From Adhaeribacter arboris (GTDB lineage: Bacteria > Bacteroidota > Bacteroidia > Cytophagales > Hymenobacteraceae), in NCBI RefSeq assembly GCF_003023845.1, contig NZ_PYFT01000001.1:1860001-1924000 (forward strand): 64,000 nucleotides of DNA, read 5' to 3'. A model generated the notes under the pieces. The model was not told where the DNA came from and did no database searches. It worked only from the letters and a program-made list of their open reading frames with translations. Below, one piece after another: positions 1-64,000 of this stretch (position 1 is the stretch's first letter; each line of letters starts with the position of its first letter). Both the position numbers and the translations under genes were made by a program.

Positions 1-172
1 CAATTATACCTAAGTTGTTTTCCAAAATCCCAAACACTGGTAGTAACCATATCCATATTAACAGGCAGAAAACACATTTCGCTATAAATAGACGGGCTTT
101 ACCTCCTGAGAACTGCATACTTGCTTGTTCTTTTTGGTATAAACCTGCTATTATTTTATTTACTACATTCAT
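1..172 (-). CDS. Hypothetical membrane protein, N-terminal part (runs off left edge)
   Basis: An ATG at 172 opens 57 codons without a stop up to the window edge, so only the N-terminus is visible. Residues about 28-50 form one hydrophobic stretch (for example CVFCLLIWIWLLP) that would make a transmembrane segment. The family is not recognised. The gene lies just downstream, on the same strand, of the attC-like inverted repeat at 209-272, with a 36-bp leader. It therefore sits where the next cassette of an array would sit. It is AT-rich like the ORF at 281-832 and unlike the metal-efflux genes beyond. Confidence 0.5.
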   Translation of the reverse strand, partial: MNVVNKIIAGLYQKEQASMQFSGGKARLFIAKCVFCLLIWIWLLPVFGILENNLGII

Positions 173-208
173 TTAATATTTTTCAATATTCTCTTATTGA
201 ATATTACC

Positions 209-272
209 GCTAACGGGTAGTACATGAGTTGAGCCAGGCGTAGCCGCAGCTTAACTTATGTGCAGTGTTAGC
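209..272 (-). repeat. attC-like imperfect inverted repeat
   Basis: The 64-bp segment begins with GCTAAC and ends with GTTAGC. Inside these ends ACATGAGTTGAG (221-232) pairs with CTTAACTTATGT (250-261), 10 of 12 positions. The spacers between outer and inner arms differ in length (7 and 5 bases), and a short GGC/GCC hairpin lies at the centre. Paired outer boxes, paired inner boxes and unequal spacers are the layout of integron attC sites, although the outer boxes miss the exact GTTRRRY consensus. No integrase is in the window. Confidence 0.5.
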
Positions 273-280
273 AAACGTTT

Positions 281-832
281 TTATTTATTTGTCAATATAT
301 ACTCCTTAATTTTATTATGCAGATTCTGTTGAATCCATCGCCCATAATCTTGTTTCTCTTTTTCCCTATTAGAACTTTCATCTGTCAGTTGACTTTGAGA
401 ATACCATTCATTCCATGGTGAGCCTATATTAAAGGTGTCTTTTTCAATCTTTATGTCATAAAGGCTAAACATGTATCCGCCTCTTGAAAAAACTAAAAAT
501 CTGTTATTTATAAATTCTAATTTCGGGTTATCACAAAAGTAACCTGCCTCGTCATAGTTATAAAAAATTTCCCTAGTACGCATCCATTCAGCATCCTTGT
601 CTGAAATTCCATTTTTTAAACTGTAGTCTATCTTTAGTTCTTTTGGATTTAATTTCTTGTCAAGTTTTAGAACCATAAACCCAGGGTCACCAATACTAAA
701 ATCGGAATACAAGCCATAGTAAAACTTCCCATCAGGTGATTCCACGTGTTGAATATATTCTAGGTAGTTAAGGTCACATGACGATAATGCAAGGAAGAAT
801 ACTAAAGAGGTAAATGTTTTAATTAATTTCAA
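281..832 (-). CDS. Hypothetical lipoprotein
   Basis: This 183-residue protein starts with a short signal peptide and lipobox (LALSSC, Cys19), so it is predicted to be a lipid-anchored envelope protein. The rest is soluble and rich in aromatic and charged residues, with no recognised domain. The family is unknown. It is AT-rich compared with the efflux operon to its right. It is bounded by GTTAGC at 862-857 on its 5' side and by the attC-like repeat at 272-209 on its 3' side, all in the same orientation. That is the order expected for a captured gene cassette. The cassette interpretation is inference; the ORF and the repeats are seen directly. Confidence 0.7.
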   Translation of the reverse strand: MKLIKTFTSLVFFLALSSCDLNYLEYIQHVESPDGKFYYGLYSDFSIGDPGFMVLKLDKKLNPKELKIDYSLKNGISDKDAEWMRTREIFYNYDEAGYFCDNPKLEFINNRFLVFSRGGYMFSLYDIKIEKDTFNIGSPWNEWYSQSQLTDESSNREKEKQDYGRWIQQNLHNKIKEYILTNK

Positions 833-856
833 TACGGTGTCCTTGATTAAATTTTT

Positions 857-862
857 GCTAAC
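857..862 (-). other. Possible cassette boundary hexamer
   Basis: GTTAGC (minus strand) lies 25 bases upstream of the lipoprotein start and is identical to the hexamer that closes the attC-like repeat at 214-209. The preceding minus-strand bases ACATAA also occur in the inner arm of that repeat. It may mark the 5' junction of a cassette; six bases alone are weak evidence. Confidence 0.3.
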
Positions 863-998
863 TTATGTATATATGGAACTACTCCGTTTTTCCACCCGAA
901 TGAACCGGATAAACGGAACAGACTCCGGTTATCTGAATCCAGAAACTCTTGTTTTTATTATTTTAAATATAGAAATAAATTCATAAGGCAAAATCTTT

Positions 999-2228
999 TT
1001 AATGGTTATGGTCCGCCATCTGGTTAGCTCCGTTTTTTAAAACTGATTCGCTGTGCAGGAGATAAGCTCCGGTTGCTACCACGGTATCTTTGGCATTCAA
1101 TCCGCTGGCAATGGCTACCTGGTTGGCACTTTCTTCTCCCAGCGTAACCATTTTAGGAGAAAAGGTATTTTTGGCGGTTTGCAACCACACATGCGCTCCC
1201 CGGGAATCGCGGATGACCGCATCTATTGGCAAAATCAGGATCTGTTTTGTTGCACCAGGAAGCGTGATAGTGGCCTGGGTACCGGCAATCAACTGCCCCT
1301 TCGGATTGGGTATTTCTGCCCGGGCTATTAATACCTGACTATTTTGCCGGAATTCCGGATTGATAAAGGCAATTTTAGTTTTTATAGCCTCCGATTTACC
1401 TGGTAATCTTACCTCAATGGGCGTACCTATTTTTAATTGGCTAGCTTCCGGCGCGTACAATTCAACTTCTACCCAAATGGTAGAAAATCGGTTGAGTCGG
1501 TAAAGTAAACTTCCTTCGGCTATATAAACTCCTTCTGCGGCGGCAATTTCCGTGATTGTACCGGAAGTGGGAGCCAGAAAAGTAATCCGGGCATCTAATT
1601 GGCGGGAATTGGCTATTTTGTATATCTGGGCCTTCGTTAAGCCAACTAACTGCAATTTACGTTCTGCTGCTTCCAGAATAGAAACAAACTGCTTCTGTTC
1701 GGGAAACGCTTTTACCTGGTCCAGCGCCAGTAGATATTCTTGTTCCAGGGTGAGTAAGGATTCGCTGTACAAGTCGTAAAGTGGCTGCCCTTTCCGGATG
1801 GGTCGCCCGGTTTCCTTAATATATAACTTTTCAATACGGCCAGCGGCGCGACTGCTGATTACATCCGTCTGCGTTTCATCTGGCACTAATCGACCGGGTA
1901 AGATGGTATTGTTCCCCACCTGGCCTGTTTGTACTAGTCGTGCAGTTATATTGCCGAGCTTCATTTGTGTATCACTCAACATAATACTGGTTACCTTATC
2001 TTTATAAATCTGTTTCGTAACCGGCTCCAGATTCATGCCGCAGATGGGGCAGGAACCAGGTTCGCTTTCCACAATTTGCGGGTGCATCGGACAAGTATAG
2101 GTTGTATCAGCGGCGGCTTGCCCAGTTGCGTTTTCGGTTTCGTGGTGCACGTGTTTGTCTTTTCTGAGGCAGGAAACGAATGCCAATACCATTAAAAATA
2201 AGAAAACTCTATTAAAAATCTTTTTCAT
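999..2228 (-). CDS. cusB: Efflux RND periplasmic adaptor with heavy-metal-binding domain (CusB-like)
   Basis: This 409-residue membrane-fusion protein would link the inner-membrane RND pump to the outer-membrane channel for Cu/Ag-type efflux. A lipoprotein signal ends at Cys20 (LAFVSC). A heavy-metal-binding domain follows at about 43-69, with CPMHPQ and CPICGMNLEP. Next come the barrel-sandwich/lipoyl halves with a short helical hairpin (about 115-245) and the beta-barrel and membrane-proximal domains. A His-containing tail (DHNH) ends the protein. The ATG overlaps the stop of the preceding adaptor gene as ATGA at 2225-2228, so the two are translationally coupled. It is the last gene of the operon. 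A second adaptor of the same type is encoded directly upstream. The exact metal is not shown by sequence. Confidence 0.88.
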   Translation of the reverse strand: MKKIFNRVFLFLMVLAFVSCLRKDKHVHHETENATGQAAADTTYTCPMHPQIVESEPGSCPICGMNLEPVTKQIYKDKVTSIMLSDTQMKLGNITARLVQTGQVGNNTILPGRLVPDETQTDVISSRAAGRIEKLYIKETGRPIRKGQPLYDLYSESLLTLEQEYLLALDQVKAFPEQKQFVSILEAAERKLQLVGLTKAQIYKIANSRQLDARITFLAPTSGTITEIAAAEGVYIAEGSLLYRLNRFSTIWVEVELYAPEASQLKIGTPIEVRLPGKSEAIKTKIAFINPEFRQNSQVLIARAEIPNPKGQLIAGTQATITLPGATKQILILPIDAVIRDSRGAHVWLQTAKNTFSPKMVTLGEESANQVAIASGLNAKDTVVATGAYLLHSESVLKNGANQMADHNH

Positions 2229-3883
2229 TGATTATTCTTCTCCACCCGGATAAAGCTTTCGCTGTCCACTAAAAACTGGGCGTTGGCGGCTATTACATCC
2301 TTGGCCGTTAATCCCGATACTATTTCTACCTGGCCGTTTGCTTGTTGCCCCACCTGAACCGCAACCGGTTTAAAAACATTATTTACTTTTTGGAAGGCTA
2401 CGGCCTGGGTACCCACATCTAACACTGCTTCCTTCGGTATCCAAAGAGTTACTCCGGTATTGTAAGTAGCTTTTCCGGTGATTAATTGACCAATTTGCGT
2501 TACTTTATTTTGAGCCGAAAGAGAAGCACGTACCTGGGCAAAATTTTCGCCGCCGTCATAAACCGGTGCTACCAAGCTCACCCGGGTGCGCACCGAATCG
2601 CCCGGTATTTGATTAAAATAAATGGATATAGGAGTCCCTGGGGTTAATTGATTAATTTGATTACTGGGTACCCTGAATTGCGCCCATACTTGCGAAGCAT
2701 CCACTACTTTTAACAGTGCCTGGCCGGTGGTTACGTACATTCCTTCCCGGACGGCAAAACCATTACTGGTTGTTAGATTTGTTGGGGTCGCTACCGCACT
2801 TGTATTAATACCCGTACTACCCGCATTACCCATCCCTGCCATATTATCTCCTCCGGCTGTGGGGGCCGAAGCAGTAGGAACGTTAGCCGGAGTTGCAGTA
2901 ATTGCCGGGTCGAGTACATAACCCGTGTAGGGGCTGTACACCGAAAAAACGTAGGACTCCCGACGATTCTGGGCTAAAGTATTTAATTGCGCGGCGGTGG
3001 CGCCTAAAAACTTTAATTTTTGGCGAGCCCCGTTTATTAGAGCCGTATTGGTAGGATCATTTTGTAACAGGTACAGCAATTCTTTTTGAGCCGTTACCAG
3101 TTCGGGACTGTATATATCAAACAACTTCTGCCCTTTACGTACCGGCTGGTAATTAAACTGCACGTACAATTTTTCAATTCGGCCCCCAAACCGGGCCGGA
3201 ATAATGTTTTGCTGCCGGGTGTCATACGTTATTATTCCGCTCAAAATAATTTCATTCTGAACTTGTTTTTGCATTGGTTGAATGGTTTTTAAATCTGCCA
3301 CCACGGCTTGGTTAACCGGTTGCAAAAGGTAATTCAGGTTGGAAGTTGTTGTAAGAGCAGGTGTATTTGCGGTTTGTTTGGCTACCAAGGTCATGCCGCA
3401 TACCGGACAACTGCCGGGTTGGTTACGTACAATTTGCGGGTGCATGGGGCAGGTATACGGCACTTCGGTGGCGGTTTCAGCAGCATGGTTAAGATTTTCG
3501 CGGCAACTGGTGATTGCAAAAGCTAGAAAAAGGAACAAGATGACTTGGATTTTGGTAATAAGTAGTTCTCCCCGACGCCTCTCAGAACGATTGGCTTTTG
3601 TTGGGAAAAGTATAAATGGCGCGAACGTCCTCGCTCGTATCTTGTCATCGTCCGTTCTCCGGCCGAGATAAGAATCCCTTACTTGCTTATAACAAAGTTT
3701 TACTCTTTCATCCGGCCAGAGGCCTACCAGATAATAAACACGAGCGAGGATGCTCGCGCCATTTAGAAGTACTCTGGTAAAAAGAAATCCTCTCCCAACC
3801 TCCGCCAAAAGAAGCCTTTTTAATAAATAGAAAGACAACATACCTAAATTATTTTTTGAGTTATTTTTCCAGTTCTTTCTCAT
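2225..3883 (-). CDS. cusB: Second CusB-like adaptor with HMBD; N-terminus extended by a MITE-like insertion
   Basis: The conserved part is a CusB-type adaptor. A lipoprotein signal covers about 109-127 (lipobox AITSC, Cys127), an HMBD covers 142-168 (CPMHPQ, CPVCGM), and lipoyl, barrel and membrane-proximal domains follow. The 552-residue frame opens at 3883, 23 bp inside the upstream cusC gene. Its first ~108 residues look nothing like an adaptor, and residues ~40-91 are encoded by the inverted-repeat element at 3613-3766. No ATG lies close to the signal peptide: the nearest candidates are an ATT preceded by GGGGAG (start near 3556) and a TTG inside the signal. Either initiation is at the distant ATG or a rare start codon is used. 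Between HMBD and C-terminus is a low-complexity Ala/Thr/Gly stretch inside the hairpin region. Confidence 0.82.
   Translation of the reverse strand: MRKNWKNNSKNNLGMLSFYLLKRLLLAEVGRGFLFTRVLLNGASILARVYYLVGLWPDERVKLCYKQVRDSYLGRRTDDDKIRARTFAPFILFPTKANRSERRRGELLITKIQVILFLFLAFAITSCRENLNHAAETATEVPYTCPMHPQIVRNQPGSCPVCGMTLVAKQTANTPALTTTSNLNYLLQPVNQAVVADLKTIQPMQKQVQNEIILSGIITYDTRQQNIIPARFGGRIEKLYVQFNYQPVRKGQKLFDIYSPELVTAQKELLYLLQNDPTNTALINGARQKLKFLGATAAQLNTLAQNRRESYVFSVYSPYTGYVLDPAITATPANVPTASAPTAGGDNMAGMGNAGSTGINTSAVATPTNLTTSNGFAVREGMYVTTGQALLKVVDASQVWAQFRVPSNQINQLTPGTPISIYFNQIPGDSVRTRVSLVAPVYDGGENFAQVRASLSAQNKVTQIGQLITGKATYNTGVTLWIPKEAVLDVGTQAVAFQKVNNVFKPVAVQVGQQANGQVEIVSGLTAKDVIAANAQFLVDSESFIRVEKNNQ
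3613..3766. mobile_element. MITE-like element with ~25-bp terminal inverted repeats
   Basis: The left arm 3614-3638 (AAATGGCGCGAACGTCCTCG...) and the right arm 3740-3764 are complementary at 23 of 25 positions, and the outermost base pairs extend to TAAATGG/CCATTTA. The flanks AAAGTA (3607-3612) and GAAGTA (3766-3771) could be a 5-6 bp target duplication. There is no ORF of its own. With the putative duplication it adds about 159 bp, a multiple of three, and leaves the reading frame of the second cusB open. A degenerate relative lies at about 27007-27178. Confidence 0.65.
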
Positions 3884-5129
3884 AATTCACCCCTATCAGA
3901 TAGAGTTGTTCCAGGTTATTCAGGTATTCCATTTGGGCCATGTTCAGCGCTTCCCAGGCATCCATTACTAAGAGTAATTGCCCGGTATTCTGCTCGTAGC
4001 TCAGCAAGGTAGTTTCGTAGTTTCGCCGGAGAGCCGGGATAATTTTTGTTTGATAGTTCTGGACCTGGGTTTTCTTTGATTTTAACTCCAAAGCCATATT
4101 GGCCGCCATGCCCTGGGCTTCTTTCAATAAGTTCTCCCGGCCTATTTGCATGGATTGAATTTCCAAATTCATGGCTTTAGAATTGGCTTTATACATCCGG
4201 TTCGACCAAGGCGCAAAAGGGATAGATACCATACCCATAGCGGTAAACACCTGCGGCATCATCCGGTCGCGGGGCAGCATGTTTTCGAATCGGATACTAA
4301 AATCCGGCAGGCGCTGGCTATTTTCGAGGAGTAGGTTGAGCCGCATGGATTCAATTTTTCTATCTAACTGCCGCACATCGCTGCGGGCTGAATTGAAATA
4401 AGAAGTATCCGTTTGAATAGCTACTTCTGGAACCTTTACCACGGTATCAATCTGAAAACGGGTATCTCTGGGCAGATTCATCAGAATATTTAATTGAATA
4501 TTCTTCATCCCGATTTCGCTTTCATTCATCAGCAGCATATTTTCCACTTCGTGCAACCGTGCTTCGGCCTTGTAGATACTGCCTAAAGTGCTTTGGTTGT
4601 AAGGGTACCGTACTTTGGCGAGTTTGAGCATAAACCCCATAATGCGCTGACTTTCCCGGAGAATCGATTTTTTTTTCTCTAAAACTACCCATTGGTAATA
4701 GGCAATTTTAGCCTGGGCCCGCAACTGATTGTACATAACTTCGTGACCTTCCTCCTCAACTGCCACTCGCGATTGCATATACTTTTCTTGGGCTTTCAGT
4801 TTAGCTGGATTAGGAATTTCCTGTTGGGCAGCGGTCATAAGCATGCCTTTATCCCGGTCTTCCATAATCCGCTGCCCCGGATAAGGATACATAAACACGC
4901 CGGCTCCTATCATAGGTGACATCCAGCTTTTGGCTCCTTCCGCGTACGTCTTGATGGCCTCGGTTTGTAAGTCATGTTCCTGCAACATCAGGTTATAATG
5001 ATGTATATAAAGCAGAACACTGTCGAGGTTCATTACCCGGTTCTGCGCCCGCAGAGGTAAAAACGCCACCAGAAAAAGCCCAATAGCCAAGCCATATTTA
5101 TACTTATTGTTTAACATCGTAAATTTCAA
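3861..5129 (-). CDS. cusC: TolC-family outer-membrane efflux channel (CusC-like)
   Basis: The 422-residue protein has a cleavable signal (hydrophobic core about residues 14-28, ending LRAQ) and two long alpha-helical repeats typical of outer-membrane efflux proteins (OEP). Motifs such as YNLMLQEHDLQTEA and the C-terminal NMAQMEYLNNLEQLYLIGVNYEKELEK-type helix are characteristic. It would form the trimeric outer-membrane exit duct for the Cus pump. The start overlaps the end of the cusA C-terminal half by 26 bp (5104-5129) and the end overlaps the next adaptor frame, so it is inside a tightly packed operon. An internal Met at residue 5 is an alternative start. Confidence 0.86.
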   Translation of the reverse strand: MKFTMLNNKYKYGLAIGLFLVAFLPLRAQNRVMNLDSVLLYIHHYNLMLQEHDLQTEAIKTYAEGAKSWMSPMIGAGVFMYPYPGQRIMEDRDKGMLMTAAQQEIPNPAKLKAQEKYMQSRVAVEEEGHEVMYNQLRAQAKIAYYQWVVLEKKKSILRESQRIMGFMLKLAKVRYPYNQSTLGSIYKAEARLHEVENMLLMNESEIGMKNIQLNILMNLPRDTRFQIDTVVKVPEVAIQTDTSYFNSARSDVRQLDRKIESMRLNLLLENSQRLPDFSIRFENMLPRDRMMPQVFTAMGMVSIPFAPWSNRMYKANSKAMNLEIQSMQIGRENLLKEAQGMAANMALELKSKKTQVQNYQTKIIPALRRNYETTLLSYEQNTGQLLLVMDAWEALNMAQMEYLNNLEQLYLIGVNYEKELEK

Positions 5130-7002
5130 TTTTACCGTGTTTTCTTAATTCGTACTCTTTCGTCATTTCAAAAACGACCGGCGTAACCAACAAAATATGG
5201 ATAGAAGAAGTAAAAACGCCGCCAATCAGGGGCAACACAATGGGCAGCATTACATCGGTACCTACCCCGGTAGCCCACAGTACCGGAATTAAACCAAACA
5301 AGGAAACCGAAACCGTCATGATTTTGGGCCGCAAGCGTTTGGCGGCTCCCCTAAAAACATATTCCCGGATGTCCTGCTTGGTGATGCTTTGACCAGAATT
5401 ACCTTTTTCGGCTACTAACTGGTTCATGGCTTCGTTGAGGTAAACCACCATCACCATGGCCGTTTCCACCGCCAAGCCAAACAAAGCAATAAACCCAACT
5501 GCCACCGCAACCGATAGATTTATACCGTAGAAGTACACGATAAATACGCCTCCTATCATGGCAAAGGGAATGGTAATTAAATTAAGTAAAGCTTCTTTTA
5601 ACGATCTAAAGGAGAAATACAGAATCAGGAAAATAATTACAAGCACCAGGGGAATAATAATTTTTAGAGTCTGATTGGCCCGGATTTGATTTTCCCATTG
5701 GCCGCTCCATTCCAGGTGGTAGCCCGTTGGGATACCGGTTACTTCCTGGTTTATTTTCTGAATTGCTTCCTGCACGGTGCTGCCTAAATCCCGCTCCCGT
5801 ACGTTGAAAAGCACCGCACCGCGTAACTGGGCATTTTCGGAGGCAATCATGGGCGGACCTTCCACAAACTGTACGTCTGCCACCGCCGATAAAGGTACGG
5901 AACCCAAAGAAACGGATTGAATGGGAATGCGGCGGATCCGGTCTAAACTGTTGCGGTACTCCTGGGCTAATCGTACGTTAATGGAAAAACGCTGGCGGCC
6001 TTCTACAGTATTTCCAATGGGTATGCCGCCTAAAGCAGATTCGACCACCGCATTCACATCATTCACCGACAATCCGTACCGGCCCAGTTCCTCCCGTTTC
6101 GGCTGAATTTCCAAATATTTACCGCCAGTAACCGGCTCGATGTACAAATCTTTAACTCCTGGAATTTCCTGAAGCGCGTTTCTTATTCTTTCTGATAGCA
6201 AAGCAATAGAATCGAGACTTTGCCCATACACTTTTACTCCTACATCGGTACGGATGCCGGTAGCCAGCATATTTATTCGGTTAATGATAGGCTGGGTCCA
6301 GCCGTTTATTACCCCTGGGATTTGTAGTTTTTGGTCAAGTTCGGCTATAATTTTAGCTTTGGTCATGCCTTCCCGCCATTCCGATTCGGGTTTCAGCTGA
6401 ATAATAGTTTCGATCATGCTGATGGGAGAATTGTCCGTTGCGGTACTCGCCCGGCCCGCTTTACCCAGAACCTGCGCTACTTCCGGCACTGATTTAATAA
6501 TCTTATCCTGCACCTGTAGTATGCGCTTAGCTTCGGAATTAGAAATATCCGGGAGCGTGATGGGCATAAACAAAATGGAGCTTTCATCTAAGGGTGGCAT
6601 AAACTCCGAACCTAAACGCAGCATCATCGGAATGGCAATAAATAAAGCGATAATATTGATGCCAATGGTAGTTTTACGCCATTCCAAACACCAGCGTAAA
6701 ATAGGTCCGTACACCCGCTCCAAACCCCGGTTAATGGGATTACTGCTCTCCGGCTTAAACTTTCCTTTTAGAAACAGAGAAAGCAGCACCGGCGTAACCG
6801 TTATGGCTACGAAGGCATCCACAATTAATATAAAGGTCTTGGTCCAGGCCAAGGGACTAAATAATCTTCCCTCCTGCCCCGTCAGTAAAAACACCGGCAG
6901 AAAAGAAGTAATAATGATAACGGTACTCCAAAACACGCTGGGCCCCACTTGCTTCGATGCTTTTTCGATGATAGCTAATCTTTCGGAATCGGATAGGTTC
7001 AT
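5104..7002 (-). CDS. cusA: RND metal-efflux pump CusA, C-terminal half (TM5-TM12)
   Basis: This 632-residue ORF corresponds to the second part of a CusA-type heavy-metal RND pump. It begins in the cytoplasmic loop before TM5 (SKQVGPSVFWSTV), continues through TM5-TM6 (VIIITSFLPVFLL, ...AITVTPVLLSLFL), the amphipathic Ialpha helix, TM7, the second porter domain and TM8-TM12 (ending in GTDVMLPIVLPLIGG). Together with the 421-residue N-terminal half at 7665-8930 it makes about 1053 residues, the normal CusA length, with no obvious conserved part missing. Its ATG (7002) is preceded by the right end of the inserted element and only a weak ribosome-binding site (AAAAAG). Whether it is translated and assembles with the other half is unknown; both new termini would be cytoplasmic. 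Confidence 0.86.
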   Translation of the reverse strand: MNLSDSERLAIIEKASKQVGPSVFWSTVIIITSFLPVFLLTGQEGRLFSPLAWTKTFILIVDAFVAITVTPVLLSLFLKGKFKPESSNPINRGLERVYGPILRWCLEWRKTTIGINIIALFIAIPMMLRLGSEFMPPLDESSILFMPITLPDISNSEAKRILQVQDKIIKSVPEVAQVLGKAGRASTATDNSPISMIETIIQLKPESEWREGMTKAKIIAELDQKLQIPGVINGWTQPIINRINMLATGIRTDVGVKVYGQSLDSIALLSERIRNALQEIPGVKDLYIEPVTGGKYLEIQPKREELGRYGLSVNDVNAVVESALGGIPIGNTVEGRQRFSINVRLAQEYRNSLDRIRRIPIQSVSLGSVPLSAVADVQFVEGPPMIASENAQLRGAVLFNVRERDLGSTVQEAIQKINQEVTGIPTGYHLEWSGQWENQIRANQTLKIIIPLVLVIIFLILYFSFRSLKEALLNLITIPFAMIGGVFIVYFYGINLSVAVAVGFIALFGLAVETAMVMVVYLNEAMNQLVAEKGNSGQSITKQDIREYVFRGAAKRLRPKIMTVSVSLFGLIPVLWATGVGTDVMLPIVLPLIGGVFTSSIHILLVTPVVFEMTKEYELRKHGKIEIYDVKQ

Positions 7003-7043
7003 CTTTTTAAATTTTGAATGAGGAAATAAGGGAATGTGAGAAT

Positions 7044-7209
7044 GAGTGAATGTTGAATGAGTGATTGAGTGAATAAGTGAATTTTGAATAATGAAATTAA
7101 AAATATAGAATATGGATCATAGTCTTTTTTAAAATAGATTCATTGATTTATTTGATTATAACTACTATTCATTCACACATTCACTCAATCACTCATTCAA
7201 CATTCACTC
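7044..7209. repeat. 31-bp perfect inverted repeat inside the cusA element
   Basis: GAGTGAATGTTGAATGAGTG... at 7044-7074 is the exact reverse complement of 7179-7209 (31 of 31 bp), with 104 bp between the arms. Both consist of short TGAGTGAA/TGAATGAGT units. On the minus-strand transcript this forms a long hairpin just after the four-helix-bundle ORF. The arm at 7044-7074 can alternatively pair with the copy at 7622-7666. Confidence 0.9.
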
Positions 7210-7218
7210 GTCCATTTA

Positions 7219-7596
7219 TTACTTGCTAGTATTTTTTCTGGCTTTCGCCATTACGGATAAGATTTCAGTTGCTTCTTTCATAAGATTTGCCACTTTAACT
7301 TCCGGTATAATGTTGGCTTCGGTAAGTAATTCCAGCCAAAACAAGGTTTCATCAGCTTCTTCAATCACAATGCTACATTTAGCGTAGAATTCGGCGGAGG
7401 AACGGGCACGACAAGCGGCACGGTAATTTGCGGCGACCGATGTGGCTGAACGTAAAAGTTGTCGTTTTAAGATGCTTGCCTCTTCCGTTTTAGGTAGGCT
7501 TTGTGCCAAACGAATTACATCCAAAGCTAAATTTTTAGTCTTCTGACGGAAGCGTTCCACAAATTGTTCTTTAGATAATCTCCCAGATTCTTCCAT
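7219..7596 (-). CDS. Four-helix-bundle protein of the 23S rRNA intervening-sequence family
   Basis: The 125-residue protein is almost entirely helical. It carries family features: an early R...A..V..LAQSLPKTEE helix, the segment QLLRSATSVAANYRAACRARS, and SIVIEEADETLFWLELL. This matches the S23/IVP family (PF05635, TIGR02436), related to the accessory protein Avd of diversity-generating retroelements. Members are basic pentameric bundles thought to bind nucleic acid; their precise role is unsettled. The gene lies on the same strand as cusA inside the element that splits it. It is flanked by TGAGTGAA-rich repeats on both sides. No reverse transcriptase or variable repeat is nearby, so it is not part of a complete retroelement here. 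Confidence 0.88.
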   Translation of the reverse strand: MEESGRLSKEQFVERFRQKTKNLALDVIRLAQSLPKTEEASILKRQLLRSATSVAANYRAACRARSSAEFYAKCSIVIEEADETLFWLELLTEANIIPEVKVANLMKEATEILSVMAKARKNTSK

Positions 7597-7621
7597 TGTT
7601 CTAATTGTAATTATTTCATTT

Positions 7622-7666
7622 AATTATTCAGAATTCGCTCATTCACTCATTCAAAACTCACTCATT
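7622..7666. repeat. Third TGAGTGAA-type repeat block
   Basis: On the minus strand AATGAGTGAGTTTTGAATGA... immediately follows the last sense codons of the cusA N-half and contains its TAA stop. It aligns with few mismatches to the reverse complement of the block at the other end of the element (7041-7100), which makes the two ends inverted repeats, and is a direct copy of 7179-7209. Confidence 0.75.
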
Positions 7667-8930
7667 AACTATTCTGCGCATCTGCTAAATGCCGGTAAGC
7701 ATTCTCGACCATTACAATGGCATCATCTACAATTACCCCAATGGCCAAGGCTATACCAGTAAGGGACATGATGTTAGAGGAAATATCAAAGGCATTTAAA
7801 AGAATAAACCCGATAGCAACGGAGAGCGGCAGTTGAATAATAATAATGAGGGCACTGCGCCAGTGAAAGAGAAAAATGAAAACTAAAACCGAGGCTACTA
7901 CCATCTCATCGATTAAGGTGGCTTTTACCGAATCGACCGATTCGGTAATTAAACCGCTGCGGTCATACACAATATTAAATTTTACGCCTTTGGGTAAACC
8001 CACCGCTACTTCTTTCATTTTGGCCTTCACGTTGGCAATTACTTCGGCGGCATTTTCCCCGTAGCGCATTACCACTATTCCCCCCACAGCTTCGCCTTCT
8101 CCGTTCAGGTCAAAAATTCCTAAGCGCGATTCCCCGGTCATTTGCACGGTAGCAACGTCCTTTACCCGTACCGGAATGGTATTCGAAGTTACAACCGGAA
8201 TATTTTCGATTTGCTCCGTGGATTGCAGGTAACCGGTAGTTTTAATGATATACCCGATAGCACTCCTTTCGAACTTGCGGCCGCCGCTCTCGTTATTGTT
8301 TGCCCGCACGGCGCCAATTACTTGAGGTACCGATAAATTGAAATAAGTTAGTTTATTCGGGTCTAAGGTGATCTGGTATTGTTTCTGGAAGCCGCCGAAC
8401 GATGCAATTTCGCTTACCCCCGCAACATTTTGCAGCGAAAATTTCACGTACCAATCCTGGATAGCCCGCTGTTCGCCTAAGTCCAGGCCGGGTGCATCTA
8501 AGGTATACCACAAGATATGCCCTACTCCGGTTCCATCCGGCCCTAAGGTAGGAACGGCGCCTTCCGGCAATAAGCGGTTCGCGTAGTTCAGGCGTTCCAG
8601 TACTCTTTCCCGGGCCCAATAAACATCGGTTTTATCTTCAAAAATGATGTAAATAAAACTCATCCCAAACATAGATACGCCGCGCACATACTTTACCAGG
8701 GGCATGCCCTGCAAATTCGTAACCAAGGGATAGGTTACCTGGTCTTCCATAATCTGCGGGCTGCGGCCCATCCATTCGGTAAATACAATTACCTGGTTTT
8801 CAGATAAATCCGGAATAGCATCTACTTTGTTAACGGAAATGGAGTATACGCCCCAACCAAATAATCCGGCCGCCAGCAGCAAAACCACCAGCCGGTTCCG
8901 GAGAGAAAAAGAAATTAAGTTGCCAATCAT
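7665..8930 (-). CDS. cusA: RND metal-efflux pump CusA, N-terminal half (TM1-TM4)
   Basis: The 421-residue ORF starts as a normal CusA/CzcA family pump: TM1 at about 13-32, then VDAIPDLSENQVIVFTEW and the first periplasmic porter domain with NYANRLLPEGA and LGPDGTG. TM2-TM4 follow. Near the end is GVIVDDAIVMVENAYRHL (about 398-415), containing the TM4 acidic residues used in proton relay. It stops at TAA right after HLADAQNS, in the cytoplasmic loop that joins TM4 to TM5. The remaining pump sequence resumes 665 bp downstream at 7002. It follows the HMBD lipoprotein gene by 52 bp in the efflux operon. The half could be one chain of a split pump or a broken gene. Confidence 0.87.
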   Translation of the reverse strand: MIGNLISFSLRNRLVVLLLAAGLFGWGVYSISVNKVDAIPDLSENQVIVFTEWMGRSPQIMEDQVTYPLVTNLQGMPLVKYVRGVSMFGMSFIYIIFEDKTDVYWARERVLERLNYANRLLPEGAVPTLGPDGTGVGHILWYTLDAPGLDLGEQRAIQDWYVKFSLQNVAGVSEIASFGGFQKQYQITLDPNKLTYFNLSVPQVIGAVRANNNESGGRKFERSAIGYIIKTTGYLQSTEQIENIPVVTSNTIPVRVKDVATVQMTGESRLGIFDLNGEGEAVGGIVVMRYGENAAEVIANVKAKMKEVAVGLPKGVKFNIVYDRSGLITESVDSVKATLIDEMVVASVLVFIFLFHWRSALIIIIQLPLSVAIGFILLNAFDISSNIMSLTGIALAIGVIVDDAIVMVENAYRHLADAQNS

Positions 8931-8981
8931 AGCCAGAAGAGAATGATTCTCCCGGATTGAGGCCCAGGAGAAAATTTTAAA

Positions 8982-9251
8982 TTAATGCTGTTCCTCGTGC
9001 TCGTGGTCTTTAGCAGCTACTTTTTCTAAGTTCATGCCGCATTTTGAGCATTTACCGGGTTCGTTGCTGGTTACTTCCGGGTGCATGGAGCAGGAATACA
9101 CGGCGGCTAATTCCGAACCAGCTTGCCCGCTGGAATCCGCTTTTACGGTAGTTTGTTCCGTGGCATTTCGACTGGAGTTGGCGTTGTTACAAGCGGTAAT
9201 AGAGATAAATCCAAGTAGGAAAAAGGAGACAGTAAAAAGAATTGCTTTCAT
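8982..9251 (-). CDS. Small heavy-metal-binding-domain lipoprotein
   Basis: This 89-residue protein has a lipoprotein signal (lipobox SITAC, Cys21), a Ser/Thr/Gln-rich spacer, and one HMBD at about 50-77 (YSCSMHPE ... CSKCGMNLEK). The tail is His/Glu-rich (DHEHEEQH). HMBD modules of this type are known from CusB and P-type copper ATPases and bind Cu/Ag through the Cys, Met and His residues. As a free lipoprotein it may buffer or hand over metal in the periplasm to the adaptors encoded downstream, which carry the same domain. It is the gene directly upstream of the cusA N-half. Confidence 0.85.
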   Translation of the reverse strand: MKAILFTVSFFLLGFISITACNNANSSRNATEQTTVKADSSGQAGSELAAVYSCSMHPEVTSNEPGKCSKCGMNLEKVAAKDHEHEEQH

Positions 9252-9295
9252 GATGAAGAGTGTTTAAAAATCTAAGTTGAAGAAGTTATCTACCT

Positions 9296-9322
9296 AAAAA
9301 TCAGGCGCTTTCACTAAAGCGC
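9296..9322 (-). terminator. Rho-independent terminator or attenuator
   Basis: GCGCTTT (9305-9311) pairs perfectly with AAAGCGC (9316-9322) across a 4-base loop. On the minus strand the stem is followed by TGATTTTT. It lies between the HYC_CC_PP-like gene and the HMBD lipoprotein, 45 bp before the latter's start. It may end the upstream transcript or attenuate read-through into the cus genes. The remainder of 9323-9600 shows nothing recognisable. Confidence 0.65.
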
Positions 9323-9600
9323 ATTTGTCTTTAAAAAGGTATAATACAAGATTTTACAATGGCTGAAAAGCCACAGTTTTAAATGATTAAGCCGATAAGC
9401 TTTTTAACTTTAAACCAGGTTGTCGGAATACATGGCATTAGTATGGCTACCAATTACCAATACCCTAACCCTACTACTATCAGTAAGGTAACCTAAAGCC
9501 AGAAAAATTACTTTACCTGAAAATTAAAAAGGATAAGGCTTAGTAGAAGCCGGGCTTAAGGGAGACAATAGCCGGATAACTTCTACCAGAAGAAAGGAAA

Positions 9601-10008
9601 TTATATTAAGAAAACTTGGTGTAGAATACCGCGCAACCGACCGGAAGAAGGCGGGGGCAACGTAAAATAAGGTTGCGCCTCTTGCAATGCCGGATAAATA
9701 ACCTCGGCGTAAACCGCATACGTATTAATTGGCCGCAGCAATTTTGCTACTTGCTCATAGGCTTGGCGCGAGTTTAAAGAGCAATAAACGGAGGTTGGCA
9801 CAACACAAGTACCCAAACCGCAATCCTCGCTGGTAGTTTTAGATTTTGGAGCCGGCTTTTTACAGCAACAATTGGAATGGGTAGAAGTAGTAATTGCTTT
9901 TTCCATTTCGTTAGAAGAGCAATTCGAAACCGCTATCCGAAATCCGGCAGAAGCCAAAGTGATGGCCAGAATTAAGGTGTAGTGAATGATTTTCTGAATT
10001 GCTCGCAT
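9601..10008 (-). CDS. Cys-rich exported protein, HYC_CC_PP-like
   Basis: The 135-residue protein has an N-terminal signal/TM segment (about 8-27), then Cys-containing segments VSNCSSNE and NCCCKKPAPKSK, CGLGTC, and a C-terminal PYFTLPPPSSGR. The spaced C, CC and PP motifs resemble the small HYC_CC_PP family of Bacteroidota, often found beside copper-handling genes, although the HYC tripeptide itself is here VSNC. A periplasmic metal-binding role is inferred from the cysteines and from its place at the head of the Cus gene set. It is separated from the next gene by 349 bp containing a terminator-like hairpin, so it may be transcribed partly on its own. Confidence 0.6.
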   Translation of the reverse strand: MRAIQKIIHYTLILAITLASAGFRIAVSNCSSNEMEKAITTSTHSNCCCKKPAPKSKTTSEDCGLGTCVVPTSVYCSLNSRQAYEQVAKLLRPINTYAVYAEVIYPALQEAQPYFTLPPPSSGRLRGILHQVFLI

Positions 10009-10631
10009 GAATGAAATGACGAAATAAAAAATGAGTAGCCCGGCTCACGCCTCTTTATACAAACAAAATTAGATAAACTTAAGTTACTTTCTTTATATAA
10101 TCTTAAAAAAAACTAATATAATTTAGACGTTTAACTGTTTATGTAAGTTGTTTCAAATTCAACAGTAATTTTTTTCTTTTCAGAAACAAATAGATTATTT
10201 CTTATAGTACCCTACGCACCCTGATGGTTAGAAAAAGTTTATACTTACTTTATGTTTCATCATTATTCCGTAAGACCCGATTTATTGTTTTAATTTTTTG
10301 CTTGATTTTGTAAATAACGTGAGTTAGAACTGCAAAAGGTAAAAATGAAATACGAGCGATTATTGGGTTTTGGATTTAAATTAAATCCGTTAAAGTTTTA
10401 TCAGTTTAATCAATTGACAAAATCAATAAAATGCTCTTTTATTAAAGGGGCAGGGCCGAAAAAGGGTACGTTCTGCTTAAGTAGTTATCGTTCGTTTACT
10501 GCCATAGAGAAACCTAATGCGTGCTGTTTTTTTAATTAAAAGTAATTTGCCGAAAGTAATACCAATTGTTGAAGGTCATTTTTGAACGCAGAAAAGCCAT
10601 CAATTTAAATCAAAACAACAAAAAACACTAT
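10009..10631. promoter_or_regulatory. Divergent intergenic region with minus-strand -7 element
   Basis: This AT-rich 623 bp separates the Cus gene set from the plus-strand DUF1801 gene. On the minus strand TAATTTTG (10071-10064) fits the Bacteroidota -7 consensus TAnnTTTG, 56 bp before the HYC_CC_PP-like start. No clear -33 TTTG and no CueR-type palindrome were found. A possible 64-codon frame at 10345-10539 lacks any protein-like feature and is not annotated. Confidence 0.45.
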
Positions 10632-11039
10632 ATGGATAACTTAAACAGGGAAGTAACTAAATTTCTTGACGACTTGCATCACCCTTTGAGAGCCGAAATA
10701 GAACAGTTACGACGAACAATTTTAAACGCTGATGGTAGAATAACAGAAAACATAAAATGGAATGGACCAAATTATTGTTTGGAGAACGAAGACCGAATAA
10801 CAATGAGAATTCATCCACCCAAACAAATTCAATTAATTTTTCACAGAGGCGTCAAAAAACTAACTCAACCTAAAGACAAAATTATTGTCGACAATTCAGG
10901 ACTTCTTGTTTGGAAAGAGAATGATCGAGCAGTAGTTTCTTTTCAGGATAGTAACGGTATACAAAAATCAAAATTGGAACTGGAAGATATCGTAAATAAA
11001 TGGATGAAAGCAACGAAGTCAACCACAACAAACCGCTAA
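10632..11039 (+). CDS. DUF1801 (YdhG-like) domain protein
   Basis: The 135-residue protein starts at MDNLNREVTKFLDDL; the frame stays open further upstream but those residues are not protein-like. It shows the DUF1801 pattern: HPLRAEIEQLRRTIL, ENIKWNGPNYCLE, RITMRIHPPKQIQLIFHRG and a C-terminal helix ending in VNKWMKA. DUF1801 proteins are small cytosolic alpha/beta proteins of unknown biochemical role, sometimes called iron-chaperone-like. The coding sequence is noticeably more AT-rich than the neighbouring operons, which may mean recent acquisition. No operon partner is obvious: a 157-bp gap separates it from the next gene. Confidence 0.8.
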   Translation: MDNLNREVTKFLDDLHHPLRAEIEQLRRTILNADGRITENIKWNGPNYCLENEDRITMRIHPPKQIQLIFHRGVKKLTQPKDKIIVDNSGLLVWKENDRAVVSFQDSNGIQKSKLELEDIVNKWMKATKSTTTNR

Positions 11040-11196
11040 TAGAATATTAACAAAAGTAGGCTAACCCCCTATTATTCGGCTGACGGAAGTAAATCAACCT
11101 ATATAATGCTCATAAACGGTAATGATGAAATTTCCGCCTTCGGCAATACCTAAACCGTTTTCCAAGAACCAATCCATAAAAATTGTAAATTCGGGT

Positions 11197-11640
11197 ATGA
11201 AAAAATTACTACTTCTTGCCTGGATTTTCTTTTTTTTGTTAGGATGTAAAAAGGACGACGTAAACCCTAAATCTACCGCTGACCTCTTGCAGGGAGCCTG
11301 GAAGGTAGTCTCCAATACCTATGAAGGCTACGATGCGTCAAACGTTAAAGTTTACACGGATACTACCCAGAATAATTCCATCTATATTATTTCGGGGCAA
11401 AGCATTGCTATTTCCGATGGTACTACCACTAATCCTTGGGCTACGTACAGTTTAAGCGAACAACAAAACAAAAAGTACATTCACGTAGCTGGTTACGGCT
11501 TAAGCTCCAGCTTTGAGTTGGCTTTACTTACCGAAAGCAATATGACCTGGCAACGGGAAACCTGGAACGATACTTATCCAGATGGCTCCGGGTTCAGAAA
11601 AGATGCGAGATCGGTGGTAACCATACAATTTCAAAAATAA
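11197..11640 (+). CDS. Hypothetical lipoprotein, lipocalin-like
   Basis: The start is placed at MKKLLLLAWIFFFLLGCKKDD, which gives a classical lipoprotein signal with Cys17 as the lipidated residue; the same frame opens earlier at 11122 but that would hide the signal peptide. The mature part (about 130 residues) begins LLQGAWKVVSNTYEG, a pattern common to lipocalin-like domain proteins of Bacteroidota, and is rich in predicted beta strands. Ligand and role are unknown. It ends 51 bp before modA and could be cotranscribed with the molybdate genes, but nothing else ties it to them. Confidence 0.65.
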   Translation: MKKLLLLAWIFFFLLGCKKDDVNPKSTADLLQGAWKVVSNTYEGYDASNVKVYTDTTQNNSIYIISGQSIAISDGTTTNPWATYSLSEQQNKKYIHVAGYGLSSSFELALLTESNMTWQRETWNDTYPDGSGFRKDARSVVTIQFQK

Positions 11641-11691
11641 ATTCTAAATAACCCCATTTCCTTGCCGGAAGTAGTTATTCCTTCAACTATT

Positions 11692-12444
11692 ATGAAAAGC
11701 TTATTCACGTGGATTCTGTTGTTTTTAGGGCTAAGTCTGGTTAGTAGGGCGCAGCCGGTAAGAGTGGCCGTAGCCGCGAACGCCCAATTTGTGATAAAAA
11801 TTTTACAAAAAGATTTTGAAAAGAAAACCGGAGTTAAAACCGAAATTATTACCGGTTCTTCGGGCAAAATAACCGCCCAAATTAAAAACGGAGCACCTTA
11901 CGATATATTTCTATCCGCCGACATGGCATATCCTACTAACCTGTTTAAATCCGGATTTGGCTTAAATGCCCCAAAAGTATATGCTCTGGGTAGCTTAATT
12001 GTGTGCAGTACTGCTGATTTAACCCTAGAAAACTGGCGCCAGTTGCTTACTACTAGTTCCATCAATAAGATTGCCCTGGCTAATCCGGCGCTGGCCCCCT
12101 ACGGCCAAGCCGCCCGGGAAGCTTTGCAGCATTACGGTATATGGGAAAAAGTGCAACCCAAATTAGTTTACGGCGAAAGTATTGCCCAGGTAAATACCTA
12201 TATTACTACTGGGGCCGTAAAAATAGGTTTTACCAGCGAAGCCTTGATTTACGAAAATCCAAATAAAAATAAATTTAAATGGGTACGGGTAGAAAATAAA
12301 GTTTATTCTACGATGGAGCAAGGCATGGTAGTACTGAGCCACGCTAAAAAAGGAAATTATGCCCACGCAATGCAATTTTACGCTTATCTTTCCAGCCCGG
12401 CCGCTCAACAAATATTCCGGCAAAATGGGTACCGGGTGCCGTAA
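11692..12444 (+). CDS. modA: Molybdate ABC transporter substrate-binding protein
   Basis: The 250-residue protein starts at MKSLFTWILL, with a signal peptide ending near SRAQP. ModA signatures follow: VRVAVAANAQFVIKILQKDFEKKTG, then SGKITAQIKNGAPYDIFLSAD and later ANPALAPYGQAAREAL. The Ser of the SG(S/K) loop and SAD motif shape the oxyanion site for molybdate or tungstate. It acts in the periplasm and feeds the permease ModB. The stop is 18 bp before modB and modB overlaps modC, so the three form one operon. The frame is also open upstream to 11662, but that would add residues before the signal. Confidence 0.9.
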   Translation: MKSLFTWILLFLGLSLVSRAQPVRVAVAANAQFVIKILQKDFEKKTGVKTEIITGSSGKITAQIKNGAPYDIFLSADMAYPTNLFKSGFGLNAPKVYALGSLIVCSTADLTLENWRQLLTTSSINKIALANPALAPYGQAAREALQHYGIWEKVQPKLVYGESIAQVNTYITTGAVKIGFTSEALIYENPNKNKFKWVRVENKVYSTMEQGMVVLSHAKKGNYAHAMQFYAYLSSPAAQQIFRQNGYRVP

Positions 12445-12462
12445 CGGGTAAATCAGAATACT

Positions 12463-13134
12463 ATGGATTGGACTCCTATCCTGCTTAGTTTAAAACTTTC
12501 GTTTATTACCACTATAATTTTGCTCTTCATTGGGTTGCCGGTCGCTTATTGGTTATCCGGAAGTAACTCCATTCCTAAACTTATTCTGGAGGCAGTTATT
12601 ACGATGCCCTTGGTATTACCGCCCTCGGTTTTAGGCTTTTATTTGCTATTGGCTTTTAGTCCGCAGAATACGCTGGGGAATTGGCTACAAGAAACTTTTG
12701 CCCTGCAGTTGGTTTTTTCTTTTAAAGGACTGGTTTTAGCTTCGGTAATTTATAGCCTGCCCTTTATGATTAGCCCGGTAAAGTCGGCGTTCGATCATTT
12801 ACCCCGTTCTATGGCCGAGGCTTCGTATACCATGGGAAAATCCCGCCTGCAAACCTTTTTTCATATTTTGTTACCCAATATCAAAGCTTCGCTGATAACG
12901 GCGGCTGTGCTCACCTTTGCGCATACCCTGGGCGAATTTGGCGTAGTACTCATGATTGGCGGCAATATTCCCGGTATAACCAAAGTAGCTTCCATTGCTA
13001 TTTATGATTCTGTGGAAAGCATGGATTATACCAGCGCCAATTACTATTCCTTGCTTTTATTTACCATTACCTTTGTTATAGTAGTAACAGTTTTTGTTTT
13101 AAACCGGAAATCGGCCAAAAGCCCGTTGGAATGA
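12463..13134 (+). CDS. modB: Molybdate ABC transporter permease
   Basis: The 223-residue inner-membrane protein has five to six hydrophobic segments. It carries the permease EAA loop (MAEASYTMGKSRLQTFFHILLPNIKASL, about residues 117-144) that docks onto the ATPase. The AHTLGEFGVVLMIGGNIPG segment is diagnostic for ModB/CysT-type permeases. The length is normal. Its last codons overlap the modC start (ATGA at 13131-13134), giving translational coupling. It would form the homodimeric channel for molybdate or tungstate. Confidence 0.92.
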   Translation: MDWTPILLSLKLSFITTIILLFIGLPVAYWLSGSNSIPKLILEAVITMPLVLPPSVLGFYLLLAFSPQNTLGNWLQETFALQLVFSFKGLVLASVIYSLPFMISPVKSAFDHLPRSMAEASYTMGKSRLQTFFHILLPNIKASLITAAVLTFAHTLGEFGVVLMIGGNIPGITKVASIAIYDSVESMDYTSANYYSLLLFTITFVIVVTVFVLNRKSAKSPLE

Positions 13135-13748
13135 TAGAGGTAGCTATTCAAAAAAATATTAAAACGTACAACGGTAACAACCAGCTGCTAATTAATACTA
13201 CGTTTGCCACGAATACAATTACGCAAATTTTTGGCCCCTCCGGCGCCGGTAAAACTACTTTCTTAAAAATACTGGCCGGGCTGGTGCAGCCCGAACAAGG
13301 CTACATAAGCGTGGAAAATGAAATTTGGTTAAATACGCGAATCCAAATTAACTGGTCGCCCCAAAAAAGACAAACCGGTTTTGTTTTCCAGGATTACGCC
13401 CTTTTCCCGCATTTAACCGTGGAGCAACACTTGTTATTTGGCACTTCCGATACGAGTTACGTACAACGTTTGCTGGCCATAGGTAAAATGCAAGCTTTTT
13501 ATCGGCATAAACCCAAATTCTTATCGGGCGGACAGCAACAGCGGTTAGCTATTCTGCGGGCTCTTTCTACAAAGCCGAGGTTGCTTTTACTGGATGAACC
13601 TTTTTCGGCATTGGATTACGCCTTAAAACAGAGCTTGCTCCTTGATTTAAAACAACTGTTTACCGAATTGCAAACTACTTGTCTGGTGGTTACGCATCAT
13701 CCCCTGGAAACCGAAGGCTGGGCCGAACACTCTTTTGCATTAGAATAA
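13131..13748 (+). CDS. modC: Molybdate ABC transporter ATP-binding protein, short form
   Basis: All nucleotide-binding motifs are present: Walker A GPSGAGKT (35-42), Q-loop FVFQDYALFPH, signature LSGGQQQR (131-138), Walker B LLLLDEP (151-157) and switch His in VVTHHP. At 205 residues it ends right after the nucleotide-binding domain. It lacks the C-terminal TOBE/MOP oxyanion-binding domain of E. coli ModC (about 350 residues), so trans-inhibition by cytosolic molybdate is not expected. Short ModC proteins of this kind are known in Bacteroidota. No molybdenum-cofactor gene or molybdoenzyme is in the window. Confidence 0.9.
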   Translation: MIEVAIQKNIKTYNGNNQLLINTTFATNTITQIFGPSGAGKTTFLKILAGLVQPEQGYISVENEIWLNTRIQINWSPQKRQTGFVFQDYALFPHLTVEQHLLFGTSDTSYVQRLLAIGKMQAFYRHKPKFLSGGQQQRLAILRALSTKPRLLLLDEPFSALDYALKQSLLLDLKQLFTELQTTCLVVTHHPLETEGWAEHSFALE

Positions 13749-13936
13749 ACCTGGTTGATAAAGCCCGGAAAGTCTAAAATGTAATATCAATGAAGCGGAA
13801 GCTAAGGCAGATTTATCTAAAAAATTAAAACATTTAAGTAGAAAAGCACGCATTAAATAGTAAATTTAAAAGCTTACTGTTCAAGTTCCGCCTTTGCATG
13901 TAAACGGCGAGAAAAGTGATTACGTAAAATACCCAA

Positions 13937-14161
13937 ATGGTACAACAATACACGGCTCGCCTGGTAAAAAAATTAAAAGCAAAGCAAGAGCTGGTTCGGC
14001 TGGTCCGTTTATTACCTTTCCTATTTCTGATTGCCGTACTGATTACGAATACCATAGCCTGGGTAAATGGGGCGGCCTGGTACGAGAGCGTGTTAAATCC
14101 CTGGTTATTGTGCGCCTGGATAGTGGGTACTGTTTTCATTTACAAGGTGAAACTTCGCTAA
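13937..14161 (+). CDS. Small two-TM membrane protein
   Basis: The 74-residue protein has a basic N-terminus (ARLVKKLKAKQELVRLVR) and two hydrophobic segments (about 28-46 and 54-71), ending in KVKLR. It has an ATG start. Its topology resembles small 2TM-domain proteins, but no family is assigned with certainty. An overlapping longer frame (13894-14292) reads as low-complexity peptide and is less likely. It follows modC by 188 bp and precedes the rhamnosidase gene. Confidence 0.5.
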   Translation: MVQQYTARLVKKLKAKQELVRLVRLLPFLFLIAVLITNTIAWVNGAAWYESVLNPWLLCAWIVGTVFIYKVKLR

Positions 14162-14401
14162 ATTTGAATTTAAAAACTTTCATTATTACCTGTATACATG
14201 AGGGTAAAAAAGGCTTTACTAACCTGAAACTGGTAAAACAACCTTTCCGGGAAATTTTAATTTTCCCTGTTCTGACACATTACCTGAATTGACCTTCGAT
14301 AACCGGCTGAGTTGCAAAGCAAAAATTCAGAACTGGTATACATGTTCAAACAGTGTACACCTTAATGCCCTTATCTTTACTCTAAGCAAGCTTATAGCAT
14401 T

Positions 14402-17400
14402 ATGACCGCCTTCCGTAAAATTCTTTTAAGTTTTTTATTTGCTTCCGGCGCTCTTGTCGTTTATGCCCAGCAGCCAAAACCGAACAATTTACGGGCCGGC
14501 TTTCAAAATCCTGCCAGTGCGGCGCGCCCTCGGGTTTGGTGGCATTGGATGAACGGCAATATTACGAAAGACGGCATCCGCAAAGATCTGCTTTGGATGC
14601 ACCGTTCGGGCATTGCCGGTTTTCAGAATTTTGATGCGGGTTTAACCACCCCCCAAATTGTGGAGAAACGGCTTACCTACATGACACCCGACTGGAAAGA
14701 TGCTTTCCGTTTCACCACTAAACTAGCCGACTCTTTAAAACTAGAAATGGCGATTGCCGGTTCACCGGGTTGGAGCGAAAGCGGTGGCCCCTGGGTTCCG
14801 GCTAAAGACGGCATGAAAAAATTAGTCTGGCGGGAGATTCGGGTAAAAGGCGGCCAGAATTTTAACGGCAGCTTACCCAAACCACCCGCTACTACTGGTT
14901 CCTTTCAGAACTTACCCATTCCGGAAGAAGCGAGTGTTTTCACGGCCAAGACTGCTCCGCCACCGGAGTATTACGAAGATGTAGCCGTAATAGCCTATCG
15001 TTTGCCAACAGCTGATTTAGCTTTAACAGAACTAAACCCTAAAGTTTCTTCCAGTGCGGGTAGTTTTACCTTAACGCAACTTACCGATGGAGATTTAAAT
15101 AAGACCAATCTTTTACCTTCCGATGCAAATAAAGGGTACGCCTGGATTCAATTTGAATTTACCAAACCTCAAACCATTAAAGCCATTACGGTAGTAGGTG
15201 GGGGCAGCAAATCTCCTTTCGGCCTGGCCAGTCCTTCGGAAAATCGTAGTTTAGAAGTGAGCAGTGACGGCATAAATTTTAAGCAAGTAGCTTTTATTCC
15301 TCTTACCGGCGTTCCGCAACAAACCATTACTATTCCGGCTACTACCGCCAAATTTTACCGCGTCACATTTAAGAATCCGCCACCGCCCTTTAGCTTTGCT
15401 GCCCTGGAAGGCGGCGAAGTGCCGAAACCGCCGGCGGGCACTGATATTGCCGAAATAATGCTGCACCCGGTTCCCCGGGTGAACCACTTAGAAGAAAAAG
15501 CCGGTTTTGCCACCGCCACGGACTTAACGCAGCATCCTACTCCCCCTACTACCGAGGTAATTTCCGAAGCGAATGTGATAGACATAACCGGCAAAATGGG
15601 TCAGAATGGTACTCTGAACTGGACCCCACCCGCCGGCGAATGGAAGATTGTACGGTTTGGCTATTCCCTCACCGGTAAAAAAAACCACCCGGCTTCTCCG
15701 GAAGCAACCGGCTTGGAGGTAGACAAATTAGATGCGCGGGCGGTAAAAGATTATTTTGAAAATTACCTGAACCAATACAAAGAGGCCACCGGCGGATTAA
15801 TGGGCAGCCAAGGTCTGCAATTTATGGTTACGGATAGTTACGAATCGGGGCAGGAGACCTGGACTCCCTTAATGACCCAGGAATTTGAGAAACGGCGGGG
15901 TTACAGTTTGCTAACTTGGATGCCGGTACTAACGGGCGCCATTGTTAAAAGCGCCGAAGCAAGCGATCAGTTTCTATGGGATTTTCGCCAAACCATCGCT
16001 GAACTTATAGCCGAGAACCACTATGACCAACTCACCACCATCCTGGAAAAATACGGCATGAAACGTTACACTGAATCGCATGAGAATGGCCGGGTTTTTA
16101 TCGGGGATGGTATGGATGTAAAACGAACTGCGGCCGTTCCCATGTCGGCTATCTGGATACCCGGAATTGGTGGTTCCTCCATAACGATGGCCCAGGCCGA
16201 TATTCGGGAATCAGCTTCGGTAGCTCATATCTACGGGCAAAATTTAGCCGCCGCCGAATCCCTGACAGCCATAGGCCTAGGTGGCAAGGCCTGGTCCTAC
16301 TCCCCGGAACAATTAAAACCTACCGCTGATTTAGAATTAGCTAATGGTTTAAACCGCTTTGTCATTCATACTTCGGTACACCAGCCGGTGGATGATAAAA
16401 TTCCCGGTTTAGGCTTGGGGCCATTTGGTCAGTGGTTCAACCGCCACGAAACCTGGTCCGATCAGGCGAAGGCCTGGACCGATTACCTGGCGCGCAACAG
16501 TTATTTATTGCAACAAGGAAAATTTGTAGCCGATGTGGTGTACTATTACGGCGAAGACAATAACATTACCGGTTTATTCGGCAACCAGCTACCCGCTATT
16601 CCCGAAGGCTACAATTACGATTTTATCAATCCTCACGCTCTCCTAAATTTGTTATCGGTAAAAGATGGCAAGCTGGTTACCCCATCCGGCATGAGCTATC
16701 AGGTATTATATCTGGACAACAATGCCCGCCACATGTCGCTAAAAATATTGCGCAAAATAGCGCATTTGGTAAAAGCCGGGGCTACTATCAGCGGGGTAAA
16801 ACCCGAAAACACACCCAGCCTGAAAGACGATAAGCAGGAATTTCAACGGCTAGTGAATGAAATCTGGAATTCGGGCAATCCAAAAGTGATGACGGGTAAA
16901 GAATTAAGCGAAGTGCTGCCGGCGTTAAATATTGCGCCTGATTTTACTTATACGAAACCGCAAAACGATACCAAAATTTTGTATGTGCACCGTCAACTAC
17001 CAGATGGGGAAATTTACTGGGTAAATAATCGTAGCGACCGCTTTGAAAAAGTAGAAGCAAGTTTTCGGGTGAGTGGAAGAATACCGCAAATCTGGCATCC
17101 GGAAACCGGAAAAACAGAACCTACTTCTTACCAAACCACGAAAGGCCGTACCGCTATAACCCTAAACCTTACGCCCAACGATGCGGTATTTGTGATTTTT
17201 CAGGAACCAACCACCAAATCCTCTTTTTCCTTAACGCCAACATCCGAAAAAGAGATTGTTACCGTTGCGGGCAATTGGCAGGTAACTTTTCAACCTAACC
17301 GGGGAGCACCCGCGGGGGCAACTTTTAATCAATTAACTTCTTACACCGAAAATCCCGAGGCCGGAATCAAGTACTTTTCCGGTACCGCTACCTATAACAA

Positions 17401-17737
17401 AACCGTTACGATTCCAACCGGCCAGATCAGCAAGGGCTCGCAAATCTGGTTGGATTTGGGCGAAGTCAAGAATTTAGCCGAAATAATCGTAAACGGAAAA
17501 TCATTGGGCATTGTCTGGAAAAAGCCCTTCCGGGTTGATGCTACCAATGCGCTAAAAGCAGGGAATAATAAGGTAGAGGTAAAAGTTACCAATTTATGGG
17601 TAAACCGCTTAATTGGCGATCAACAAACAGAGGTGAAGCAGAAAATTACCTACACCACCATGCCGTTTTACCAGGCTAATTCAGAACTGTTACCAGCCGG
17701 CTTGTTAGGGCCCGTGAAAGTATTATCCGTTAAGTAA
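14402..17737 (+). CDS. GH106-type alpha-L-rhamnosidase
   Basis: This 1111-residue secreted enzyme has a signal peptide (about 1-22, ending VYAQQ). GH106 hallmarks follow: RPRVWWHWMNGNITKDGI, MHRSGIAGFQNFDAGL and YMTPDWKDAFRF near the N-terminus, then SPGWSESGGPWV. A jelly-roll-like insertion at about 230-320 (EFTKPQTIKAITVVGGGS) and a C-terminal beta-sandwich (GTATYNKTVTIP ... VKVTNLWVNRLIGDQQ) complete the family architecture. GH106 enzymes remove terminal L-rhamnose from plant polysaccharides such as rhamnogalacturonan. It stands alone: no SusC/D pair is adjacent. The start is supported by the signal peptide and a TATCTTTA stretch about 35 bp upstream that resembles a -7 element. Confidence 0.88.
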   Translation: MTAFRKILLSFLFASGALVVYAQQPKPNNLRAGFQNPASAARPRVWWHWMNGNITKDGIRKDLLWMHRSGIAGFQNFDAGLTTPQIVEKRLTYMTPDWKDAFRFTTKLADSLKLEMAIAGSPGWSESGGPWVPAKDGMKKLVWREIRVKGGQNFNGSLPKPPATTGSFQNLPIPEEASVFTAKTAPPPEYYEDVAVIAYRLPTADLALTELNPKVSSSAGSFTLTQLTDGDLNKTNLLPSDANKGYAWIQFEFTKPQTIKAITVVGGGSKSPFGLASPSENRSLEVSSDGINFKQVAFIPLTGVPQQTITIPATTAKFYRVTFKNPPPPFSFAALEGGEVPKPPAGTDIAEIMLHPVPRVNHLEEKAGFATATDLTQHPTPPTTEVISEANVIDITGKMGQNGTLNWTPPAGEWKIVRFGYSLTGKKNHPASPEATGLEVDKLDARAVKDYFENYLNQYKEATGGLMGSQGLQFMVTDSYESGQETWTPLMTQEFEKRRGYSLLTWMPVLTGAIVKSAEASDQFLWDFRQTIAELIAENHYDQLTTILEKYGMKRYTESHENGRVFIGDGMDVKRTAAVPMSAIWIPGIGGSSITMAQADIRESASVAHIYGQNLAAAESLTAIGLGGKAWSYSPEQLKPTADLELANGLNRFVIHTSVHQPVDDKIPGLGLGPFGQWFNRHETWSDQAKAWTDYLARNSYLLQQGKFVADVVYYYGEDNNITGLFGNQLPAIPEGYNYDFINPHALLNLLSVKDGKLVTPSGMSYQVLYLDNNARHMSLKILRKIAHLVKAGATISGVKPENTPSLKDDKQEFQRLVNEIWNSGNPKVMTGKELSEVLPALNIAPDFTYTKPQNDTKILYVHRQLPDGEIYWVNNRSDRFEKVEASFRVSGRIPQIWHPETGKTEPTSYQTTKGRTAITLNLTPNDAVFVIFQEPTTKSSFSLTPTSEKEIVTVAGNWQVTFQPNRGAPAGATFNQLTSYTENPEAGIKYFSGTATYNKTVTIPTGQISKGSQIWLDLGEVKNLAEIIVNGKSLGIVWKKPFRVDATNALKAGNNKVEVKVTNLWVNRLIGDQQTEVKQKITYTTMPFYQANSELLPAGLLGPVKVLSVK

Positions 17738-17899
17738 AAGCACAATATCCATTTAAAATGGAAAAGCCTCTCCTATTTTTCTTCCGGAAAATCGGTTTAG
17801 TTATGTAGCAAAATGGTTTCCCCCGGCAGCACAGGTTATATTAACCAACTTGAAACCATTAAAACAAGATGTAATTACTGGCTTTATTACTACTTAAGA

Positions 17900-18112
17900 G
17901 GTAAAAATTAGTAGCTACGAGCAATTGACAGCAGTTTGGCTAGAGAGGGCCTTCTAAGGTTTCGGTGCCGCAGGCATTCCGACGTGTAGGGGCGTGCTGC
18001 GCACGTTCCCACCCGCTCGAAAGAGCCAAACGGGACCCGCCGGCCACGAGGCAAACGGGTTACGGTACAAATAAGATAGCACCACCAACTGGAGACTTGA
18101 AAAGGCTCCACA
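17900..18112 (+). repeat. Dispersed repeat copy A (long form with REP-like hairpin)
   Basis: The segment runs from TAGTAGCTACGAGCAATTGA... to ...GGAGACTTGAAAAGGCTCC. It shares its left part (CAGTTTGGCTAGAGAGGGCC...) and right part (GAGGCAAACGGGTTACGG..., AATAAGATAGCACC) with copies at about 52026-52180, 53525-53725 and 58750-58880. Between the shared parts it carries about 60 extra bases absent from the copy at 58750. These contain GTAG followed by the imperfect hairpin GGGCGTGC/GCACGTTCCC (17986-18010). The rest of the 17738-18188 gap shows nothing else. Confidence 0.75.
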
Positions 18113-18188
18113 GATAAACTTTTAATAAGGCAGATTGAATAATTACATTCAATATTAATTATATTCCTTTAATTAAATAACAACAAGC

Positions 18189-19535
18189 TTACGTTAAAAC
18201 CATAAAAAGGATCCAAATAATAAATTGTACGGTAACACCCATTAATAAAGTAGCTACGCTGTAAACTTTTAAAGTAGCCGAAGTAGACAAATTAGAAAAA
18301 CGACTGATCACCCAAAAATAAGCATCGTTGGCGTGGCTAATCATCATACTCCCCGCTCCCATGCTCAACAAGGCTAAAGTTAATCCGGTTGGCGACTGTA
18401 AGCCTAAATGGGCTAGCAAAGGTGTTACCAGGGAAGCCGCCGTGATAATCGCCACCGTGGAAGAACCTTGGGCCGTTTTTAGAATGGTAGCAATTAAAAA
18501 AGGAAAGAAAATACCCAGGGAAAAACCGCTGAGCAGGTCACCCAGATTTTTACCCATGCCGGTGGCTTGTAACATTTCCCCGAACATCCCACCCGCCGCA
18601 ATAATGGCTAGTATCATTCCGGCCTTGTCTACCCCATCCGTCAACCAATGCGACAGCTCTTTTTTGTTTTGTTTTTGAATCAGGCGAAAGGATAAAACAA
18701 TGCCGATTGCTAACGCCACTACTGGTTCTCCGATAAAAGAAATAATCTGCAACAGTATACTTTGATCCATGGTTTGTTTAGTAGCATACAGAAAAACAAT
18801 TGATTTACAAGCAATCAAAGCAATCGGCACCAGGATGGGTAAAAAAGAAAGAAAAGCCAAAGGTAATGGTATTCCTGGGGCCAGATTTAGCTCCGGTTCA
18901 TGGTCGATGTATTCGTGGGCAACCTTTCGTCCCCGCCAAACACTCCATCCGAACCCTACCAAAGCCGCTGGTACCGCCAGCAATAAACCATACAGCATCA
19001 CCATGCCTAAATCTCCGCCAGAAGTACCAACGGCGGCCGTAATACCCGGGTGAGGCGGCACCAGACAATGCACCGCGTACAAAGAGGTAGCTAAAGCAGC
19101 CGCCATTACCGGCATTTTGTGGTGCGATTTTTTAACCAGTGAATGATTTAAACCACTTAAAATAATAAAACCGCTGTCGCAAAAGATGGGAATGCCAATG
19201 ATAAAGCCGGTTAAGGCAATAGCTGTGGGGGCATTTTCCTCTTTTACCATTCTTAAAATGGCATTGGCCATGCTTATCGTCGCGCCGGTTTTTTCCAGGA
19301 TAACGCCCAGCGTGGTGCCCAGAATTATTAACAAGCCGATTTTCTCCATGGTATGGCCGAAACCCGTTTTTAGTACGGTTACAATTTCCGCTAAGGGCAA
19401 ACCACTCAGTAAACCAACTCCTAATGCGGCCAAGGTTAAGGCAAAAAAAGCATTTACTTTTTTGTAAGCCGTAATCCAGATAATAAAACCAATACTCGTA
19501 ACCAGGAGAAAGAGCAAGTAATAGGTATTTGTCAT
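18189..19535 (-). CDS. gntP: GntP-family gluconate:H+ symporter
   Basis: The 448-residue protein is an integral inner-membrane transporter with about 12 hydrophobic segments. The family signature is clear: TTLGVILEKTGATISMANAILR, GIPIFCDSGFIILSGL and VHCLVPPHPGITAAV. GntP members import gluconate or related sugar acids with protons; the exact substrate cannot be told here. No gluconate kinase or regulator lies next to it, so it appears to be a single-gene unit. On the minus strand TACCTTTG at 19569-19562 fits the -7 consensus 27 bp before the ATG. A dispersed repeat copy lies behind its stop codon. Confidence 0.9.
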   Translation of the reverse strand: MTNTYYLLFLLVTSIGFIIWITAYKKVNAFFALTLAALGVGLLSGLPLAEIVTVLKTGFGHTMEKIGLLIILGTTLGVILEKTGATISMANAILRMVKEENAPTAIALTGFIIGIPIFCDSGFIILSGLNHSLVKKSHHKMPVMAAALATSLYAVHCLVPPHPGITAAVGTSGGDLGMVMLYGLLLAVPAALVGFGWSVWRGRKVAHEYIDHEPELNLAPGIPLPLAFLSFLPILVPIALIACKSIVFLYATKQTMDQSILLQIISFIGEPVVALAIGIVLSFRLIQKQNKKELSHWLTDGVDKAGMILAIIAAGGMFGEMLQATGMGKNLGDLLSGFSLGIFFPFLIATILKTAQGSSTVAIITAASLVTPLLAHLGLQSPTGLTLALLSMGAGSMMISHANDAYFWVISRFSNLSTSATLKVYSVATLLMGVTVQFIIWILFMVLT

Positions 19536-19895
19536 GTGGCTTGGTTTTACTTTTCAGAGAGCAAAGGTAGAGCCGACTACGCAAAAGCTACTGGTTTATC
19601 TTTAGAAAAACTAGTTATATGAAAAACCGGTAATTACTCTTAAGTAGGTAGGTCAGATGATTCCAGCTAATCCATAATAGCCAAGATACTTTTTCTAAGC
19701 AGTATTGCCCGCAGCAATTAAAAATCTGGGATAGATGGCTTAGAAAAGTAATTAAAACACAAACCTCTACAACTATAAATTATAATGTAAGCTAATTTAG
19801 AAAAGCTAAAGAGTATACTTAAGCAAAGCTTGAAATAAAAGAACTTAGTTACGGTTTTTTAAAAAATGGAGACTTATTTAATCCATATATGGCAG
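19536..19895. promoter_or_regulatory. Intergenic region with gntP -7 element
   Basis: Minus-strand TACCTTTG at 19569-19562 is a good TAnnTTTG -7 box for gntP; a TTTG at 19585-19582 is too close for a standard -33. The remaining AT-rich sequence up to 19895 shows no gene or clear structure. Confidence 0.5.
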
Positions 19896-20522
19896 TTAAT
19901 AACCTCTACTTAACCTATCAGACAAGATAAAAATACCTAAAATTATAAGGGCAAATATAACGGGTGTTTTAATAGAACGGGCTCGGTATATAGTTTCTCT
20001 TCCTATGTATTTGTTCCAGAAGAAGTTGGTTAAAATGGAAGCGCCAATAGCATTTATAATGAATGAAATAAACATAGTTCTACCATAACTATTAAAAATA
20101 TATGCGAAGGCAGTTGTGTATAAAAAGCCAAAACCAATAACGATCCATTTCGCTTTTTTAGTTACAATATTCAGAGAAAGTAACACTGCCCCAAAAAGAA
20201 CGGAAAGAAAAATGGAGAAGCCCCAAATAACTCTTGGTGAATAGTAAGCGGGTGCATCCGGGTCGGTAACCAGGTTGCGCGGCCATTGGCTGGTAAACAT
20301 AATATCCTCCTCTTTCCGCTCCTTAGGCTCGGTTTCTTTCTTAGCCCTAATAATATCGTGGATTTCGGCTAGTTCCTCTTCGGTAAATGACCGGCCTCTA
20401 TTTTGTAACTCATTTAGTGCAGCAGAAATAGTTCGGGAAGAGTAACTCCAAATATTAACCAGATAATTTTCAAGTTCTTCGTCGGTTTTGTTGGTCATAA
20501 AAGTTTTTTTTAAGCCAAACAT
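19896..20522 (-). CDS. Hypothetical membrane protein with charged N-terminal helical domain
   Basis: The 208-residue protein (or 200 residues from the second Met at 20498) begins with a soluble helical region, DEELENYLVNIWSYSSRTISAALNELQNRGRSF. A charged stretch KKETEPKERKEED follows. Four hydrophobic segments occupy about 95-205. The N-terminal part resembles small repeat-like helical domains seen in other membrane proteins of Bacteroidota, but no family is recognised. The membrane part could sit in the inner membrane with the N-terminus in the cytoplasm. No neighbour suggests a role. Confidence 0.6.
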   Translation of the reverse strand: MFGLKKTFMTNKTDEELENYLVNIWSYSSRTISAALNELQNRGRSFTEEELAEIHDIIRAKKETEPKERKEEDIMFTSQWPRNLVTDPDAPAYYSPRVIWGFSIFLSVLFGAVLLSLNIVTKKAKWIVIGFGFLYTTAFAYIFNSYGRTMFISFIINAIGASILTNFFWNKYIGRETIYRARSIKTPVIFALIILGIFILSDRLSRGY

Positions 20523-20701
20523 CAGGCAAACTTAAAAATACAAAATTAAGCTATTCCTGCAGGTATAAGCTTGTTTTTTAATCGTTCCCTAACGGTAGCC
20601 AATTTATTTAAGTTGTAGGAGAAATATACTGCGGGTCTATTTACCAAGAAAGGAAGAAAAGGCGTATGCCATACTCCCCCAACGAAATTATCAACCAGTA
20701 A

Positions 20702-20723
20702 GGGCGTATATAGCTATACGCCC
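20702..20723. repeat. REP-like palindrome upstream of RAYT gene
   Basis: GGGCGTATA (20702-20710) and TATACGCCC (20715-20723) form a perfect 9-bp stem with loop TAGC. It is preceded by GTAA. It lies about 80 bp before the transposase start, where REP hairpins flank RAYT genes in other bacteria. Confidence 0.7.
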
Positions 20724-20773
20724 CAACATGGCTTAAGCTATTTTAGCATACATATTGCTCATACGGGCCGTAC

Positions 20774-20792
20774 GAGCGAATTGTATTCGCCC
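20774..20792. repeat. Degenerate REP-like palindrome at RAYT 5' end
   Basis: GAGCGAATTGTATTCGCCC is a 19-base imperfect palindrome, differing at a few positions from the two intragenic palindromes at 21077-21095 and 21146-21164. It ends 12 bp before the chosen start codon. Confidence 0.6.
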
Positions 20793-20804
20793 ATCCTTTA
20801 CTCT

Positions 20805-21377
20805 ATGGCCTACAATCCTCTTATTCATCACCGCCGTTCCATCCGGCTCAAAGGCTACGATTACAGCCAGTCGGGTGCTTATTTTATTACCCTCTGCCCC
20901 TACCACCGGGAACATCTGTTTGGAGAAATTGTAAATGGAAATACGGTGCTGAGTGAATACGGACAAATTGCATTTAATGAATGGGTCAGAACCCCGGTAA
21001 AGCGCTCAAATGTAGCATTGGATGTTTTTGTCATTATGCCCAATCACCTGCACGGAATCGTAATCATTAATGATACGGGCGAATCGCATTCGCCCATTTT
21101 GGATGATATGGCCTGGAATAAAATCCAATTACAATTCAACAATAAGGGCGAATGCGATTCGCCCCTACGTTCACTATCCAATACTGTTGGGGCGATTGTT
21201 CGGGGGTATAAATGGGTGGTGACCAAACAAATAAATTTATTATGTTCTGGCCAGATAATCTGGCAACGTAATTATTACGAACATATCATTCGGAACGAAC
21301 AAGCGTATCAAACCATTTCGGAATATATTATGAATAATCCTGCAAAATGGGAAGAAGACAAGTTCTTTAGTATATAA
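20805..21377 (+). CDS. REP-associated tyrosine transposase (RAYT, Y1/IS200-like)
   Basis: The start at MAYNPLIHHRRSIRL gives 190 residues, with the typical RAYT N-terminus RLKGYDYSQSGAYFIT. The metal-binding HUH motif is MPNHLHGIV (His81 and His83), and the catalytic Tyr is in IIWQRNYYEHIIRN (Tyr157 or 158). These enzymes nick and join single-stranded REP hairpins and are usually single-copy and domesticated. The reading frame is intact. Two segments (about residues 89-98 and 113-121, reading TGESHSP and KGECDSP) are encoded by palindromic DNA and interrupt the normal loop between the HUH motif and the last helix. REP-like hairpins also lie in the 5' flank. An ATG 24 bp further upstream (20781) is possible but lies within the degenerate palindrome. 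Confidence 0.9.
   Translation: MAYNPLIHHRRSIRLKGYDYSQSGAYFITLCPYHREHLFGEIVNGNTVLSEYGQIAFNEWVRTPVKRSNVALDVFVIMPNHLHGIVIINDTGESHSPILDDMAWNKIQLQFNNKGECDSPLRSLSNTVGAIVRGYKWVVTKQINLLCSGQIIWQRNYYEHIIRNEQAYQTISEYIMNNPAKWEEDKFFSI
21077..21095. repeat. REP-like palindrome inside RAYT gene, first
   Basis: GGGCGAATCGCATTCGCCC has 8-bp perfect arms around CGC. It codes for the TGESHSP residues of the transposase and is the exact reverse complement of the second palindrome 50 bp downstream. Confidence 0.85.
21146..21164. repeat. REP-like palindrome inside RAYT gene, second
   Basis: GGGCGAATGCGATTCGCCC, followed by CTAC. Read on the minus strand it is GTAG directly followed by the hairpin, the order (tetranucleotide then palindrome) known for REP sequences recognised by RAYT enzymes. 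It codes for residues KGECDSP. Confidence 0.85.
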
Positions 21378-21444
21378 AGAATTTTAACTTTCACTGATTG
21401 AAATTAATGCGCGTTTTAGACTAAAACCTTCACCCTAAAGCAAA

Positions 21445-21471
21445 AAAAGACCTGGTTTAACCAGGTCTTTT
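21445..21471. terminator. Bidirectional rho-independent terminator
   Basis: GACCTGG and CCAGGTC pair around TTTAA, with an A-run on the left and TTTT on the right, so it works on both strands. It separates the convergent RAYT and TonB-type receptor genes. Confidence 0.85.
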
Positions 21472-21498
21472 CTATAAAAATCAAATTGTAAAATCGGC

Positions 21499-24400
21499 TT
21501 ATTTCACCCGGGTAAAGGTAATGACTCTCTCCTGACCCTGGAAGTTAGACGAAAGCGTAAGCGTATCTCCTTCTACTTTTCCTTTGTTCGGCACGTCCGT
21601 TCCCATAATGTTCAGGGTAAAGCTAACTTCATTGCCAATTATTTTACCGTTAGCAATAGGGTTAACACCTCTGGGAGTTTGCATGGTACCCGTTAAAGTT
21701 TCTCCTTCGGCTTGTAATTGCAAGTTCATTTCAAAGTCGCCCATTTTGGCCTGCCAGGTACCGTTGATGTTGGCTGGTTGGCCGGGAGTGGCTAAACTAT
21801 CCACGGCGGCTGGAGCATTGGCGGGCGCTTGACCCGGCGTGATTCCGGTTGTGGGAGCAGGTACACCGGCTGGTCTTTGTCCGCCTGCTGGCATTCCTCC
21901 TGGTCGGCCACCGGCAGGAGCACCACCTCCTGGGGCACCACCTCCTGCAGGAGCACTTCCGCCTGTGCTGGCACCAGCATCCTGGCCACCGCCACTTTCA
22001 CCACCTTTTAAATCATCGTTGGTTACCGATTTTCTATTTTTACGGGGCGCATTATCGTTGCTCATTTTACCAATGCGGTAGCTAAAGTTTACTTTCAGGT
22101 TTAGGTTATGGAAAACGTTCGTACTCTTTTGGCTAAAGATGGGTGAGGTTTGCTCGCTTCTTACCTTTATAGTGGTAGTAAAAAAGTTTTCGGCGCCAAA
22201 GCCAATGCTACCTTTTTTGTCGTTGATATCTTTTTTAACGTTTAAGCTATAAATACCAAAACCACCTTGGTAACCTTGCAACTGTACTTGCCGGCCCCGG
22301 TAAAAACCAAAACCTTGCAAACCCCAGCCCTGACCTAAGTTATAAGAACCAAAAGCCCGTAAGTTGTACACCCAGCCTTTGTTATTAGCGTTGTAAATAG
22401 GGTCGGCCACGTTGTTATCTATAACGGAATAATACGTATCCGTACCACCCATCAACATGAGCTTACCTACATTCACATTGCCGTTAATACTAAACCCATA
22501 GGCATTTTCTTGGCCAATATTAGCATAAGTAGTCCGTACGGTATCTAAACCCACCACATCCCGGATACTTTGGATAGAATTATTGGTGTTGCGGGTAAAA
22601 ACCGAGAAGTTGAGCGAAGTCCGTTTAATAAAGGCGCTGTAACCCAATTCAAAATTGTTGGTATACTCCGGGTCTAAATTAGGATTACCCTGGGTAATGT
22701 TTTTGGTACTACCACTCGCGCCAAAGCTAGAACCCGCAATTTGAATGGCCGGGTTCAGGAACTGCAACGAAGGCCGCTGAATCCGGCGGGTGTAAGATGC
22801 TTTAACGGTGTTGCCGCCTTTTAATTTTTTAGATAAATTAATACTGGGAACCAACACCCCGTAAGAAGGAATGTCCTTGGTGGTTTCCTGATTATTTTTA
22901 AAATCGGCGTCTATATTGGTGTATTCATAACGGCCACCCACTTTCAAACTGTATTGTTTAGGTGTGGTTAAAGTATACGATAAATAACTACCCATTACAT
23001 TCTGGTTGTAGTTAAAAACGTTATTAAGCTGCGCATTTGCGCTGCGCACATAATCGCCGGTAGCCTCGGCGGTAAAGCGTTGGAAATCGCTGGAAACCCG
23101 GCGCATAATCCCTTTCACGCCTACTTCTACCATCTGGGTTTTGCCAATCGGATTTTGATAGTCTATTTGTACGGTGCTTTCCTGGTTAGAACTCTCGTTC
23201 AGGTTTTTCAAACGGGCCGGGGTAAAAGCATCCGGATTTAAAGTATGGTTTAAGAAGTCGTTGGTGCGGTTGTTGCGGCTAAACTGAGTTAAAATACTGA
23301 GTTCCTGCTGCGGCTTGGCGAACAAATGCGTATAGTTCACATTTACGTCTACCTGGCCGGAGTTATTTTTATTTTCCGCCTCCTGATTTAAAGTACTCAG
23401 CGGAGCTCCATTTCGGAAACTTTGGGTAAGTAAATCATCCTGAAAAGAATGTCCGTTAAAGGTGCCAAACATTACCGAAGAGTTTAGATAGTTCTTCTCG
23501 TTTATATCATAATCCCAGCCCAAAGTATACCGGCCCATCAGGTTTTTCGTGCGGGTATCGGCATTTTGCAGCGTGGTCAATTGGTCGCCGGTAGTATTAG
23601 TGGTGATTTGGGTGTTTTCGAAACTGCCGGGAGTATTGTAACCGGTACGGCCAAATCCACCCAAAGAAAAGCCCATTTTACCTGACCGGTAAGAACCATT
23701 TAACCCCAGGTTTGTGCCCCGCAAGCCAATGCCGGTATCAATTCCTAAACTACCGCCTTGCAAGTTATTTTTCTTCAGGATAATATTTACTATACCCGCT
23801 GAACCTTCGGCGTCGTATTTAGCCGAGGGCGACGTAATTACTTCTACCGATTTAATTAAATCCGAAGGAATTTGCTTTAGAGCATCCCCCACACTTCCGG
23901 CGGTAATAGTAGATGGACGGTTATTAATTAAAACTTTAATATTCTGGTTACCGCGCAACGAAACGTTGCCGTCTAAATCCACGGACAGCATGGGTACTTT
24001 ACGCAATACATCGGAGGCATCACCGCCCCGGTTAGAAGCATCGTTTTCGGCGTTGTAGACGGTACGGTCTACCTTTTCTTCGACTAAAGCCCGTTGGGTT
24101 TGAATTTCAACCGCTTTTAAGGCAATAGCGCTGGAGTTGATTTTTAATTCTCCCAAGTCAACGTTTTTATCTTTCTCGCCTACTTTTACGTTGTCGATGG
24201 TGCGGGTTTCGTAACCGATAAACGTTACCACTACCTGGTAAGTACCGGCTCCTACTTTCGGGATGGTGAATTTTCCTTTTTCGTCGGCTAAGGTTCCGTC
24301 TACGGCTTTGCCCGAAGCCGGGTCGTTCAGGGTAATGGTGGCAAAGCCTACCCCTTGCTGGTTAGCAGCATCTACTATGGTTCCGGAAATATTGGCATCT

Positions 24401-24534
24401 CCTTTTGGCGTAGTAGAAACAGCACTGGTTACAGCTGCCGTTAAAGTTTGAGAATTTGCCGACCCGATCGGGCTTTGAGCCATTACAATCGGACTACTAA
24501 AAGCCAGCAATAAAACTGGTAAGAATGCTTTCAT
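21499..24534 (-). CDS. TonB-type outer-membrane beta-barrel receptor with extra C-terminal domain
   Basis: The 1011-residue protein has a signal peptide (to about residue 19) and a carboxypeptidase-regulatory-like domain (about 45-135, DANISGTIVDAANQQGVGFATI). A plug follows (about 140-255, EKVDRTVYNAENDASNRGGDASDVLRKVP), then an outer-membrane beta-barrel of the PF14905 type to about 827. A Gly/Ala/Pro-rich linker covers about 828-922. The last 89 residues form a separate beta-rich domain (NGTWQAKMGDFEMNLQLQ ... NKGKVEGDTLTLSS) that looks lipocalin-like. The barrel C-terminus faces the periplasm, so this last domain should lie there. The substrate is unknown. Minus-strand TAAGTTTG at 24599-24592 is a plausible -7 element. 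No partner genes are adjacent. Confidence 0.87.
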   Translation of the reverse strand: MKAFLPVLLLAFSSPIVMAQSPIGSANSQTLTAAVTSAVSTTPKGDANISGTIVDAANQQGVGFATITLNDPASGKAVDGTLADEKGKFTIPKVGAGTYQVVVTFIGYETRTIDNVKVGEKDKNVDLGELKINSSAIALKAVEIQTQRALVEEKVDRTVYNAENDASNRGGDASDVLRKVPMLSVDLDGNVSLRGNQNIKVLINNRPSTITAGSVGDALKQIPSDLIKSVEVITSPSAKYDAEGSAGIVNIILKKNNLQGGSLGIDTGIGLRGTNLGLNGSYRSGKMGFSLGGFGRTGYNTPGSFENTQITTNTTGDQLTTLQNADTRTKNLMGRYTLGWDYDINEKNYLNSSVMFGTFNGHSFQDDLLTQSFRNGAPLSTLNQEAENKNNSGQVDVNVNYTHLFAKPQQELSILTQFSRNNRTNDFLNHTLNPDAFTPARLKNLNESSNQESTVQIDYQNPIGKTQMVEVGVKGIMRRVSSDFQRFTAEATGDYVRSANAQLNNVFNYNQNVMGSYLSYTLTTPKQYSLKVGGRYEYTNIDADFKNNQETTKDIPSYGVLVPSINLSKKLKGGNTVKASYTRRIQRPSLQFLNPAIQIAGSSFGASGSTKNITQGNPNLDPEYTNNFELGYSAFIKRTSLNFSVFTRNTNNSIQSIRDVVGLDTVRTTYANIGQENAYGFSINGNVNVGKLMLMGGTDTYYSVIDNNVADPIYNANNKGWVYNLRAFGSYNLGQGWGLQGFGFYRGRQVQLQGYQGGFGIYSLNVKKDINDKKGSIGFGAENFFTTTIKVRSEQTSPIFSQKSTNVFHNLNLKVNFSYRIGKMSNDNAPRKNRKSVTNDDLKGGESGGGQDAGASTGGSAPAGGGAPGGGAPAGGRPGGMPAGGQRPAGVPAPTTGITPGQAPANAPAAVDSLATPGQPANINGTWQAKMGDFEMNLQLQAEGETLTGTMQTPRGVNPIANGKIIGNEVSFTLNIMGTDVPNKGKVEGDTLTLSSNFQGQERVITFTRVK

Positions 24535-25253
24535 AGCTATATTAAGTTTTAAAAATTCAAGTTTTCAGGCTACTTAACCTGATGCACGATACAAACTTAG
24601 CTTAACCCATACAATTTCATTTGGTAAATAGATGAACCGGCTTGTTTCCTAGATAGAATTGGTCAATTTCATCGACTAAAGATAATTTAACTATCCTTAT
24701 TGAAATTCAATCACAAAAAAAATCATTAGTCAGATAAAAAATCAATAGATAATAGATAATTTAACAAGTAACGTAAAAAAAAACGCATTTACGTTAAAAA
24801 TTATTCAGTCAATTACTACTTTACCATAAGACGAGATTTTGCCATTAACGTTGCTGAATATTTTCCGGAAGGTAGTATTTGCATTAGGAGTTTACCAACT
24901 AGTTAAAGGTAACCGGTAAATTAAAATCGGTAAATACGGGTGATTTGCCGGTGAATTTTTAGAATAACCTGTTTTTAACCTTCATTCTTCAGGTAAATCA
25001 TAAAATAATTCTATCTCCTGAAGCGATTTACTTATATAAATTGAACGACTATAGGGTTTATACCAGCCCAGGAAAACTTCTTTGAACAGTAAAATTTCAA
25101 TCTTATGGTTAGATTTAATTTTTAGAAGAAAGTATTTTCGAACTAGCTGATTTAGTGTCTTTAACGCAGGGAACAGCAACTACGGAAATGCCGCTACTAA
25201 AATAAAAAGGAATAATTCTATTTTCATCCGACAAACTTTTAAATACTTGAACC
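24535..25253. promoter_or_regulatory. Intergenic region with receptor -7 element
   Basis: Minus-strand TAAGTTTG (24599-24592) lies 58 bp before the receptor start and fits TAnnTTTG. The rest is AT-rich. Two short minus-strand frames at 24982-25179 and 25115-25342 could be pieces of one decayed reading frame joined by a frameshift (both show a VxVP/FPALK overlap), but no family is recognised. Confidence 0.35.
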
Positions 25254-25754
25254 GTGAATAAAATACCCCGAATAGAAACTATCCCCGAAAAGAAATTAGT
25301 GGGCAAACACCTAAAAATGAGCTTGGCAGCTAATCGAACCACTGAACTATGGCAATCTTTTATGCCTCACCGCCACCAAATAAAAAACAGGAAAAACTCC
25401 GACTTTATTTCGATGCAGGTTTACGCCCCATCTTTTACCCTGAACAATATGAACTCCCACACTGAATTTGAAAAGTGGGCCGCATTAGAAGTTTTGCACT
25501 TAAATGAAGTTCCGGACGGTATGGAATCTTTCCTTTTACCAGGTGGGCTGTACGCCATTTTTAGGCATAAAGGTGCCGCCAGTACCGGAGAAAAAACTTT
25601 CCGTTATATTTTCGAAACCTGGCTACCCGCTTCTGAATACGAGCTGGATACCAGGCCACATTTCGAGATTTTAGGCGAAAAGTATAAAAATGAAGATCCG
25701 AGTTCAGAAGAAGAAATTTGGATACCTATAAAACTTAAAAATTCTATTACTTAA
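25254..25754 (+). CDS. GyrI-like / AraC effector-binding domain protein
   Basis: The 166-residue protein uses a GTG start. It has the effector-binding fold pattern: IPRIETIPEKKLVGKHLKMSLAANRTTELWQSF, then a middle with SMQVY and WAALEV, GGLYAIFRHKGAAS, and a C-terminal FEILGEKYKNEDPSSEEEIWIPI. Stand-alone GyrI-like proteins bind small, often hydrophobic, molecules. It has no DNA-binding domain, so it is not a regulator by itself. No operon partner is seen: 270 bp follow before the next gene and hold nothing recognisable. Confidence 0.8.
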   Translation: MNKIPRIETIPEKKLVGKHLKMSLAANRTTELWQSFMPHRHQIKNRKNSDFISMQVYAPSFTLNNMNSHTEFEKWAALEVLHLNEVPDGMESFLLPGGLYAIFRHKGAASTGEKTFRYIFETWLPASEYELDTRPHFEILGEKYKNEDPSSEEEIWIPIKLKNSIT

Positions 25755-26024
25755 GCCCGTTCTCAAGGCTAATGTAAATTCAGCTAACTAAATTTATGGC
25801 TGAAATCAGTCAATAAGGCAAACAGACCTTAATTCTGTTTGATTCGATTTACCTTCGTAGCCGGCCAAACATTAATTTATTTTAGGCTTATTCTTGAATA
25901 AACCCGACTTTTATGGCAGACTTCCGACCAAGTTCCTAATTTTATTTATCTTTTAGATATTACCATTAATTGCCGGAAAATACGCTCTTACCCGACTACT
26001 TAACCTAAACGATTTACCAGGAAA

Positions 26025-26903
26025 ATGAAAGGATTTTGTATTGGCTTAATTTTATTTCTAATATGCTTGTTAGAAGCAAAATGCCAAGTACTAACGGACT
26101 CTGTTTTAATAGAAAGTCATTACCGAACTTTCCATTTTAATAAACCGAAAATTAAACCACAAAATTACAACTTAATTTTTGTGCTGCACGGCTCAGGCGG
26201 TGATGGAAAAGGCATAATGAAAGCAGCAATGAGTCTGGAAAAACAATCCGGTCCGCAACCTATTTTCTTGGTGTATCCGGATGGTTATAAAAAATACTGG
26301 AACGAATGCCGGAAAGCGGCCACCAGCGCGGCAAACCTGGAAAACATGAACGAACAAGCTTTTTTTGAGGCTATGTTGCGGTATTTCGCGCATAAGTACG
26401 GGATAAATAACCAACGTTTTTTTGCCATTGGTCTTTCCGGCGGTGGGCACATGGCTTTTAAACTGGCCCTGACCATGCCGGATAAATGTAAAGGCATTAG
26501 CGCCTTCGTCGCCAACTTACCGGATACTCCTAACCTGGATTGTATTGAATCCAAAAAGCCGGTGGCCGTTATGATTACCAACGGCACCCAAGACCCCATT
26601 AATCCGTACCAGGGCGGCCCCGTGGTGGTAAACGGAAGTTCCTTTGGCAGTGTACATTCTACTAACGGTACCTTTCGTTATTGGGCCGGCTTAGCGGGTT
26701 ATCAAGGTGAACCTAATGTGGAAAATGTACCCGATAAAAATACCCGCAATAAACAAAGTATTACCCGCTTCACGTACCAAGAAAAAAATAAGCCCGAAAT
26801 AGTGCTCTTAGAAGTAAAAGGCGGCGAACATACTTTTCCGGCAGACATAGATGGTTTTACCGAATCCTGGCAGTTTTTTGCCCGCCAAATTCCATCAAAT
26901 TAA
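26025..26903 (+). CDS. Secreted PHB-depolymerase-type esterase (alpha/beta hydrolase)
   Basis: The 292-residue protein has a signal peptide (about 1-20). Oxyanion motif HGSGGD (55-60) is followed by the nucleophile elbow GLSGGGH (Ser138), an Asp in NGTQDPINPYQGG and the catalytic His in GGEHTFP. This is the LpqC/polyhydroxybutyrate-depolymerase and feruloyl-esterase-like family of periplasmic or secreted esterases. The length is normal. The substrate may be a feruloylated or acetylated polysaccharide or a polyester; sequence does not decide. It stands alone. Confidence 0.82.
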   Translation: MKGFCIGLILFLICLLEAKCQVLTDSVLIESHYRTFHFNKPKIKPQNYNLIFVLHGSGGDGKGIMKAAMSLEKQSGPQPIFLVYPDGYKKYWNECRKAATSAANLENMNEQAFFEAMLRYFAHKYGINNQRFFAIGLSGGGHMAFKLALTMPDKCKGISAFVANLPDTPNLDCIESKKPVAVMITNGTQDPINPYQGGPVVVNGSSFGSVHSTNGTFRYWAGLAGYQGEPNVENVPDKNTRNKQSITRFTYQEKNKPEIVLLEVKGGEHTFPADIDGFTESWQFFARQIPSN

Positions 26904-27006
26904 TAAGTTTTTCACGGCGAACAGCCCACAACCAGTTAGCAAGAATAATCGCCTAACCTCCCTTATATAGTTCTCCTACTCTCTCTTTAAAAATTGAATT
27001 TCTTCT

Positions 27007-27178
27007 ACCGCGAGCGTCTTCGCTTGTGGTTCATCATGTAGCAGGCCTCCGGCTGGGCTACCCGATATACTTTCCTTAAAAGCAATCAGTTCAAATTCCT
27101 AGCAGCCAGTTGAAAATATTGAATAATTCCGGGAAAACCGGACAATAGGCATTACGGATGAAGACGCTCTGAATGGAT
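27007..27178. repeat. Degenerate second copy of the MITE-like element
   Basis: CGCGAGCGTCTTCGCTTGTG and the following GTAGCAGGCCTCCGGCTGGG resemble the right part of the element at 3613-3766 read on the minus strand (CGCGAGCATCCTCGCTCGTG, then GGTAGGCCTCTGGCCGG). GAAGACGCTC near 27163-27172 is the exact complement of GAGCGTCTTC at the left, so a decayed opposite arm is present. No gene is disrupted. Together with the operator below it accounts for most of the 26904-27439 gap. Confidence 0.5.
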
Positions 27179-27280
27179 ACTTTGCAAATAGCTAATTAGC
27201 AATTGGTTATACTGCTATTCGATATTCGATACTCAAAATTCACCATTCCCATTCTTTAGGAATCAGCAACTAAGCAGTAC

Positions 27281-27340
27281 TACCCATAAAAATGAGCAGT
27301 GCAGCTTATTTCCTTAGGGTAGTTCGTGGTAGTACCTTTG
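27281..27340 (+). promoter_or_regulatory. Operator plus promoter, site 1 of 3
   Basis: TACCCAT (27281-27287), 4 bp, ATGAGCA (27292-27298) form an inverted pair of heptamers. About 43 bp from the operator centre lies the -7 element TACCTTTG (27333-27340), with a TTTC in the -33 position (TATTTC, 27307-27312). The same arrangement with nearly the same spacing occurs at 28777-28835 and 51890-51832. The heptamer fits the TACYYMT pattern known for NarL-type regulators. Confidence 0.7.
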
Positions 27341-27439
27341 TCATGTTCTTAAAACAAAGCACTTACCGAACATAGAAAACAACTTAATCATCCAAATAAC
27401 TTAGAAAACAATTCATCCATCCTTAACTCTCAACTGAAA

Positions 27440-27745
27440 ATGAAAAAGATTACCCAAGTAGCCGCTGTTGTCTTATTAACCGTATCGATGTCGAGCTGTG
27501 CTACCGTATTTGGCGGCAAAGTAACCCAGTACCAGAAAACCCGCCCGGCCGATGGTCAGCCCCAACGCGAAATCCGGGTCGGGGCTTTAGTGGCCGACGT
27601 GCTGCTTTTCTGGCCCGGCTTAGCCATTGACTTTGCTACCGGCGCCATCTACAAGCCCCAAGCGAAAACCAGTACTGCCACCAACACTAATTCTAACGCG
27701 AACACTGGTTCTAACTCTACTACTAACGCCAAAGCCAGCAACTAA
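27440..27745 (+). CDS. Small lipoprotein, YceK-like
   Basis: The 101-residue protein has a lipoprotein signal (lipobox SMSSC, Cys20) directly followed by ATVFGGKVTQYQ. A hydrophobic stretch VADVLLFWPGLAIDFATGAIYKP is typical of YceK/YidQ-like small lipoproteins, which often carry the CATVxxG start. The tail is a low-complexity Thr/Asn/Ser/Ala run. Its function is unknown. It has its own promoter with the shared operator 140 bp upstream and a terminator-like hairpin right after the stop. Confidence 0.75.
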   Translation: MKKITQVAAVVLLTVSMSSCATVFGGKVTQYQKTRPADGQPQREIRVGALVADVLLFWPGLAIDFATGAIYKPQAKTSTATNTNSNANTGSNSTTNAKASN

Positions 27746-27755
27746 CATCTTTCCA

Positions 27756-27787
27756 GGGGAGCACACCCGTAAGTTGGCTCCCTTTTT
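27756..27787 (+). terminator. Terminator-like hairpin
   Basis: GGGAGC (27757-27762) pairs with GCTCCC (27777-27782), followed by TTTTT. It lies between the lipoprotein gene and the gene at 27862 and may lower read-through between them. Confidence 0.6.
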
Positions 27788-27861
27788 CTTTCTTCGTGCT
27801 AGTCTTTTTTCTTACTTCTAACTCTCAACTTCTAACTCTAAACTTTTACTTCTTCCCTCCG

Positions 27862-28518
27862 ATGAAAACCTTTTGTACGCTCCTGTTATTCTTCTTTGCC
27901 ACTACCCTGATGAGCCCAGCCCAAGTGCTGCTCGGGGAAGGTTCTAAACAAATCTTTGCCAGTCCCCAACTTGCCTCGGCCATTCAGCAACACCAAACCG
28001 TGGCTATTCTGCCCTTTACCGCCAAGATCACCTACCGCAAACCACCCAAGAACTTCAACCCCCAAGCCCACCAGGAACAAGAAACTACTTTAGCCCAAAA
28101 TATTCAGAGTAGCCTGTATACCTACCTGCTGCGCAAAGCCAAGTCGTACTCGGTTACGTTCCAGGAGGTGGAGAAAACCAACAGCTTACTCAAAAAAGCG
28201 GGCATGTACGGCAAGTTAGAGGAGTTTACGAGAGAGGAGATCGCCAAAGCCTTGGGCGTGGATGCGGTAATCAGCGGGAAGTTCGACATGGAGCAGACCC
28301 GTTCGGATGGGACGGCTTTCGCCACGGCCGTGGTATTCGGGGGCTATGCGGGGAAGACCGGTTCGGGTTCCTTAACCATGACCCTCCACAACGGACAGGA
28401 TGGAGAGCTGTTGTGGCGCTTTTTCAAGACCATGGACGATGATTTTACCTCTGCTACCGATGACTTAGTTGAACGCATGATGCGCAAAGTCTCCCGTAAT
28501 TTCCCCTATGCTATTTAA
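27862..28518 (+). CDS. Secreted protein of CsgG/LpoB-like type
   Basis: The start is placed at MKTFCTLLLFFFATTLMSPAQ, giving a signal peptide and a 218-residue precursor; the frame opens earlier but those residues are not a signal. The mature part has HQTVAILPFTAKITYR, a hydrophilic helix with NIQSSLYTYLLRKA, then EIAKALGVDAVISGKFDMEQ. This order (AVLPF strand, helix, GVDAVISG strand) is that of the CsgG/LpoB/GNA1162 fold of envelope proteins. The exact family is not certain. It follows the YceK-like lipoprotein gene on the same strand, so both may answer to the operator at 27281. Confidence 0.65.
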   Translation: MKTFCTLLLFFFATTLMSPAQVLLGEGSKQIFASPQLASAIQQHQTVAILPFTAKITYRKPPKNFNPQAHQEQETTLAQNIQSSLYTYLLRKAKSYSVTFQEVEKTNSLLKKAGMYGKLEEFTREEIAKALGVDAVISGKFDMEQTRSDGTAFATAVVFGGYAGKTGSGSLTMTLHNGQDGELLWRFFKTMDDDFTSATDDLVERMMRKVSRNFPYAI

Positions 28519-28580
28519 GTAGAATCCTCTGAATTTAACAATTAATCCAATCCAAATCTAATCCAAATTAAACCCAACCG

Positions 28581-28613
28581 AAAACTCACCGGCCATCAAG
28601 CTTGGTGAGTTTT
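28581..28613 (+). terminator. Rho-independent terminator
   Basis: AAAACTCACC (28581-28590) pairs with GGTGAGTTTT (28604-28613), giving a 10-bp stem that ends in T residues, 60 bp after the CsgG/LpoB-like gene. The rest of 28519-28939 holds the operator and promoter of the two-component genes. Confidence 0.75.
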
Positions 28614-28776
28614 GGTATATAGAATCACCACCTAATGATTATAATCCAGAAAAAATTAAAAAAAGAGTTAACCTCCAACTTAATCAGAATACTAATAGGA
28701 AAGCAGTAAAGATTGAAATCCTAAAGCTTTATTACTTGATTTAACCCCAAACCGATTGAGTTTATATAGGTAGTAC

Positions 28777-28835
28777 TACCCATAAATATGAGTGCCAGTA
28801 CCTATTTTCTTCCTGGTTTTGCCTGGGTAGATTTG
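28777..28835 (+). promoter_or_regulatory. Operator plus promoter, site 2 of 3
   Basis: TACCCAT (28777-28783), 4 bp, ATGAGTG (28788-28794), then TATTTTC near the -33 position and the -7 element TAGATTTG (28828-28835). The operator centre is 42.5 bp from the -7 element. It precedes the histidine-kinase gene by about 105 bp, which suggests that the response regulator encoded there controls its own operon. Confidence 0.7.
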
Positions 28836-28939
28836 TTACATCCGAATATCGGAAAAATAAAATACATAAATTAATCTATTACCGTAACTACCCTTGCCCC
28901 GTTTAAAAGGAAGCGAAGGGTTTTTGATTATAAAATAAC

Positions 28940-29959
28940 ATGGCTGCGCCCGCAAAAAAAACTTCTGCTTATTGGTTGCCGGTAAATCCGGTTTGGCCAA
29001 GCCATGCCCTTACTGCATCCAGGGTAAATGGCCATCCAGAACCAGGTAGAGGAACAGATAGTAATAATTCTTCTGCATCTTTGAACCTGTTTGTAAGTAC
29101 TATATATAAGGCTCCGCTAAAGTTTAATTCGGACCGAACCTGGGTGCAAAAGCCCAAATCTTTGTTTCAACATTTTGGCAAATTGCCAGTCGGTTTACCT
29201 GTAAATCAACAAGGAACAAAAAGTGAATATCCAGTAAATTGCCACTTCACTACTGGTAAAACAACTGGTTTTAAGAAAGAAAGGCAGGAGAATACTTTTT
29301 CGCAGGAACTTATACAAGCTCAGGAGCAAGAGCGCCAAAGTCTGGCTAATGAACTGCACGATACTTTGGGGCAAAGTGTAATTTTGATGAAGAATCATAT
29401 TCTGAAGCTAAAAAATAATTTACCCGAATCCGCCGAAACCAGCGAGCAAATAAATACCTTAGCCGAAATGGTAACCGACACGCTGCAAAAAATAAGAGAA
29501 ATATCGTACGGTTTAAGACCCTACGAACTAAACTTATTTGGTTTAACCCAAGCCCTTCGCAGCCTGACGGAAGAAGTAGCCGATGCGGCCGCCTGGCGTT
29601 TAACCTTAGATTTACCGAAAATCGATAACGTATTTTTAAAAGAACACGAAATTTACGTTTACCGGGTTATTCAACAATGCTTAGAAATAGTCGAAAAAAA
29701 TGCGGCAGCTTGGGAAGTGCATTTAACGGTTCATTCTAAGCCCGAAGCAGTTGCGTGTACGATCCAGGTTACCGGGTCAGCCTCTTTCTGTTTATTCCTT
29801 AAAAAGAATAGTACCACTGATTTTAATCTTTTACGCCTGCAGGAACAACTTAAAATTATTAAAGGAACCATTACGTTTACCGCTGCTGCTCCCCAGGTTA
29901 CTACCATTCATTTAACAATACCTATCCAACCAATGCCTGATACTCATGAAACAGCTTAA
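28940..29959 (+). CDS. NarX-type (HisKA_3) sensor protein with degenerate ATP-binding domain
   Basis: The 339-residue protein has no transmembrane segment and no recognised sensor domain; residues 1-115 are Pro/Ser/Asn-rich. The HisKA_3 dimerisation domain is intact (EQERQSLANELHDTLGQSV, phospho-acceptor His140, DxxxQ motif Asp141-Gln145). The C-terminal HATPase region keeps the fold outline (IYVYRVIQQCLEIVEKNAAAW ... KIIKGTITF) but lacks the N-box Glu and Asn. The usual DDGxG box is replaced by VTGSASF. It therefore should not bind ATP, but keeps the residues needed for phosphatase activity. The last 14 bp overlap the response-regulator gene. Confidence 0.82.
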   Translation: MAAPAKKTSAYWLPVNPVWPSHALTASRVNGHPEPGRGTDSNNSSASLNLFVSTIYKAPLKFNSDRTWVQKPKSLFQHFGKLPVGLPVNQQGTKSEYPVNCHFTTGKTTGFKKERQENTFSQELIQAQEQERQSLANELHDTLGQSVILMKNHILKLKNNLPESAETSEQINTLAEMVTDTLQKIREISYGLRPYELNLFGLTQALRSLTEEVADAAAWRLTLDLPKIDNVFLKEHEIYVYRVIQQCLEIVEKNAAAWEVHLTVHSKPEAVACTIQVTGSASFCLFLKKNSTTDFNLLRLQEQLKIIKGTITFTAAAPQVTTIHLTIPIQPMPDTHETA

Positions 29960-30587
29960 CTTAATTATTGCCGATGATCATCCCATTTTTTTGAAAGGTT
30001 TACGGGAAGGACTGGAAATGGAAGATGATTTTAAAGTGGTGGCGCAAGCCAATAACGGTCTGGAAGCTTGGCACGCCGTGCAAACCCACCGTGCCGATGT
30101 GGTAGTGCTCGACATTGACATGCCCCGGATGAACGGTTTAGAAGCAGCCGAAAAAATGCTCGAACAAAATCCCAAATTACCTATTATCCTGCTTACCATG
30201 CACAAAGAAAAAGCGCCGCTGCTTAAAGCGCTGGAATTAGGTATTTGCGGCTACGTACTAAAAGAAAATGCCGTTACCGATATTATGCACGCTATTCGGA
30301 TGGTAGCCGAAGGAAACCCGTACATTAGCCCGGAAATGTCGGCATTTTTACTCCGGAAACCGCAGACGGTGCAGAAACAAAAAACGCAGGAGGCCATGGA
30401 ATTACTTACTCCCGCGGAAAGACAAATTACCCAACTAATTGCCCAGTATAAAACCAGCAAAGAAATTGCGGATGAGTTGTTCATCAGCGAGAAAACGGTT
30501 TTTAACCACCGCATGAATATTTCTAAAAAATTAAATTTAACGGGTAAGAACTCCCTGCTCCGCTTTGCTTTAGAACATTTTGCTTAA
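29946..30587 (+). CDS. NarL/FixJ-family response regulator
   Basis: The 213-residue regulator has a receiver domain with Asp10/Asp11 (IIADDHP), phospho-acceptor Asp56 (VVVLDIDMP), Thr in LLTMHK and Lys in YVLKENA. The LuxR-type helix-turn-helix at the end reads LTPAERQITQLIAQYKTSKEIADELFISEKTVFNHR. All phosphorylation residues are present. Translation is probably coupled to the upstream sensor gene by the 14-bp overlap. It is a good candidate to bind the TACCCAT-N4-ATGAGNR operators at 27281, 28777 and 51873, because NarL-family proteins prefer inverted TACYYMT-like heptamers. That link is inference. Confidence 0.93.
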   Translation: MKQLNLIIADDHPIFLKGLREGLEMEDDFKVVAQANNGLEAWHAVQTHRADVVVLDIDMPRMNGLEAAEKMLEQNPKLPIILLTMHKEKAPLLKALELGICGYVLKENAVTDIMHAIRMVAEGNPYISPEMSAFLLRKPQTVQKQKTQEAMELLTPAERQITQLIAQYKTSKEIADELFISEKTVFNHRMNISKKLNLTGKNSLLRFALEHFA

Positions 30588-31076
30588 ACTTTAAGGATTT
30601 CTTCTTCCTGCCCGAAAGCAAAAGAAAAGCTGATATTTGTGTAATTAATCTAATAAGTAAGCGTCTACTTTAGTTTTGACGAAGTATTGGAGGCAATATA
30701 ATAAGGTGCTTACGTCCAGTTAATTACCTCTTTCTCTTCTTAAAAGGCGCTACTAAAAGGTTATTTATGCTCGCTTATTTCATCAGATAAATAGAACAAA
30801 ATACATATAATCGAATAAAATTCTTAAAATAAAGTAATTTTAATCTGAAATAATAAGTGCGGGTAAATTGAAACATAAGGGAGCGGAAAATGGTTATAAA
30901 TTAAACAGAAATTATAATTGACCAGAATAACTTATTATTTTGATAAATGTACCATTTTGAATTATACTACTTTGTTAATTGTATTTTTCAAGTAAAATAA
31001 AATTTTTCTCTGGCAGTTATAGTTGTTTTTAGAAATTCATCGTTAACAAGTACAGAATACCTAACTTAAATAGATT

Positions 31077-31187
31077 ATGCAAGTATTAGCTTATATAGTA
31101 AATCCGCTTATTAGAATTTTCACCGTGGTTAAAAGCAAATACATGGTTCAACAACCAGCGCTTGCTCTAATACCCGTCAGAAGCTAA
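31077..31187 (+). CDS. Candidate small protein (36 aa)
   Basis: An ATG at 31077 opens 36 codons (MQVLAYIVNPLIRIFTVVKS ... ALIPVRS) that end with a TAA lying in the loop of a rho-independent terminator (31176-31201). The N-terminal 18 residues are hydrophobic with an internal Arg. A terminator with no other gene in front of it implies a short transcript here, either coding or non-coding. No family is known and there is no strong ribosome-binding site, so coding status is uncertain. Confidence 0.3.
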   Translation: MQVLAYIVNPLIRIFTVVKSKYMVQQPALALIPVRS

Positions 31188-31201
31188 AATCTGACTTTTT
31201 T
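31176..31201 (+). terminator. Rho-independent terminator of an unassigned short transcript
   Basis: GTCAGA (31176-31181) and TCTGAC (31190-31195) form the stem, followed by six T residues. The nearest annotated upstream gene ends 590 bp earlier, so it probably ends a separate small transcript. Confidence 0.7.
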
Positions 31202-31212
31202 ATTCTTCCGGT

Positions 31213-31246
31213 ATTCTCTTTTATTTAAATTAAATAAGAAGAGAAT
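31213..31246. repeat. Long AT-rich hairpin
   Basis: ATTCTCTTTTATTTAA (31213-31228) is complementary to 31230-31246 with a single bulged base. It lies between the small-transcript terminator and the sigma-factor gene. Confidence 0.7.
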
Positions 31247-31614
31247 TAAAAACTATAATTATTAATTTGGGCGGTACTAAGGTAAAGAGGCTTTTGATAC
31301 AATTATCGACGAGCTAAATCAGAATTTCACTAGAAAATAATAGATAAATCTTGTCTTCCTGTTTTCATGAATTGATCAAAAAATCTGTCTCTTTACTTAG
31401 TATTTGCTTCTTCCAAATGCCGGTTATTTTCCTTCCTCGCTTTTCTTTTTTCTAATCTGTTTGTTTTTCTTTCTTCTAAAACTTTTAGCGGTTTTTAAAT
31501 TCTTACATTTTTTTAACTGACTTCTTTTAAGCTGATTACAGCTTTTTTTATTTTTAATACAACCCTTTCTCCGGAATTTACCACTTTGGTATAGAAGTAA
31601 AATTATAACCACTC

Positions 31615-32148
31615 GTGGCGTATTATCCGGACCCTGCCGAACCCGTGCTTTTACAAGGCTGTCTGCAAAACAACCGGCAGGCTCAGCGCCATTTGTACGA
31701 AAAATACAAAGATGCCATGTACACCATTTTGTTCCGGATGTTGAACAACGAAGAAGAAGCCGCTGATGCTTTGCAGGAAGGTTTTCTGGAAGTATTTCGC
31801 AGTTTGTCAAGCTTTAAGGCTCAATCTTCCCTGGGAGCCTGGATTAAAACCATTGTTGTACGGGCTGGTCTGAAAAAACAACGCAAAACGCTTTTCCTGG
31901 AGCCTTTAGAAGAACAGGTTGCCTTTCGTTCGCCGATTGAATGGGACCAGAATTTAACGGGTGAATACTTGGATAAGGCGATTCGCCAATTACCGGATGG
32001 TTACCGGAATGTGTTTTTACTGGTAGAAGTAGAAGGATATACCCACCGCGAAGTAGCTGATTTATTGAACATTGCCGAAGGAACTTCCAAGTCGCAGCTT
32101 TTTCAGGCTAAAAAATTATTGCAACGCTTATTAAAGGATGTAAAATAA
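31615..32148 (+). CDS. ECF-type RNA polymerase sigma factor
   Basis: The 177-residue protein has sigma region 2 (DAMYTILFRMLNNEEEAADALQEGFLEVFRSL) with the following GAWIKTIVVRAGLKKQR segment. Region 4 is DAIRQLPDGYRNVFLLVEVEGYTHREVADLLNIAEGTSKSQL-like (about 118-165). A GTG start is used; no ATG lies before region 2. Its stop overlaps the start of the next gene (TAATGA), a single-TM protein that is most likely its anti-sigma factor. The four genes 31615-34427 run without real gaps and probably respond to an envelope signal. Confidence 0.9.
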   Translation: MAYYPDPAEPVLLQGCLQNNRQAQRHLYEKYKDAMYTILFRMLNNEEEAADALQEGFLEVFRSLSSFKAQSSLGAWIKTIVVRAGLKKQRKTLFLEPLEEQVAFRSPIEWDQNLTGEYLDKAIRQLPDGYRNVFLLVEVEGYTHREVADLLNIAEGTSKSQLFQAKKLLQRLLKDVK

Positions 32149-32861
32149 TGAAGGAGCCGCAAGATATTCTCCAGCGAGCCATTGCCCAACTGCCCTCCTA
32201 CCCCGCTCCGGCAAAGGTTTGGCCCTTAATGGAGCAGACATTAGATCAGGAACGAAACCCCCAGCCATTGCACCAAGCTGTTCAGGAATTAAAAACAACA
32301 ATCTTACTTGCTCCCCTTGCTTGGGAAAATTTGGAAGAGAAACTGAATCAGCAAGAAGAGTTAGTAGCGGATAAAAATACAGTGCCAGAAGGGAAAACAA
32401 CCCCAAGCATTTTCCGGGGAATGAGGAAAAGGGCCGGCAAAGCCGCCCAACCAGTATTTGCCAGAGGGTACGTTTTCTATGCGGTAGTTGCCTGTATTTT
32501 ACTATTTCTGGGTGTCTTTTGGTATTATCAAACTATAGAATTACCCCAAGAGCCAAGTCTTACTTATTCCCAGGAAATAGTTGCCCCCTTAAACTTAACT
32601 TTATTTGAAGCTTCGTTGAGCGACGAAGATGAGGTGCTAGATTTTGTTCGCGAAAACTGCCAGACCCTCCAGGAAAAATGTACTAATTCTAAATTCAGGG
32701 GTTTACTTAACGAGTACCTGGAACTGGAAGCCGCCCGACACGAACTAACGGGCCAGCTAAACCAACACCAGGAACAAACCCAATTAATGAATTACCTGGT
32801 GCGCATTGAAAAAGAAAAAACGGAAGTGGGCAAGCAACTCTTACAACTTTTGCTCATTTGA
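32148..32861 (+). CDS. Probable anti-sigma factor, single-TM
   Basis: The 237-residue protein has a cytoplasmic N-terminal part of about 105 residues, one transmembrane segment (about 108-126, VFYAVVACILLFLGVFWYY) and a charged extracytoplasmic part with coiled-coil character (ELEAARHELTGQLNQHQEQ). Start codon overlap with the sigma gene and the topology fit an anti-sigma factor, although no zinc-binding HxxxCxxC motif is present. It would hold the sigma factor at the inner membrane. This assignment rests mainly on context. Confidence 0.7.
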   Translation: MKEPQDILQRAIAQLPSYPAPAKVWPLMEQTLDQERNPQPLHQAVQELKTTILLAPLAWENLEEKLNQQEELVADKNTVPEGKTTPSIFRGMRKRAGKAAQPVFARGYVFYAVVACILLFLGVFWYYQTIELPQEPSLTYSQEIVAPLNLTLFEASLSDEDEVLDFVRENCQTLQEKCTNSKFRGLLNEYLELEAARHELTGQLNQHQEQTQLMNYLVRIEKEKTEVGKQLLQLLLI

Positions 32862-32895
32862 TTTTAAAATAAATTGATTCTACCCGAATACCATC

Positions 32896-33789
32896 ATGCA
32901 CTATATACGAACATACGGGTTTTTACTTCTGCACTTTTTTTCGGTGGGGCGGTTGCTGGCGCAAAGTAAGGTACAAGTAGTTACCAAAACGGTGGAGCAA
33001 TCCTTTCCTTATAAAGCCGGTGAAATTATTTTTATACAAGGTGAGAAAGCCAGCATCCAGGTAATGGGCTGGACTAGTCAGGAAGTAAAAGTAGTACTCC
33101 GGCTGGTTGCCAAAGCTCCTACTACCGAAGTCGCCCGGGAAGCCCTCGAATACCAACGCTATATTCTGGAGAAAAAGAGAGACGCTGTGCAGGTAAAAAA
33201 CTACTTTGCCGTTCCTGGTGGCAAATTTCCCATAAAAGCCCTTTTATTGGCTGAGTATGAAATATGGGTACCCCGGGAATCTTCTTTAAAAATTAAAAAT
33301 CAATACGGAAATACCACTATATCAAATAAAAATGGCGAAACGGAAGTAGATACCCGCTATGGCAATATTACCCTGGACCAGGTAAAAGGAAACAATATTT
33401 TTAAAAATTATTTCGGCGATTTTACCGCAAAAAACCTAGGCGGGCAAATCCGGGCCCAATTCAATCACACCAAAACCAGCATACAGGGTTTATCGGGCAA
33501 AGCAGAATTTAATACTACTTTAGGCGATATGAGTTTAGGCGATTTAACGGGTATTCAAAGTTTAAAAATTGATGCGTCTAAATCCGATATCAGTTTGGCT
33601 GCTACCAATGCCCAAGCGAATCAATACTACTTTACCACTGAATTTGGGAATATCACGGTCCCGGAAAGTTTTCGCACGCCAATTAAGCGCAAACCGAACG
33701 AGTCGGCTACCTGGCAATACGGTGCCGCCCATTTGCCGGCCATACATGTTAAAACCACTTTTGGCAAAATTACCCTGGAAACCGAATGA
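32896..33789 (+). CDS. Exported beta-helix-like protein (DUF4097-type)
   Basis: The 297-residue protein has a signal peptide (to about residue 22, LLAQ) and a repetitive strand-rich body with NQYGNTTISNKNGETEVDTRYGN, YFGDFTAKNL and TTLGDMSLGDLTG. These short G-N/D turns every ~20 residues are typical of DUF4097/DUF2807-like surface beta-helices, often encoded beside sigma/anti-sigma pairs in Bacteroidota. It is presumably exposed in the periplasm or at the cell surface. The stop overlaps the next start by 4 bp (ATGA at 33786), so both are coupled. Confidence 0.75.
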   Translation: MHYIRTYGFLLLHFFSVGRLLAQSKVQVVTKTVEQSFPYKAGEIIFIQGEKASIQVMGWTSQEVKVVLRLVAKAPTTEVAREALEYQRYILEKKRDAVQVKNYFAVPGGKFPIKALLLAEYEIWVPRESSLKIKNQYGNTTISNKNGETEVDTRYGNITLDQVKGNNIFKNYFGDFTAKNLGGQIRAQFNHTKTSIQGLSGKAEFNTTLGDMSLGDLTGIQSLKIDASKSDISLAATNAQANQYYFTTEFGNITVPESFRTPIKRKPNESATWQYGAAHLPAIHVKTTFGKITLETE

Positions 33790-34427
33790 AAAAGATACTG
33801 TTTTTAGCTACTTGGTTATTTGTTTCTTTCCCGGCAATTCTCTCTGCTCAGGAAAAAGTAACGATCAAAACTAGTGAAGAGGAAATGGATACCACTCATT
33901 TTTCGAACTTAGTGCAAACCTATAACCACCTGATCCGGGTACAGGAAGAAGAGCTCCAACTTTTTAAAATTGATTTAATCGGACCTGCCTTATTCTTGTT
34001 TTCGTTAGGTGGGAATAAAGACTCTGTGAAGTCGAACGTATTACGCCTGGCTTACGAAAGAAAAATCCGGCCCAACTGGTCCTGGATCGTCAGTCCTACT
34101 TTGCAGGCCGACCGCGATCGGGTACGTGACGTAGGTATCAGTGGAGGATTACGGTATTACTACAACCAGAATAATCGTATTTTGAAAGGAAAAAGCGCGA
34201 ACAACTTTTCGGCCAATTACCTGGGCGCTTATTTGAACGGGCGCACCCGGCCGGGCGAAAATCAGCAACAGCTTTCGATTGACCTAGTTTACGGCATTCA
34301 GCGAAGGTTAGGTCGTTGGGCATTCGTGGATTTCGACCTTGGCCTCCGCAACAAAATAAAAGCCTACCCCGCCACAAAAAACCGGATTGACCTAATGACT
34401 GAAATTCGTTTAGGTTTAGCTTTTTAA
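33786..34427 (+). CDS. Probable outer-membrane beta-barrel protein
   Basis: The 213-residue protein has a signal peptide (to about residue 21, LSAQ), then a coiled N-terminal segment and alternating amphipathic strands such as NVLRLAYERKIRPNWSWIVSPTLQ and VGISGGLRYYYNQ. The C-terminus is IDLMTEIRLGLAF, ending in Phe as outer-membrane barrels do. The family is not named. As the last gene of the sigma-factor operon it is a plausible envelope target or sensor of that system. Confidence 0.7.
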   Translation: MKKILFLATWLFVSFPAILSAQEKVTIKTSEEEMDTTHFSNLVQTYNHLIRVQEEELQLFKIDLIGPALFLFSLGGNKDSVKSNVLRLAYERKIRPNWSWIVSPTLQADRDRVRDVGISGGLRYYYNQNNRILKGKSANNFSANYLGAYLNGRTRPGENQQQLSIDLVYGIQRRLGRWAFVDFDLGLRNKIKAYPATKNRIDLMTEIRLGLAF

Positions 34428-34482
34428 ACCGGTTCTTTCCAAAAAAATCATAAATAAAGTTATTTATAATTGTCTTAACCTT

Positions 34483-37032
34483 TTACTGAACAACCAGTTT
34501 CTGCTGTCGGGTACCCGATGCGCTTACAATTTTTATAATATATACCCCCGATCGGAGCAACGACGGTACCGGAATAATTAAATTGGCATTCCCCAGGTAG
34601 TTAGTCATTAAATTTTGGGTAAGCATCGTCCGACCCGCTACATCGTATAAGGTAAGCGATACTTCTTCTTTTTTGCCGAAGTTTTCCAGAGTTAAAGATA
34701 ACTTTTCACCTTTGTTAATGGGATTAGGATAAACCTTAAGCAGCCGGTTGTTTTGATTTACACTGCCAGCTTGCTTGTCAATGCCGGTAACTAACTTGGA
34801 CGTATCCTGTTGTGCTTTAATAACCACAAAGTAATTACTTAAAGAACCCGCCGCCGGACTAGCCCGGTTGCCGTCGAAAGTGATGGGGCCCGCAGTAAAG
34901 GATTGGCTATAAAGCTGGTAACGGTTATTTTTCTCATCATTTACTAAAATCTCCTCCTTCTGTTTTTGCCAATTTTCTAACCAGCCCGGTAAAACCTTTA
35001 CCCGTGGGTCGTAAGCTACATAAACCGTTGCCGGCCGGGTTAGCTCCAAAGCAAATACTCCCGCCCCGTTATTGTATTTGTCATCGTTTGGCGTTTTAAC
35101 AATAACTGAATTTATTAAATGCTCCGGCACCGAAGTCGTTACATAAGTACGGTCGGTGTAAATGGGAACTCCCAGGTTAAGAGTATCTAACTCATACTTT
35201 AAATTGTTAGTAGTTGTTAAATTGGTTACTAAAGGCGCATCGGTAATAGTAAAATTAATTTTTAAAGTAGTCCCCGGTAATCCCTTGCCTCCTGCTGCCG
35301 AATAAGGAGTAACATCTAAGGTATATTCTCCTGGCACCGGGTTCCAGGGCACATAAGTAGAATCCGGCCGATCACCTAATAAGGCGTAAGGCAACTTAGA
35401 TTCCGTTTGCGTTACCGTTTGAGCGCCGCTCAATTGAAATACCACACTGCCCACGGCATTCGGACTGGTAGTAGCGCGAATACTTACCTTACTTGTAGGT
35501 AAATTAGCCAGGTTTACGGTTGCTCCTTTCCCAATTAACCGGATTTCTTCGCCATTTTCGGCGTTTACCAAGGCTAAGCGGATAATTTTTTGTTCCGATA
35601 AGGGTTCGCCCACATAGGTGCGCCGCACGTTTTTGCCACCAGTATAATATAGTTTACCTCCTATAAGCGTAGCCACCCCTCCGCGCATAATGAGAGGTAA
35701 AGGAGTAAGATCGTCCCAGGTATCAGTGGCCGGGGAATACGCCGAAACCAGCCGGGTTCCTTTCTGAAACTCGTATTCGCCCCCAATGACAATTATCTGG
35801 TTACCTCTTACTACTACCGACGACGAAATATGCGCAATACCGACGGTGTTTTCCTGCACGGGAATATCGGCAACCCGGGTCCAGTTATTGGTTTGCGGAT
35901 CGTACACGTGCACCAAACGGGTAGCTACCGAACCTTCGTCGTGGCCGGTTTGCCCCCCGATAAAGTAAATTTTTCCTTCGTATACCGCCGAGCCCGCGTG
36001 CTGCCGCGCACTGGGCAGAGGTGCCAGAGTATCCCAACCGGCCGCTAGGTTATCTAAATCCAGCACGTAATGGTCGTCCAGGTCAATTTTTTTTACCCGG
36101 TCGGTACCGGCAATATAATGCAGTTTGCCCTGGAGGTATTCTAATTGCCCGGTAGCGCTAATCCGGGGCAGGTCCGGTAAACGTTCGTAACGATCTTTGT
36201 TTACTACGTATTTCCAAACTTCTTTCGTACCTAAAATCTGTCCTTTACCGCTTTCATTGGCAGTATAGCCGCCGGCAAAGTAAATGTCGTTATTATCGGT
36301 GGTAAAACCGGCGTGCGTTACGCCGCCGTAATTAGTGCCGTTCATGGGGGGCATGGGCGCGATGGGTTCCCAGGTGTTAATGGCCGGGTCAAAATAATAA
36401 GATCGGCTTGTGGGAGTAAAGCTCGGCTTTTCGCTATCGAAACCACTAAAAGTATACCATTTGCCATTCACGCTTTTACCTTGTCCTTCGTAAAATATAT
36501 AAGGCTGATCGGATAAGGAACTCCAGGTAACTTTGTCCACGGCAATTTCTTCGGTTGGGGCAATCAGGGTAATAGCTACGCTGGCACTATCCGCAAGTCC
36601 GGTGCTATCCGAGGCCCGCACGCTCAACTGATAACTACTCTGCGTGTGCCGATTTAGGAATTTGGCTAAGGTTAAGGCGCCGGTGGTAGAATCCAGGGCA
36701 AAAGCTTGGTTAGTATTGCCGGCGGTTATTTTATAGGTTAAACTGGCGCCATCGGCAGCTGTGGCTTTTATGGTTCCCACACTGGTACCCAGCGCAGAAT
36801 TTTCCGGCAAAGTAAAAGTATATTGCTTGTTTTCAAAAGCAGGCGATGCACCAAAAACCAGGGAAAAAGAACTTGTAAAAGAGTTGGTAGCCGTAACTAT
36901 GGCGGATTTGTGGGACGCTGCTTTTACGCGATTAATTGCCACAGCATTTGCGAAAGAAGTTAAAGGAATTACACCTCCTAATCCGAACAGCAAAAAAAGT
37001 AAGAATCTAGGGTAAAATGAAAACGTAACCAT
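34483..37032 (-). CDS. Cadherin/Kelch-repeat protein secreted by the type IX system
   Basis: The start is placed at MVTFSFYPRFLLFLLFG, giving a good signal peptide and an 849-residue precursor. A cadherin-like domain follows (about 55-145, YTFTLPENSALGTSVGTI ... LSVRASDSTGLADSASV). Next are five or so Kelch repeats (about 165-475, each with a G-G pair and W, for example GKIYFIGGQTG, NNWTRVADIP), then Ig-like strands. The C-terminal ~75 residues are a type A sorting domain (VYPNPINKGEKLSL ... SGVYIIKI). Type IX cargo is exported across the outer membrane and usually anchored or released. It may bind carbohydrate or protein; no enzymatic residue is evident. It is convergent with the sigma operon. 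Confidence 0.85.
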   Translation of the reverse strand: MVTFSFYPRFLLFLLFGLGGVIPLTSFANAVAINRVKAASHKSAIVTATNSFTSSFSLVFGASPAFENKQYTFTLPENSALGTSVGTIKATAADGASLTYKITAGNTNQAFALDSTTGALTLAKFLNRHTQSSYQLSVRASDSTGLADSASVAITLIAPTEEIAVDKVTWSSLSDQPYIFYEGQGKSVNGKWYTFSGFDSEKPSFTPTSRSYYFDPAINTWEPIAPMPPMNGTNYGGVTHAGFTTDNNDIYFAGGYTANESGKGQILGTKEVWKYVVNKDRYERLPDLPRISATGQLEYLQGKLHYIAGTDRVKKIDLDDHYVLDLDNLAAGWDTLAPLPSARQHAGSAVYEGKIYFIGGQTGHDEGSVATRLVHVYDPQTNNWTRVADIPVQENTVGIAHISSSVVVRGNQIIVIGGEYEFQKGTRLVSAYSPATDTWDDLTPLPLIMRGGVATLIGGKLYYTGGKNVRRTYVGEPLSEQKIIRLALVNAENGEEIRLIGKGATVNLANLPTSKVSIRATTSPNAVGSVVFQLSGAQTVTQTESKLPYALLGDRPDSTYVPWNPVPGEYTLDVTPYSAAGGKGLPGTTLKINFTITDAPLVTNLTTTNNLKYELDTLNLGVPIYTDRTYVTTSVPEHLINSVIVKTPNDDKYNNGAGVFALELTRPATVYVAYDPRVKVLPGWLENWQKQKEEILVNDEKNNRYQLYSQSFTAGPITFDGNRASPAAGSLSNYFVVIKAQQDTSKLVTGIDKQAGSVNQNNRLLKVYPNPINKGEKLSLTLENFGKKEEVSLTLYDVAGRTMLTQNLMTNYLGNANLIIPVPSLLRSGVYIIKIVSASGTRQQKLVVQ

Positions 37033-37710
37033 AACGCAATAAGTAGATTTACTAGATAGCAATAATTTTAGAATGGCTCCTAACTGATGGTAGAACTCAT
37101 TGCCTTTCAACTAAATCATAGAAATTTGAAAGAGTAAAATCAGTTTGGAAAATATTTAGTGTAATTACCGGTAACTGAATTTAAAAATTGAAAAAAAGGA
37201 AACAGCGCCGCCTCCTTAGTTCCGGATATGGGTTTATAAATAGGTACATCATACCCCAATTTACATGATAAAGTAATTAATAGGTTTAAGTGGTGGCTTT
37301 TATTTGTATTCTGGTAACATAATTTTAATCAACCCAGGTACTAGTACATTCTTTTACATCAAGCTAATGCAGTTTCTTGTTTACAGAGAATATATAGCTC
37401 AGTTTTAACCTTTCTGACTTACTTTCAATCCTATAACTTTATTAATCTAACTAAAGTAAATGTTATTTAAAATCATAAAAACAGGTCCCGAAGAATTATC
37501 TTCAAAACTTTTTAAATGCCTTCTTATACTCTATTTACTTGCATTTATTGTTTTTAGTTCTAGCTATTTTCCGGATAGTTCGGGCATCCTTATAACTTTA
37601 ACAAGAATAATCTAAATTCTCTGGTATCTTTTACATTCACTTTTAGTAGGATTAAATGGAAGATGTTTTCTAATTAACATGGATGAAAAGTTTTCTCTTT
37701 ATGGCGTTGT
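37033..37710. other. AT-rich intergenic region
   Basis: About 680 bp between the Kelch gene and the SDR pseudogene. No gene, clear repeat or terminator was recognised; short TA-rich stretches only. Confidence 0.4.
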
Positions 37711-38304
37711 TCATGCAATGGAATAGTTTGTGTTTGCCTGAAGAAAGTTTCTAAACTTCCTTTGTTCGTTCCTCGGCACGCTGGCGCACAAATTATATAA
37801 GGATAGGGGATTTTCGATTTCAATGGAACCCAGATTAATTAAGGTGCCGTAACCTTGAGTCTGGAACTGTTTTATGGCGGCGTAGCTTCCGTAAATTACT
37901 TCTTTCCGGTCAATATCCACAATGGCACCCTGGTCGGCCAGCAGAATTTCTCAAAAACAGCCAATACCACCTACACCGGCCATATTAATGCAAACGTCTA
38001 CTTTTTTATACTCCCGGAGAGTGGTTTCCAGCAGGCGTTCTACTTCTTCGGGTTTGCTGATGTCGGTACTAACCACTAGGGCCGTTCCGCCGGCAGTCCG
38101 TATGTTGGTGGCAATTTCTTCGAGTAAATCGGTGCGGCGGACCGCCAGAACTACGTTGGCTTTATAAGTTCCTAGTTGTTCGGCTACTCCCCGGCCAAAA
38201 CCACTCGCAGCTCCCACAATCACGAAGGTTTTACCCGCTGTTTTTTGCTGTCCAGAATGCCCTACTATTGAAGTGGCGCAACCGCTCAGAAATATAATTA
38301 CCAA
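37711..38304 (-). pseudogene. Short-chain dehydrogenase/reductase pseudogene
   Basis: One minus-strand frame encodes an SDR. A lipoprotein-like start (FLSGC) leads to the cofactor motif GAASGFGRG, DIS in VVSTDISKPEEV and NMAGVGGIG. A TGA at 37953-37951 interrupts it directly after GCF. The same frame then continues with EILLADQGAIVDIDRKEVIYGSY and GTLINLGSIEIENPL, as in intact SDRs. The following active-site region no longer has the YxxxK motif, and the frame ends early, about 100 residues short of a normal SDR. Premature stop, missing catalytic Tyr/Lys and truncation together indicate a decayed gene. Confidence 0.8.
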
Positions 38305-38878
38305 ATACCCGCAGGCGATTACCGGTCGGTTTGTAAATCCAATCGCTACCTTAGCTATTCCACTAAAAGAAAGAAAACTTAGTTTGGTTAGTGGCCTTTT
38401 TAAAATAATGTAAGCAAAAGTTCAGAGAAATTAGATTCCTAGTTTTAATTTTTAACCAAGTTATAAAGTTGTTTCGTAAGTGGTTGAAATGCGTCAGGTG
38501 GGGTCCTGTAAATGAAAGTGGATAATCTGGAGCTATCAACCCGGGTTTTATAGCTTTTCCTTTCCCGAGACAATACCGGAATAGTTATACCTAAGTAAAT
38601 ATACCCAGCTAATTGCCTCTACTGATACATAAACGGATGCAGGAAGCAGCCTATGGCAACCACAACTTTACTATAAAAGAAAATGATAATTTTCTGTTCC
38701 AGTTACTTAGTTTTAAAGTAAAATACTCTTGCTTTTAGAGGTATGCATAATAGGTATGTGTAAAATTTCCGGAGCATTAGTTTTCTGCTTTCGTTTAAAT
38801 TTTACCGGATAATCTTTGAGTGAAGGTAGTGTTATATAGGTGAAAAATGATTAAAATTACCTAGTCATCTTTTAGCTT
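38305..38878. other. Intergenic region without recognised genes
   Basis: 574 bp between the SDR pseudogene and the primase-like gene. Nothing recognisable was found on either strand; the sequence is AT-rich. Confidence 0.4.
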
Positions 38879-39739
38879 ATGAATTATACATTTGTCCAGT
38901 CGAACCGGTTTAAGGTGGCTCCTACCTGCCCGTGCGGCAAAAATAACAAAGACGGCAAGTTTTCCCCGCTTATTCTGGACGGCGTTACAAATCCTGACCT
39001 TGGGCACTGCTATAGCTGTGGTAATAGCTTTTTTCCCCATCTTCCGGCTAAAGCTATTTCGGTAAACCTGAATTTTACCCCGGCTCCTAAAGCGCCGCTC
39101 CGTATTATTGCCGCCGACCTGGTTCAAAAAACGTTAAAAAGCTATTCCATAAATAATTTCGCAATTTGGCTGCAAGCTAAATATCCTACTACCGCCGATT
39201 ATTTGTTGCAGTATTTTTCCATTGGCACTACCAGAGCGGGCGGCACCTTATTCTGGTACCAGGACAAAGCCGGACAGTACCGCAAGCCCAAAAGAATTTA
39301 CTACCAATCCAACGGCCACCGGGTAAAAGCCACCGAAGACGAAGCAAAAAGCAAACCTAGCCCTTTAGCATTTACCAACCAGGCAGGTTACGAATACTGC
39401 TTATTCGGCGAATTTCAATTAATCCGGTACCCTGCTTCCGCCAAGGTAGTAATGGTAGAAAGTGAAAAATCGGCTATAATCGGGCACGTACATTTTCCGG
39501 ATTTTATTTGGGTAGCTACCGGTGGAGCGGTGAGTTTAAAAAAAGAAAAAGCCAAGGTACTGCAAGGGCGTAAAGTCATGATTATTCCGGACATGCACCA
39601 AACCGGTCGGGAAGGCGCCCTGCGCATGCAGGCCATTTTAAAAGAAGTAGGCTGCCGCACCCGCATTTTAGAAATGGACAAACACCGGGAAGACGGCGAT
39701 GACATTGCCGATATTTTAGTGCGGCGTGCCGGAATGTAA
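38879..39739 (+). CDS. Orphan primase-like protein (zinc ribbon plus TOPRIM-like)
   Basis: The 286-residue protein begins with a likely zinc-binding module (Cys17-x-Cys19 ... Cys44-x2-Cys47; TCPCGKNNKDG, CYSCGNSFFP). A middle domain follows with LFWYQDKAGQYRKPKRIYYQ. The C-terminal part reads as a TOPRIM fold: VVMVESEKSAIIG (Glu), GGAVSLKKEKAKVL, KVMIIPDMHQTG (Asp) and DGDDIADIL. Similar proteins occur in Bacteroidota mobile elements and phages as DNA-primase-like or DUF6371 proteins. Here it stands alone, with no helicase, integrase or relaxase nearby, so it may be a remnant of an integrated element or a recruited host gene. The reading frame is intact. Confidence 0.7.
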   Translation: MNYTFVQSNRFKVAPTCPCGKNNKDGKFSPLILDGVTNPDLGHCYSCGNSFFPHLPAKAISVNLNFTPAPKAPLRIIAADLVQKTLKSYSINNFAIWLQAKYPTTADYLLQYFSIGTTRAGGTLFWYQDKAGQYRKPKRIYYQSNGHRVKATEDEAKSKPSPLAFTNQAGYEYCLFGEFQLIRYPASAKVVMVESEKSAIIGHVHFPDFIWVATGGAVSLKKEKAKVLQGRKVMIIPDMHQTGREGALRMQAILKEVGCRTRILEMDKHREDGDDIADILVRRAGM

Positions 39740-40317
39740 TTAAAATTGCTTGCTTACCAGGTTACTCGTTACCTCTTTATTATTTCCAGTGTCTACTCTT
39801 CAAGTTTCCTGCTTAAGGCCCTACTATTTTCCGCTTGAATTTTAAATCAATTTACCTCTTTCAGAATCAATAATTTGCTAATTAATCTCTACTAATTCTA
39901 TAGAATTTATTTTGTATTTAGATCTAATTTTTATCTTTGCCTCATCAGAATTCAAAATTTATCTAAGTATTGCCCGAAAGACGTAAAAATCATCTAAGGA
40001 AAATCAGAACAAAGTAGATAATCTAAAAAGAAGAAACTAAAACCTACTCGTAATTAATGGACCAATATTGCTTCAGTATTAGGCCAGTATTAGGATAAGT
40101 TGCTTGAACACAGAAACTGGAAATCACTTAAAATTTAAAATTTAGAAAAGTTAAACTACCCTTAACTATATAACATGAGATAATTCTACTACTTGTCATA
40201 AAAGCCGGAAACTTCCTTACCGGCTCTTGTCAGATGAAAAATCAGCTCGTATCACTTGCTGGTGAATCATCCCGCCTTTGTCCATGCGTGCATCATCAAC
40301 AAAAAAATTTTAAATTT
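39740..40317 (+). promoter_or_regulatory. Promoter and ~370-nt leader of the SusC/SusD/sulfatase locus
   Basis: TTTG (39911-39914), 17 bp, TATCTTTG (39932-39939) form a good Bacteroidota -33/-7 promoter. Transcription would start near 39947, leaving about 370 nt before the susC start. The leader has a 10-bp direct repeat CAGTATTAGG at 40074-40083 and 40085-40094 (11-bp period) and a hairpin AGCCGG/CCGGCT at 40203-40225. Confidence 0.65.
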
Positions 40318-43300
40318 ATGAAAAAAAATAGCTTTTGGAAGCTATCAATTCTTCTAAAAACGGGAAAAATATCTACTTTGGCGATTCTGGTTTTAGCCAT
40401 GAGCCCCGAAGTAAGGGCTTTTTCTTTAACTAAATCTGCAACAAGTGTCACCATCAACTTTCCAGATCAACATGTAAAAGGAAAAGTTACCGGCGATAAA
40501 GGAGAAGAACTGCCGGGCGTCAGCGTTCGCGTTAAAGGAACCCAGCAGGGAACCACCACTTCGCCCACCGGCGATTTTGAATTATCCGTACCGGAAAACA
40601 GCGTATTGATATTTTCTTTTATCGGGTACAAAACCCAGGAAATTCCCGCTACCCAGGCACAAGGTCAGCTAACTGTAAAATTACTGCCCGACCAGGAACA
40701 ACTGAACGAAGTGGTAGTGGTGGGTTATGGCTCTCAGAAAAAAGTAAATGTAACCGGCTCGGTCGCCAGCCTAGACCAAAAAGTTCTGGCGAATCGCCCT
40801 ATTACCAATTCTACCCAGGCTCTGCAAAATTTACCCGGGGTTTTCACGAACCAAACCAAAGGCAGGCCCGGCGCGGATGCGGCCACCATCCGGATTAGGG
40901 GCGTGGGTACTTTAAATAACAGCAACCCGCTGGTGTTGGTAGATGGCGTCGAGTTTCCGCTGGGCGACGTAAACCCGAACGATATTGAAAGTATTACGGT
41001 GTTGAAAGATGCGGCTTCGGCGGCTATTTACGGTAACCGCGCGGCTAACGGGGTTATTCTGGTAAAAACCAAAAGCGGGCAAAAAGGTACTTTCCGGGTG
41101 GATTATAACTTTTACTGGGGCAAACAAGAAGCCACCCAGTTTCCGGATGCCGTTACCAACTCCCTCGAATACATGGAAGGAAAAAACCGCGCGCTGGCCA
41201 ACGAAGGCAAACCCGCCGAAAGCACCCCCGCTTTGCTGGAAGAATACCGGGCCGGCACCGATCCTTATATTTACCCCAACACCAACTGGTTTGATCTGAT
41301 GTTCCGCTCGGCTCCTATTCAGGAACATAACTTACGGCTTTCCGGCGGCGGCGAAAAAACCGCTTTTTCGGTTTCGTTAGGCTATTTAAACCAGGAAGGT
41401 ATTCTGATTCAAACTTCGGGGAAACGCTACTCGCTCAACACGAACGTTTCCGCGGACATCAGCAAAAAAGTAAAAATTGGCGCCAGCTTAATTGGTAATT
41501 ATTGGGTAAACCAGGAAAGTGCTTACAGCGCCGATGAAGGCAACGGCGAAGGCGGCTTAATGGGTTTGATTTACCGGGGCTTGCCCATGCAAACACCCTA
41601 CGCCCAAAACGGCACCTACGCCGACCAATGGATACGGGTGCCAGGCCATAATTTTTTCCGGAACCCGGTAGCTTTAGCCAACGAAGGCTTCCGGAAAAAC
41701 AATCAATACCGCACCCTGGCCAATTTATTTCTGGAATACCAGTTGCCGTTTAACATTCGGTACAAAACCACAATAGCTACCAATATTTTGTTCGGGGTGG
41801 AAAAATACTCTTACCCCCAAATTAATTTAACCAACCCTAAAACCGGCGTCATTAGCCCGATTGGCAATACGCCCTTGCGTGGTATCCGGCAGATTAGCCA
41901 GAACAATATTAACTTAACCAATTTCCACACCTTAAACTGGGAGCAAACTTTTAACCAGCACACGCTAACGGCACTCGGTGGCTTTAGTGTGGAAACGTTT
42001 AACAATGGTGATTTCTCGGCTTATAACCAGGGCTACTTGGGCAACGATTTAACGGAATTAAACGCCGGTAGTACCTCACCGCAGGTTACCGGAACCTCCG
42101 GGCAATCGAAGCTACTTTCTTACTTTGGCCGGGTTAATTACAACTACGCCGAAAAGTATTTACTCGAAGCCAACTTCCGCTACGATGGCTCTTCGCGTTT
42201 CGCGCCGGGTAACCGCTGGGGATTCTTCCCGTCGTTCTCGGCAGGCTGGCGTTTGAGCGAAGAAGAATTTTTAAAAAATAACCGCGTGGTGAGCAATTTA
42301 AAACTGCGCGGCTCGTACGGTCGCCTGGGCAATCAGTTGATTCCTTTGTTTAGCTACGTCGATGCTATTTCCTTGGGCCAGGGCTATAACTTTAACAATA
42401 CGCTGGTGAGCGGGGCCGCTATTACGCAACTCAGCGACCCGAACATTACCTGGGAAACCACCACCATGCTGGACTTTGGTCTGGAAGGTGGCTTCTTCGA
42501 TAATCGCTTAACTTTCGAAATAGATTGGTTCGATAAAAAGACTTCTAACATTTTACGCCAGGTTGCCGTTCCGGCCCAGGTCGGCAATCTGGATGGACCT
42601 TTCCGCAACATTGGCTCGGTAGCTAACCAAGGGATAGAAGTGAACCTTAGTTTCCGGAATACCATTCAGCAATTCCGGTACGGTGTAGATGCCAACGTTA
42701 CGTATTTAAAAAATGAGGTAACTAACTTAAATAATCAGGTTTATTATAATCCCAATACGATTACGCAAGAAGGTTCTCCCATTAATGCTTTCTTTGGTCT
42801 AGAAGCCGAAGGTATCTTTCAGACGCAGGAAGAAATTAACAACCATGCCTTCCAGAACGCCGGCACCAAGCCCGGCGATTTAAAATACCGCGACACGGAC
42901 GGCAACAAAGTTATCGACAATAACGACCGGGTAGTAATCGGCAACAGCATTCCGAAATACACTTATGGCTTTAATGTAAGTGCCGGCTACAAAGACTTGG
43001 AGTTAAGCGCTATTTTTCAGGGATTGGCCGATGTGGACACCTACCTGACCGGCAACCTGGCCCAGCCTTATAAAAACGGCGCCGGCGTTACCCGCGAATG
43101 GCTCACGGACTCCTGGACGCCGGAAAACCCCTCGGCTAAATTACCCCGCTTAACCACTTCTAACGGCTATCCGCAGAATTATCTTACGTCCAGTTTCTGG
43201 GTGCGCGATGCGTCGTATTTACGATTAAAGAATGTGCAGTTGAGCTACAATTTGCCGAAAAGTTTATACGCCAAAGCCGGCCTTACCCAATTAAAGGTAT

Positions 43301-43434
43301 TTGTCAACGCGCAGAACTACTTAACCTTTACAAAATTCAAATTCAGCGATCCGGAAAGAAATTTAATCCGGGCTGACTTAATCGAATATCCGGTGGCCAA
43401 AAGTTTCACGGCCGGTTTAAATGTTTCGTTTTAA
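40318..43434 (+). CDS. susC: SusC/RagA-family TonB-linked outer-membrane transporter
   Basis: The start at MKKNSFWKLSILLKTG (frame open to 40234) gives 1038 residues with a signal segment. A carboxypeptidase-like domain follows (VKGKVTGDKGEELPGVSVRVKGT), then the TonB-box region and SusC signature (LNEVVVVGYGSQKKVNVTGSV), the plug with RIRGVGTLNNSNPLVLVDGVE, and a large barrel ending FTAGLNVSF. It imports oligosaccharides across the outer membrane with the SusD lipoprotein as lid. The stop overlaps the upstream extension of the susD frame; the proposed susD start follows by 13 bp. A sulfatase gene follows, so the glycan is probably sulfated. Confidence 0.95.
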   Translation: MKKNSFWKLSILLKTGKISTLAILVLAMSPEVRAFSLTKSATSVTINFPDQHVKGKVTGDKGEELPGVSVRVKGTQQGTTTSPTGDFELSVPENSVLIFSFIGYKTQEIPATQAQGQLTVKLLPDQEQLNEVVVVGYGSQKKVNVTGSVASLDQKVLANRPITNSTQALQNLPGVFTNQTKGRPGADAATIRIRGVGTLNNSNPLVLVDGVEFPLGDVNPNDIESITVLKDAASAAIYGNRAANGVILVKTKSGQKGTFRVDYNFYWGKQEATQFPDAVTNSLEYMEGKNRALANEGKPAESTPALLEEYRAGTDPYIYPNTNWFDLMFRSAPIQEHNLRLSGGGEKTAFSVSLGYLNQEGILIQTSGKRYSLNTNVSADISKKVKIGASLIGNYWVNQESAYSADEGNGEGGLMGLIYRGLPMQTPYAQNGTYADQWIRVPGHNFFRNPVALANEGFRKNNQYRTLANLFLEYQLPFNIRYKTTIATNILFGVEKYSYPQINLTNPKTGVISPIGNTPLRGIRQISQNNINLTNFHTLNWEQTFNQHTLTALGGFSVETFNNGDFSAYNQGYLGNDLTELNAGSTSPQVTGTSGQSKLLSYFGRVNYNYAEKYLLEANFRYDGSSRFAPGNRWGFFPSFSAGWRLSEEEFLKNNRVVSNLKLRGSYGRLGNQLIPLFSYVDAISLGQGYNFNNTLVSGAAITQLSDPNITWETTTMLDFGLEGGFFDNRLTFEIDWFDKKTSNILRQVAVPAQVGNLDGPFRNIGSVANQGIEVNLSFRNTIQQFRYGVDANVTYLKNEVTNLNNQVYYNPNTITQEGSPINAFFGLEAEGIFQTQEEINNHAFQNAGTKPGDLKYRDTDGNKVIDNNDRVVIGNSIPKYTYGFNVSAGYKDLELSAIFQGLADVDTYLTGNLAQPYKNGAGVTREWLTDSWTPENPSAKLPRLTTSNGYPQNYLTSSFWVRDASYLRLKNVQLSYNLPKSLYAKAGLTQLKVFVNAQNYLTFTKFKFSDPERNLIRADLIEYPVAKSFTAGLNVSF

Positions 43435-43447
43435 TTTTTACTTGTCC

Positions 43448-44980
43448 ATGAAAAAATACCTTATTTATACCTTTGCGCTTTTTTGCCTCAGCAGTTGCCA
43501 GGACTCGTTTCTGGATGTAACGCCCACCGACCGGTTTACCCAGGAAACGTACTGGAACACCAAAGAACAGGCCGAAGCTGCTTTAAACGCGACCTATGCC
43601 GTCATTGTAAATTCCAATTCGCTGTACTCGGCGGGTAACACCGTTTATCTGGATGCACTCACGCCCAATACCTACCAGTACAACCGCGACGAAAACATTA
43701 TTTCGCGGGGCTTGCACAATGCGGCTACCGGTATATTTAATACCACCTGGAACACCAGCTACCTCGGTATCGGCCGGGCCAATAATTTTTTGGCTAATAT
43801 CGATAAAGTAACCATGGATGAAGCGCTGAAAAATCGGTACAAAGCCGAAGCAAAGTTTTTAAGGGCGCTGTTTTACTTTCCGTTGTGGAACTTATACGGT
43901 GGTGCGCCGCTCATCACCGAAGCCACGGATTACGCAACCCAAGCCAGCTTACCCCGGAACTCTGCAGAGGAAGTGTTGACCCAGATTTTAAAAGATTTAG
44001 ACGAAGCGGCGGCCGGGGATGTATTACCGCTTACCTACTCCGGCGCCGATAAAGGCCGCGTAACTCGCGGCGCCGTATACGCGCTCAAAGCCCGTATACT
44101 GTTGTACGCCAGCCGCTGGGAAGAAGCGGCCACCGCCGCTAAAAAAGTGATTGATTTAAACGTATATTCGCTTTTCCCAAACTACCGGGGTTTGTTTTAC
44201 CTCGAAAACGAAGGCAACACCGAAGTAATTTTTGACGCCCAGTACAAGTTTCCGGAATTTACCCATTCCTTAGACGTGAGCTTGGACCAGCAATTAGGGT
44301 CGGCGCCTTTACCGGGTTTGGTAGCCGATTATTACGCCACCGATGGCTTACCTATCACCAGCTCGGCTGTTTACAATCCGGCTAAACCCTACGAAAACCG
44401 CGACCCCCGTTTACAAGCTACCGTTATCATTCCGGGCACTACCTTTAAAGGCGCCACCGTTACCGATATTCAATACCCCAGCACCGGCTACGGCTTAAAA
44501 AAATACACGATCTTTAAAGACAACGAAAAGCCGACCATTGTACCCACCAGTAATACTTCCGAGTTAAATTTTATTATTTTGCGCTACGCCGATGTGTTAT
44601 TGATGTACGCCGAAGCTCAGAACGAAGCTTTCGGTCCGGAATCAGGGACCGACAAAAATTTAACCGTAGCGCAAGCGGTGAACCTGGTGCGCCAACGGGT
44701 ACAAATGCCCGCTTTACCGGCGGGCTTAACGCAGGTACAAATGCGGGCCGAAATCCGCCACGAACGCCGCGTGGAACTGGCTGCCGAAGGTTTGTATTAC
44801 TACGACATTCGCCGCTGGAAAATAGCGGATCAGGTTTTAAATACCGATGTTTTTAATAACAAAGGCGGCCGCATTGATAACCGGATGTTTAACGCCACCC
44901 GCGATTATCTTTGGCCCATCCCCTCTATTGCTATTCAGAACAATCCGGCTTTAAAGCAAAACCCGGGATACGGTAATTAA
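43448..44980 (+). CDS. susD: SusD/RagB-family nutrient-binding outer-membrane lipoprotein
   Basis: The 510-residue protein starts at MKKYLIYTFALFCLSSCQDSF, a lipoprotein signal with Cys17. Family motifs are FLDVTPTDRFTQETYW, the TPR region (RARFLRALFYFPLWNLYGG-like, AKARILLYASRWEEAATAAKKV) and the C-terminal RHERRVELAAEGLYYYDIRRW and LWPIP. It binds glycan at the cell surface and forms the lid of the SusC transporter encoded directly upstream. The length is typical. The sulfatase gene follows after 23 bp. Confidence 0.95.
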   Translation: MKKYLIYTFALFCLSSCQDSFLDVTPTDRFTQETYWNTKEQAEAALNATYAVIVNSNSLYSAGNTVYLDALTPNTYQYNRDENIISRGLHNAATGIFNTTWNTSYLGIGRANNFLANIDKVTMDEALKNRYKAEAKFLRALFYFPLWNLYGGAPLITEATDYATQASLPRNSAEEVLTQILKDLDEAAAGDVLPLTYSGADKGRVTRGAVYALKARILLYASRWEEAATAAKKVIDLNVYSLFPNYRGLFYLENEGNTEVIFDAQYKFPEFTHSLDVSLDQQLGSAPLPGLVADYYATDGLPITSSAVYNPAKPYENRDPRLQATVIIPGTTFKGATVTDIQYPSTGYGLKKYTIFKDNEKPTIVPTSNTSELNFIILRYADVLLMYAEAQNEAFGPESGTDKNLTVAQAVNLVRQRVQMPALPAGLTQVQMRAEIRHERRVELAAEGLYYYDIRRWKIADQVLNTDVFNNKGGRIDNRMFNATRDYLWPIPSIAIQNNPALKQNPGYGN

Positions 44981-45003
44981 TCTATTTCTTTAAATTTATT
45001 TCT

Positions 45004-46425
45004 ATGAAACTTATCTTAAGAGCACTAGTCCTAGCCGGAATTCTCCTCACGGGGCAAACGCAGGCGCAAACGATGAAATCCAAGAAGCCTAACATTATTT
45101 TTATTGTGGCCGATGATCTGGGTTATGGGAACTTAACCAGTTACAACCAAAAGTCGCCGATTCCCACGCCCAACATCGACCGCCTGGCGAAAGAAGGAAC
45201 CAAGTTTACCCGGTTTTATTCCGGCAGTACGGTGTGCGCGCCTTCCCGCTGCGCCTTAATGACCGGCTACCACATGGGCCACGCCTACGTGCGGGGCAAC
45301 AGCAAAGCTAAAGATGGTACCGGTGCCTTACGGGCTCAGGATACCACCATGGCGCAAAGGTTGCAGCAAAACGGCTACGTAACCGGTATGTTCGGGAAAT
45401 GGGGACTAGGCGACGAAGAAACCCAGGGTGCTCCCCACCTAAAAGGCTTCAACGAGTTTTACGGGTACCTAGACCAGGCGCACGCCCACGATTATTATAC
45501 TAACCGCTTACTGGAAATCCGGGACAACAAGACCCAAACGGTAAAAGTAGATACTACCCAGTACACGCAGGATTTAATCGTGAACAAAGCCCTGGCTTTT
45601 TTAAAAAATCATAAAGAAGATCCATTTTTCCTGTACCTGCCATTAACCTTACCGCATGCCGAATTGAAAGTACCAAAAGAACTGCTAAAAAAATTCCAGA
45701 AGGCGGATGGCAGCAGCAAGTTTGGTCCCGAAACACCTTTCCAGAAAAAGAATAATTACGACAGCCAACCGCAACCCCGCGCCGCTTTTGCCGCCATGGT
45801 TTCTAAACTGGACGGCGACGTTGGAAAAATAGTGGAACTGGTAAAACAACTCGGTTTGGACGACAACACCTACATCTTTTTCACCAGCGACAACGGCCCG
45901 CATAAAGAAGGTGGCGGCGATCCGGTATTCTTTAACAGCAGCGGCCCGTTGCGTGGGGTAAAACGCGATTTGTACGAAGGAGGTATCCGGGTTCCTTTAC
46001 TGGTGCGCGCACCCGGCCGCGTACCCGCCGGCAAAGTAAGCGACCAACCCTGGGCCTTCTGGGATATTCTGCCCACCGTGGGGCAACTAACCGCCACTCC
46101 TACTCCAGCTAACATCGACGGCATCTCCTTTGCTGAAGCCTTGGCCGGAAAAACCCCGGTAAAAAAACACGACTACTTCTACTGGCAGTTTAAAGAAGGC
46201 GAGTTAAAAGAAGCGGTAACCCAAGGCTACTGGAAGTTAATCCGGTTTAAAGAAGAAGGCAAACCCGAACTATTGGAACTCTACAATCTGCAAAATGACC
46301 TGAGCGAAAAAAGCAACTTAGCGGCTAAAAACCCCACCAAAGTAAAGGAGTTAAAAGCCTTAATGGTGCAAGCCAAAACCCCATCGGAAAACAAAACTTT
46401 TGATTGGACTTCTGTAGAGCAATAG
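45004..46425 (+). CDS. Sulfatase (arylsulfatase family, Cys-type)
   Basis: The 473-residue enzyme has a signal peptide (about 1-22). Metal-binding Asp37-Asp38 lie in IFIVADDLGYGN. The active-site motif CAPSR (Cys78-Arg82) is the Cys-type sequence converted to formylglycine. GMFGKWGLGD, HAELKVP and FFTSDNGPHKEGG provide the further metal and sulfate ligands. It would act in the periplasm or outside on sulfate esters of the glycan imported by the SusC/SusD pair. It is the third gene of the locus; no glycoside hydrolase or regulator is beside it. Confidence 0.92.
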   Translation: MKLILRALVLAGILLTGQTQAQTMKSKKPNIIFIVADDLGYGNLTSYNQKSPIPTPNIDRLAKEGTKFTRFYSGSTVCAPSRCALMTGYHMGHAYVRGNSKAKDGTGALRAQDTTMAQRLQQNGYVTGMFGKWGLGDEETQGAPHLKGFNEFYGYLDQAHAHDYYTNRLLEIRDNKTQTVKVDTTQYTQDLIVNKALAFLKNHKEDPFFLYLPLTLPHAELKVPKELLKKFQKADGSSKFGPETPFQKKNNYDSQPQPRAAFAAMVSKLDGDVGKIVELVKQLGLDDNTYIFFTSDNGPHKEGGGDPVFFNSSGPLRGVKRDLYEGGIRVPLLVRAPGRVPAGKVSDQPWAFWDILPTVGQLTATPTPANIDGISFAEALAGKTPVKKHDYFYWQFKEGELKEAVTQGYWKLIRFKEEGKPELLELYNLQNDLSEKSNLAAKNPTKVKELKALMVQAKTPSENKTFDWTSVEQ

Positions 46426-46929
46426 AGTTTACCTATTTATTATTTTTGGAAAAAAGAAAAAGTCCGTTTTTGGAGGGTTTTTAGGTGAGTTTTTTACGGC
46501 TTTACTTTTGAAAGATTTCATCTTACAAGCCTGCGGTGCTATCGAGTTTGAGGCTCCAAGTAATAGAAGATACATTATTAATAAACGACCAAGGTCGTAA
46601 ACTTTACTACTACGGTACAACCACCATCTTCCCGGTAGTATGATGCATTTGAATTTGATTCAGAGCCTGCACGCTTTTGATTTGAAAGAAACTTATGGCT
46701 GCAGATATTCATTTAAAAGTAAAAACTTTTATCAAAAAGATTAACCGTCAAAACTTTATGGTTAAACTCATCCAGTAACAGGTTGAAGCACGAATAAAAA
46801 AAGCACCGGGAATATTTGAATTTATTCCCGGTGCTTTTTTACTATCAACTTATTTATACTCCTCTTTTGCGCATTTGATTATTACTTTGTTATACCTAAA
46901 TGGCTAGGCACACCAAATAAAAATTATGC
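46426..46929. other. Intergenic region after the sulfatase
   Basis: About 500 bp with no supported gene. It ends with the strong terminator at 46797-46840. Short stop-bounded frames on the minus strand (for example 46429-46620) show no protein-like features. Confidence 0.4.
46797..46840. terminator. Strong bidirectional terminator
   Basis: GCACCGGGAATA (46803-46814) pairs perfectly with TATTCCCGGTGC (46823-46834), with an A-run on the left and TTTTTT on the right. It lies between the convergent sulfatase and DUF2059 genes. Confidence 0.9.
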
Positions 46930-47364
46930 TTATAGTTTGCCTTCGGCTTTTAACTTTTCCACTACATTCTGCCCAATTCTTTTGCCTAGTTCTTGCCCGG
47001 CTGTCATTGATTCCTGCGTTAATATAGGCAATACCTGCGTTGTTTTCTGACCTATAGGAGTTTGATAAAAAGCTATTAGTTCAGTAATTTCTTGGTGGGT
47101 AAAATGCTTGTCGTAGATCGGCACAATCATTTGGGCAAACGCATCTTCCGTTATTCCTTTTCTGAACTCCACCCAAAATTCTGCCGGAATAGTGGTATTG
47201 GTTTTTTTCTGTAATTCAATGCCCGCATCCATTGCCTGGATACCCACTTTTATAGATCCGGTTAATTCTAAAAGTTTCCTTATATCCTTAGCTTTAGCAG
47301 TATCTTGTGCCAGAATGGGTAATGAAAGTACTATTGTAAATAAAAGGGTAAAAATTGTTTTCAT
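46930..47364 (-). CDS. DUF2059 domain protein
   Basis: The 144-residue exported protein has a signal peptide (MKTIFTLLFTIVLSLPILAQ). The DUF2059 pattern follows: IRKLLELTGS near the N-terminus, then DKHFTHQEITELIAFYQTPIGQKTTQVLPILTQESM. These periplasmic helical proteins are common in Proteobacteria and Bacteroidota; their role is unknown. It is a single gene, ended near the shared terminator at 46797. Confidence 0.88.
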   Translation of the reverse strand: MKTIFTLLFTIVLSLPILAQDTAKAKDIRKLLELTGSIKVGIQAMDAGIELQKKTNTTIPAEFWVEFRKGITEDAFAQMIVPIYDKHFTHQEITELIAFYQTPIGQKTTQVLPILTQESMTAGQELGKRIGQNVVEKLKAEGKL

Positions 47365-48524
47365 CTTAATCTAGGGGGTTTATAATTCTAATTTGGGAAA
47401 AATGGTTGCTGTATTTGGTTGACAGATATACGTTTAAACGGGTTCACCGGTGTAAAAGAAGTTTACTGAACATTCCAGCTGAAAGGCAAATGTTTTGCCA
47501 ATTATAAAACCAAGGGGAAATAGTATCTACCAAAGCTCTTCCGCAGTGAATTATTTAAAAACAAAGTTCTTTATTTTGAATAAATTAACTTAATGAACTA
47601 TAAAAGCTTTAGTCTATGGAACAGCTAAAATTTCTGCTATTTAACCAATTCATTTAAACAATTCTTCGTATTCGGTATAAACTGCTAGTGGTGGGCTTTC
47701 CGTTTTTTTAAATGCGGCGGAGTTGCTTTTTTTCGGAAAAGTCCAGGTTTCCGCTGACGAGGCGCAGTACCTAGCGAATGTGCCCTTATGAGGCACATAA
47801 GGCAACTTGGCCGCGGTGGTTTATATTTAATTAAATTTTTCTTTTATCCGCCTCATCGTGGGTTTCGTTTACCCAACCTTGCCGGATCGGGCATTTTATA
47901 ATCTCGATGCCTGAAAAGAGATTAGAGATGGTTGATTATGAAGCAGAAAAGTATCCCCTCGGAGGTAGGGAGGATTTATTCTAGTAATTGAATGATTTTG
48001 TTGAGGTTTTTGCTCACTAATCTCATAATCTAGGTAGTTGAACGTTCGGCCTTGGCCAACACGCTAATGGCAAAGTACCACAGCAGCGAAAATATGGCCG
48101 CCATTACCTATTCTGGTCCGGCTCCTATTCCCGACGAAGACTACATCCTTCACCTAGTGGAGGCAGTTCTCAATAGACCCGTGCTGGCGAATACTCCGGG
48201 CAAACTCGCCCGCCGGCAGACGCTGTTAGCCCTAGCAGCTTAGGTCGGGTTCACTCCTTTTAAAAAGCAGCCCTTCCCGGATAAAAACCATTTGGGGAGC
48301 CCGGAAGATCTTCTCTAGTTTTTAGCATGGCTACAAACTCGCTCTCCCGTTAAGTTATAGAACAGGACAAGAAGTCCTCGCTCACGTTATACCCGCTTTG
48401 ATCAGGAAAATTTTCACGGCTGGCTCTTTGCTTAACGGAATGACGGTACGCTTACGCCAGCAAAAAGCAAAAAAGCGGAATAGCAAATTAGCGAAATGCT
48501 TAATGGCGTTGCTCGCAATTGGTC
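47365..48524. other. Gene-poor region, probably decayed sequence
   Basis: 1.16 kb without a supported gene. A plus-strand frame at 48052-48243 (63 codons, TTG start; KYHSSENMAAITYSG..., ending LLALAA) has fairly protein-like composition but no recognised family, and may be a remnant. CCTTATG/CATAAGG near 47784-47802 is a small hairpin. The 48300-48500 part reads like a broken basic frame (RLRQQKAKKRNSK) of unknown origin. Confidence 0.35.
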
Positions 48525-50189
48525 TTATTTAGCCAAAGAATTTTGCCAGATAGAATCGGCGGAATATACTTCCAGGTTTTTAATTTTGATGTTATTACCC
48601 CAGATATGAAAGCCCTCCTGGTTATTTAATTCCGGCTTCCGCTCCATGGAATACGAATACGCGCCGCCGTCGATGAATATCTCAATAGAAGTACGATCCA
48701 GGTAAATATCCGCCGAAATTTCCATGCTCGTCCTGTCTTCCGGCGAGTAGAAGACATTGTTTACTTTGTTGAAATTCAAATCATAATCCAGGAGGCGCTG
48801 GCCAAAAAGATTTAAACCGGCGCTGGTGGCATGGCTTAATTGCAAGGTGGCTTTAATCCGTAAGCGGTCAGATTTACTAAAGGATTGTAATTTCTGATTG
48901 GCTTCCTCAGCCGCAAGAGTATTGTCTTGCTGTATTTTTTTAAAGAGTTGTTCGGTTTCTTTTACCGGCACGCTGAACATACGCACGCCTTCTTTCGTGG
49001 TGTGCAAAGTTAGTTCGGTGGGCAAGAGCATCATGTTATTAAAAGGCATCCCCGTTTGCGGTACGCGTCCCCAGCCAATTTGAATGCGGCGGCCGTCGGT
49101 TTCCGGAATGTTGGTGTAGGTTTGCGCGGCATAAATAGAACCGGTGTTAAAATAATGCTTGCCACTTTCGGGCGTAAAGGTTTTTCCGTTAAAAGAACCC
49201 AGCATGTAGGTATTAGAAGCGCCAAGCATGACCCATTTGGTATTGTTTTTATTCCCGTCTACGGGTAGTTCAAATAAATCCGGGCATTCCCAGAAGCCGG
49301 TAACATGACTTTCAAAATTCCAGTCTTTCAGGTTTTTAGAAGTGTAAATGGAGTGACCGTCGCGTTCGTTGAGGACGAGTACCCAGTGGTTACCGGGTTT
49401 ATACCAGAATACGCGCGGGTCGCGGGTGTCTTTGCTGTTCCATTTGGCTTTCGAATCAATGAGGGGATTTTGGGCATATTTCGTCCAGGTGCGGCCTTTG
49501 TCCAGGCTATACGCCAGGCATTGAATTTGCTTGTCGGGGTTATCGGCGGTGTAAACGGCTATCATAGCCGGGGTATTTCCTTTGTTAAAACCGGCGGTGT
49601 TGTTGTAATCAATTACCGTAGAGCCGGAAAACATAGTGCCCAATTGGTCAGGGTATAAGGCAATGGGTAATTCCTGCCAATGCACCAAATCTTTACTCAC
49701 GGCGTGGCCCCAATGCATGTTTTCCCACTCGCGTTCGTAGGGGTTGTGCTGGTAAAAAAGATGGTATTCGCCTTCGTGAAATATAAGCCCATTGGGGTCG
49801 TTTATCCAGCCGCGACGGGTGGTAAAATGGAATTGAGGCCTTTTGCTTTCGGCGTACAGTGAATCTTGCCCGGCAATTTTATCGTCCTGGTATATTTTAC
49901 TTAGCCCGGCCGTATTTCCCGAATACGAAATAGCCAAGGTTTTCCCTTTAAAAGCGGTTACGTCGCAAAACACCCAGTATTCTGGTTTATTACTGGCCAA
50001 CCTGATTTTAAAAGAACGTTCTTTTTTGCCGCCCAAGGTAAATTGCATCGTGCCCCGTTCTTCTTGCTGCGACACCGGAATATTTAAGTACCGCTTGGTA
50101 ATTTTTAAAGTAAAATCGGCGGCTCGCAGCGCCGTAGTACCGGAAAACAGAATATAAATAGCGAGTGAGACTTTTAAGCAGTATTTCAT
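48525..50189 (-). CDS. sacC: GH32 fructanase (levanase / exo-inulinase type)
   Basis: The start at MKYCLKVSLAIYILFSG gives 554 residues with a signal peptide (to about residue 23); the frame is open 51 codons further but without signal character. An N-terminal beta-sandwich-like extension (about 25-115) precedes the five-bladed propeller. The catalytic motifs are WINDPNG (128-134, nucleophile Asp131), RDP (256-258) and EC (Glu301 in WECPDLF). A C-terminal beta-sandwich ends with RTSIEIFIDGGAYSYS. It would release fructose from levan, inulin or sucrose outside the cytoplasm. No fructokinase, transporter or regulator is adjacent. Confidence 0.9.
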   Translation of the reverse strand: MKYCLKVSLAIYILFSGTTALRAADFTLKITKRYLNIPVSQQEERGTMQFTLGGKKERSFKIRLASNKPEYWVFCDVTAFKGKTLAISYSGNTAGLSKIYQDDKIAGQDSLYAESKRPQFHFTTRRGWINDPNGLIFHEGEYHLFYQHNPYEREWENMHWGHAVSKDLVHWQELPIALYPDQLGTMFSGSTVIDYNNTAGFNKGNTPAMIAVYTADNPDKQIQCLAYSLDKGRTWTKYAQNPLIDSKAKWNSKDTRDPRVFWYKPGNHWVLVLNERDGHSIYTSKNLKDWNFESHVTGFWECPDLFELPVDGNKNNTKWVMLGASNTYMLGSFNGKTFTPESGKHYFNTGSIYAAQTYTNIPETDGRRIQIGWGRVPQTGMPFNNMMLLPTELTLHTTKEGVRMFSVPVKETEQLFKKIQQDNTLAAEEANQKLQSFSKSDRLRIKATLQLSHATSAGLNLFGQRLLDYDLNFNKVNNVFYSPEDRTSMEISADIYLDRTSIEIFIDGGAYSYSMERKPELNNQEGFHIWGNNIKIKNLEVYSADSIWQNSLAK

Positions 50190-50439
50190 TTTGCCACAAG
50201 TAAATAGTGAGAAGAAGGTACCGGTAAAAGAAGAAGGTAATTTATAAAACTGAAACCAAATTACCAGCCGTAATTGCTGGTAATCAGAAAAGAAGCCTAC
50301 TAAATGAATATTATTGATAATTAATGAGCGCCTAACCCGCACAATCCCGGAAAATATTCAAGACAACTTCCACTCACGCCTTTTAAAACCAAATGACTAC
50401 AGTTAATATTTACCCTATCCGGTACTGGTTAAAAAAGTA

Positions 50440-50660
50440 GAGTTATAGCTTTAGTAGTTCTTCCTTTTGTGGTGGGGTACGATAGCCCAAACCAGAATGT
50501 AACCTTTCGCGGTTATTCTATTTTTAAATACATTTAAAGATGGTACTAGCGGCCGACTTTTAATTTTCAGATTGGCGGCTATTCCCGCTTTTTGTTTTCA
50601 GGTTTTGAAAAAGCTCTCGGCCACGGCAGCATCTAAAACAATCTCCTGCTCTGACAAATG
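50440..50660 (-). pseudogene. IS3-family transposase remnant
   Basis: Minus-strand translation shows LDAAVAESFFKT, matching the WDNAxAESFF motif of IS3-family OrfB, then an in-frame stop. In another frame ERLHSGLGYRTPPQKEE matches the C-terminal RxHSxLGYxTP motif. The stop and the frame change, and the absence of the N-terminal DDE part, mark it as a decayed C-terminal fragment. No intact terminal repeats were identified around it. Confidence 0.75.
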
Positions 50661-51146
50661 AAACAATAAGCTTGTTGTTCTTTTCGGAACGCCTCACAAG
50701 CATCCTGTCCGCCTAGTCTGAATAAAAAACCAAAACCTTCGCTTCAGCCTGATTCCTTCTGGCTAGTCTTGCTAAGCTCCCGGTTATTAGCTTAATCTCT
50801 TTATTTAATTTCTTTCTTGAGCCATAGCGCTACGTTATTTGTTTTTCTCTTCACTTCTTGTCCCTCTAAAGCAGCAAGTTCAGGCAAAAAGTCTTTCTTC
50901 GAATGGGGTAGAGGGAGGATGAGGAAGTAAAGACGTTCATTTGGCGTAAGTCCAAAAATAATAAGTTAAAAGCTTCCCTCCTAAGCTTAGGAGAGTGAGC
51001 GATGGTTGATTTTTAAACACCCTTGATAAAGTTTGTTTTGTTTGTTTCTCAACTAAGAGGTGGCTGATTTATGAAAAATACTCCCGCATTTTCCTTTAAA
51101 AAAGTAGCAGGAGAATTGATTCTTTCGGAAGTAAATATAAATGAGA
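50661..51146. other. Intergenic, probably decayed sequence next to IS remnant
   Basis: About 490 bp with no supported gene. On the minus strand short basic frames interrupted by stops (for example KKDFLPELAALEGQEVK) suggest further decayed insertion-sequence DNA, but no family could be named. The left part, 50190-50439, also holds nothing recognisable. Confidence 0.3.
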
Positions 51147-51749
51147 TTATAAAAATACAATTAGTACTACCGCTACTACCAAGGCGGCACTAGCCAAAAT
51201 TCCCGTGCCGGTGCCGGCGGCGGCTTTGCCTACTTTCCGCCAATGCGCTTGTTTGCGGTAGCCTTGCATGTAATCCCGGTTCTGGGCAAGTCGCGGATCG
51301 GCCACCCGTAAAGTGCGGGAGCTGGGCGGGGTAACGGCCATTGCTACCGGAATGGCTAAAGTAGCACCGCCGGTAAACCACGACATAGCGCCCGCTGCGG
51401 CCGATCCCCAGAATACTCCTTTGCCTTTGTACAGCAAGCGGGCATCCCGGCGGCCATCCCGGGAAAATTCCGCCGCCGATTTTACGGGTAAGCCTAAGGT
51501 ATCCAGGGGTATTTCTATCTTTATTAATTCGGTGGTGCCGTTAGCGTACTGAATCATAAACACCTCGGTTTTTGGCAATGACAAAACGGGACCTTGCGCG
51601 GAATCGGAGAGGGTATAAAAAATAGTGGACTCTTTCACTTCGGTAACTTTAGCCGGGAGCTGATCGCCGGAAGTTTTAAAAATAATGTCCTGGGCTTGTA
51701 CCGCGTACACTCCCAGGAAGAATACCAAAAAGAAGGCTATCTTTTTCAT
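51147..51749 (-). CDS. Hypothetical exported membrane protein
   Basis: The 200-residue protein has a signal peptide (to about residue 19, AVQAQD). A small strand-rich domain follows (DIIFKTSGDQLPAKVTEVKESTIFYT), a pattern frequent in Bacteroidota proteins of unknown function. Next come KKGKGVFWGSAAAGAMSWFTGG-type glycine-rich hydrophobic helices and a last TM segment (ILASAALVVAVVLIVFL). Its function is unknown. Its promoter shares the operator seen in front of the lipoprotein at 27440 and the two-component genes at 28940, so it may belong to the same regulon. Confidence 0.7.
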   Translation of the reverse strand: MKKIAFFLVFFLGVYAVQAQDIIFKTSGDQLPAKVTEVKESTIFYTLSDSAQGPVLSLPKTEVFMIQYANGTTELIKIEIPLDTLGLPVKSAAEFSRDGRRDARLLYKGKGVFWGSAAAGAMSWFTGGATLAIPVAMAVTPPSSRTLRVADPRLAQNRDYMQGYRKQAHWRKVGKAAAGTGTGILASAALVVAVVLIVFL

Positions 51750-51831
51750 ACGTTTTTGCGGGTCGCTGCTGGTTAGTTTCGCAGCGATTTTTAATTATTT
51801 TGGATGATTTCGGAGGTTACCTGTTAAACAA

Positions 51832-51890
51832 CAAAAGTATGGTATTGCCGCCCTTACCGAAATGGGTTTTGCTGCTCATTTAGATGAGTA
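51832..51890 (-). promoter_or_regulatory. Operator plus promoter, site 3 of 3
   Basis: Read on the minus strand: TACTCAT (51890-51884), 4 bp, ATGAGCA (51879-51873), an ATTTC near the -33 position (51863-51859) and the -7 element TACTTTTG (51839-51832). The operator centre is 42.5 bp from the -7 element, as at site 2. The gene start follows 82 bp after the -7 element. Confidence 0.7.
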
Positions 51891-52025
51891 CTACTACCTA
51901 GTAAGGGTTGCATGGTGCGGTGAAAATGTTTTATTGATTAAAAGTGTTTTTAAAATACGGCAGCATGAATCAGGTATTTAATGCTTTGTTTTAGCATCAT
52001 ACTGCTGGATTAAAAGCGGCATTAC

Positions 52026-52180
52026 TTATTTACTCCGTTGAGACTGTGCTAGTCTCCATACTAAGGCGCAATCTTGTTTGAGCAGTATCCCGTTTGCTTC
52101 TTAGCCGGTGCCGGAAAACAGGGTACTGCTCCCCCGCCCCGCACTTTCGCTTAAAGACCTAAAAAGGCTCCAGAAAGAGT
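52026..52180 (-). repeat. Dispersed repeat copy B
   Basis: On the plus strand GCGCAATCTTGTTTGAGCAG, CCCGTTTGCTTCTTAGCCGG and a preceding CTAGTCTCCA correspond to the right half of copy A on the opposite strand. The left-half motif is less clear here. With the operator above it fills the gap 51750-52312. Confidence 0.6.
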
Positions 52181-52278
52181 TGGCTAAAATTACGCCCCTT
52201 ATTCATAGGTCATTCAAGTAAGTAAAGAGAAACCAGCAGCTTTGTTACAAACTCATTCCTTCTTAACATTGGAATAAA

Positions 52279-52286
52279 TACCTTTG
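52279..52286 (+). promoter_or_regulatory. -7 element of the EamA transporter gene
   Basis: TACCTTTG fits TAnnTTTG, 27 bp before the ATG at 52313. No matching -33 TTTG was found at the usual distance. Confidence 0.5.
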
Positions 52287-52312
52287 CGCCCGGTCCAACA
52301 ATTGTTAGTCTT

Positions 52313-53182
52313 ATGCGGAATGTGGTGCTCGGTTTATTATTTGCCATGTTGTGGGCATCGGCCTCGGTAGCTACTAAAGTTGGCGTCGCGCAGGTGCATC
52401 CGCTTTTATTAGCTAATATCCGTTTTTTTATTGCCGGTGGGTTAATGTTAGGTTATGCTTACGGGTTGCAAGGGAGTAAAAATACACTTCCGCGCGGCCT
52501 GGAATGGAAGCATTTACTTATTTTTTCATTGCTGAATACTACTATTTATTTAGGCGCTTTTGTTCTGGCATTAAAAGAAGTATCGGCCGGCATCGGCAGT
52601 TTAAGTGTAGCAACCAATCCGCTTTTTATCACGTTACTTTCGGCCGTTTGGCTCCGGCGGCCCTTGCGAGTACGGGAAGGTTGGGGCATTTTGCTGGGAC
52701 TAGCCGGAGTAGCTTTGGCTACTTATCCTTTGCTGCAAAATAGTTACGCCACACTCAAAGGTTTATTCATTTTACTTGCCGGCATGATTTCGGTATCGGC
52801 GGCTACGGTATATTACGCCCAGGTTAAATGGAAACTATCCAGTTTGGTGATTAACGGCTGGCAGGTTTTACTCGGGGGTATTTGTTTACTGCCCTTTACA
52901 ATTTACTTCACTAATTTACAAACGGCTCACTTCAACGCCGATTTTTGGGGCGCAGTTTTCTGGTTAATTGGCCCGGTTTCAATTGTATCGCTGCAACTTT
53001 GGTTTTTCCTGATAAAACAAGATGCGGTCCGGGCTTCGTTGTGGTTGTTTATGTGCCCGATATTTGGCTTTTTTTATTCTTACACTTTACTCGGCGAGCC
53101 TATTACTACCTACACTTTTGCCGGAACTGCTTTAGTTATTGCCGGCTTGTATCTGGCTCAACGCGAAAAGTTTACAAAATAA
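52313..53182 (+). CDS. EamA/DMT-superfamily transporter
   Basis: The 289-residue inner-membrane protein has ten hydrophobic segments forming two EamA repeats. LFAMLWASASVATKVGV at the start and EVSAGIGSLSVATNPLFITLLSAVWL belong to the first repeat; YTLLGEPITTYTFAGTALVIAGLYL ends the second. DMT proteins export metabolites such as amino acids or drugs; the substrate is not predictable. It appears to be a single gene with its own -7 element, flanked on both sides by copies of the dispersed repeat. Confidence 0.88.
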   Translation: MRNVVLGLLFAMLWASASVATKVGVAQVHPLLLANIRFFIAGGLMLGYAYGLQGSKNTLPRGLEWKHLLIFSLLNTTIYLGAFVLALKEVSAGIGSLSVATNPLFITLLSAVWLRRPLRVREGWGILLGLAGVALATYPLLQNSYATLKGLFILLAGMISVSAATVYYAQVKWKLSSLVINGWQVLLGGICLLPFTIYFTNLQTAHFNADFWGAVFWLIGPVSIVSLQLWFFLIKQDAVRASLWLFMCPIFGFFYSYTLLGEPITTYTFAGTALVIAGLYLAQREKFTK

Positions 53183-53340
53183 AATAGATTTAGAGTTCCG
53201 GCGCTTAAATAGATAAAGTTATCTTTCTCATCCTTCCTATTTTCATTAACCATCAAGCCTAATGGTTGCTATTAGCTTATATAAGCTTTTTTTAGTTGCT
53301 TAGTTTTTAAAGAGAAAACTTCATTTTTAATCTGCTATCC

Positions 53341-53476
53341 CGCAGAATATGATACCCAATAGTATGAGTTACCTTCCATCAGGTTGATGTAAAAAACTGC
53401 GCCAACCCGGCGGGTTTTGAAAATCCGCCGGATTTCATATCCTGCGTTATGGCCGCTCCTTGAAGCGATTGGGTAT
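53341..53476. repeat. Nested inverted-repeat element
   Basis: Two sets of arms enclose the segment: CGCAGAATATGA (53341-53352) with TCATATCCTGCG (53435-53446), 11 of 12 paired, and ATACCCAAT (53352-53360) with ATTGGGTAT (53468-53476), perfect. A strong inner hairpin CCGGCGG/CCGCCGG lies at 53407-53431. It has no ORF. It directly precedes dispersed repeat copy C. Confidence 0.65.
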
Positions 53477-53524
53477 GAACTTTCAAATGACTAATTCAGG
53501 ATTTAAATAGACTAAATGGCTTGT

Positions 53525-53725
53525 CTTTGGAGCTGGTTCCCGTCTCTAGGTGACGGTGCTATCTTGTTTGATGAGTACCCTGTTTGCCTCGTGGCCGGCG
53601 AACCTCGTTTGCTCCCTCCGCCTTCAGAACCTCCCCTAACAACAGGAGAGACGGCTGTTCCCTTTTCCTCCTGCCTCGGAATGCTCAAGCACCAGAACCT
53701 TTGCAGACTCTCCCTAGCCAATACG
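53525..53725 (-). repeat. Dispersed repeat copy C (long form, different core)
   Basis: On the plus strand it contains GGTGCTATCTTGTTTGATGA, CTGTTTGCCTCGTGGCCGGC and, further on, AGAACCTTTGCAGACTCTCC and TAGCCA, the reverse-complement parts of copy A. The core between the shared halves (about 53600-53680) differs from that of copy A and is rich in CCTCC/GGAGG. It ends 20 bp before the acyltransferase pseudogene, whose N-terminal half is missing. Confidence 0.7.
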
Positions 53726-53744
53726 CATGTTTTTGCCTTACGTA

Positions 53745-54390
53745 GAAATGCTGGCGCCGCTGTTAGGGTACACGGGTAATTTCGACAGTAGGGGCATTTT
53801 AGGGGTAAGTTACTGGAATGCGTATGGTCTGCTTTATTATTTTTCCGGATTTCTGGGCTACCTGGTTCTGGCGTATTAGCTTATTTAGCACCCCTTTAAT
53901 TAATCCTGGAGCCGCACGCTGCTGGTAGCCCTACCTTTGTTTTTGTTGGGGTACGCGGTTACGGCGTTGGGCTTGGTTCTTACCCAAAAGTATTTCCCCG
54001 GCAGCTGGGCCAACCCGGAAATAATCTGGTATTTCTAGGGCATCAAGGTTTTTCTAATGACTTTTGCGGTCTTTATTCTTATTCAGAAGATAAGCCTTAA
54101 AAATTCTGCTTTATTAACGAAGATGGCCGCCCTTACTTTCGGCGTATTTCTTTGTCACTTTGTTTTCGTACAACTAGCCTACGACCTTATCTATCCTCTA
54201 TCCGCTTTACCGGCGTTGGTTAAATTTTTTAATGGCAGTATTTACATTTGGCATTTCCTTGTTTATTACTTGGTTGCTGAACCTAAATAAAATTACGCAA
54301 AAAAGTAGTAGTTTGATTCTTGCAGGGCCGTTGGAGAAAGATGCGTTACGTACAACGCCTCTTTTTATTTTGATACTAATAAATTAAGCT
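53745..54390 (+). pseudogene. Acyltransferase-3 family pseudogene, C-terminal part
   Basis: The plus-strand frame reads MLAPLLGYTGNFDSRGILGVSYWN, GLLYYFSGFLGYLVLAY, then two TAG stops and a TAA, LPLFLLGYAVTALGLVLTQKY, another TAG, FAVFILIQKI and GVFLCHFVFVQLAYDL. It ends in a frameshift at the T-run near 54228. This is the membrane C-terminal half of an OafA/YrhL-type acyltransferase (acetyl transfer to surface polysaccharide). The N-terminal catalytic half is absent and is replaced by dispersed repeat copy C. Several stops show it is inactive. Confidence 0.8.
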
Positions 54391-54534
54391 ATAAAATACC
54401 TGCTATTTGCTGTTTATTCTTAATGTCGATTTCTAGCTACTCGCAAGGATGCGAATACGAGTTAACTGTTGGTAATTACCTGAGCCCGGTCGGCTTTGTC
54501 AATCTCTGCGCTGGCGACTTACAGAAATACATTT

Positions 54535-55512
54535 TTACGCTACCATTTCCCGGTTGTATTTACTACGGTATTGCACCGGCGATAATCCGGTAATTTTTTT
54601 GAAAGTATCCCGGAAAGCTTTGGGGTCGGAGTAACCTACGTTGTACATTACTTCGTTCACGTTTTCGCGGGACGTTTCCAAGCTCATTTTCGCGGCTTCT
54701 ATTTTTACCCGCTGAATGTATTCTACTACCGTATTGGCGGTGGCTTTTTTAAAGCGTCGTTCCAGGTTACGACGGCTCAGTGCGAGGGTATCGGCTAACT
54801 GGTCAACGGTTAATTTCTCGGGCACATTTTTTTCGATTATTTCCTGGGCTTTTCTAATTACTTCGTCTTCGTGGTCTTTTTGACCGGCAAAAATAACGAA
54901 CGGCGATTGGCTCCGGCGTGCTATATCAATCTGGAAAGCTTTGGACATAAACACGGCAATGTCCCGGCCCACGTATTTCTCAATGAGGTATAAAATTAAA
55001 TTCAGGTAGGAGAAGGCCCCGCCACTGGAATAAATACCTTGCTCATCGGTAATAATTTTGTCTTCCACCAGGTTCACTTCCGGGAACATCTTCCGGAAAT
55101 CTTTGGCTGCCATCCAATGGGTCGCGCATTTTTTACCCGTTACCAAGCCGGTAGCAGCCAACATAAACGCTCCCACGCATAAACTACCCACCTCGGCTCC
55201 CGCCTGGTATTGCTTTACAATCCAGGGAATAAATTCCTGGTTATTTGCTAAAGTTTTTACCATATCGCCATCCAGCGCCGGAATAATAATTAAATCCGTT
55301 TTTTCAATATCCTGGGCTACTACATCGGTGTAAATCGTGTAAATACCGCCGGCAGCCGGTACTTCTTTCTCCAAACCCACCAACTGCACATTAAACAAAG
55401 CCGGCTTATCCATGCTTTTCAAAAGTTTGTTCACTTCGGTAAAAACCTGGCGCGGTCCCTCAATACTGCCTAAAACGGCTCCTTTCGGAACTAGGATCGA
55501 TATATGTTTCAT
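54535..55512 (-). CDS. GlxA-type transcriptional regulator (DJ-1/PfpI plus AraC HTH)
   Basis: The 325-residue protein has a DJ-1/PfpI-like domain (about 1-190) with the nucleophile-elbow sequence GSLCVGAFMLAATGL and THWMAAKDF. A C-terminal AraC helix-turn-helix pair (about 225-320) follows: LTVDQLADTLALSRRNLERRF and VMYNVGYSDPKAFRDTFKKITGLSP. Regulators of this group sense unknown small molecules. It is transcribed divergently from the SRPBCC/DoxX/VOC genes at 55753 onward, with 240 bp between, and may control them. That link is inferred from position only. Confidence 0.9.
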   Translation of the reverse strand: MKHISILVPKGAVLGSIEGPRQVFTEVNKLLKSMDKPALFNVQLVGLEKEVPAAGGIYTIYTDVVAQDIEKTDLIIIPALDGDMVKTLANNQEFIPWIVKQYQAGAEVGSLCVGAFMLAATGLVTGKKCATHWMAAKDFRKMFPEVNLVEDKIITDEQGIYSSGGAFSYLNLILYLIEKYVGRDIAVFMSKAFQIDIARRSQSPFVIFAGQKDHEDEVIRKAQEIIEKNVPEKLTVDQLADTLALSRRNLERRFKKATANTVVEYIQRVKIEAAKMSLETSRENVNEVMYNVGYSDPKAFRDTFKKITGLSPVQYRSKYNREMVA

Positions 55513-55752
55513 AGGTTTAAATAAGTTTGAATGGATGGCTAAATGTAATTATATTGTTTCTAAAATAAACAGAAATGTTGTCGCAATCAACCCCTTAGAT
55601 TGTCGGAAATATACCCCCTTGTTTCGGCAATTTACTAATAAATTTGTCTTAATCTAATTCATTTAGCAAATAAATAAAGAGGCCGCATTACTTTGAAACC
55701 GGAGACTATACTTAACCCGATACTTTAATTTTTTAACTATAAAACAAATACT

Positions 55753-56196
55753 ATGGAAGCTCTCATTATTAAAAAAAACATTGAAATTAACGCTCCAGCA
55801 AATAAAATCTGGGATGTATTGCTACAGGACGAGTATAACCGCATTTGGTTCGCTGAGTTCAGCCCGGGAGCATTCGCCGAAACCACCTGGCAAGAAGGCA
55901 GCAAAGTTATCTTTAAAGACGAGAGCGGCAGCGGCATTATCGGCACCATCGTTGCCAACCAAATTGGCAAATTACTTTCCATTAAATACAACGGTATTGT
56001 AAAAGCCAACGTCGAAGATTACGACAGCGAGGAAGCCCAGGGAGTAAAAGGCGGCCGGGAAATTTACCGCTTAACGGAAAACCAGGACGCTACCCAGTTA
56101 GACATCGAAGTAGACATGGGTGAGGAAATGTACGAGATGATGGCGGGAGCCTGGGACAAAGCCTTGCAGAAAATTAAAGAATTAGCGGAAGCGTAG
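55753..56196 (+). CDS. SRPBCC (AHSA1-like) domain protein
   Basis: The 147-residue protein has the START-like pattern: IIKKNIEINAPANKIWDVLLQ at the N-terminus, then FAETTWQEGSKVIFKDESG, YRLTENQDATQLDIEVDMG and a long C-terminal helix with AWDKALQKIKELAE. SRPBCC proteins bind hydrophobic ligands or act as Hsp90 ATPase activator-like proteins; the role is unknown. It opens a same-strand series with DoxX and VOC genes, opposite the GlxA-type regulator. Confidence 0.88.
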   Translation: MEALIIKKNIEINAPANKIWDVLLQDEYNRIWFAEFSPGAFAETTWQEGSKVIFKDESGSGIIGTIVANQIGKLLSIKYNGIVKANVEDYDSEEAQGVKGGREIYRLTENQDATQLDIEVDMGEEMYEMMAGAWDKALQKIKELAEA

Positions 56197-56340
56197 GAAA
56201 ATATTTTTTAACCGGGTGCGCTCCGGCCACTCGGTAATTCTCCACTCCATTTGTTTTTCTCCGCCAGTAAAGTTTATAAATATTTAATCCGGATTACCTG
56301 CATTTATCTGAGTAAACCCTTATCTTAAATTCTAAAGCTC

Positions 56341-56766
56341 ATGAAACCGAAAACAGTTAAAATACTTTACTGGACCGTTACCGGTCTTTTCTCCCTTTTA
56401 CTCCTGATGGCGGGTATCACCGAAGCCATTCAACCCGAATCGGGCCGGCAGATTATGCAACACTTAGGGTATCCGGTGCACATCATGCTCGTGATTGGGG
56501 TAGGCAAAATTTTGGCAGTCGTAGCCTTGGTGCAAACCAGATTCCGGGTAATTAAAGAATGGGCTTACGCGGGTATTACTTTTAACCTCATTGGCGCTTT
56601 TGTGGCCAGGGCTTACGCCGGCGATAGTATAGGTTTGATTCTATCGCCCTTAATATTTTTGTCGGTTATGTTCTTGTCTTATTTTCTATGGAAACAAGTC
56701 GGAAAAACAATTATTGTCCCCATGCAAGCCGAACCAAAGGTCATCGAATACCTGAAAATAGCTTAA
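56341..56766 (+). CDS. DoxX-family membrane protein
   Basis: The 141-residue protein has four hydrophobic segments. The DoxX-like pattern reads TKILYWTVTGLFSLLLLMAG-like at the start, GYPVHIMLVIGVGKILAVVAL and FRVIKEWAYAGITFNLIGAF. It resembles the protein at 59931 (same length class and motifs VIKEWAYAG/RLKEWAYAG). DoxX proteins are small membrane subunits of unknown or redox-related role. The start is an ATG following an AT-rich 144-bp gap. Confidence 0.88.
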   Translation: MKPKTVKILYWTVTGLFSLLLLMAGITEAIQPESGRQIMQHLGYPVHIMLVIGVGKILAVVALVQTRFRVIKEWAYAGITFNLIGAFVARAYAGDSIGLILSPLIFLSVMFLSYFLWKQVGKTIIVPMQAEPKVIEYLKIA

Positions 56767-56838
56767 TTACCAGAGTGGCTCATTTCTAATTACAAAACTA
56801 CTAAATATCCTCAATCCTCCTTAACCCGAAAAAAGAAC

Positions 56839-57426
56839 ATGAACATTCTCCTGATTATTCTATTCGCCGTCGTCGGCCTTGTTGCTGTTTTGTTAATAGC
56901 TGCCTTATTCGTAAAAAAACAATACACCCTTGAGCGGGAAATACTCATTAACCGCCCCAAGGCCGACGTTTTTAATTATCTGAAATACCTGAAAAATCAG
57001 GATTACTACAGCAAATGGGTTAAAACGGACCCTAACATGAAAAAAGAATTCCGGGGCCTGGACGGTACCGTCGGTTTTGTATATGCCTGGGACGGCAACG
57101 ATAAAGCGGGTAAAGGCGAACAAGAAATTAATGCAATTACAGAAGGAGAACGACTGGAAATAGAAATCCGGTTTATCCGGCCTTTCGCCGCCACGGCGCA
57201 TACTCCTTTCACCACCGAGGCTATTTCACCGAACCAGACCAAAGTTAAATGGGGCATGAACGGCATTAACCGATATCCCTTTAACTTAATGCATTCTTTT
57301 TTACGCGGAATGTTGAGCAAAGACCTGGAGATTAGCTTGCAGACTCTGAAAGATATTTTAGAAACCGAGAATACTCGCTCTACTACCTTGTCGCAGAATC
57401 CTGAATCCCGTTCTGCTTTCGTGTAA
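56839..57426 (+). CDS. SRPBCC protein with N-terminal membrane anchor
   Basis: The 195-residue protein has an N-terminal transmembrane segment (about 3-24, LLIILFAVVGLVAVLLIAALFV). A polyketide-cyclase-like SRPBCC domain follows (REILINRPKADVFNYLKYLKNQDYYSKWVKTDPNM, GFVYAWDGND, TKVKWGMNG). The anchor followed by this domain is a known arrangement in Bacteroidota. It lies 72 bp after the DoxX gene and is probably cotranscribed with it. The ligand is unknown. Confidence 0.85.
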   Translation: MNILLIILFAVVGLVAVLLIAALFVKKQYTLEREILINRPKADVFNYLKYLKNQDYYSKWVKTDPNMKKEFRGLDGTVGFVYAWDGNDKAGKGEQEINAITEGERLEIEIRFIRPFAATAHTPFTTEAISPNQTKVKWGMNGINRYPFNLMHSFLRGMLSKDLEISLQTLKDILETENTRSTTLSQNPESRSAFV

Positions 57427-57717
57427 ATTCTAGTAAATTTATATGAAAGCTAAACCTCTTTGAACCAAACCGAACAGGTAAATGAATTAATCGACGATAG
57501 TCATAGTCCAATTTCCGGAATGTTAGCTTGATTTTGTAAACCAACGCGCTCTATTATTGTGATCTAAACCCTAGTGGTAAGGCAATGGTAAGTGGGCGGG
57601 TATTCAGCTTACAATTACCTAATAATCAAAAAGTTCATCTGCGAACTGTCGACTATGGACAAAACCCTAATAACAAAAGTAAATTTTAAATTCTTTCACC
57701 CTTAAATAAAATCAGAC

Positions 57718-58146
57718 ATGGCAGGCATCCATCCTTATTTAAACTTTAACGGAAACACAGAAGAAGCTTTTAACTTTTACAAATCCGTTTTCGGTGGTGC
57801 GTTTTTAGGTATCCAGCGTTATAAAGATACCCCCGAAGCCAACAAGATTTCGGCCGCGGATCAAGACAAAATAATGCACGTGGCCCTCCCCGTAAAAGGT
57901 ACTATTCTCATGGCCACCGACGCTTTAGAATCCATGGGTCACACTTTAACGATGGGAAATAATATTCATTTATCGTTGGATACCGACAGCGAAGAAGAGG
58001 CTGATCAACTATTTAACGGCCTTGCCGCTGGCGGTCAGGTTAAAATGCCCCTGAATAAAACTTTTTGGGGAGCTTACTTCGGCATGGTTACCGATAAGTT
58101 TGGGGTGCACTGGATGGTTAGTTACGATGAAAAACAGTCGGCTTAA
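57718..58146 (+). CDS. VOC-superfamily protein (PhnB-like)
   Basis: The 142-residue protein has two beta-alpha-beta-beta-beta modules of the glyoxalase fold: HPYLNFNGNTEEAFNFYKSVFGGAF and NIHLSLDTDSEEEADQLFNGLAAGG. The C-terminal part is FWGAYFGMVTDKFGVHWMVSYDE. This is the PhnB/YjdN subgroup. The metal and substrate are unknown. A stable hairpin follows its stop, closing the first half of the gene series. Confidence 0.9.
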   Translation: MAGIHPYLNFNGNTEEAFNFYKSVFGGAFLGIQRYKDTPEANKISAADQDKIMHVALPVKGTILMATDALESMGHTLTMGNNIHLSLDTDSEEEADQLFNGLAAGGQVKMPLNKTFWGAYFGMVTDKFGVHWMVSYDEKQSA

Positions 58147-58168
58147 ACAATAAGTAAGATTTACTCCT

Positions 58169-58200
58169 GTTCGTGTCAAGCAATTTTACCTGACACGAAC
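58169..58200 (+). terminator. Terminator-like hairpin
   Basis: GTTCGTGTCA (58169-58178) pairs perfectly with TGACACGAAC (58191-58200) just after the VOC gene. No T-run follows (CCTTCTCC), so termination may be weak. Confidence 0.5.
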
Positions 58201-58419
58201 CCTTCTCCTTAAACTTTACAGCTTCTGTTAATTAGTAAAATCCAAGTACTATAAATAACTGGTTAGTCTTGCTTCTTTTCCTTTAACATTTCTTTTGATT
58301 GTTGCCAATTTAAAAGTAGAGTCTCATTTTTTCAAGATTTCTCTTTTAAGAGTTTAAAAACAGCAGCAGAGTTCTGGTTTTAGTTTAAGCGATTAATTCT
58401 CCTAGCGCTAGTTAAACTT

Positions 58420-58740
58420 TAAGTATAGCTCCAAAAATAGATAAAGAAAAAGAGAAACCAGTCCTCCTTACCGCTAAATGGTAGTACCACTTGCTACAAG
58501 CTACTAACACCAGTTTGTCTATGCTCCGATTAGGACAGGTAATTAGACTAGTATCTTTCCTGCATTTTCCGGCTTCCAGTTTGTAACTAGGAGCTTTCTG
58601 TTCCGTCCGTTTGTAACTGGCGAAACCGGAATGGACACGTGCCTGTTCGCTTAACAACGTGTTTTGGGCCTCCCGCCCGTTGCAAACGGGCGGCGATAAG
58701 TAGTTCCCAGTTAAAAACTGGAAACAGGGTTTGATAAGAG
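58420..58740. repeat. Repeat-rich intergenic DNA with REP-like palindrome
   Basis: CCGCCCGTT (58673-58681) and AACGGGCGG (58685-58693) form a perfect palindrome with a 3-base loop. Nearby CAGTTTGTAACTAGGAGC, CGTTTGTAACTGGCG and CCAGTTAAAAACTGG are variants of one short motif. The long minus-strand frame across it (58412-58759) is a product of this repeat and is not annotated as a gene. Confidence 0.5.
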
Positions 58741-58749
58741 AATTACTAG

Positions 58750-58880
58750 CTACAAGCAACTGACAGCAATTTGGCTAGGGAGGGCCTTCTAAGGTTCCGG
58801 TGTCGCAGGCCCCGAGGTAAACGGGTTACGGCTCAAATAAGATAGCACCAATCCCTGGAGACTGAAAAAGCCTCCAAAGA
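58750..58880 (+). repeat. Dispersed repeat copy D (short form)
   Basis: CTAGCTACAAGCAACTGACA, TTGGCTAGGGAGGGCCTTCT, then AGGTAAACGGGTTACGGCTC and AATAAGATAGCACCA match copy A closely. The ~60-bp core of copy A is missing: GCAGGC is followed directly by CCCGAGG. It therefore represents the empty or collapsed form. Confidence 0.8.
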
Positions 58881-59026
58881 AAAGCTATATAGAAAGACGA
58901 ACTATATACTCTATTTGAATCTAGTAAAATAAAGCTTTAAAAGCATCTTTCGAAGGAATAAAGTAATTGTCGTGATTCACCCTTTTTCTGTCGCGATTTT
59001 ACCCCATGCAACCAAAAGGTTTCCTA

Positions 59027-59034
59027 TACCTTTG
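59027..59034 (+). promoter_or_regulatory. -7 element of the ArsR-type regulator gene
   Basis: TACCTTTG fits TAnnTTTG, 18 bp before the ATG at 59053. It supports that start over an upstream in-frame codon at 58972, which would precede the promoter. Confidence 0.55.
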
Positions 59035-59052
59035 TTCCATCAGATTTCACTT

Positions 59053-59379
59053 ATGCGAAGAGATGTATTTCAAGCCATTGCGGACCCAACCCGGAGAGAA
59101 ATCTTACACCTGGTGGCGTACCAATCGCTGAACATGGAAGCGGTAGCCAATAATTTTGCGGTAAGCCGGACGGCTATTTACAAACACGTTAAAATATTAA
59201 CCCAATGCGGATTAGTAACTATTAAAAACCAAGGTCGCGAACGGTACTGCGAAGCTCAATTGAAAAAATTAAGCGAAGTGGCCGATTGGGTAGAATCCTA
59301 CCGTCCATTTTGGAATGCTAAACTCGACTCATTAGAAAATTACTTGCATCAACTAAATAAATATATCCCCAATGATTAA
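59053..59379 (+). CDS. ArsR-family transcriptional regulator
   Basis: The 108-residue protein is a compact winged-helix regulator. MRRDVFQAIADPTRREILHLV is the typical start, and the recognition helix lies in NMEAVANNFAVSRTAIYKHVKIL. It has no metal-binding ELCVCDL motif, so it belongs to the subgroup found with SRPBCC/AHSA1 genes and does not sense arsenic. The VOC and DoxX genes follow directly on the same strand and are its likely targets. Start choice is supported by the -7 element at 59027. Confidence 0.9.
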   Translation: MRRDVFQAIADPTRREILHLVAYQSLNMEAVANNFAVSRTAIYKHVKILTQCGLVTIKNQGRERYCEAQLKKLSEVADWVESYRPFWNAKLDSLENYLHQLNKYIPND

Positions 59380-59424
59380 GCATTAAATAAAGAATTTATA
59401 AACTAAATAAATCCGATTAAAACT

Positions 59425-59832
59425 ATGGCAACTCAAATTTTCGTGAATTTACCCGTTAAAGATTTAAATAAATCTATTGAATTTTTCAAGAACCTCGGTT
59501 ACTCGTTTAATCCGCAATTTACCGACGAGAACGCTACCTGCCTGATTATCAGCGACACTATTTACGTGATGTTGCTCGTGGAGCCGTTCTTTAAATCTTT
59601 CACCAAAAAAGCTATCCCGGATACTACTCAAAACGCCCAGGTAATTCTTGCTTTATCCGCCGAAAGCCGGGAGGGAGTGGATGATTTAGTAAACAAGGCA
59701 ATTGCTGCCGGGGCTACTACGCCCAACGATAAGCAAGACCAGGGTTTTATGTATGGCTGGGGCTTCCAGGATTTAGATGGCCACCTGTGGGAAGTAATGT
59801 ACATGGACCCGAGCGCCGTTCAACAAGGGTAA
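59425..59832 (+). CDS. VOC-superfamily (glyoxalase-like) protein
   Basis: The 135-residue protein reads MATQIFVNLPVKDLNKSIEFFKNLGYSF, then CLIISDTIYVMLLVEPFF, and ends MYGWGFQDLDGHLWEVMYMDP. It is a VOC-fold protein of the lactoylglutathione-lyase-like group. The C-terminal D-x-D-G-H-x-W-E motif gives two of the usual metal ligands. It lies 45 bp after the ArsR-type regulator. The substrate is unknown. Confidence 0.9.
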   Translation: MATQIFVNLPVKDLNKSIEFFKNLGYSFNPQFTDENATCLIISDTIYVMLLVEPFFKSFTKKAIPDTTQNAQVILALSAESREGVDDLVNKAIAAGATTPNDKQDQGFMYGWGFQDLDGHLWEVMYMDPSAVQQG

Positions 59833-59930
59833 AATTAAATCGAATGTACCCAACTTCTTTTCTATTTCTAAAATTCAGCTAATCAAGTGCTTCACAAATA
59901 AAATCATTAAAACTCAAATTATTACTCATC

Positions 59931-60338
59931 ATGAAAAAGACAAAAATTATTTACTGGGTTTTCACCGGCCTGGTAGCCGCTATGTTAGGAGTCGGCTCTA
60001 TTTTCGATGCTATTTCTGCGCCGGAGGCGGTGGATTACGTTACCCGTTTAGGTTATCCTGGCTATCTGGTTCCCTTTTTAGGCGTGGCCAAGTTGTTAGG
60101 CATCCTCGCTATCTTGGTTCCAGGTTTTCCGCGCTTAAAAGAATGGGCTTACGCCGGTCTTGTTTTCGATTTAATTGGCGCCATGTATTCGCATATTTCT
60201 AAGGGAGATGCTACCGGCAACTGGATATTTATTTTTATCCCTTTACTCCTGATAGCCGGATCTTATGTTTACCACCACAAGCTGCAAAAAAGTACTGAAT
60301 CCGACACTTTACCTAAAGTGAGTTTATCGGGTAATTAA
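59931..60338 (+). CDS. DoxX-family membrane protein, second copy
   Basis: The 135-residue protein has four hydrophobic segments: KIIYWVFTGLVAAMLGVGSI, GYPGYLVPFLGVAKLLGILAIL, RLKEWAYAGLVFDLIGAM and a final WIFIFIPLLLIAGSYVY. It is a paralogue-like relative of the DoxX protein at 56341. It follows the VOC gene by 98 bp. Function is unknown. Confidence 0.88.
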   Translation: MKKTKIIYWVFTGLVAAMLGVGSIFDAISAPEAVDYVTRLGYPGYLVPFLGVAKLLGILAILVPGFPRLKEWAYAGLVFDLIGAMYSHISKGDATGNWIFIFIPLLLIAGSYVYHHKLQKSTESDTLPKVSLSGN

Positions 60339-60393
60339 ATTCCGTCGGGAGTACAACCACAAAATTTAACGCTTAGCTGGAGATTGAATAAGA

Positions 60394-60615
60394 ATGGTAG
60401 AAGTTTTTAAAACCAATGTAAAAGACCAGCGCCACGCCAATCGGCTGCTCTGTCTTATTCACCAAACTTTTCGGGAATACAAAGCTAATTTTGACCTCGA
60501 AGATTGTGATAATATCCTGCGGGTAGCCTCCGCCACTGAGTTTATTCAAGTTGCTTGTTTAATTAAGTTACTCCAAGAATCGGGCTTTTACGCCGAAGTA
60601 TTACCCGATGAATAA
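60394..60615 (+). CDS. Conserved-looking small hypothetical protein
   Basis: The 73-residue protein (MVEVFKTNVKDQRHANRLLCLIHQTF ... ESGFYAEVLPDE) has a beta-alpha-beta pattern ending in an alpha-beta unit, consistent with a small ferredoxin-like or ACT-like fold. Function is unknown. It lies 56 bp after the DoxX gene and 64 bp before a VOC gene, so it is probably part of this transcription unit. Confidence 0.65.
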   Translation: MVEVFKTNVKDQRHANRLLCLIHQTFREYKANFDLEDCDNILRVASATEFIQVACLIKLLQESGFYAEVLPDE

Positions 60616-60678
60616 CAGCCTTATGCCATTGGATGGCCTTATCTAAATTCTTACTTACTCTTAACTCTTTCTCCGATT

Positions 60679-61068
60679 ATGTTTAGAAACACCCAAGCAT
60701 TCAGTGGCTTTTCGGTTAACGACCTCGAAAAAGCCAAACAATTTTACCGCCAGGTACTGGAACTGGAAGTTGTTGAAGATTCCTCGATGGGCTTATTAAC
60801 CTTACACCTGGCCGGTGGAGCTAAAGTTCTCATCTATCCCAAACCCAATCATACCCCCGCAACTTTTACTATTCTTAATTTTCCGGTGATAGATATTAAC
60901 CAGGCAGTAGCAGAACTCAAAAGCCGCGGGGTTATTTTTGAGAGTTACGATTACGAACACTTCAAGACCGATGCGGATAATATTTTCCGAGGCGGTGGGC
61001 CTCTCATTGCCTGGTTCACCGACCCCGCCGGCAATATTTTATCGGTGCTGGAAACGGAGGCGGCTTAA
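60679..61068 (+). CDS. VOC-superfamily protein, third
   Basis: The 129-residue protein has [21 protein letters not shown] at the start, [27 protein letters not shown] in the centre and [16 protein letters not shown] at the end, the motifs of a single-domain VOC protein. It differs clearly from the VOC proteins at 57718 and 59425, so it is not a recent duplicate. Substrate is unknown. Confidence 0.9.
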
Positions 61069-61116
61069 ACCAACAGTTCTAAACTAGTTGTTAAACTTCT
61101 GAAAGATTAATATTCA

Positions 61117-62058
61117 ATGGAAAATTACTATCTGGAACAAGACGTAGCCGTATTCGGCTTGCCGGTAAAAACCTTTCCGCTAGGTATTGGCGAGGCTTTC
61201 GACGCTTTACAAAACCAACTACCAAAAGACAACCGGCCCTTTTATGGTATTAGCGAATGTACTCCTGCGGGAATAGTTTACCTGGCGACTACTTTGCAGA
61301 AAACAGAAAATGAGCCGGAAAAATACGGGTATAATCCCTATATCATAGAAAAGGGCGACTACTTAGCCGTAATCGTACGCGATTGGCTCACCAAAACCGA
61401 TAGCATTAAAAATGTTTTTACGCAAATGTTTACCGATGAGCGGAGCGACCGCAATAAACCTTGCGTAGAAATTTACAAAAATAGCGAGGAAATGATTTGC
61501 CTGGTAAAAGTAAAAACCCCAGAAACTAAAAATCTGGCGGACTACATAGCCCACGTCGGACCTGAATTTGAAAAAACAACGCAAGAACTCGCGCAGCTTT
61601 TTTCCTCTTTATCACCGGACGAAATTAATCAAAACTCATCGGCAGGTAACTGGACCGCGGGGCAACTTATTCAGCACGTACTAAAAGTAAATTCCGGTTT
61701 TTTAAGAATCCTGAATGGACCGGTTAAAGAAACAGAGCGAAATCCGGCAGAACAAGTAGCAAATATAAAAGCCAATTTATTAGATTTCACGACGAAACGT
61801 AGAGCCGGTGATTTTGTAACGCCCGAAAATAAAACTTACCAAAAAGAAGAATTATTACATGCTCTGGAAAATATACGGGTTGCTGTTCATCACGTTATTC
61901 AAATCTCAGATCTCACTCCAGCCTGCTTAGCATTTGAAGTGCCGGTATTTGGTTTTTTAACCCGCTTGGAGGCCATTTATTTTGTTATTTACCATACCCA
62001 AAGACATACCCAACAGTTAAAAAATATAATTGAACAGCTAGCTACCTCTAGCAATTAG
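61117..62058 (+). CDS. Effector-binding-like domain fused to DinB domain
   Basis: The 313-residue protein has two parts. Residues 1-145 resemble a GyrI/effector-binding domain (VAVFGLPVKTFPLGIGEAFDALQNQLP, FYGISECTPAGIVYLATT, CVEIYKNSEEMICLVKV). Residues about 150-313 form a four-helix DinB/YfiT domain, with His in GQLIQHVLKV and the HTQRH pair near the C-terminus as metal ligands. DinB-fold proteins are often thiol-dependent metalloenzymes. The fusion couples ligand sensing with such a domain, but the reaction is unknown. It closes the gene series; a bidirectional terminator follows 250 bp later. Confidence 0.8.
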   Translation: MENYYLEQDVAVFGLPVKTFPLGIGEAFDALQNQLPKDNRPFYGISECTPAGIVYLATTLQKTENEPEKYGYNPYIIEKGDYLAVIVRDWLTKTDSIKNVFTQMFTDERSDRNKPCVEIYKNSEEMICLVKVKTPETKNLADYIAHVGPEFEKTTQELAQLFSSLSPDEINQNSSAGNWTAGQLIQHVLKVNSGFLRILNGPVKETERNPAEQVANIKANLLDFTTKRRAGDFVTPENKTYQKEELLHALENIRVAVHHVIQISDLTPACLAFEVPVFGFLTRLEAIYFVIYHTQRHTQQLKNIIEQLATSSN

Positions 62059-62440
62059 TAGCAGGGAGCTAAATTAGCTTTTAGGTATAAAGTTGTTCTT
62101 TAGTAGAAGAGCCGTCTTAAGTTGACAACTGCTATAAGGAAAAAACCATTTTCCAATCAACGTGAAAAGTTCTAAAGTTAGATTCAAAGAATAGTCATCA
62201 TCCGCATTTCTTAAAGAAGAAAAAAAACTATTTACTTACAGAAAGGATCTGGTAGGATTTATTATTTCTTATCAGGGATGAAATGTTATCTTTTTTAAAA
62301 GTAAAAGCAGCGACTTTAATAAATTACTTAATAAAATTCGCTGCTTTTTCCTACTTCTACCCTATCCACCAATTTTTAAAACTCAAGCATTTAACGCTAA
62401 CTGGTAAACAGGAGAGAATATTTAATACTTAAAATAAAAT
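62059..62440. other. Intergenic region with terminator
   Basis: About 380 bp between convergent genes. It contains the terminator at 62303-62348 and no recognised gene. Confidence 0.5.
62303..62348. terminator. Bidirectional terminator
   Basis: AAAAGCAGCGA (62303-62313) pairs with TCGCTGCTTTT (62338-62348), with A and T runs at the outer ends. It separates the DinB-fusion gene from the convergent gene at 62441. Confidence 0.8.
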
Positions 62441-62806
62441 TTACTCTAGCGCCTGGAAGTAAATATGTTCCGGGAACTTACCCAGGGCAAACAAAGTAAC
62501 GTCGCAGAGCCATACCGACTGAATAGCGTGGTTTAAGGGCTTGTAATACGCGCCACCGCCAGGTTCTCCCACCTTAACGCGATCTAAAGCTAACGCCCCG
62601 GCAAATGGTTGTTCACTCATTTTTACTACTACCCGGTTTTTTCCTTTGGCCAGAAAATCGAGCATGTCATCGGTGCCGGCTACCATGGCCAGGTTGCCTT
62701 TAGGTCCGGGGTAATCGGGTAAATCAATGTACCAGGTGCCGGGCGATTCTTTATAAAACGTAAATTTTATTGGGTTTGTCGAGGTTGTATTCCAGCTAGC
62801 CAGCAA
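62441..62806 (-). CDS. Small protein, DUF6717-like, probably exported
   Basis: The 121-residue frame uses a TTG start preceded by AGGAG at good distance. The body reads KFTFYKESPGTWYIDLPDYPGPKGNLAMVAGTDDMLDFL, then VVVKMS and GGGAYYKPL, a pattern like the DUF6717 family, though this is not certain. Upstream codons in the same frame read LCLLIIGAALLA, which looks like part of a signal peptide. An ATG (MIRIMPF) lies in another frame just before it. A one-base frameshift near 62830 may therefore separate the true start from the body. Function is unknown. Confidence 0.6.
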   Translation of the reverse strand: MLASWNTTSTNPIKFTFYKESPGTWYIDLPDYPGPKGNLAMVAGTDDMLDFLAKGKNRVVVKMSEQPFAGALALDRVKVGEPGGGAYYKPLNHAIQSVWLCDVTLFALGKFPEHIYFQALE

Positions 62807-63018
62807 TGCAGCTCCTATTATTAAAAGGCATAATTCTTATCATGCGGAAAAACATTACCAAATTTGGCAAAGTTTCGAGGAAGGCCGCAGAATAACAGAT
62901 TTATAGCTGGCAGCTATAATTGGTTTGCCAATTATAAAAATTTAAAGAAATATCACCTCTATTTCACCCCGTATAAGATTGACCCTTTTTAAAGTTTACC
63001 TTATTTACTTTACCTGGT

Positions 63019-64000
63019 TTACTCTTCTTCTTCCGCCATCTCCAGCAGCAGATTTGCCATTAAAGCCGTCCAGCCGGTTTGGTGCGAAGCGCCTAAGCCT
63101 TGGCCGGTATCGCCGTTAAAAAATTCGTAGAAAAAATGGTGGTCTTTAAAGTGCGGATCTTTTGTAAAAGGCTCGTGGGCAGAATGGTAATGCGTTTTGC
63201 CGTTTTCGTCTTTTTCGAATAAATGCAGCAAACGGGTAGTTAACGCACGGGCAATTTGCTTTAAATTTAACTTATTACCGGAACCAGTCGGGAATTCATA
63301 AATGTATTCTTTGCCGTAGTATTTATAGTATTTCCGGAGCGCCTGAATAATTAAATAATTCATGGGAAACCAAATCGGGCCGCGCCAGTTAGAATTACCG
63401 CCGAACATAGAACTGGTACTTTCGCCGGGCTCGTACTGAATCACATGTTGGCGGCCTTGATACGTAAAAATATACGGATTTTGCTCGTGGTATTTCGATA
63501 AGGATCGTATCCCAAACTCCGATAAAAATTCGGCTTCATCGAGTAGCCGTTTTAAGACATTCTCTAACCGGAAACCGCGCATAATGGAAAAAAGGTGATA
63601 ACCGTTTCCGTTCTGAACTTCGATGTGCGAAATAAGTTCGGCTAAATCCGGCCGGGTACGAATAATACCTACGGCCCGGCGTTTAAATTCACTCATCTGA
63701 TTGAAAATTTTGCTGTTAATAATTTCCACGGCCAACAACGGTATAATGCCCACCAGCGAACGAATTTTAAGGCGCTGGCTTTTGCCATTATCTAATTGTA
63801 CCGCATCGTAATAGAAATTATCATCATCGTCCCACAGCGATATATTTTTTTTCCCGATATTATCCATGGCCCAGCCTATATTCAAGAAATGCCGGAAAAA
63901 TTTAGCGGCCGATTCTTCGTAAGCCGGATTGCGCTTCGCTAACTCCAGCGACATCCGCAGCATATTTAAAGAAAACATGGCCATCCAACTGGTAGCATCG
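63019..64000 (-). CDS. GH63/MGH1-type glucosidase, C-terminal part (runs off right edge)
   Basis: At least 327 residues are visible; the frame stays open to the window edge, so the N-terminal half is missing. Motifs of the (alpha/alpha)6-barrel glucosidases of GH63 type are SLWDDDDNFYYDAV, GGNSNWRGPIWFPMNYL and FFYEFFNGDTGQGLGASHQTGWTAL. The protein is probably cytosolic and acts on alpha-glucosyl or mannosyl-glycerate-like substrates; family members differ, so the substrate is open. An internal ATG at 63984 is not the real start. Confidence 0.85.
   Translation of the reverse strand, partial: DATSWMAMFSLNMLRMSLELAKRNPAYEESAAKFFRHFLNIGWAMDNIGKKNISLWDDDDNFYYDAVQLDNGKSQRLKIRSLVGIIPLLAVEIINSKIFNQMSEFKRRAVGIIRTRPDLAELISHIEVQNGNGYHLFSIMRGFRLENVLKRLLDEAEFLSEFGIRSLSKYHEQNPYIFTYQGRQHVIQYEPGESTSSMFGGNSNWRGPIWFPMNYLIIQALRKYYKYYGKEYIYEFPTGSGNKLNLKQIARALTTRLLHLFEKDENGKTHYHSAHEPFTKDPHFKDHHFFYEFFNGDTGQGLGASHQTGWTALMANLLLEMAEEEE

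Follow-up and report, generated by a model that had tools for sequence, protein, structure and literature searches.

In the 64,000-nt stretch of the Adhaeribacter arboris genome analysed here (contig NZ_PYFT01000001.1, positions 1,860,001 to 1,924,000; henceforth the window), the metal efflux pump CusA is encoded by two open reading frames with a small gene of the IVP/S23 (four-helix-bundle) family between them, which raises the question of what the intervening element is and whether it split cusA. The ORF for the N-terminal half (7665..8930, minus strand, like all features below; 421 aa) ends with the stop codon TAA at 7667-7665, and that for the C-terminal half (5104..7002; 632 aa) follows after a spacer of 662 nt, or 665 nt if the stop codon is included; the next gene on the same strand encodes a CusC-like outer-membrane efflux protein (3861..5129; PF02321). 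The N-half covers positions 1-426 and the C-half 432-1038 of the CusA/CzcA family model TIGR00914, and on the solved CusA 3k07 they cover residues 12-430 and 438-1046. Since the halves jointly span both references, the conserved segments are all present, as the first-pass annotation had stated; only residues 431-437 of 3k07 are left uncovered. The ORFs, the profile matches and the RNA fold also confirmed its description of a two-ORF CusA with an IVP/S23 gene and inverted TGAGTGAA-type ends in between, and its view that a separate IVP element, its ends complementary, lies in sense orientation at a loop between complete CusA halves was borne out.

The same annotation took the split as the result of the element entering an uninterrupted cusA. 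The completeness of both halves and the location of the IVP gene exactly at the loop would fit such an event, which we nevertheless consider exceedingly improbable: two ORFs make up cusA in each of the 18 split-type loci that have both halves (one in the window, 17 in relatives; identity at least 58%), and 16 of these 18 lack an IVP gene at the junction. At six loci (L008, L009, L010, L013, L014 and L015) the two reading frames overlap, in an ATGGATAA junction. The same split occurs in families of the order beyond that of the window (L020, L022) and in homologues of 58-59% identity (L024, L025); the unsplit homologues are distant (11 loci, L026-L036, with open frames 1043-1529 aa long and 33-36% identity). 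De novo insertion as the cause of the split was therefore rejected, and the comparison indicates that the window element occupies a junction that was already there, cusA having been ancestrally a two-ORF gene. The first-pass annotation had named the same two-ORF arrangement in relatives, without complementary ends, as what would overturn it; because the relatives do carry this arrangement, that is largely what was found, whereas the complementary ends are not due to chance. In the cusA of genome G009 the upstream gene takes its stop codon from the junction element itself.

The window element opens with a left arm (7621..7667) that starts at the N-half stop codon and has TGAGTGA-type units spaced 7-8 nt apart (best period 8, only three strictly spaced cores), followed by the IVP ORF (7219..7596; 125 aa, NYRAA subtype). 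By sequence and RNA fold, a second copy of the arm lies in direct orientation 3' of this ORF (7166..7211), then a loop (7091..7165) and the right arm (7009..7090), which is complementary to both the left arm and the inner copy and ends 6 nt before the start codon of the C-half. The inverted ends noticed at first are real, but the right end has more parts than the first-pass annotation gave; as the inner copy pairs with the right arm, the IVP gene is followed by an arm-loop-arm unit that lacks an IVP gene. The predicted RNA fold of 7680-7000 is far more stable than that of 20 shuffles (z = -10.3). In a scan of 1263 window offsets this element alone gave an inverted pair scoring at least 30 at IVP-like spacing, and its downstream gap ranked top in repeat-array score among the 36 intergenic gaps of the window and top in inverted-repeat score among the 14 gaps listed. 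Between the arms there is no sense-strand ORF of 60 aa or more besides that of the IVP, hence no transposase of a DNA transposon or MITE, and the element contains no catalytic domain, which speaks against reading it as mobile.

The window IVP clears the cut-offs of both family profiles, at 70 bits against a threshold of 33.8 for PF05635 and 89.1 against 24 for TIGR02436, and single-sequence AlphaFold2 predicts the four helices of the family fold (best pLDDT 82, the other four models 56-71). With this model Foldseek retrieved 2rld (E 2.9e-5) and 2gsc (3.3e-3), followed by Avd (4dwl, 8ub7). The entries of the two solved homologues each list five chains (A-E), and Avd is a pentameric ring. The median dN/dS is 0.06 (46 same-site pairs); the IVP protein is under purifying selection. 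The family is present in 157 of 198 Bacteroidota genomes sampled; one query of phage records found no IVP of the NIAEG type. This genome carries six IVP genes, two of them with an internal stop (L002, L005), which counts against the explanation that we favor below. It has no match to the reverse transcriptase profile PF00078 (RVT_1) in a search that was positive in 3 of 14 control genomes, and retromobility of the type of diversity-generating retroelements (DGRs), driven by a reverse transcriptase of the same genome, was rejected.

Within the same bacterial family the architecture of one IVP gene between two arms recurs at 44 classes of junction, and it extends across the phylum. The 138 loci from the family, mostly the best-scoring among the matches listed rather than a random sample, include many orthologous junctions, and their flanking ORFs were chosen mechanically. 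In these loci the arms are tandem units of 7 or 8 nt that lie within the stretch from the stop codon of the preceding gene to the start codon that follows, with sequences that differ between elements. Their inverted score has a median of 34 for own pairs against 17 for mismatched pairs, own pairs exceeding the 95th percentile of mismatched pairs in 110 of 138 loci and the 99th in 60; in the phylum set the scores are 26 and 17, with 52 of 89 loci above the 95th percentile. A single fixed terminal inverted repeat was rejected, since the arms vary from one element to another and, at the thiolase junction, from one species to another. Both neighbors are co-directional with the IVP gene in 116 of the 138 loci and both opposite in 9, compared with 27 and 5 of 50 window genes. 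By junction class, 30 of 44 have the same orientation, 6 the opposite one and 8 are mixed, and the phylum set shows sense orientation at 65 of 90 junctions. In the subtype of the window the preference is weaker (both the same in 41 of 80, both opposite in 13), again to the disadvantage of the favored explanation; this set comprises the best 80 of at least 512 matches and is biased to that subtype because the window IVP was the sole query.

Periods and cores were counted in those 125 of 168 pooled loci whose neighbors are both co-directional and whose gap is 20-130 nt, and in 53 of 90 phylum-set loci (30 of the 90 also being in the 168-locus pool). The best period of the upstream arm is 7, 14 or 8 in 121 of 125 and in 50 of 53. 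Five cores occur in 77 of 125 upstream arms against 2 of 125 after shuffling, and in the phylum set in 26 of 53 against none of 53 shuffled and 2 of 51 upstream regions of window ORFs. The five-core peak is confined to arms with 7-nt units, which counts against the favored explanation: for the subtype of the window the counts range from 2 to 9 (36 arms), and cyanobacterial arrays reach 18-20. The upstream array fills the gap between the upstream stop codon and the IVP start (median 44 nt), and G exceeds C in 102 of 125 and 51 of 53 upstream arms. The excess of upstream over downstream repeats was not significant (upstream higher in 67, downstream in 49, equal in 42; p 0.11). A junction measures 9-27 nt when empty and 426-477 nt when filled.

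Period and motif go with the protein. With period 14 scored as 7, the period is 8 in 21 of 27 NYRAA loci and 7 in 84 of 104 NIAEG loci and in all 21 NVEEA loci, many of which form one junction class; outside these subtypes stand 27 loci without a named subtype (16 with period 7, 9 with period 8, 2 with another) plus 15 loci that belong to small subtypes. NYRAA differs from the rest at p ~1e-10, uncorrected for relatedness, and the unit consensus likewise varies with the IVP subtype. From such sequence regularities the protein and the repeats of these widespread gene-junction elements appear to be matched to each other. Against this, similarity of arms correlates only weakly with similarity of IVPs (rho is 0.06 when all pairs are used and 0.17 for 29 representatives), and some IVPs that resemble each other closely but occupy different sites have unlike arms (for example L128-L003 and L088-L064). 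A common motif within a subtype could also reflect ancestry instead of recognition.

At the thiolase junction, where the IVPs form one clade except for one tip, own arm pairs score 31 and pairs swapped within the site 16, which indicates that the arm sequence turned over while complementarity was kept. In 3 of 8 junction classes with at least five loci own pairs are barely above swapped ones (33/29, 23/19 and 25/19), a point against this. The permease-permease junction (own 42, swapped 14) was dropped as a case of turnover at one element, its IVPs being scattered over the tree, so that several insertions are possible there. Template switching alone could maintain complementarity of the arms without any function.

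Arm DNA is found apart from the IVP gene as well. MITEs and other non-autonomous elements are short ORF-less copies that share the ends of an ORF-bearing copy. Such copies are present here: 8 of 12 places elsewhere in the genome with window-type arm DNA, and 5 of 10 that carry the TTAGTTG arm, are full arm-loop-arm units that lie at other junctions, lack an IVP gene and share the ends of the IVP-bearing copy; unlike MITEs, the IVP elements have no transposase, and their arm sequences turn over yet stay complementary. Among eight genomes of the window's genus, the one with the window-type IVP has at least 23 arm matches, its own arms included, and the other seven have 0, 0, 0, 1, 0, 0 and 0 among the candidates scored; all counts per genome are lower bounds, at most eight candidates having been scored in each. 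Across 100 genomes arm DNA is associated with the window-type IVP (genus-stratified p 5e-4 at a threshold of 57% identity). The association becomes weaker after correction: with two or four own-arm matches subtracted, p is 0.002 or 0.03 at 57%, 0.02 or 0.14 at 45% and 0.008 or 0.05 at 63%. Arm matches are still found in 26 of 50 genomes without the window-type IVP, which again counts against the favored explanation.

We think it rather probable that these loci represent IVP junction elements, in each of which inverted arrays of 7-8-nt repeats enclose a single IVP/S23 gene, with a protein that binds its own arms and a unit that moves slowly as DNA. The unit sits where two co-directional ORFs meet; the IVP would recognize the repeats of its own arms, and arms and gene together would spread as a compact element at the DNA level, the IVP-less copies being served in trans, now or formerly.

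Among the known systems that resemble this architecture is the intervening sequence (IVS) of 23S rRNA, which encodes S23/IVP, for example in Coxiella (PMC4990558, in part). The two have in common an IVP-family ORF within complementary ends, a length of a few hundred nt and the strand of the host transcript. The window element differs in lying between protein-coding ORFs, the CusA halves, rather than in a 23S gene, and the junction elements differ in their tandem-array arms, the lack of a wobble bias and the IVP-less copies elsewhere. An mRNA version of such a sequence, in which the arms would pair in the polycistronic transcript and RNase III would cut the stem, freeing the IVP message and separating the flanking cistrons, could account for the very stable predicted stem around the ORF, the sense orientation (116 of 138 and 65 of 90), the family of the protein and the RNase III excision on record for 23S IVSs (PMC4990558, in part). 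We judge it unlikely. G.U pairs, tolerable in sense RNA, are not clearly commoner than A.C among the arm mismatches: 100 against 89 in the 114 of the 168 loci with an arm score of at least 26 (p 0.47), and 40 against 54 in 44 phylum-set elements, whose loci are partly shared with the 114. Because the counts are so similar, arm complementarity looks like a DNA-level property rather than an mRNA stem, and selection on a wobble-tolerant sense-RNA stem was rejected as its driver. Moreover, a comparison of 12 loci, L006 (the window element) among them, with the Rfam families, those of rRNA too, gave no match at the gathering level, and pairing alone requires no match of period and motif to IVP subtype.

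The RNA could also be the ligand of the protein. TRAP, the tryptophan RNA-binding attenuation protein, has a fold different from that of IVP; the analogy would be a ring-shaped protein paired with short sites repeated in tandem, for IVP a putative parallel. An IVP ring would bind about five repeats of its own mRNA leader, one per subunit, and control translation or read-through of the junction, with the downstream arm as antagonist. This is compatible with the DNA-level junction element and taken by itself somewhat unlikely: the array that occupies the space before the IVP start, the five cores as mode of the 7-nt class, the five chains of 2rld and 2gsc and the G-rich upstream arms point to it, but the repeat content of the downstream arm is not significantly lower, the five-core peak is missing in the window's subtype and the IVP-less units require a separate reason. 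Finally, the arms might be ordinary heptamer slippage arrays that gather at gene junctions, with the IVP gene as a passenger and template switching keeping them complementary. Heptameric intergenic repeats are on record, GGGNATC in Xanthomonas and Nostoc (PMC4692102, in part) and TAACTGA in Beggiatoaceae, Cyanobacteria and some Bacteroidetes (PMC4679880, in part), and the arm matches in genomes without the window-type IVP would fit; the association of period and motif with subtype, the lack of such a period upstream of window ORFs (five cores in 2 of 51) and the fact that 110 of 138 loci have arms flanking the IVP on either side make this reading decidedly unlikely.

The proposed DNA-level junction element, with an IVP that recognizes its own arms, matters in three respects. 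In the open-licence literature we found no function of S23/IVP outside rRNA and retroelements; a repeat array with subtype-matched period and motif is a measurable partner that makes the function testable. Avd, the accessory protein of diversity-generating retroelements (PMC10053308, in part), has the four-helix fold predicted for IVP; unlike it, IVP has no cognate reverse transcriptase in this genome. PMC3863775 is without mention of Avd. The IVP also offers a possible cause for heptameric intergenic repeats, which share with the arms the 7-nt tandem units, chiefly at gene junctions. Possible roles for these repeats were proposed, but neither a protein partner of this type nor a connection with IVP genes, in the accessible parts of PMC4692102, where neither "S23" nor "four helix" occurs, and of PMC4679880, where "23S" is absent and "helix" occurs twice. 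Nor did we find IVP genes linked to heptad arms or operon junctions in the open-licence literature, outside which most subscription journals lie. Lastly, operon junctions would host a slow, compact element that is easily overlooked as ordinary intergenic DNA.

A wider proposal, which we put forward tentatively as possible at best, is that IVP/S23 proteins are dedicated readers of 7-8-nt arrays across bacteria, that a ring protein with matching arms would define a new class of DNA-level junction element with IVP-less derivatives and neither transposase nor reverse transcriptase, and that the heptanucleotide repeats of cyanobacteria and xanthomonads may be members or relics of it. Similar arrays flank IVP genes on several cyanobacterial plasmids.

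On the minus strand of the window, the CusA N-half (8930..7665) is followed by an IVP gene (7596..7219), the CusA C-half (7002..5104) and the gene of a CusC-like outer-membrane protein (5129..3861). In profile searches the IVP, an S23-type four-helix-bundle protein, exceeded the cut-offs of both PF05635 and TIGR02436; its predicted structure has four helices, and its model matched 2rld and 2gsc first and Avd after these. Between them, the two CusA halves leave no more than a few loop residues of the family model and of the solved CusA uncovered, in agreement with the first-pass annotation, which had considered CusA complete across the two ORFs.

The element had also been taken to have split cusA, but all 18 split-type loci in which both halves were readable, the window included, have two ORFs, and 16 of them lack an IVP, with 7-203 nt separating the aligned ends (L023, which starts at a contig end, is outside the 18). 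The C-half was searched in 38 relatives along with the genome of the window, and some homologue was found in all 39, many of them distant RND pumps. Close relatives were compared for an uninterrupted cusA: the near homologues (58-95% identity) have open frames of 633-683 amino acids, and the distant ones listed (L026-L036) are full length. At six loci (L008-L010, L013-L015) the two CusA frames overlap at ATGGATAA, an arrangement that points to translational coupling between the two chains of the RND pump. Several families of the order have cusA as two ORFs; the split is old.

An IVP at the cusA junction is also present in genome G009 (75.6% identical to that of the window), in G014, as judged by coordinates, and, among the best 80 of at least 512 matches, in four Pontibacter loci (L288, L293, L294, L297). 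In G003, the window's nearest relative at cusA (95%), the IVP is absent and the N-half tail is longer, so either the insertion may have replaced part of the junction sequence or G003 may have lost the element. By eye, a short relic resembling the 3' arm is seen at the IVP-less cusA junctions L017 and L019, perhaps also at L011 and L012. At L017 and L019 the junction is filled by palindromic repeats of a different intergenic family (GTCATTTCGAC...GGAGAAATCT type), which are not the same at both loci.

The window's genome contains six PF05635 genes, two with an internal stop, all flanked on both sides by co-directional ORFs. Flank complementarity at five exceeds the 95th percentile of mismatched pairs (flanks of different elements) and at the sixth, L003, is at that percentile. 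Matches to PF05635 were found in 7 of 8 genomes of the genus, 90 of 100 of the family and 157 of 198 of the phylum. The inverted complementary ends claimed for the window element were borne out in general: at 138 family loci, mostly the best-scoring among the matches listed, own flank pairs had a median score of 34 vs. 17 for mismatched pairs, and 110 were above the 95th percentile, as were 15/29 loci in a first phylum set and 52/89 in an enlarged one (median 26 vs. 17).

These arms are inverted arrays of 7-8-nt repeats, TGAGTGA-type in the window element, with a median gap of 44 nt before the IVP gene and 40 nt after it. From 168 loci, 125 upstream arms were taken (both neighbours co-directional, gap 20-130 nt); the phylum arm set comprises 53 of 90 loci, 30 of the 90 being also in the 168-locus pool. 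The best period was 7, 14 or 8 in 121 of the 125 arms, with a mean excess over shuffles of 9.0 at period 7, 6.9 at period 14 and at most 0.8 at other periods. Five was the most frequent number of cores (77/125 vs. 2/125 in shuffled arms), also found in 26/53 phylum arms, 0/53 shuffled arms and 2/51 regions upstream of window ORFs. Upstream arms contain more G than C (102/125 and, in the phylum set, 51/53). The window's left arm is less regular than this general pattern (period 8, three strict cores). Often the upstream arm starts within the preceding gene's stop codon, which is TAG in 62/116 family and 23/53 phylum cases vs. 3/52 window ORFs; by reasoning, a TAG core in a 7-nt array would provide stops in all frames.

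IVP subtype, set by the residues at one conserved site, goes along with arm period. NYRAA-type IVPs, to which that of the window belongs, have period-8 arms in 21/27 cases (consensus unit (G/A)A-N-TGAAT), NVEEA-type IVPs period-7 arms in 21/21 ((G/A)A(A/G)TT) and NIAEG-type IVPs period 7 in 84/104 and period 8 in 15; the consensus unit of the 7-nt class is A-G-W-N-N-T-W. By eye, a related TGA-bearing 8-nt motif recurs at window-type loci of Pontibacter, Hymenobacter, Pedobacter, Larkinella and Bacteroidales. On a FastTree phylogeny of 137 IVPs with 20 multi-member junction classes, 8 classes were exact clades, 3 were clades bar one tip, 4 were intermixed with as many as 7 others and 5 lay scattered, from which it follows that many elements descend at a site and that repeated entry took place at some sites. 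The thiolase junction has IVPs that form a clade bar one tip; its arms have turned over from species to species, and own pairs have remained complementary (31 vs. 16 swapped); the difference was small in three other classes (33/29, 23/19, 25/19). Close IVPs at different sites have a common arm motif at L145, L146, L052, L131 and L159, not in other close pairs; arm and IVP similarity correlated with rho 0.06 over all pairs and with a Mantel rho of 0.17 (p 0.006) over 29 representatives. Purifying selection on same-site IVPs is strong (median dN/dS 0.06 in 46 pairs).

Similar ends occur elsewhere in the genome. DNA of the window element's right end recurs at 12 other genomic places (30 matches in total, several per place and some within the element), of which 4 are partial. 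The other 8 lie in gene junctions and carry the whole arm-loop-arm unit with this motif and no IVP; at 7 of these the flanking ORFs are co-directional. Another IVP has a TTAGTTG arm that recurs at 10 further places, five of which are inverted repeat-array units. Among 8 genus genomes only this one has a window-type IVP, and among the matches listed it has 23 to the window arm, own arms included, vs. 0, 0, 0, 1, 0, 0 and 0. Within genera (100 genomes), arms and IVP were associated at a 57% threshold with p 5e-4 uncorrected and 0.002 or 0.03 after subtraction of two or four matches per IVP genome; the corresponding values are 0.0015, 0.02 and 0.14 at 45%, and 0.002, 0.008 and 0.05 at 63%.

The fmt-folA junction (gene names by eye) holds one IVP-less unit here; in other species of the genus it is occupied by different repeats, by relics or by unrelated DNA. 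At L388-L395 the fillings are TGAGTGA, AGATTGTT, TTAGTTG or AACAGTG arrays, depending on the species. Thirty thiolase/acyl-CoA-dehydrogenase loci include 11 with the element (426-477 nt), 4 tight junctions (9-27 nt), 11 that are longer and lack a matching IVP, and 4 within which the second gene was not found. One of the 11 longer junctions, L218 of G021, holds a GIY-YIG nuclease-like ORF, recognized by eye and unrelated to IVP; it is enclosed by a long inverted repeat of its own (TTTGTCATCCTGAAAGGATCTCGGTGGCAA), occupying the site of the relatives' IVP element, nested between IVP-type arm relics.

Selection for an mRNA stem would be expected to leave more G.U pairs than A.C mismatches. In the arms of 114 of the 168 loci (arm score at least 26) there were 100 G.U vs. 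89 A.C (p 0.47; per-site sums 38 vs. 44), and in the phylum set 40 vs. 54, hence no clear G.U excess in either set; the regularity of the downstream arm, too, was not significantly below that of the upstream arm. These two results agree better with inverted ends at the DNA level than with a stem or leader in RNA, and are compatible with RNA binding. RNA processing and TRAP-like readings may be additions to the view that IVP binds the arms; RNase III is described as excising the intervening sequence from 23S rRNA (PMC4990558).

The demonstrated part of the DNA-level reading is the matched subtype and repeat array, the inverted ends, the junction placement and the IVP-less copies. An IVP ring would bind the repeats at the element's ends, in the 7-nt class perhaps with one subunit per repeat, and both the regulation of the element and its infrequent spread through host enzymes would rest on this binding. 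We give this proposal as a whole, a junction element of matched arms and IVP included, somewhat better than even chances. Its components are partly in print: the resemblance of IVP to Avd (PMC10053308), heptamer repeats (PMC4679880; PMC4692102), a four-helix-bundle gene between those of guanylate kinase and nicotinate-nucleotide adenylyltransferase in Flavobacterium columnare (PMC5524665) and the IVP domain, named in a figure legend (PMC10910872). In the open-licence literature, most subscription journals lying outside it, no paper was found that joins the intervening sequences, the likeness of IVP to Avd, the heptamer repeats and the F. columnare gene. Xanthomonas campestris has both a solved four-helix-bundle protein, XCC0516 (2gsc), and GGGAATC heptamer repeats in the same genome (PMC4692102).

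Two queries hit 16 and 30 plasmid records, from which ten plasmid-borne IVP loci were selected for reading (eight cyanobacterial, one from Chloroflexota, one from Bernardetia). Five of them (L396, L397, L399, L401, L403; cyanobacteria and a Chloroflexota), which have heptamer arrays, lie inside defence operons, namely DISARM (drmD/MmeI), DUF1156/Swt1 twice and CRISPR cas6/cas4 twice. Arrays of 7 nt adjoin the IVP gene at most of the ten, and inverted pairs score 33-63 at seven, that of L399 being below the best mismatched pair; arms are weak or different at L402, L404 and L405, and at L400 and L402 the IVP gene runs in the opposite direction to the genes beside it. In the window itself, an intergenic gap (26904-27439) contains a short 7-nt array (TATTCGATATTCGATACTC) with a weak inverted partner (score 20).
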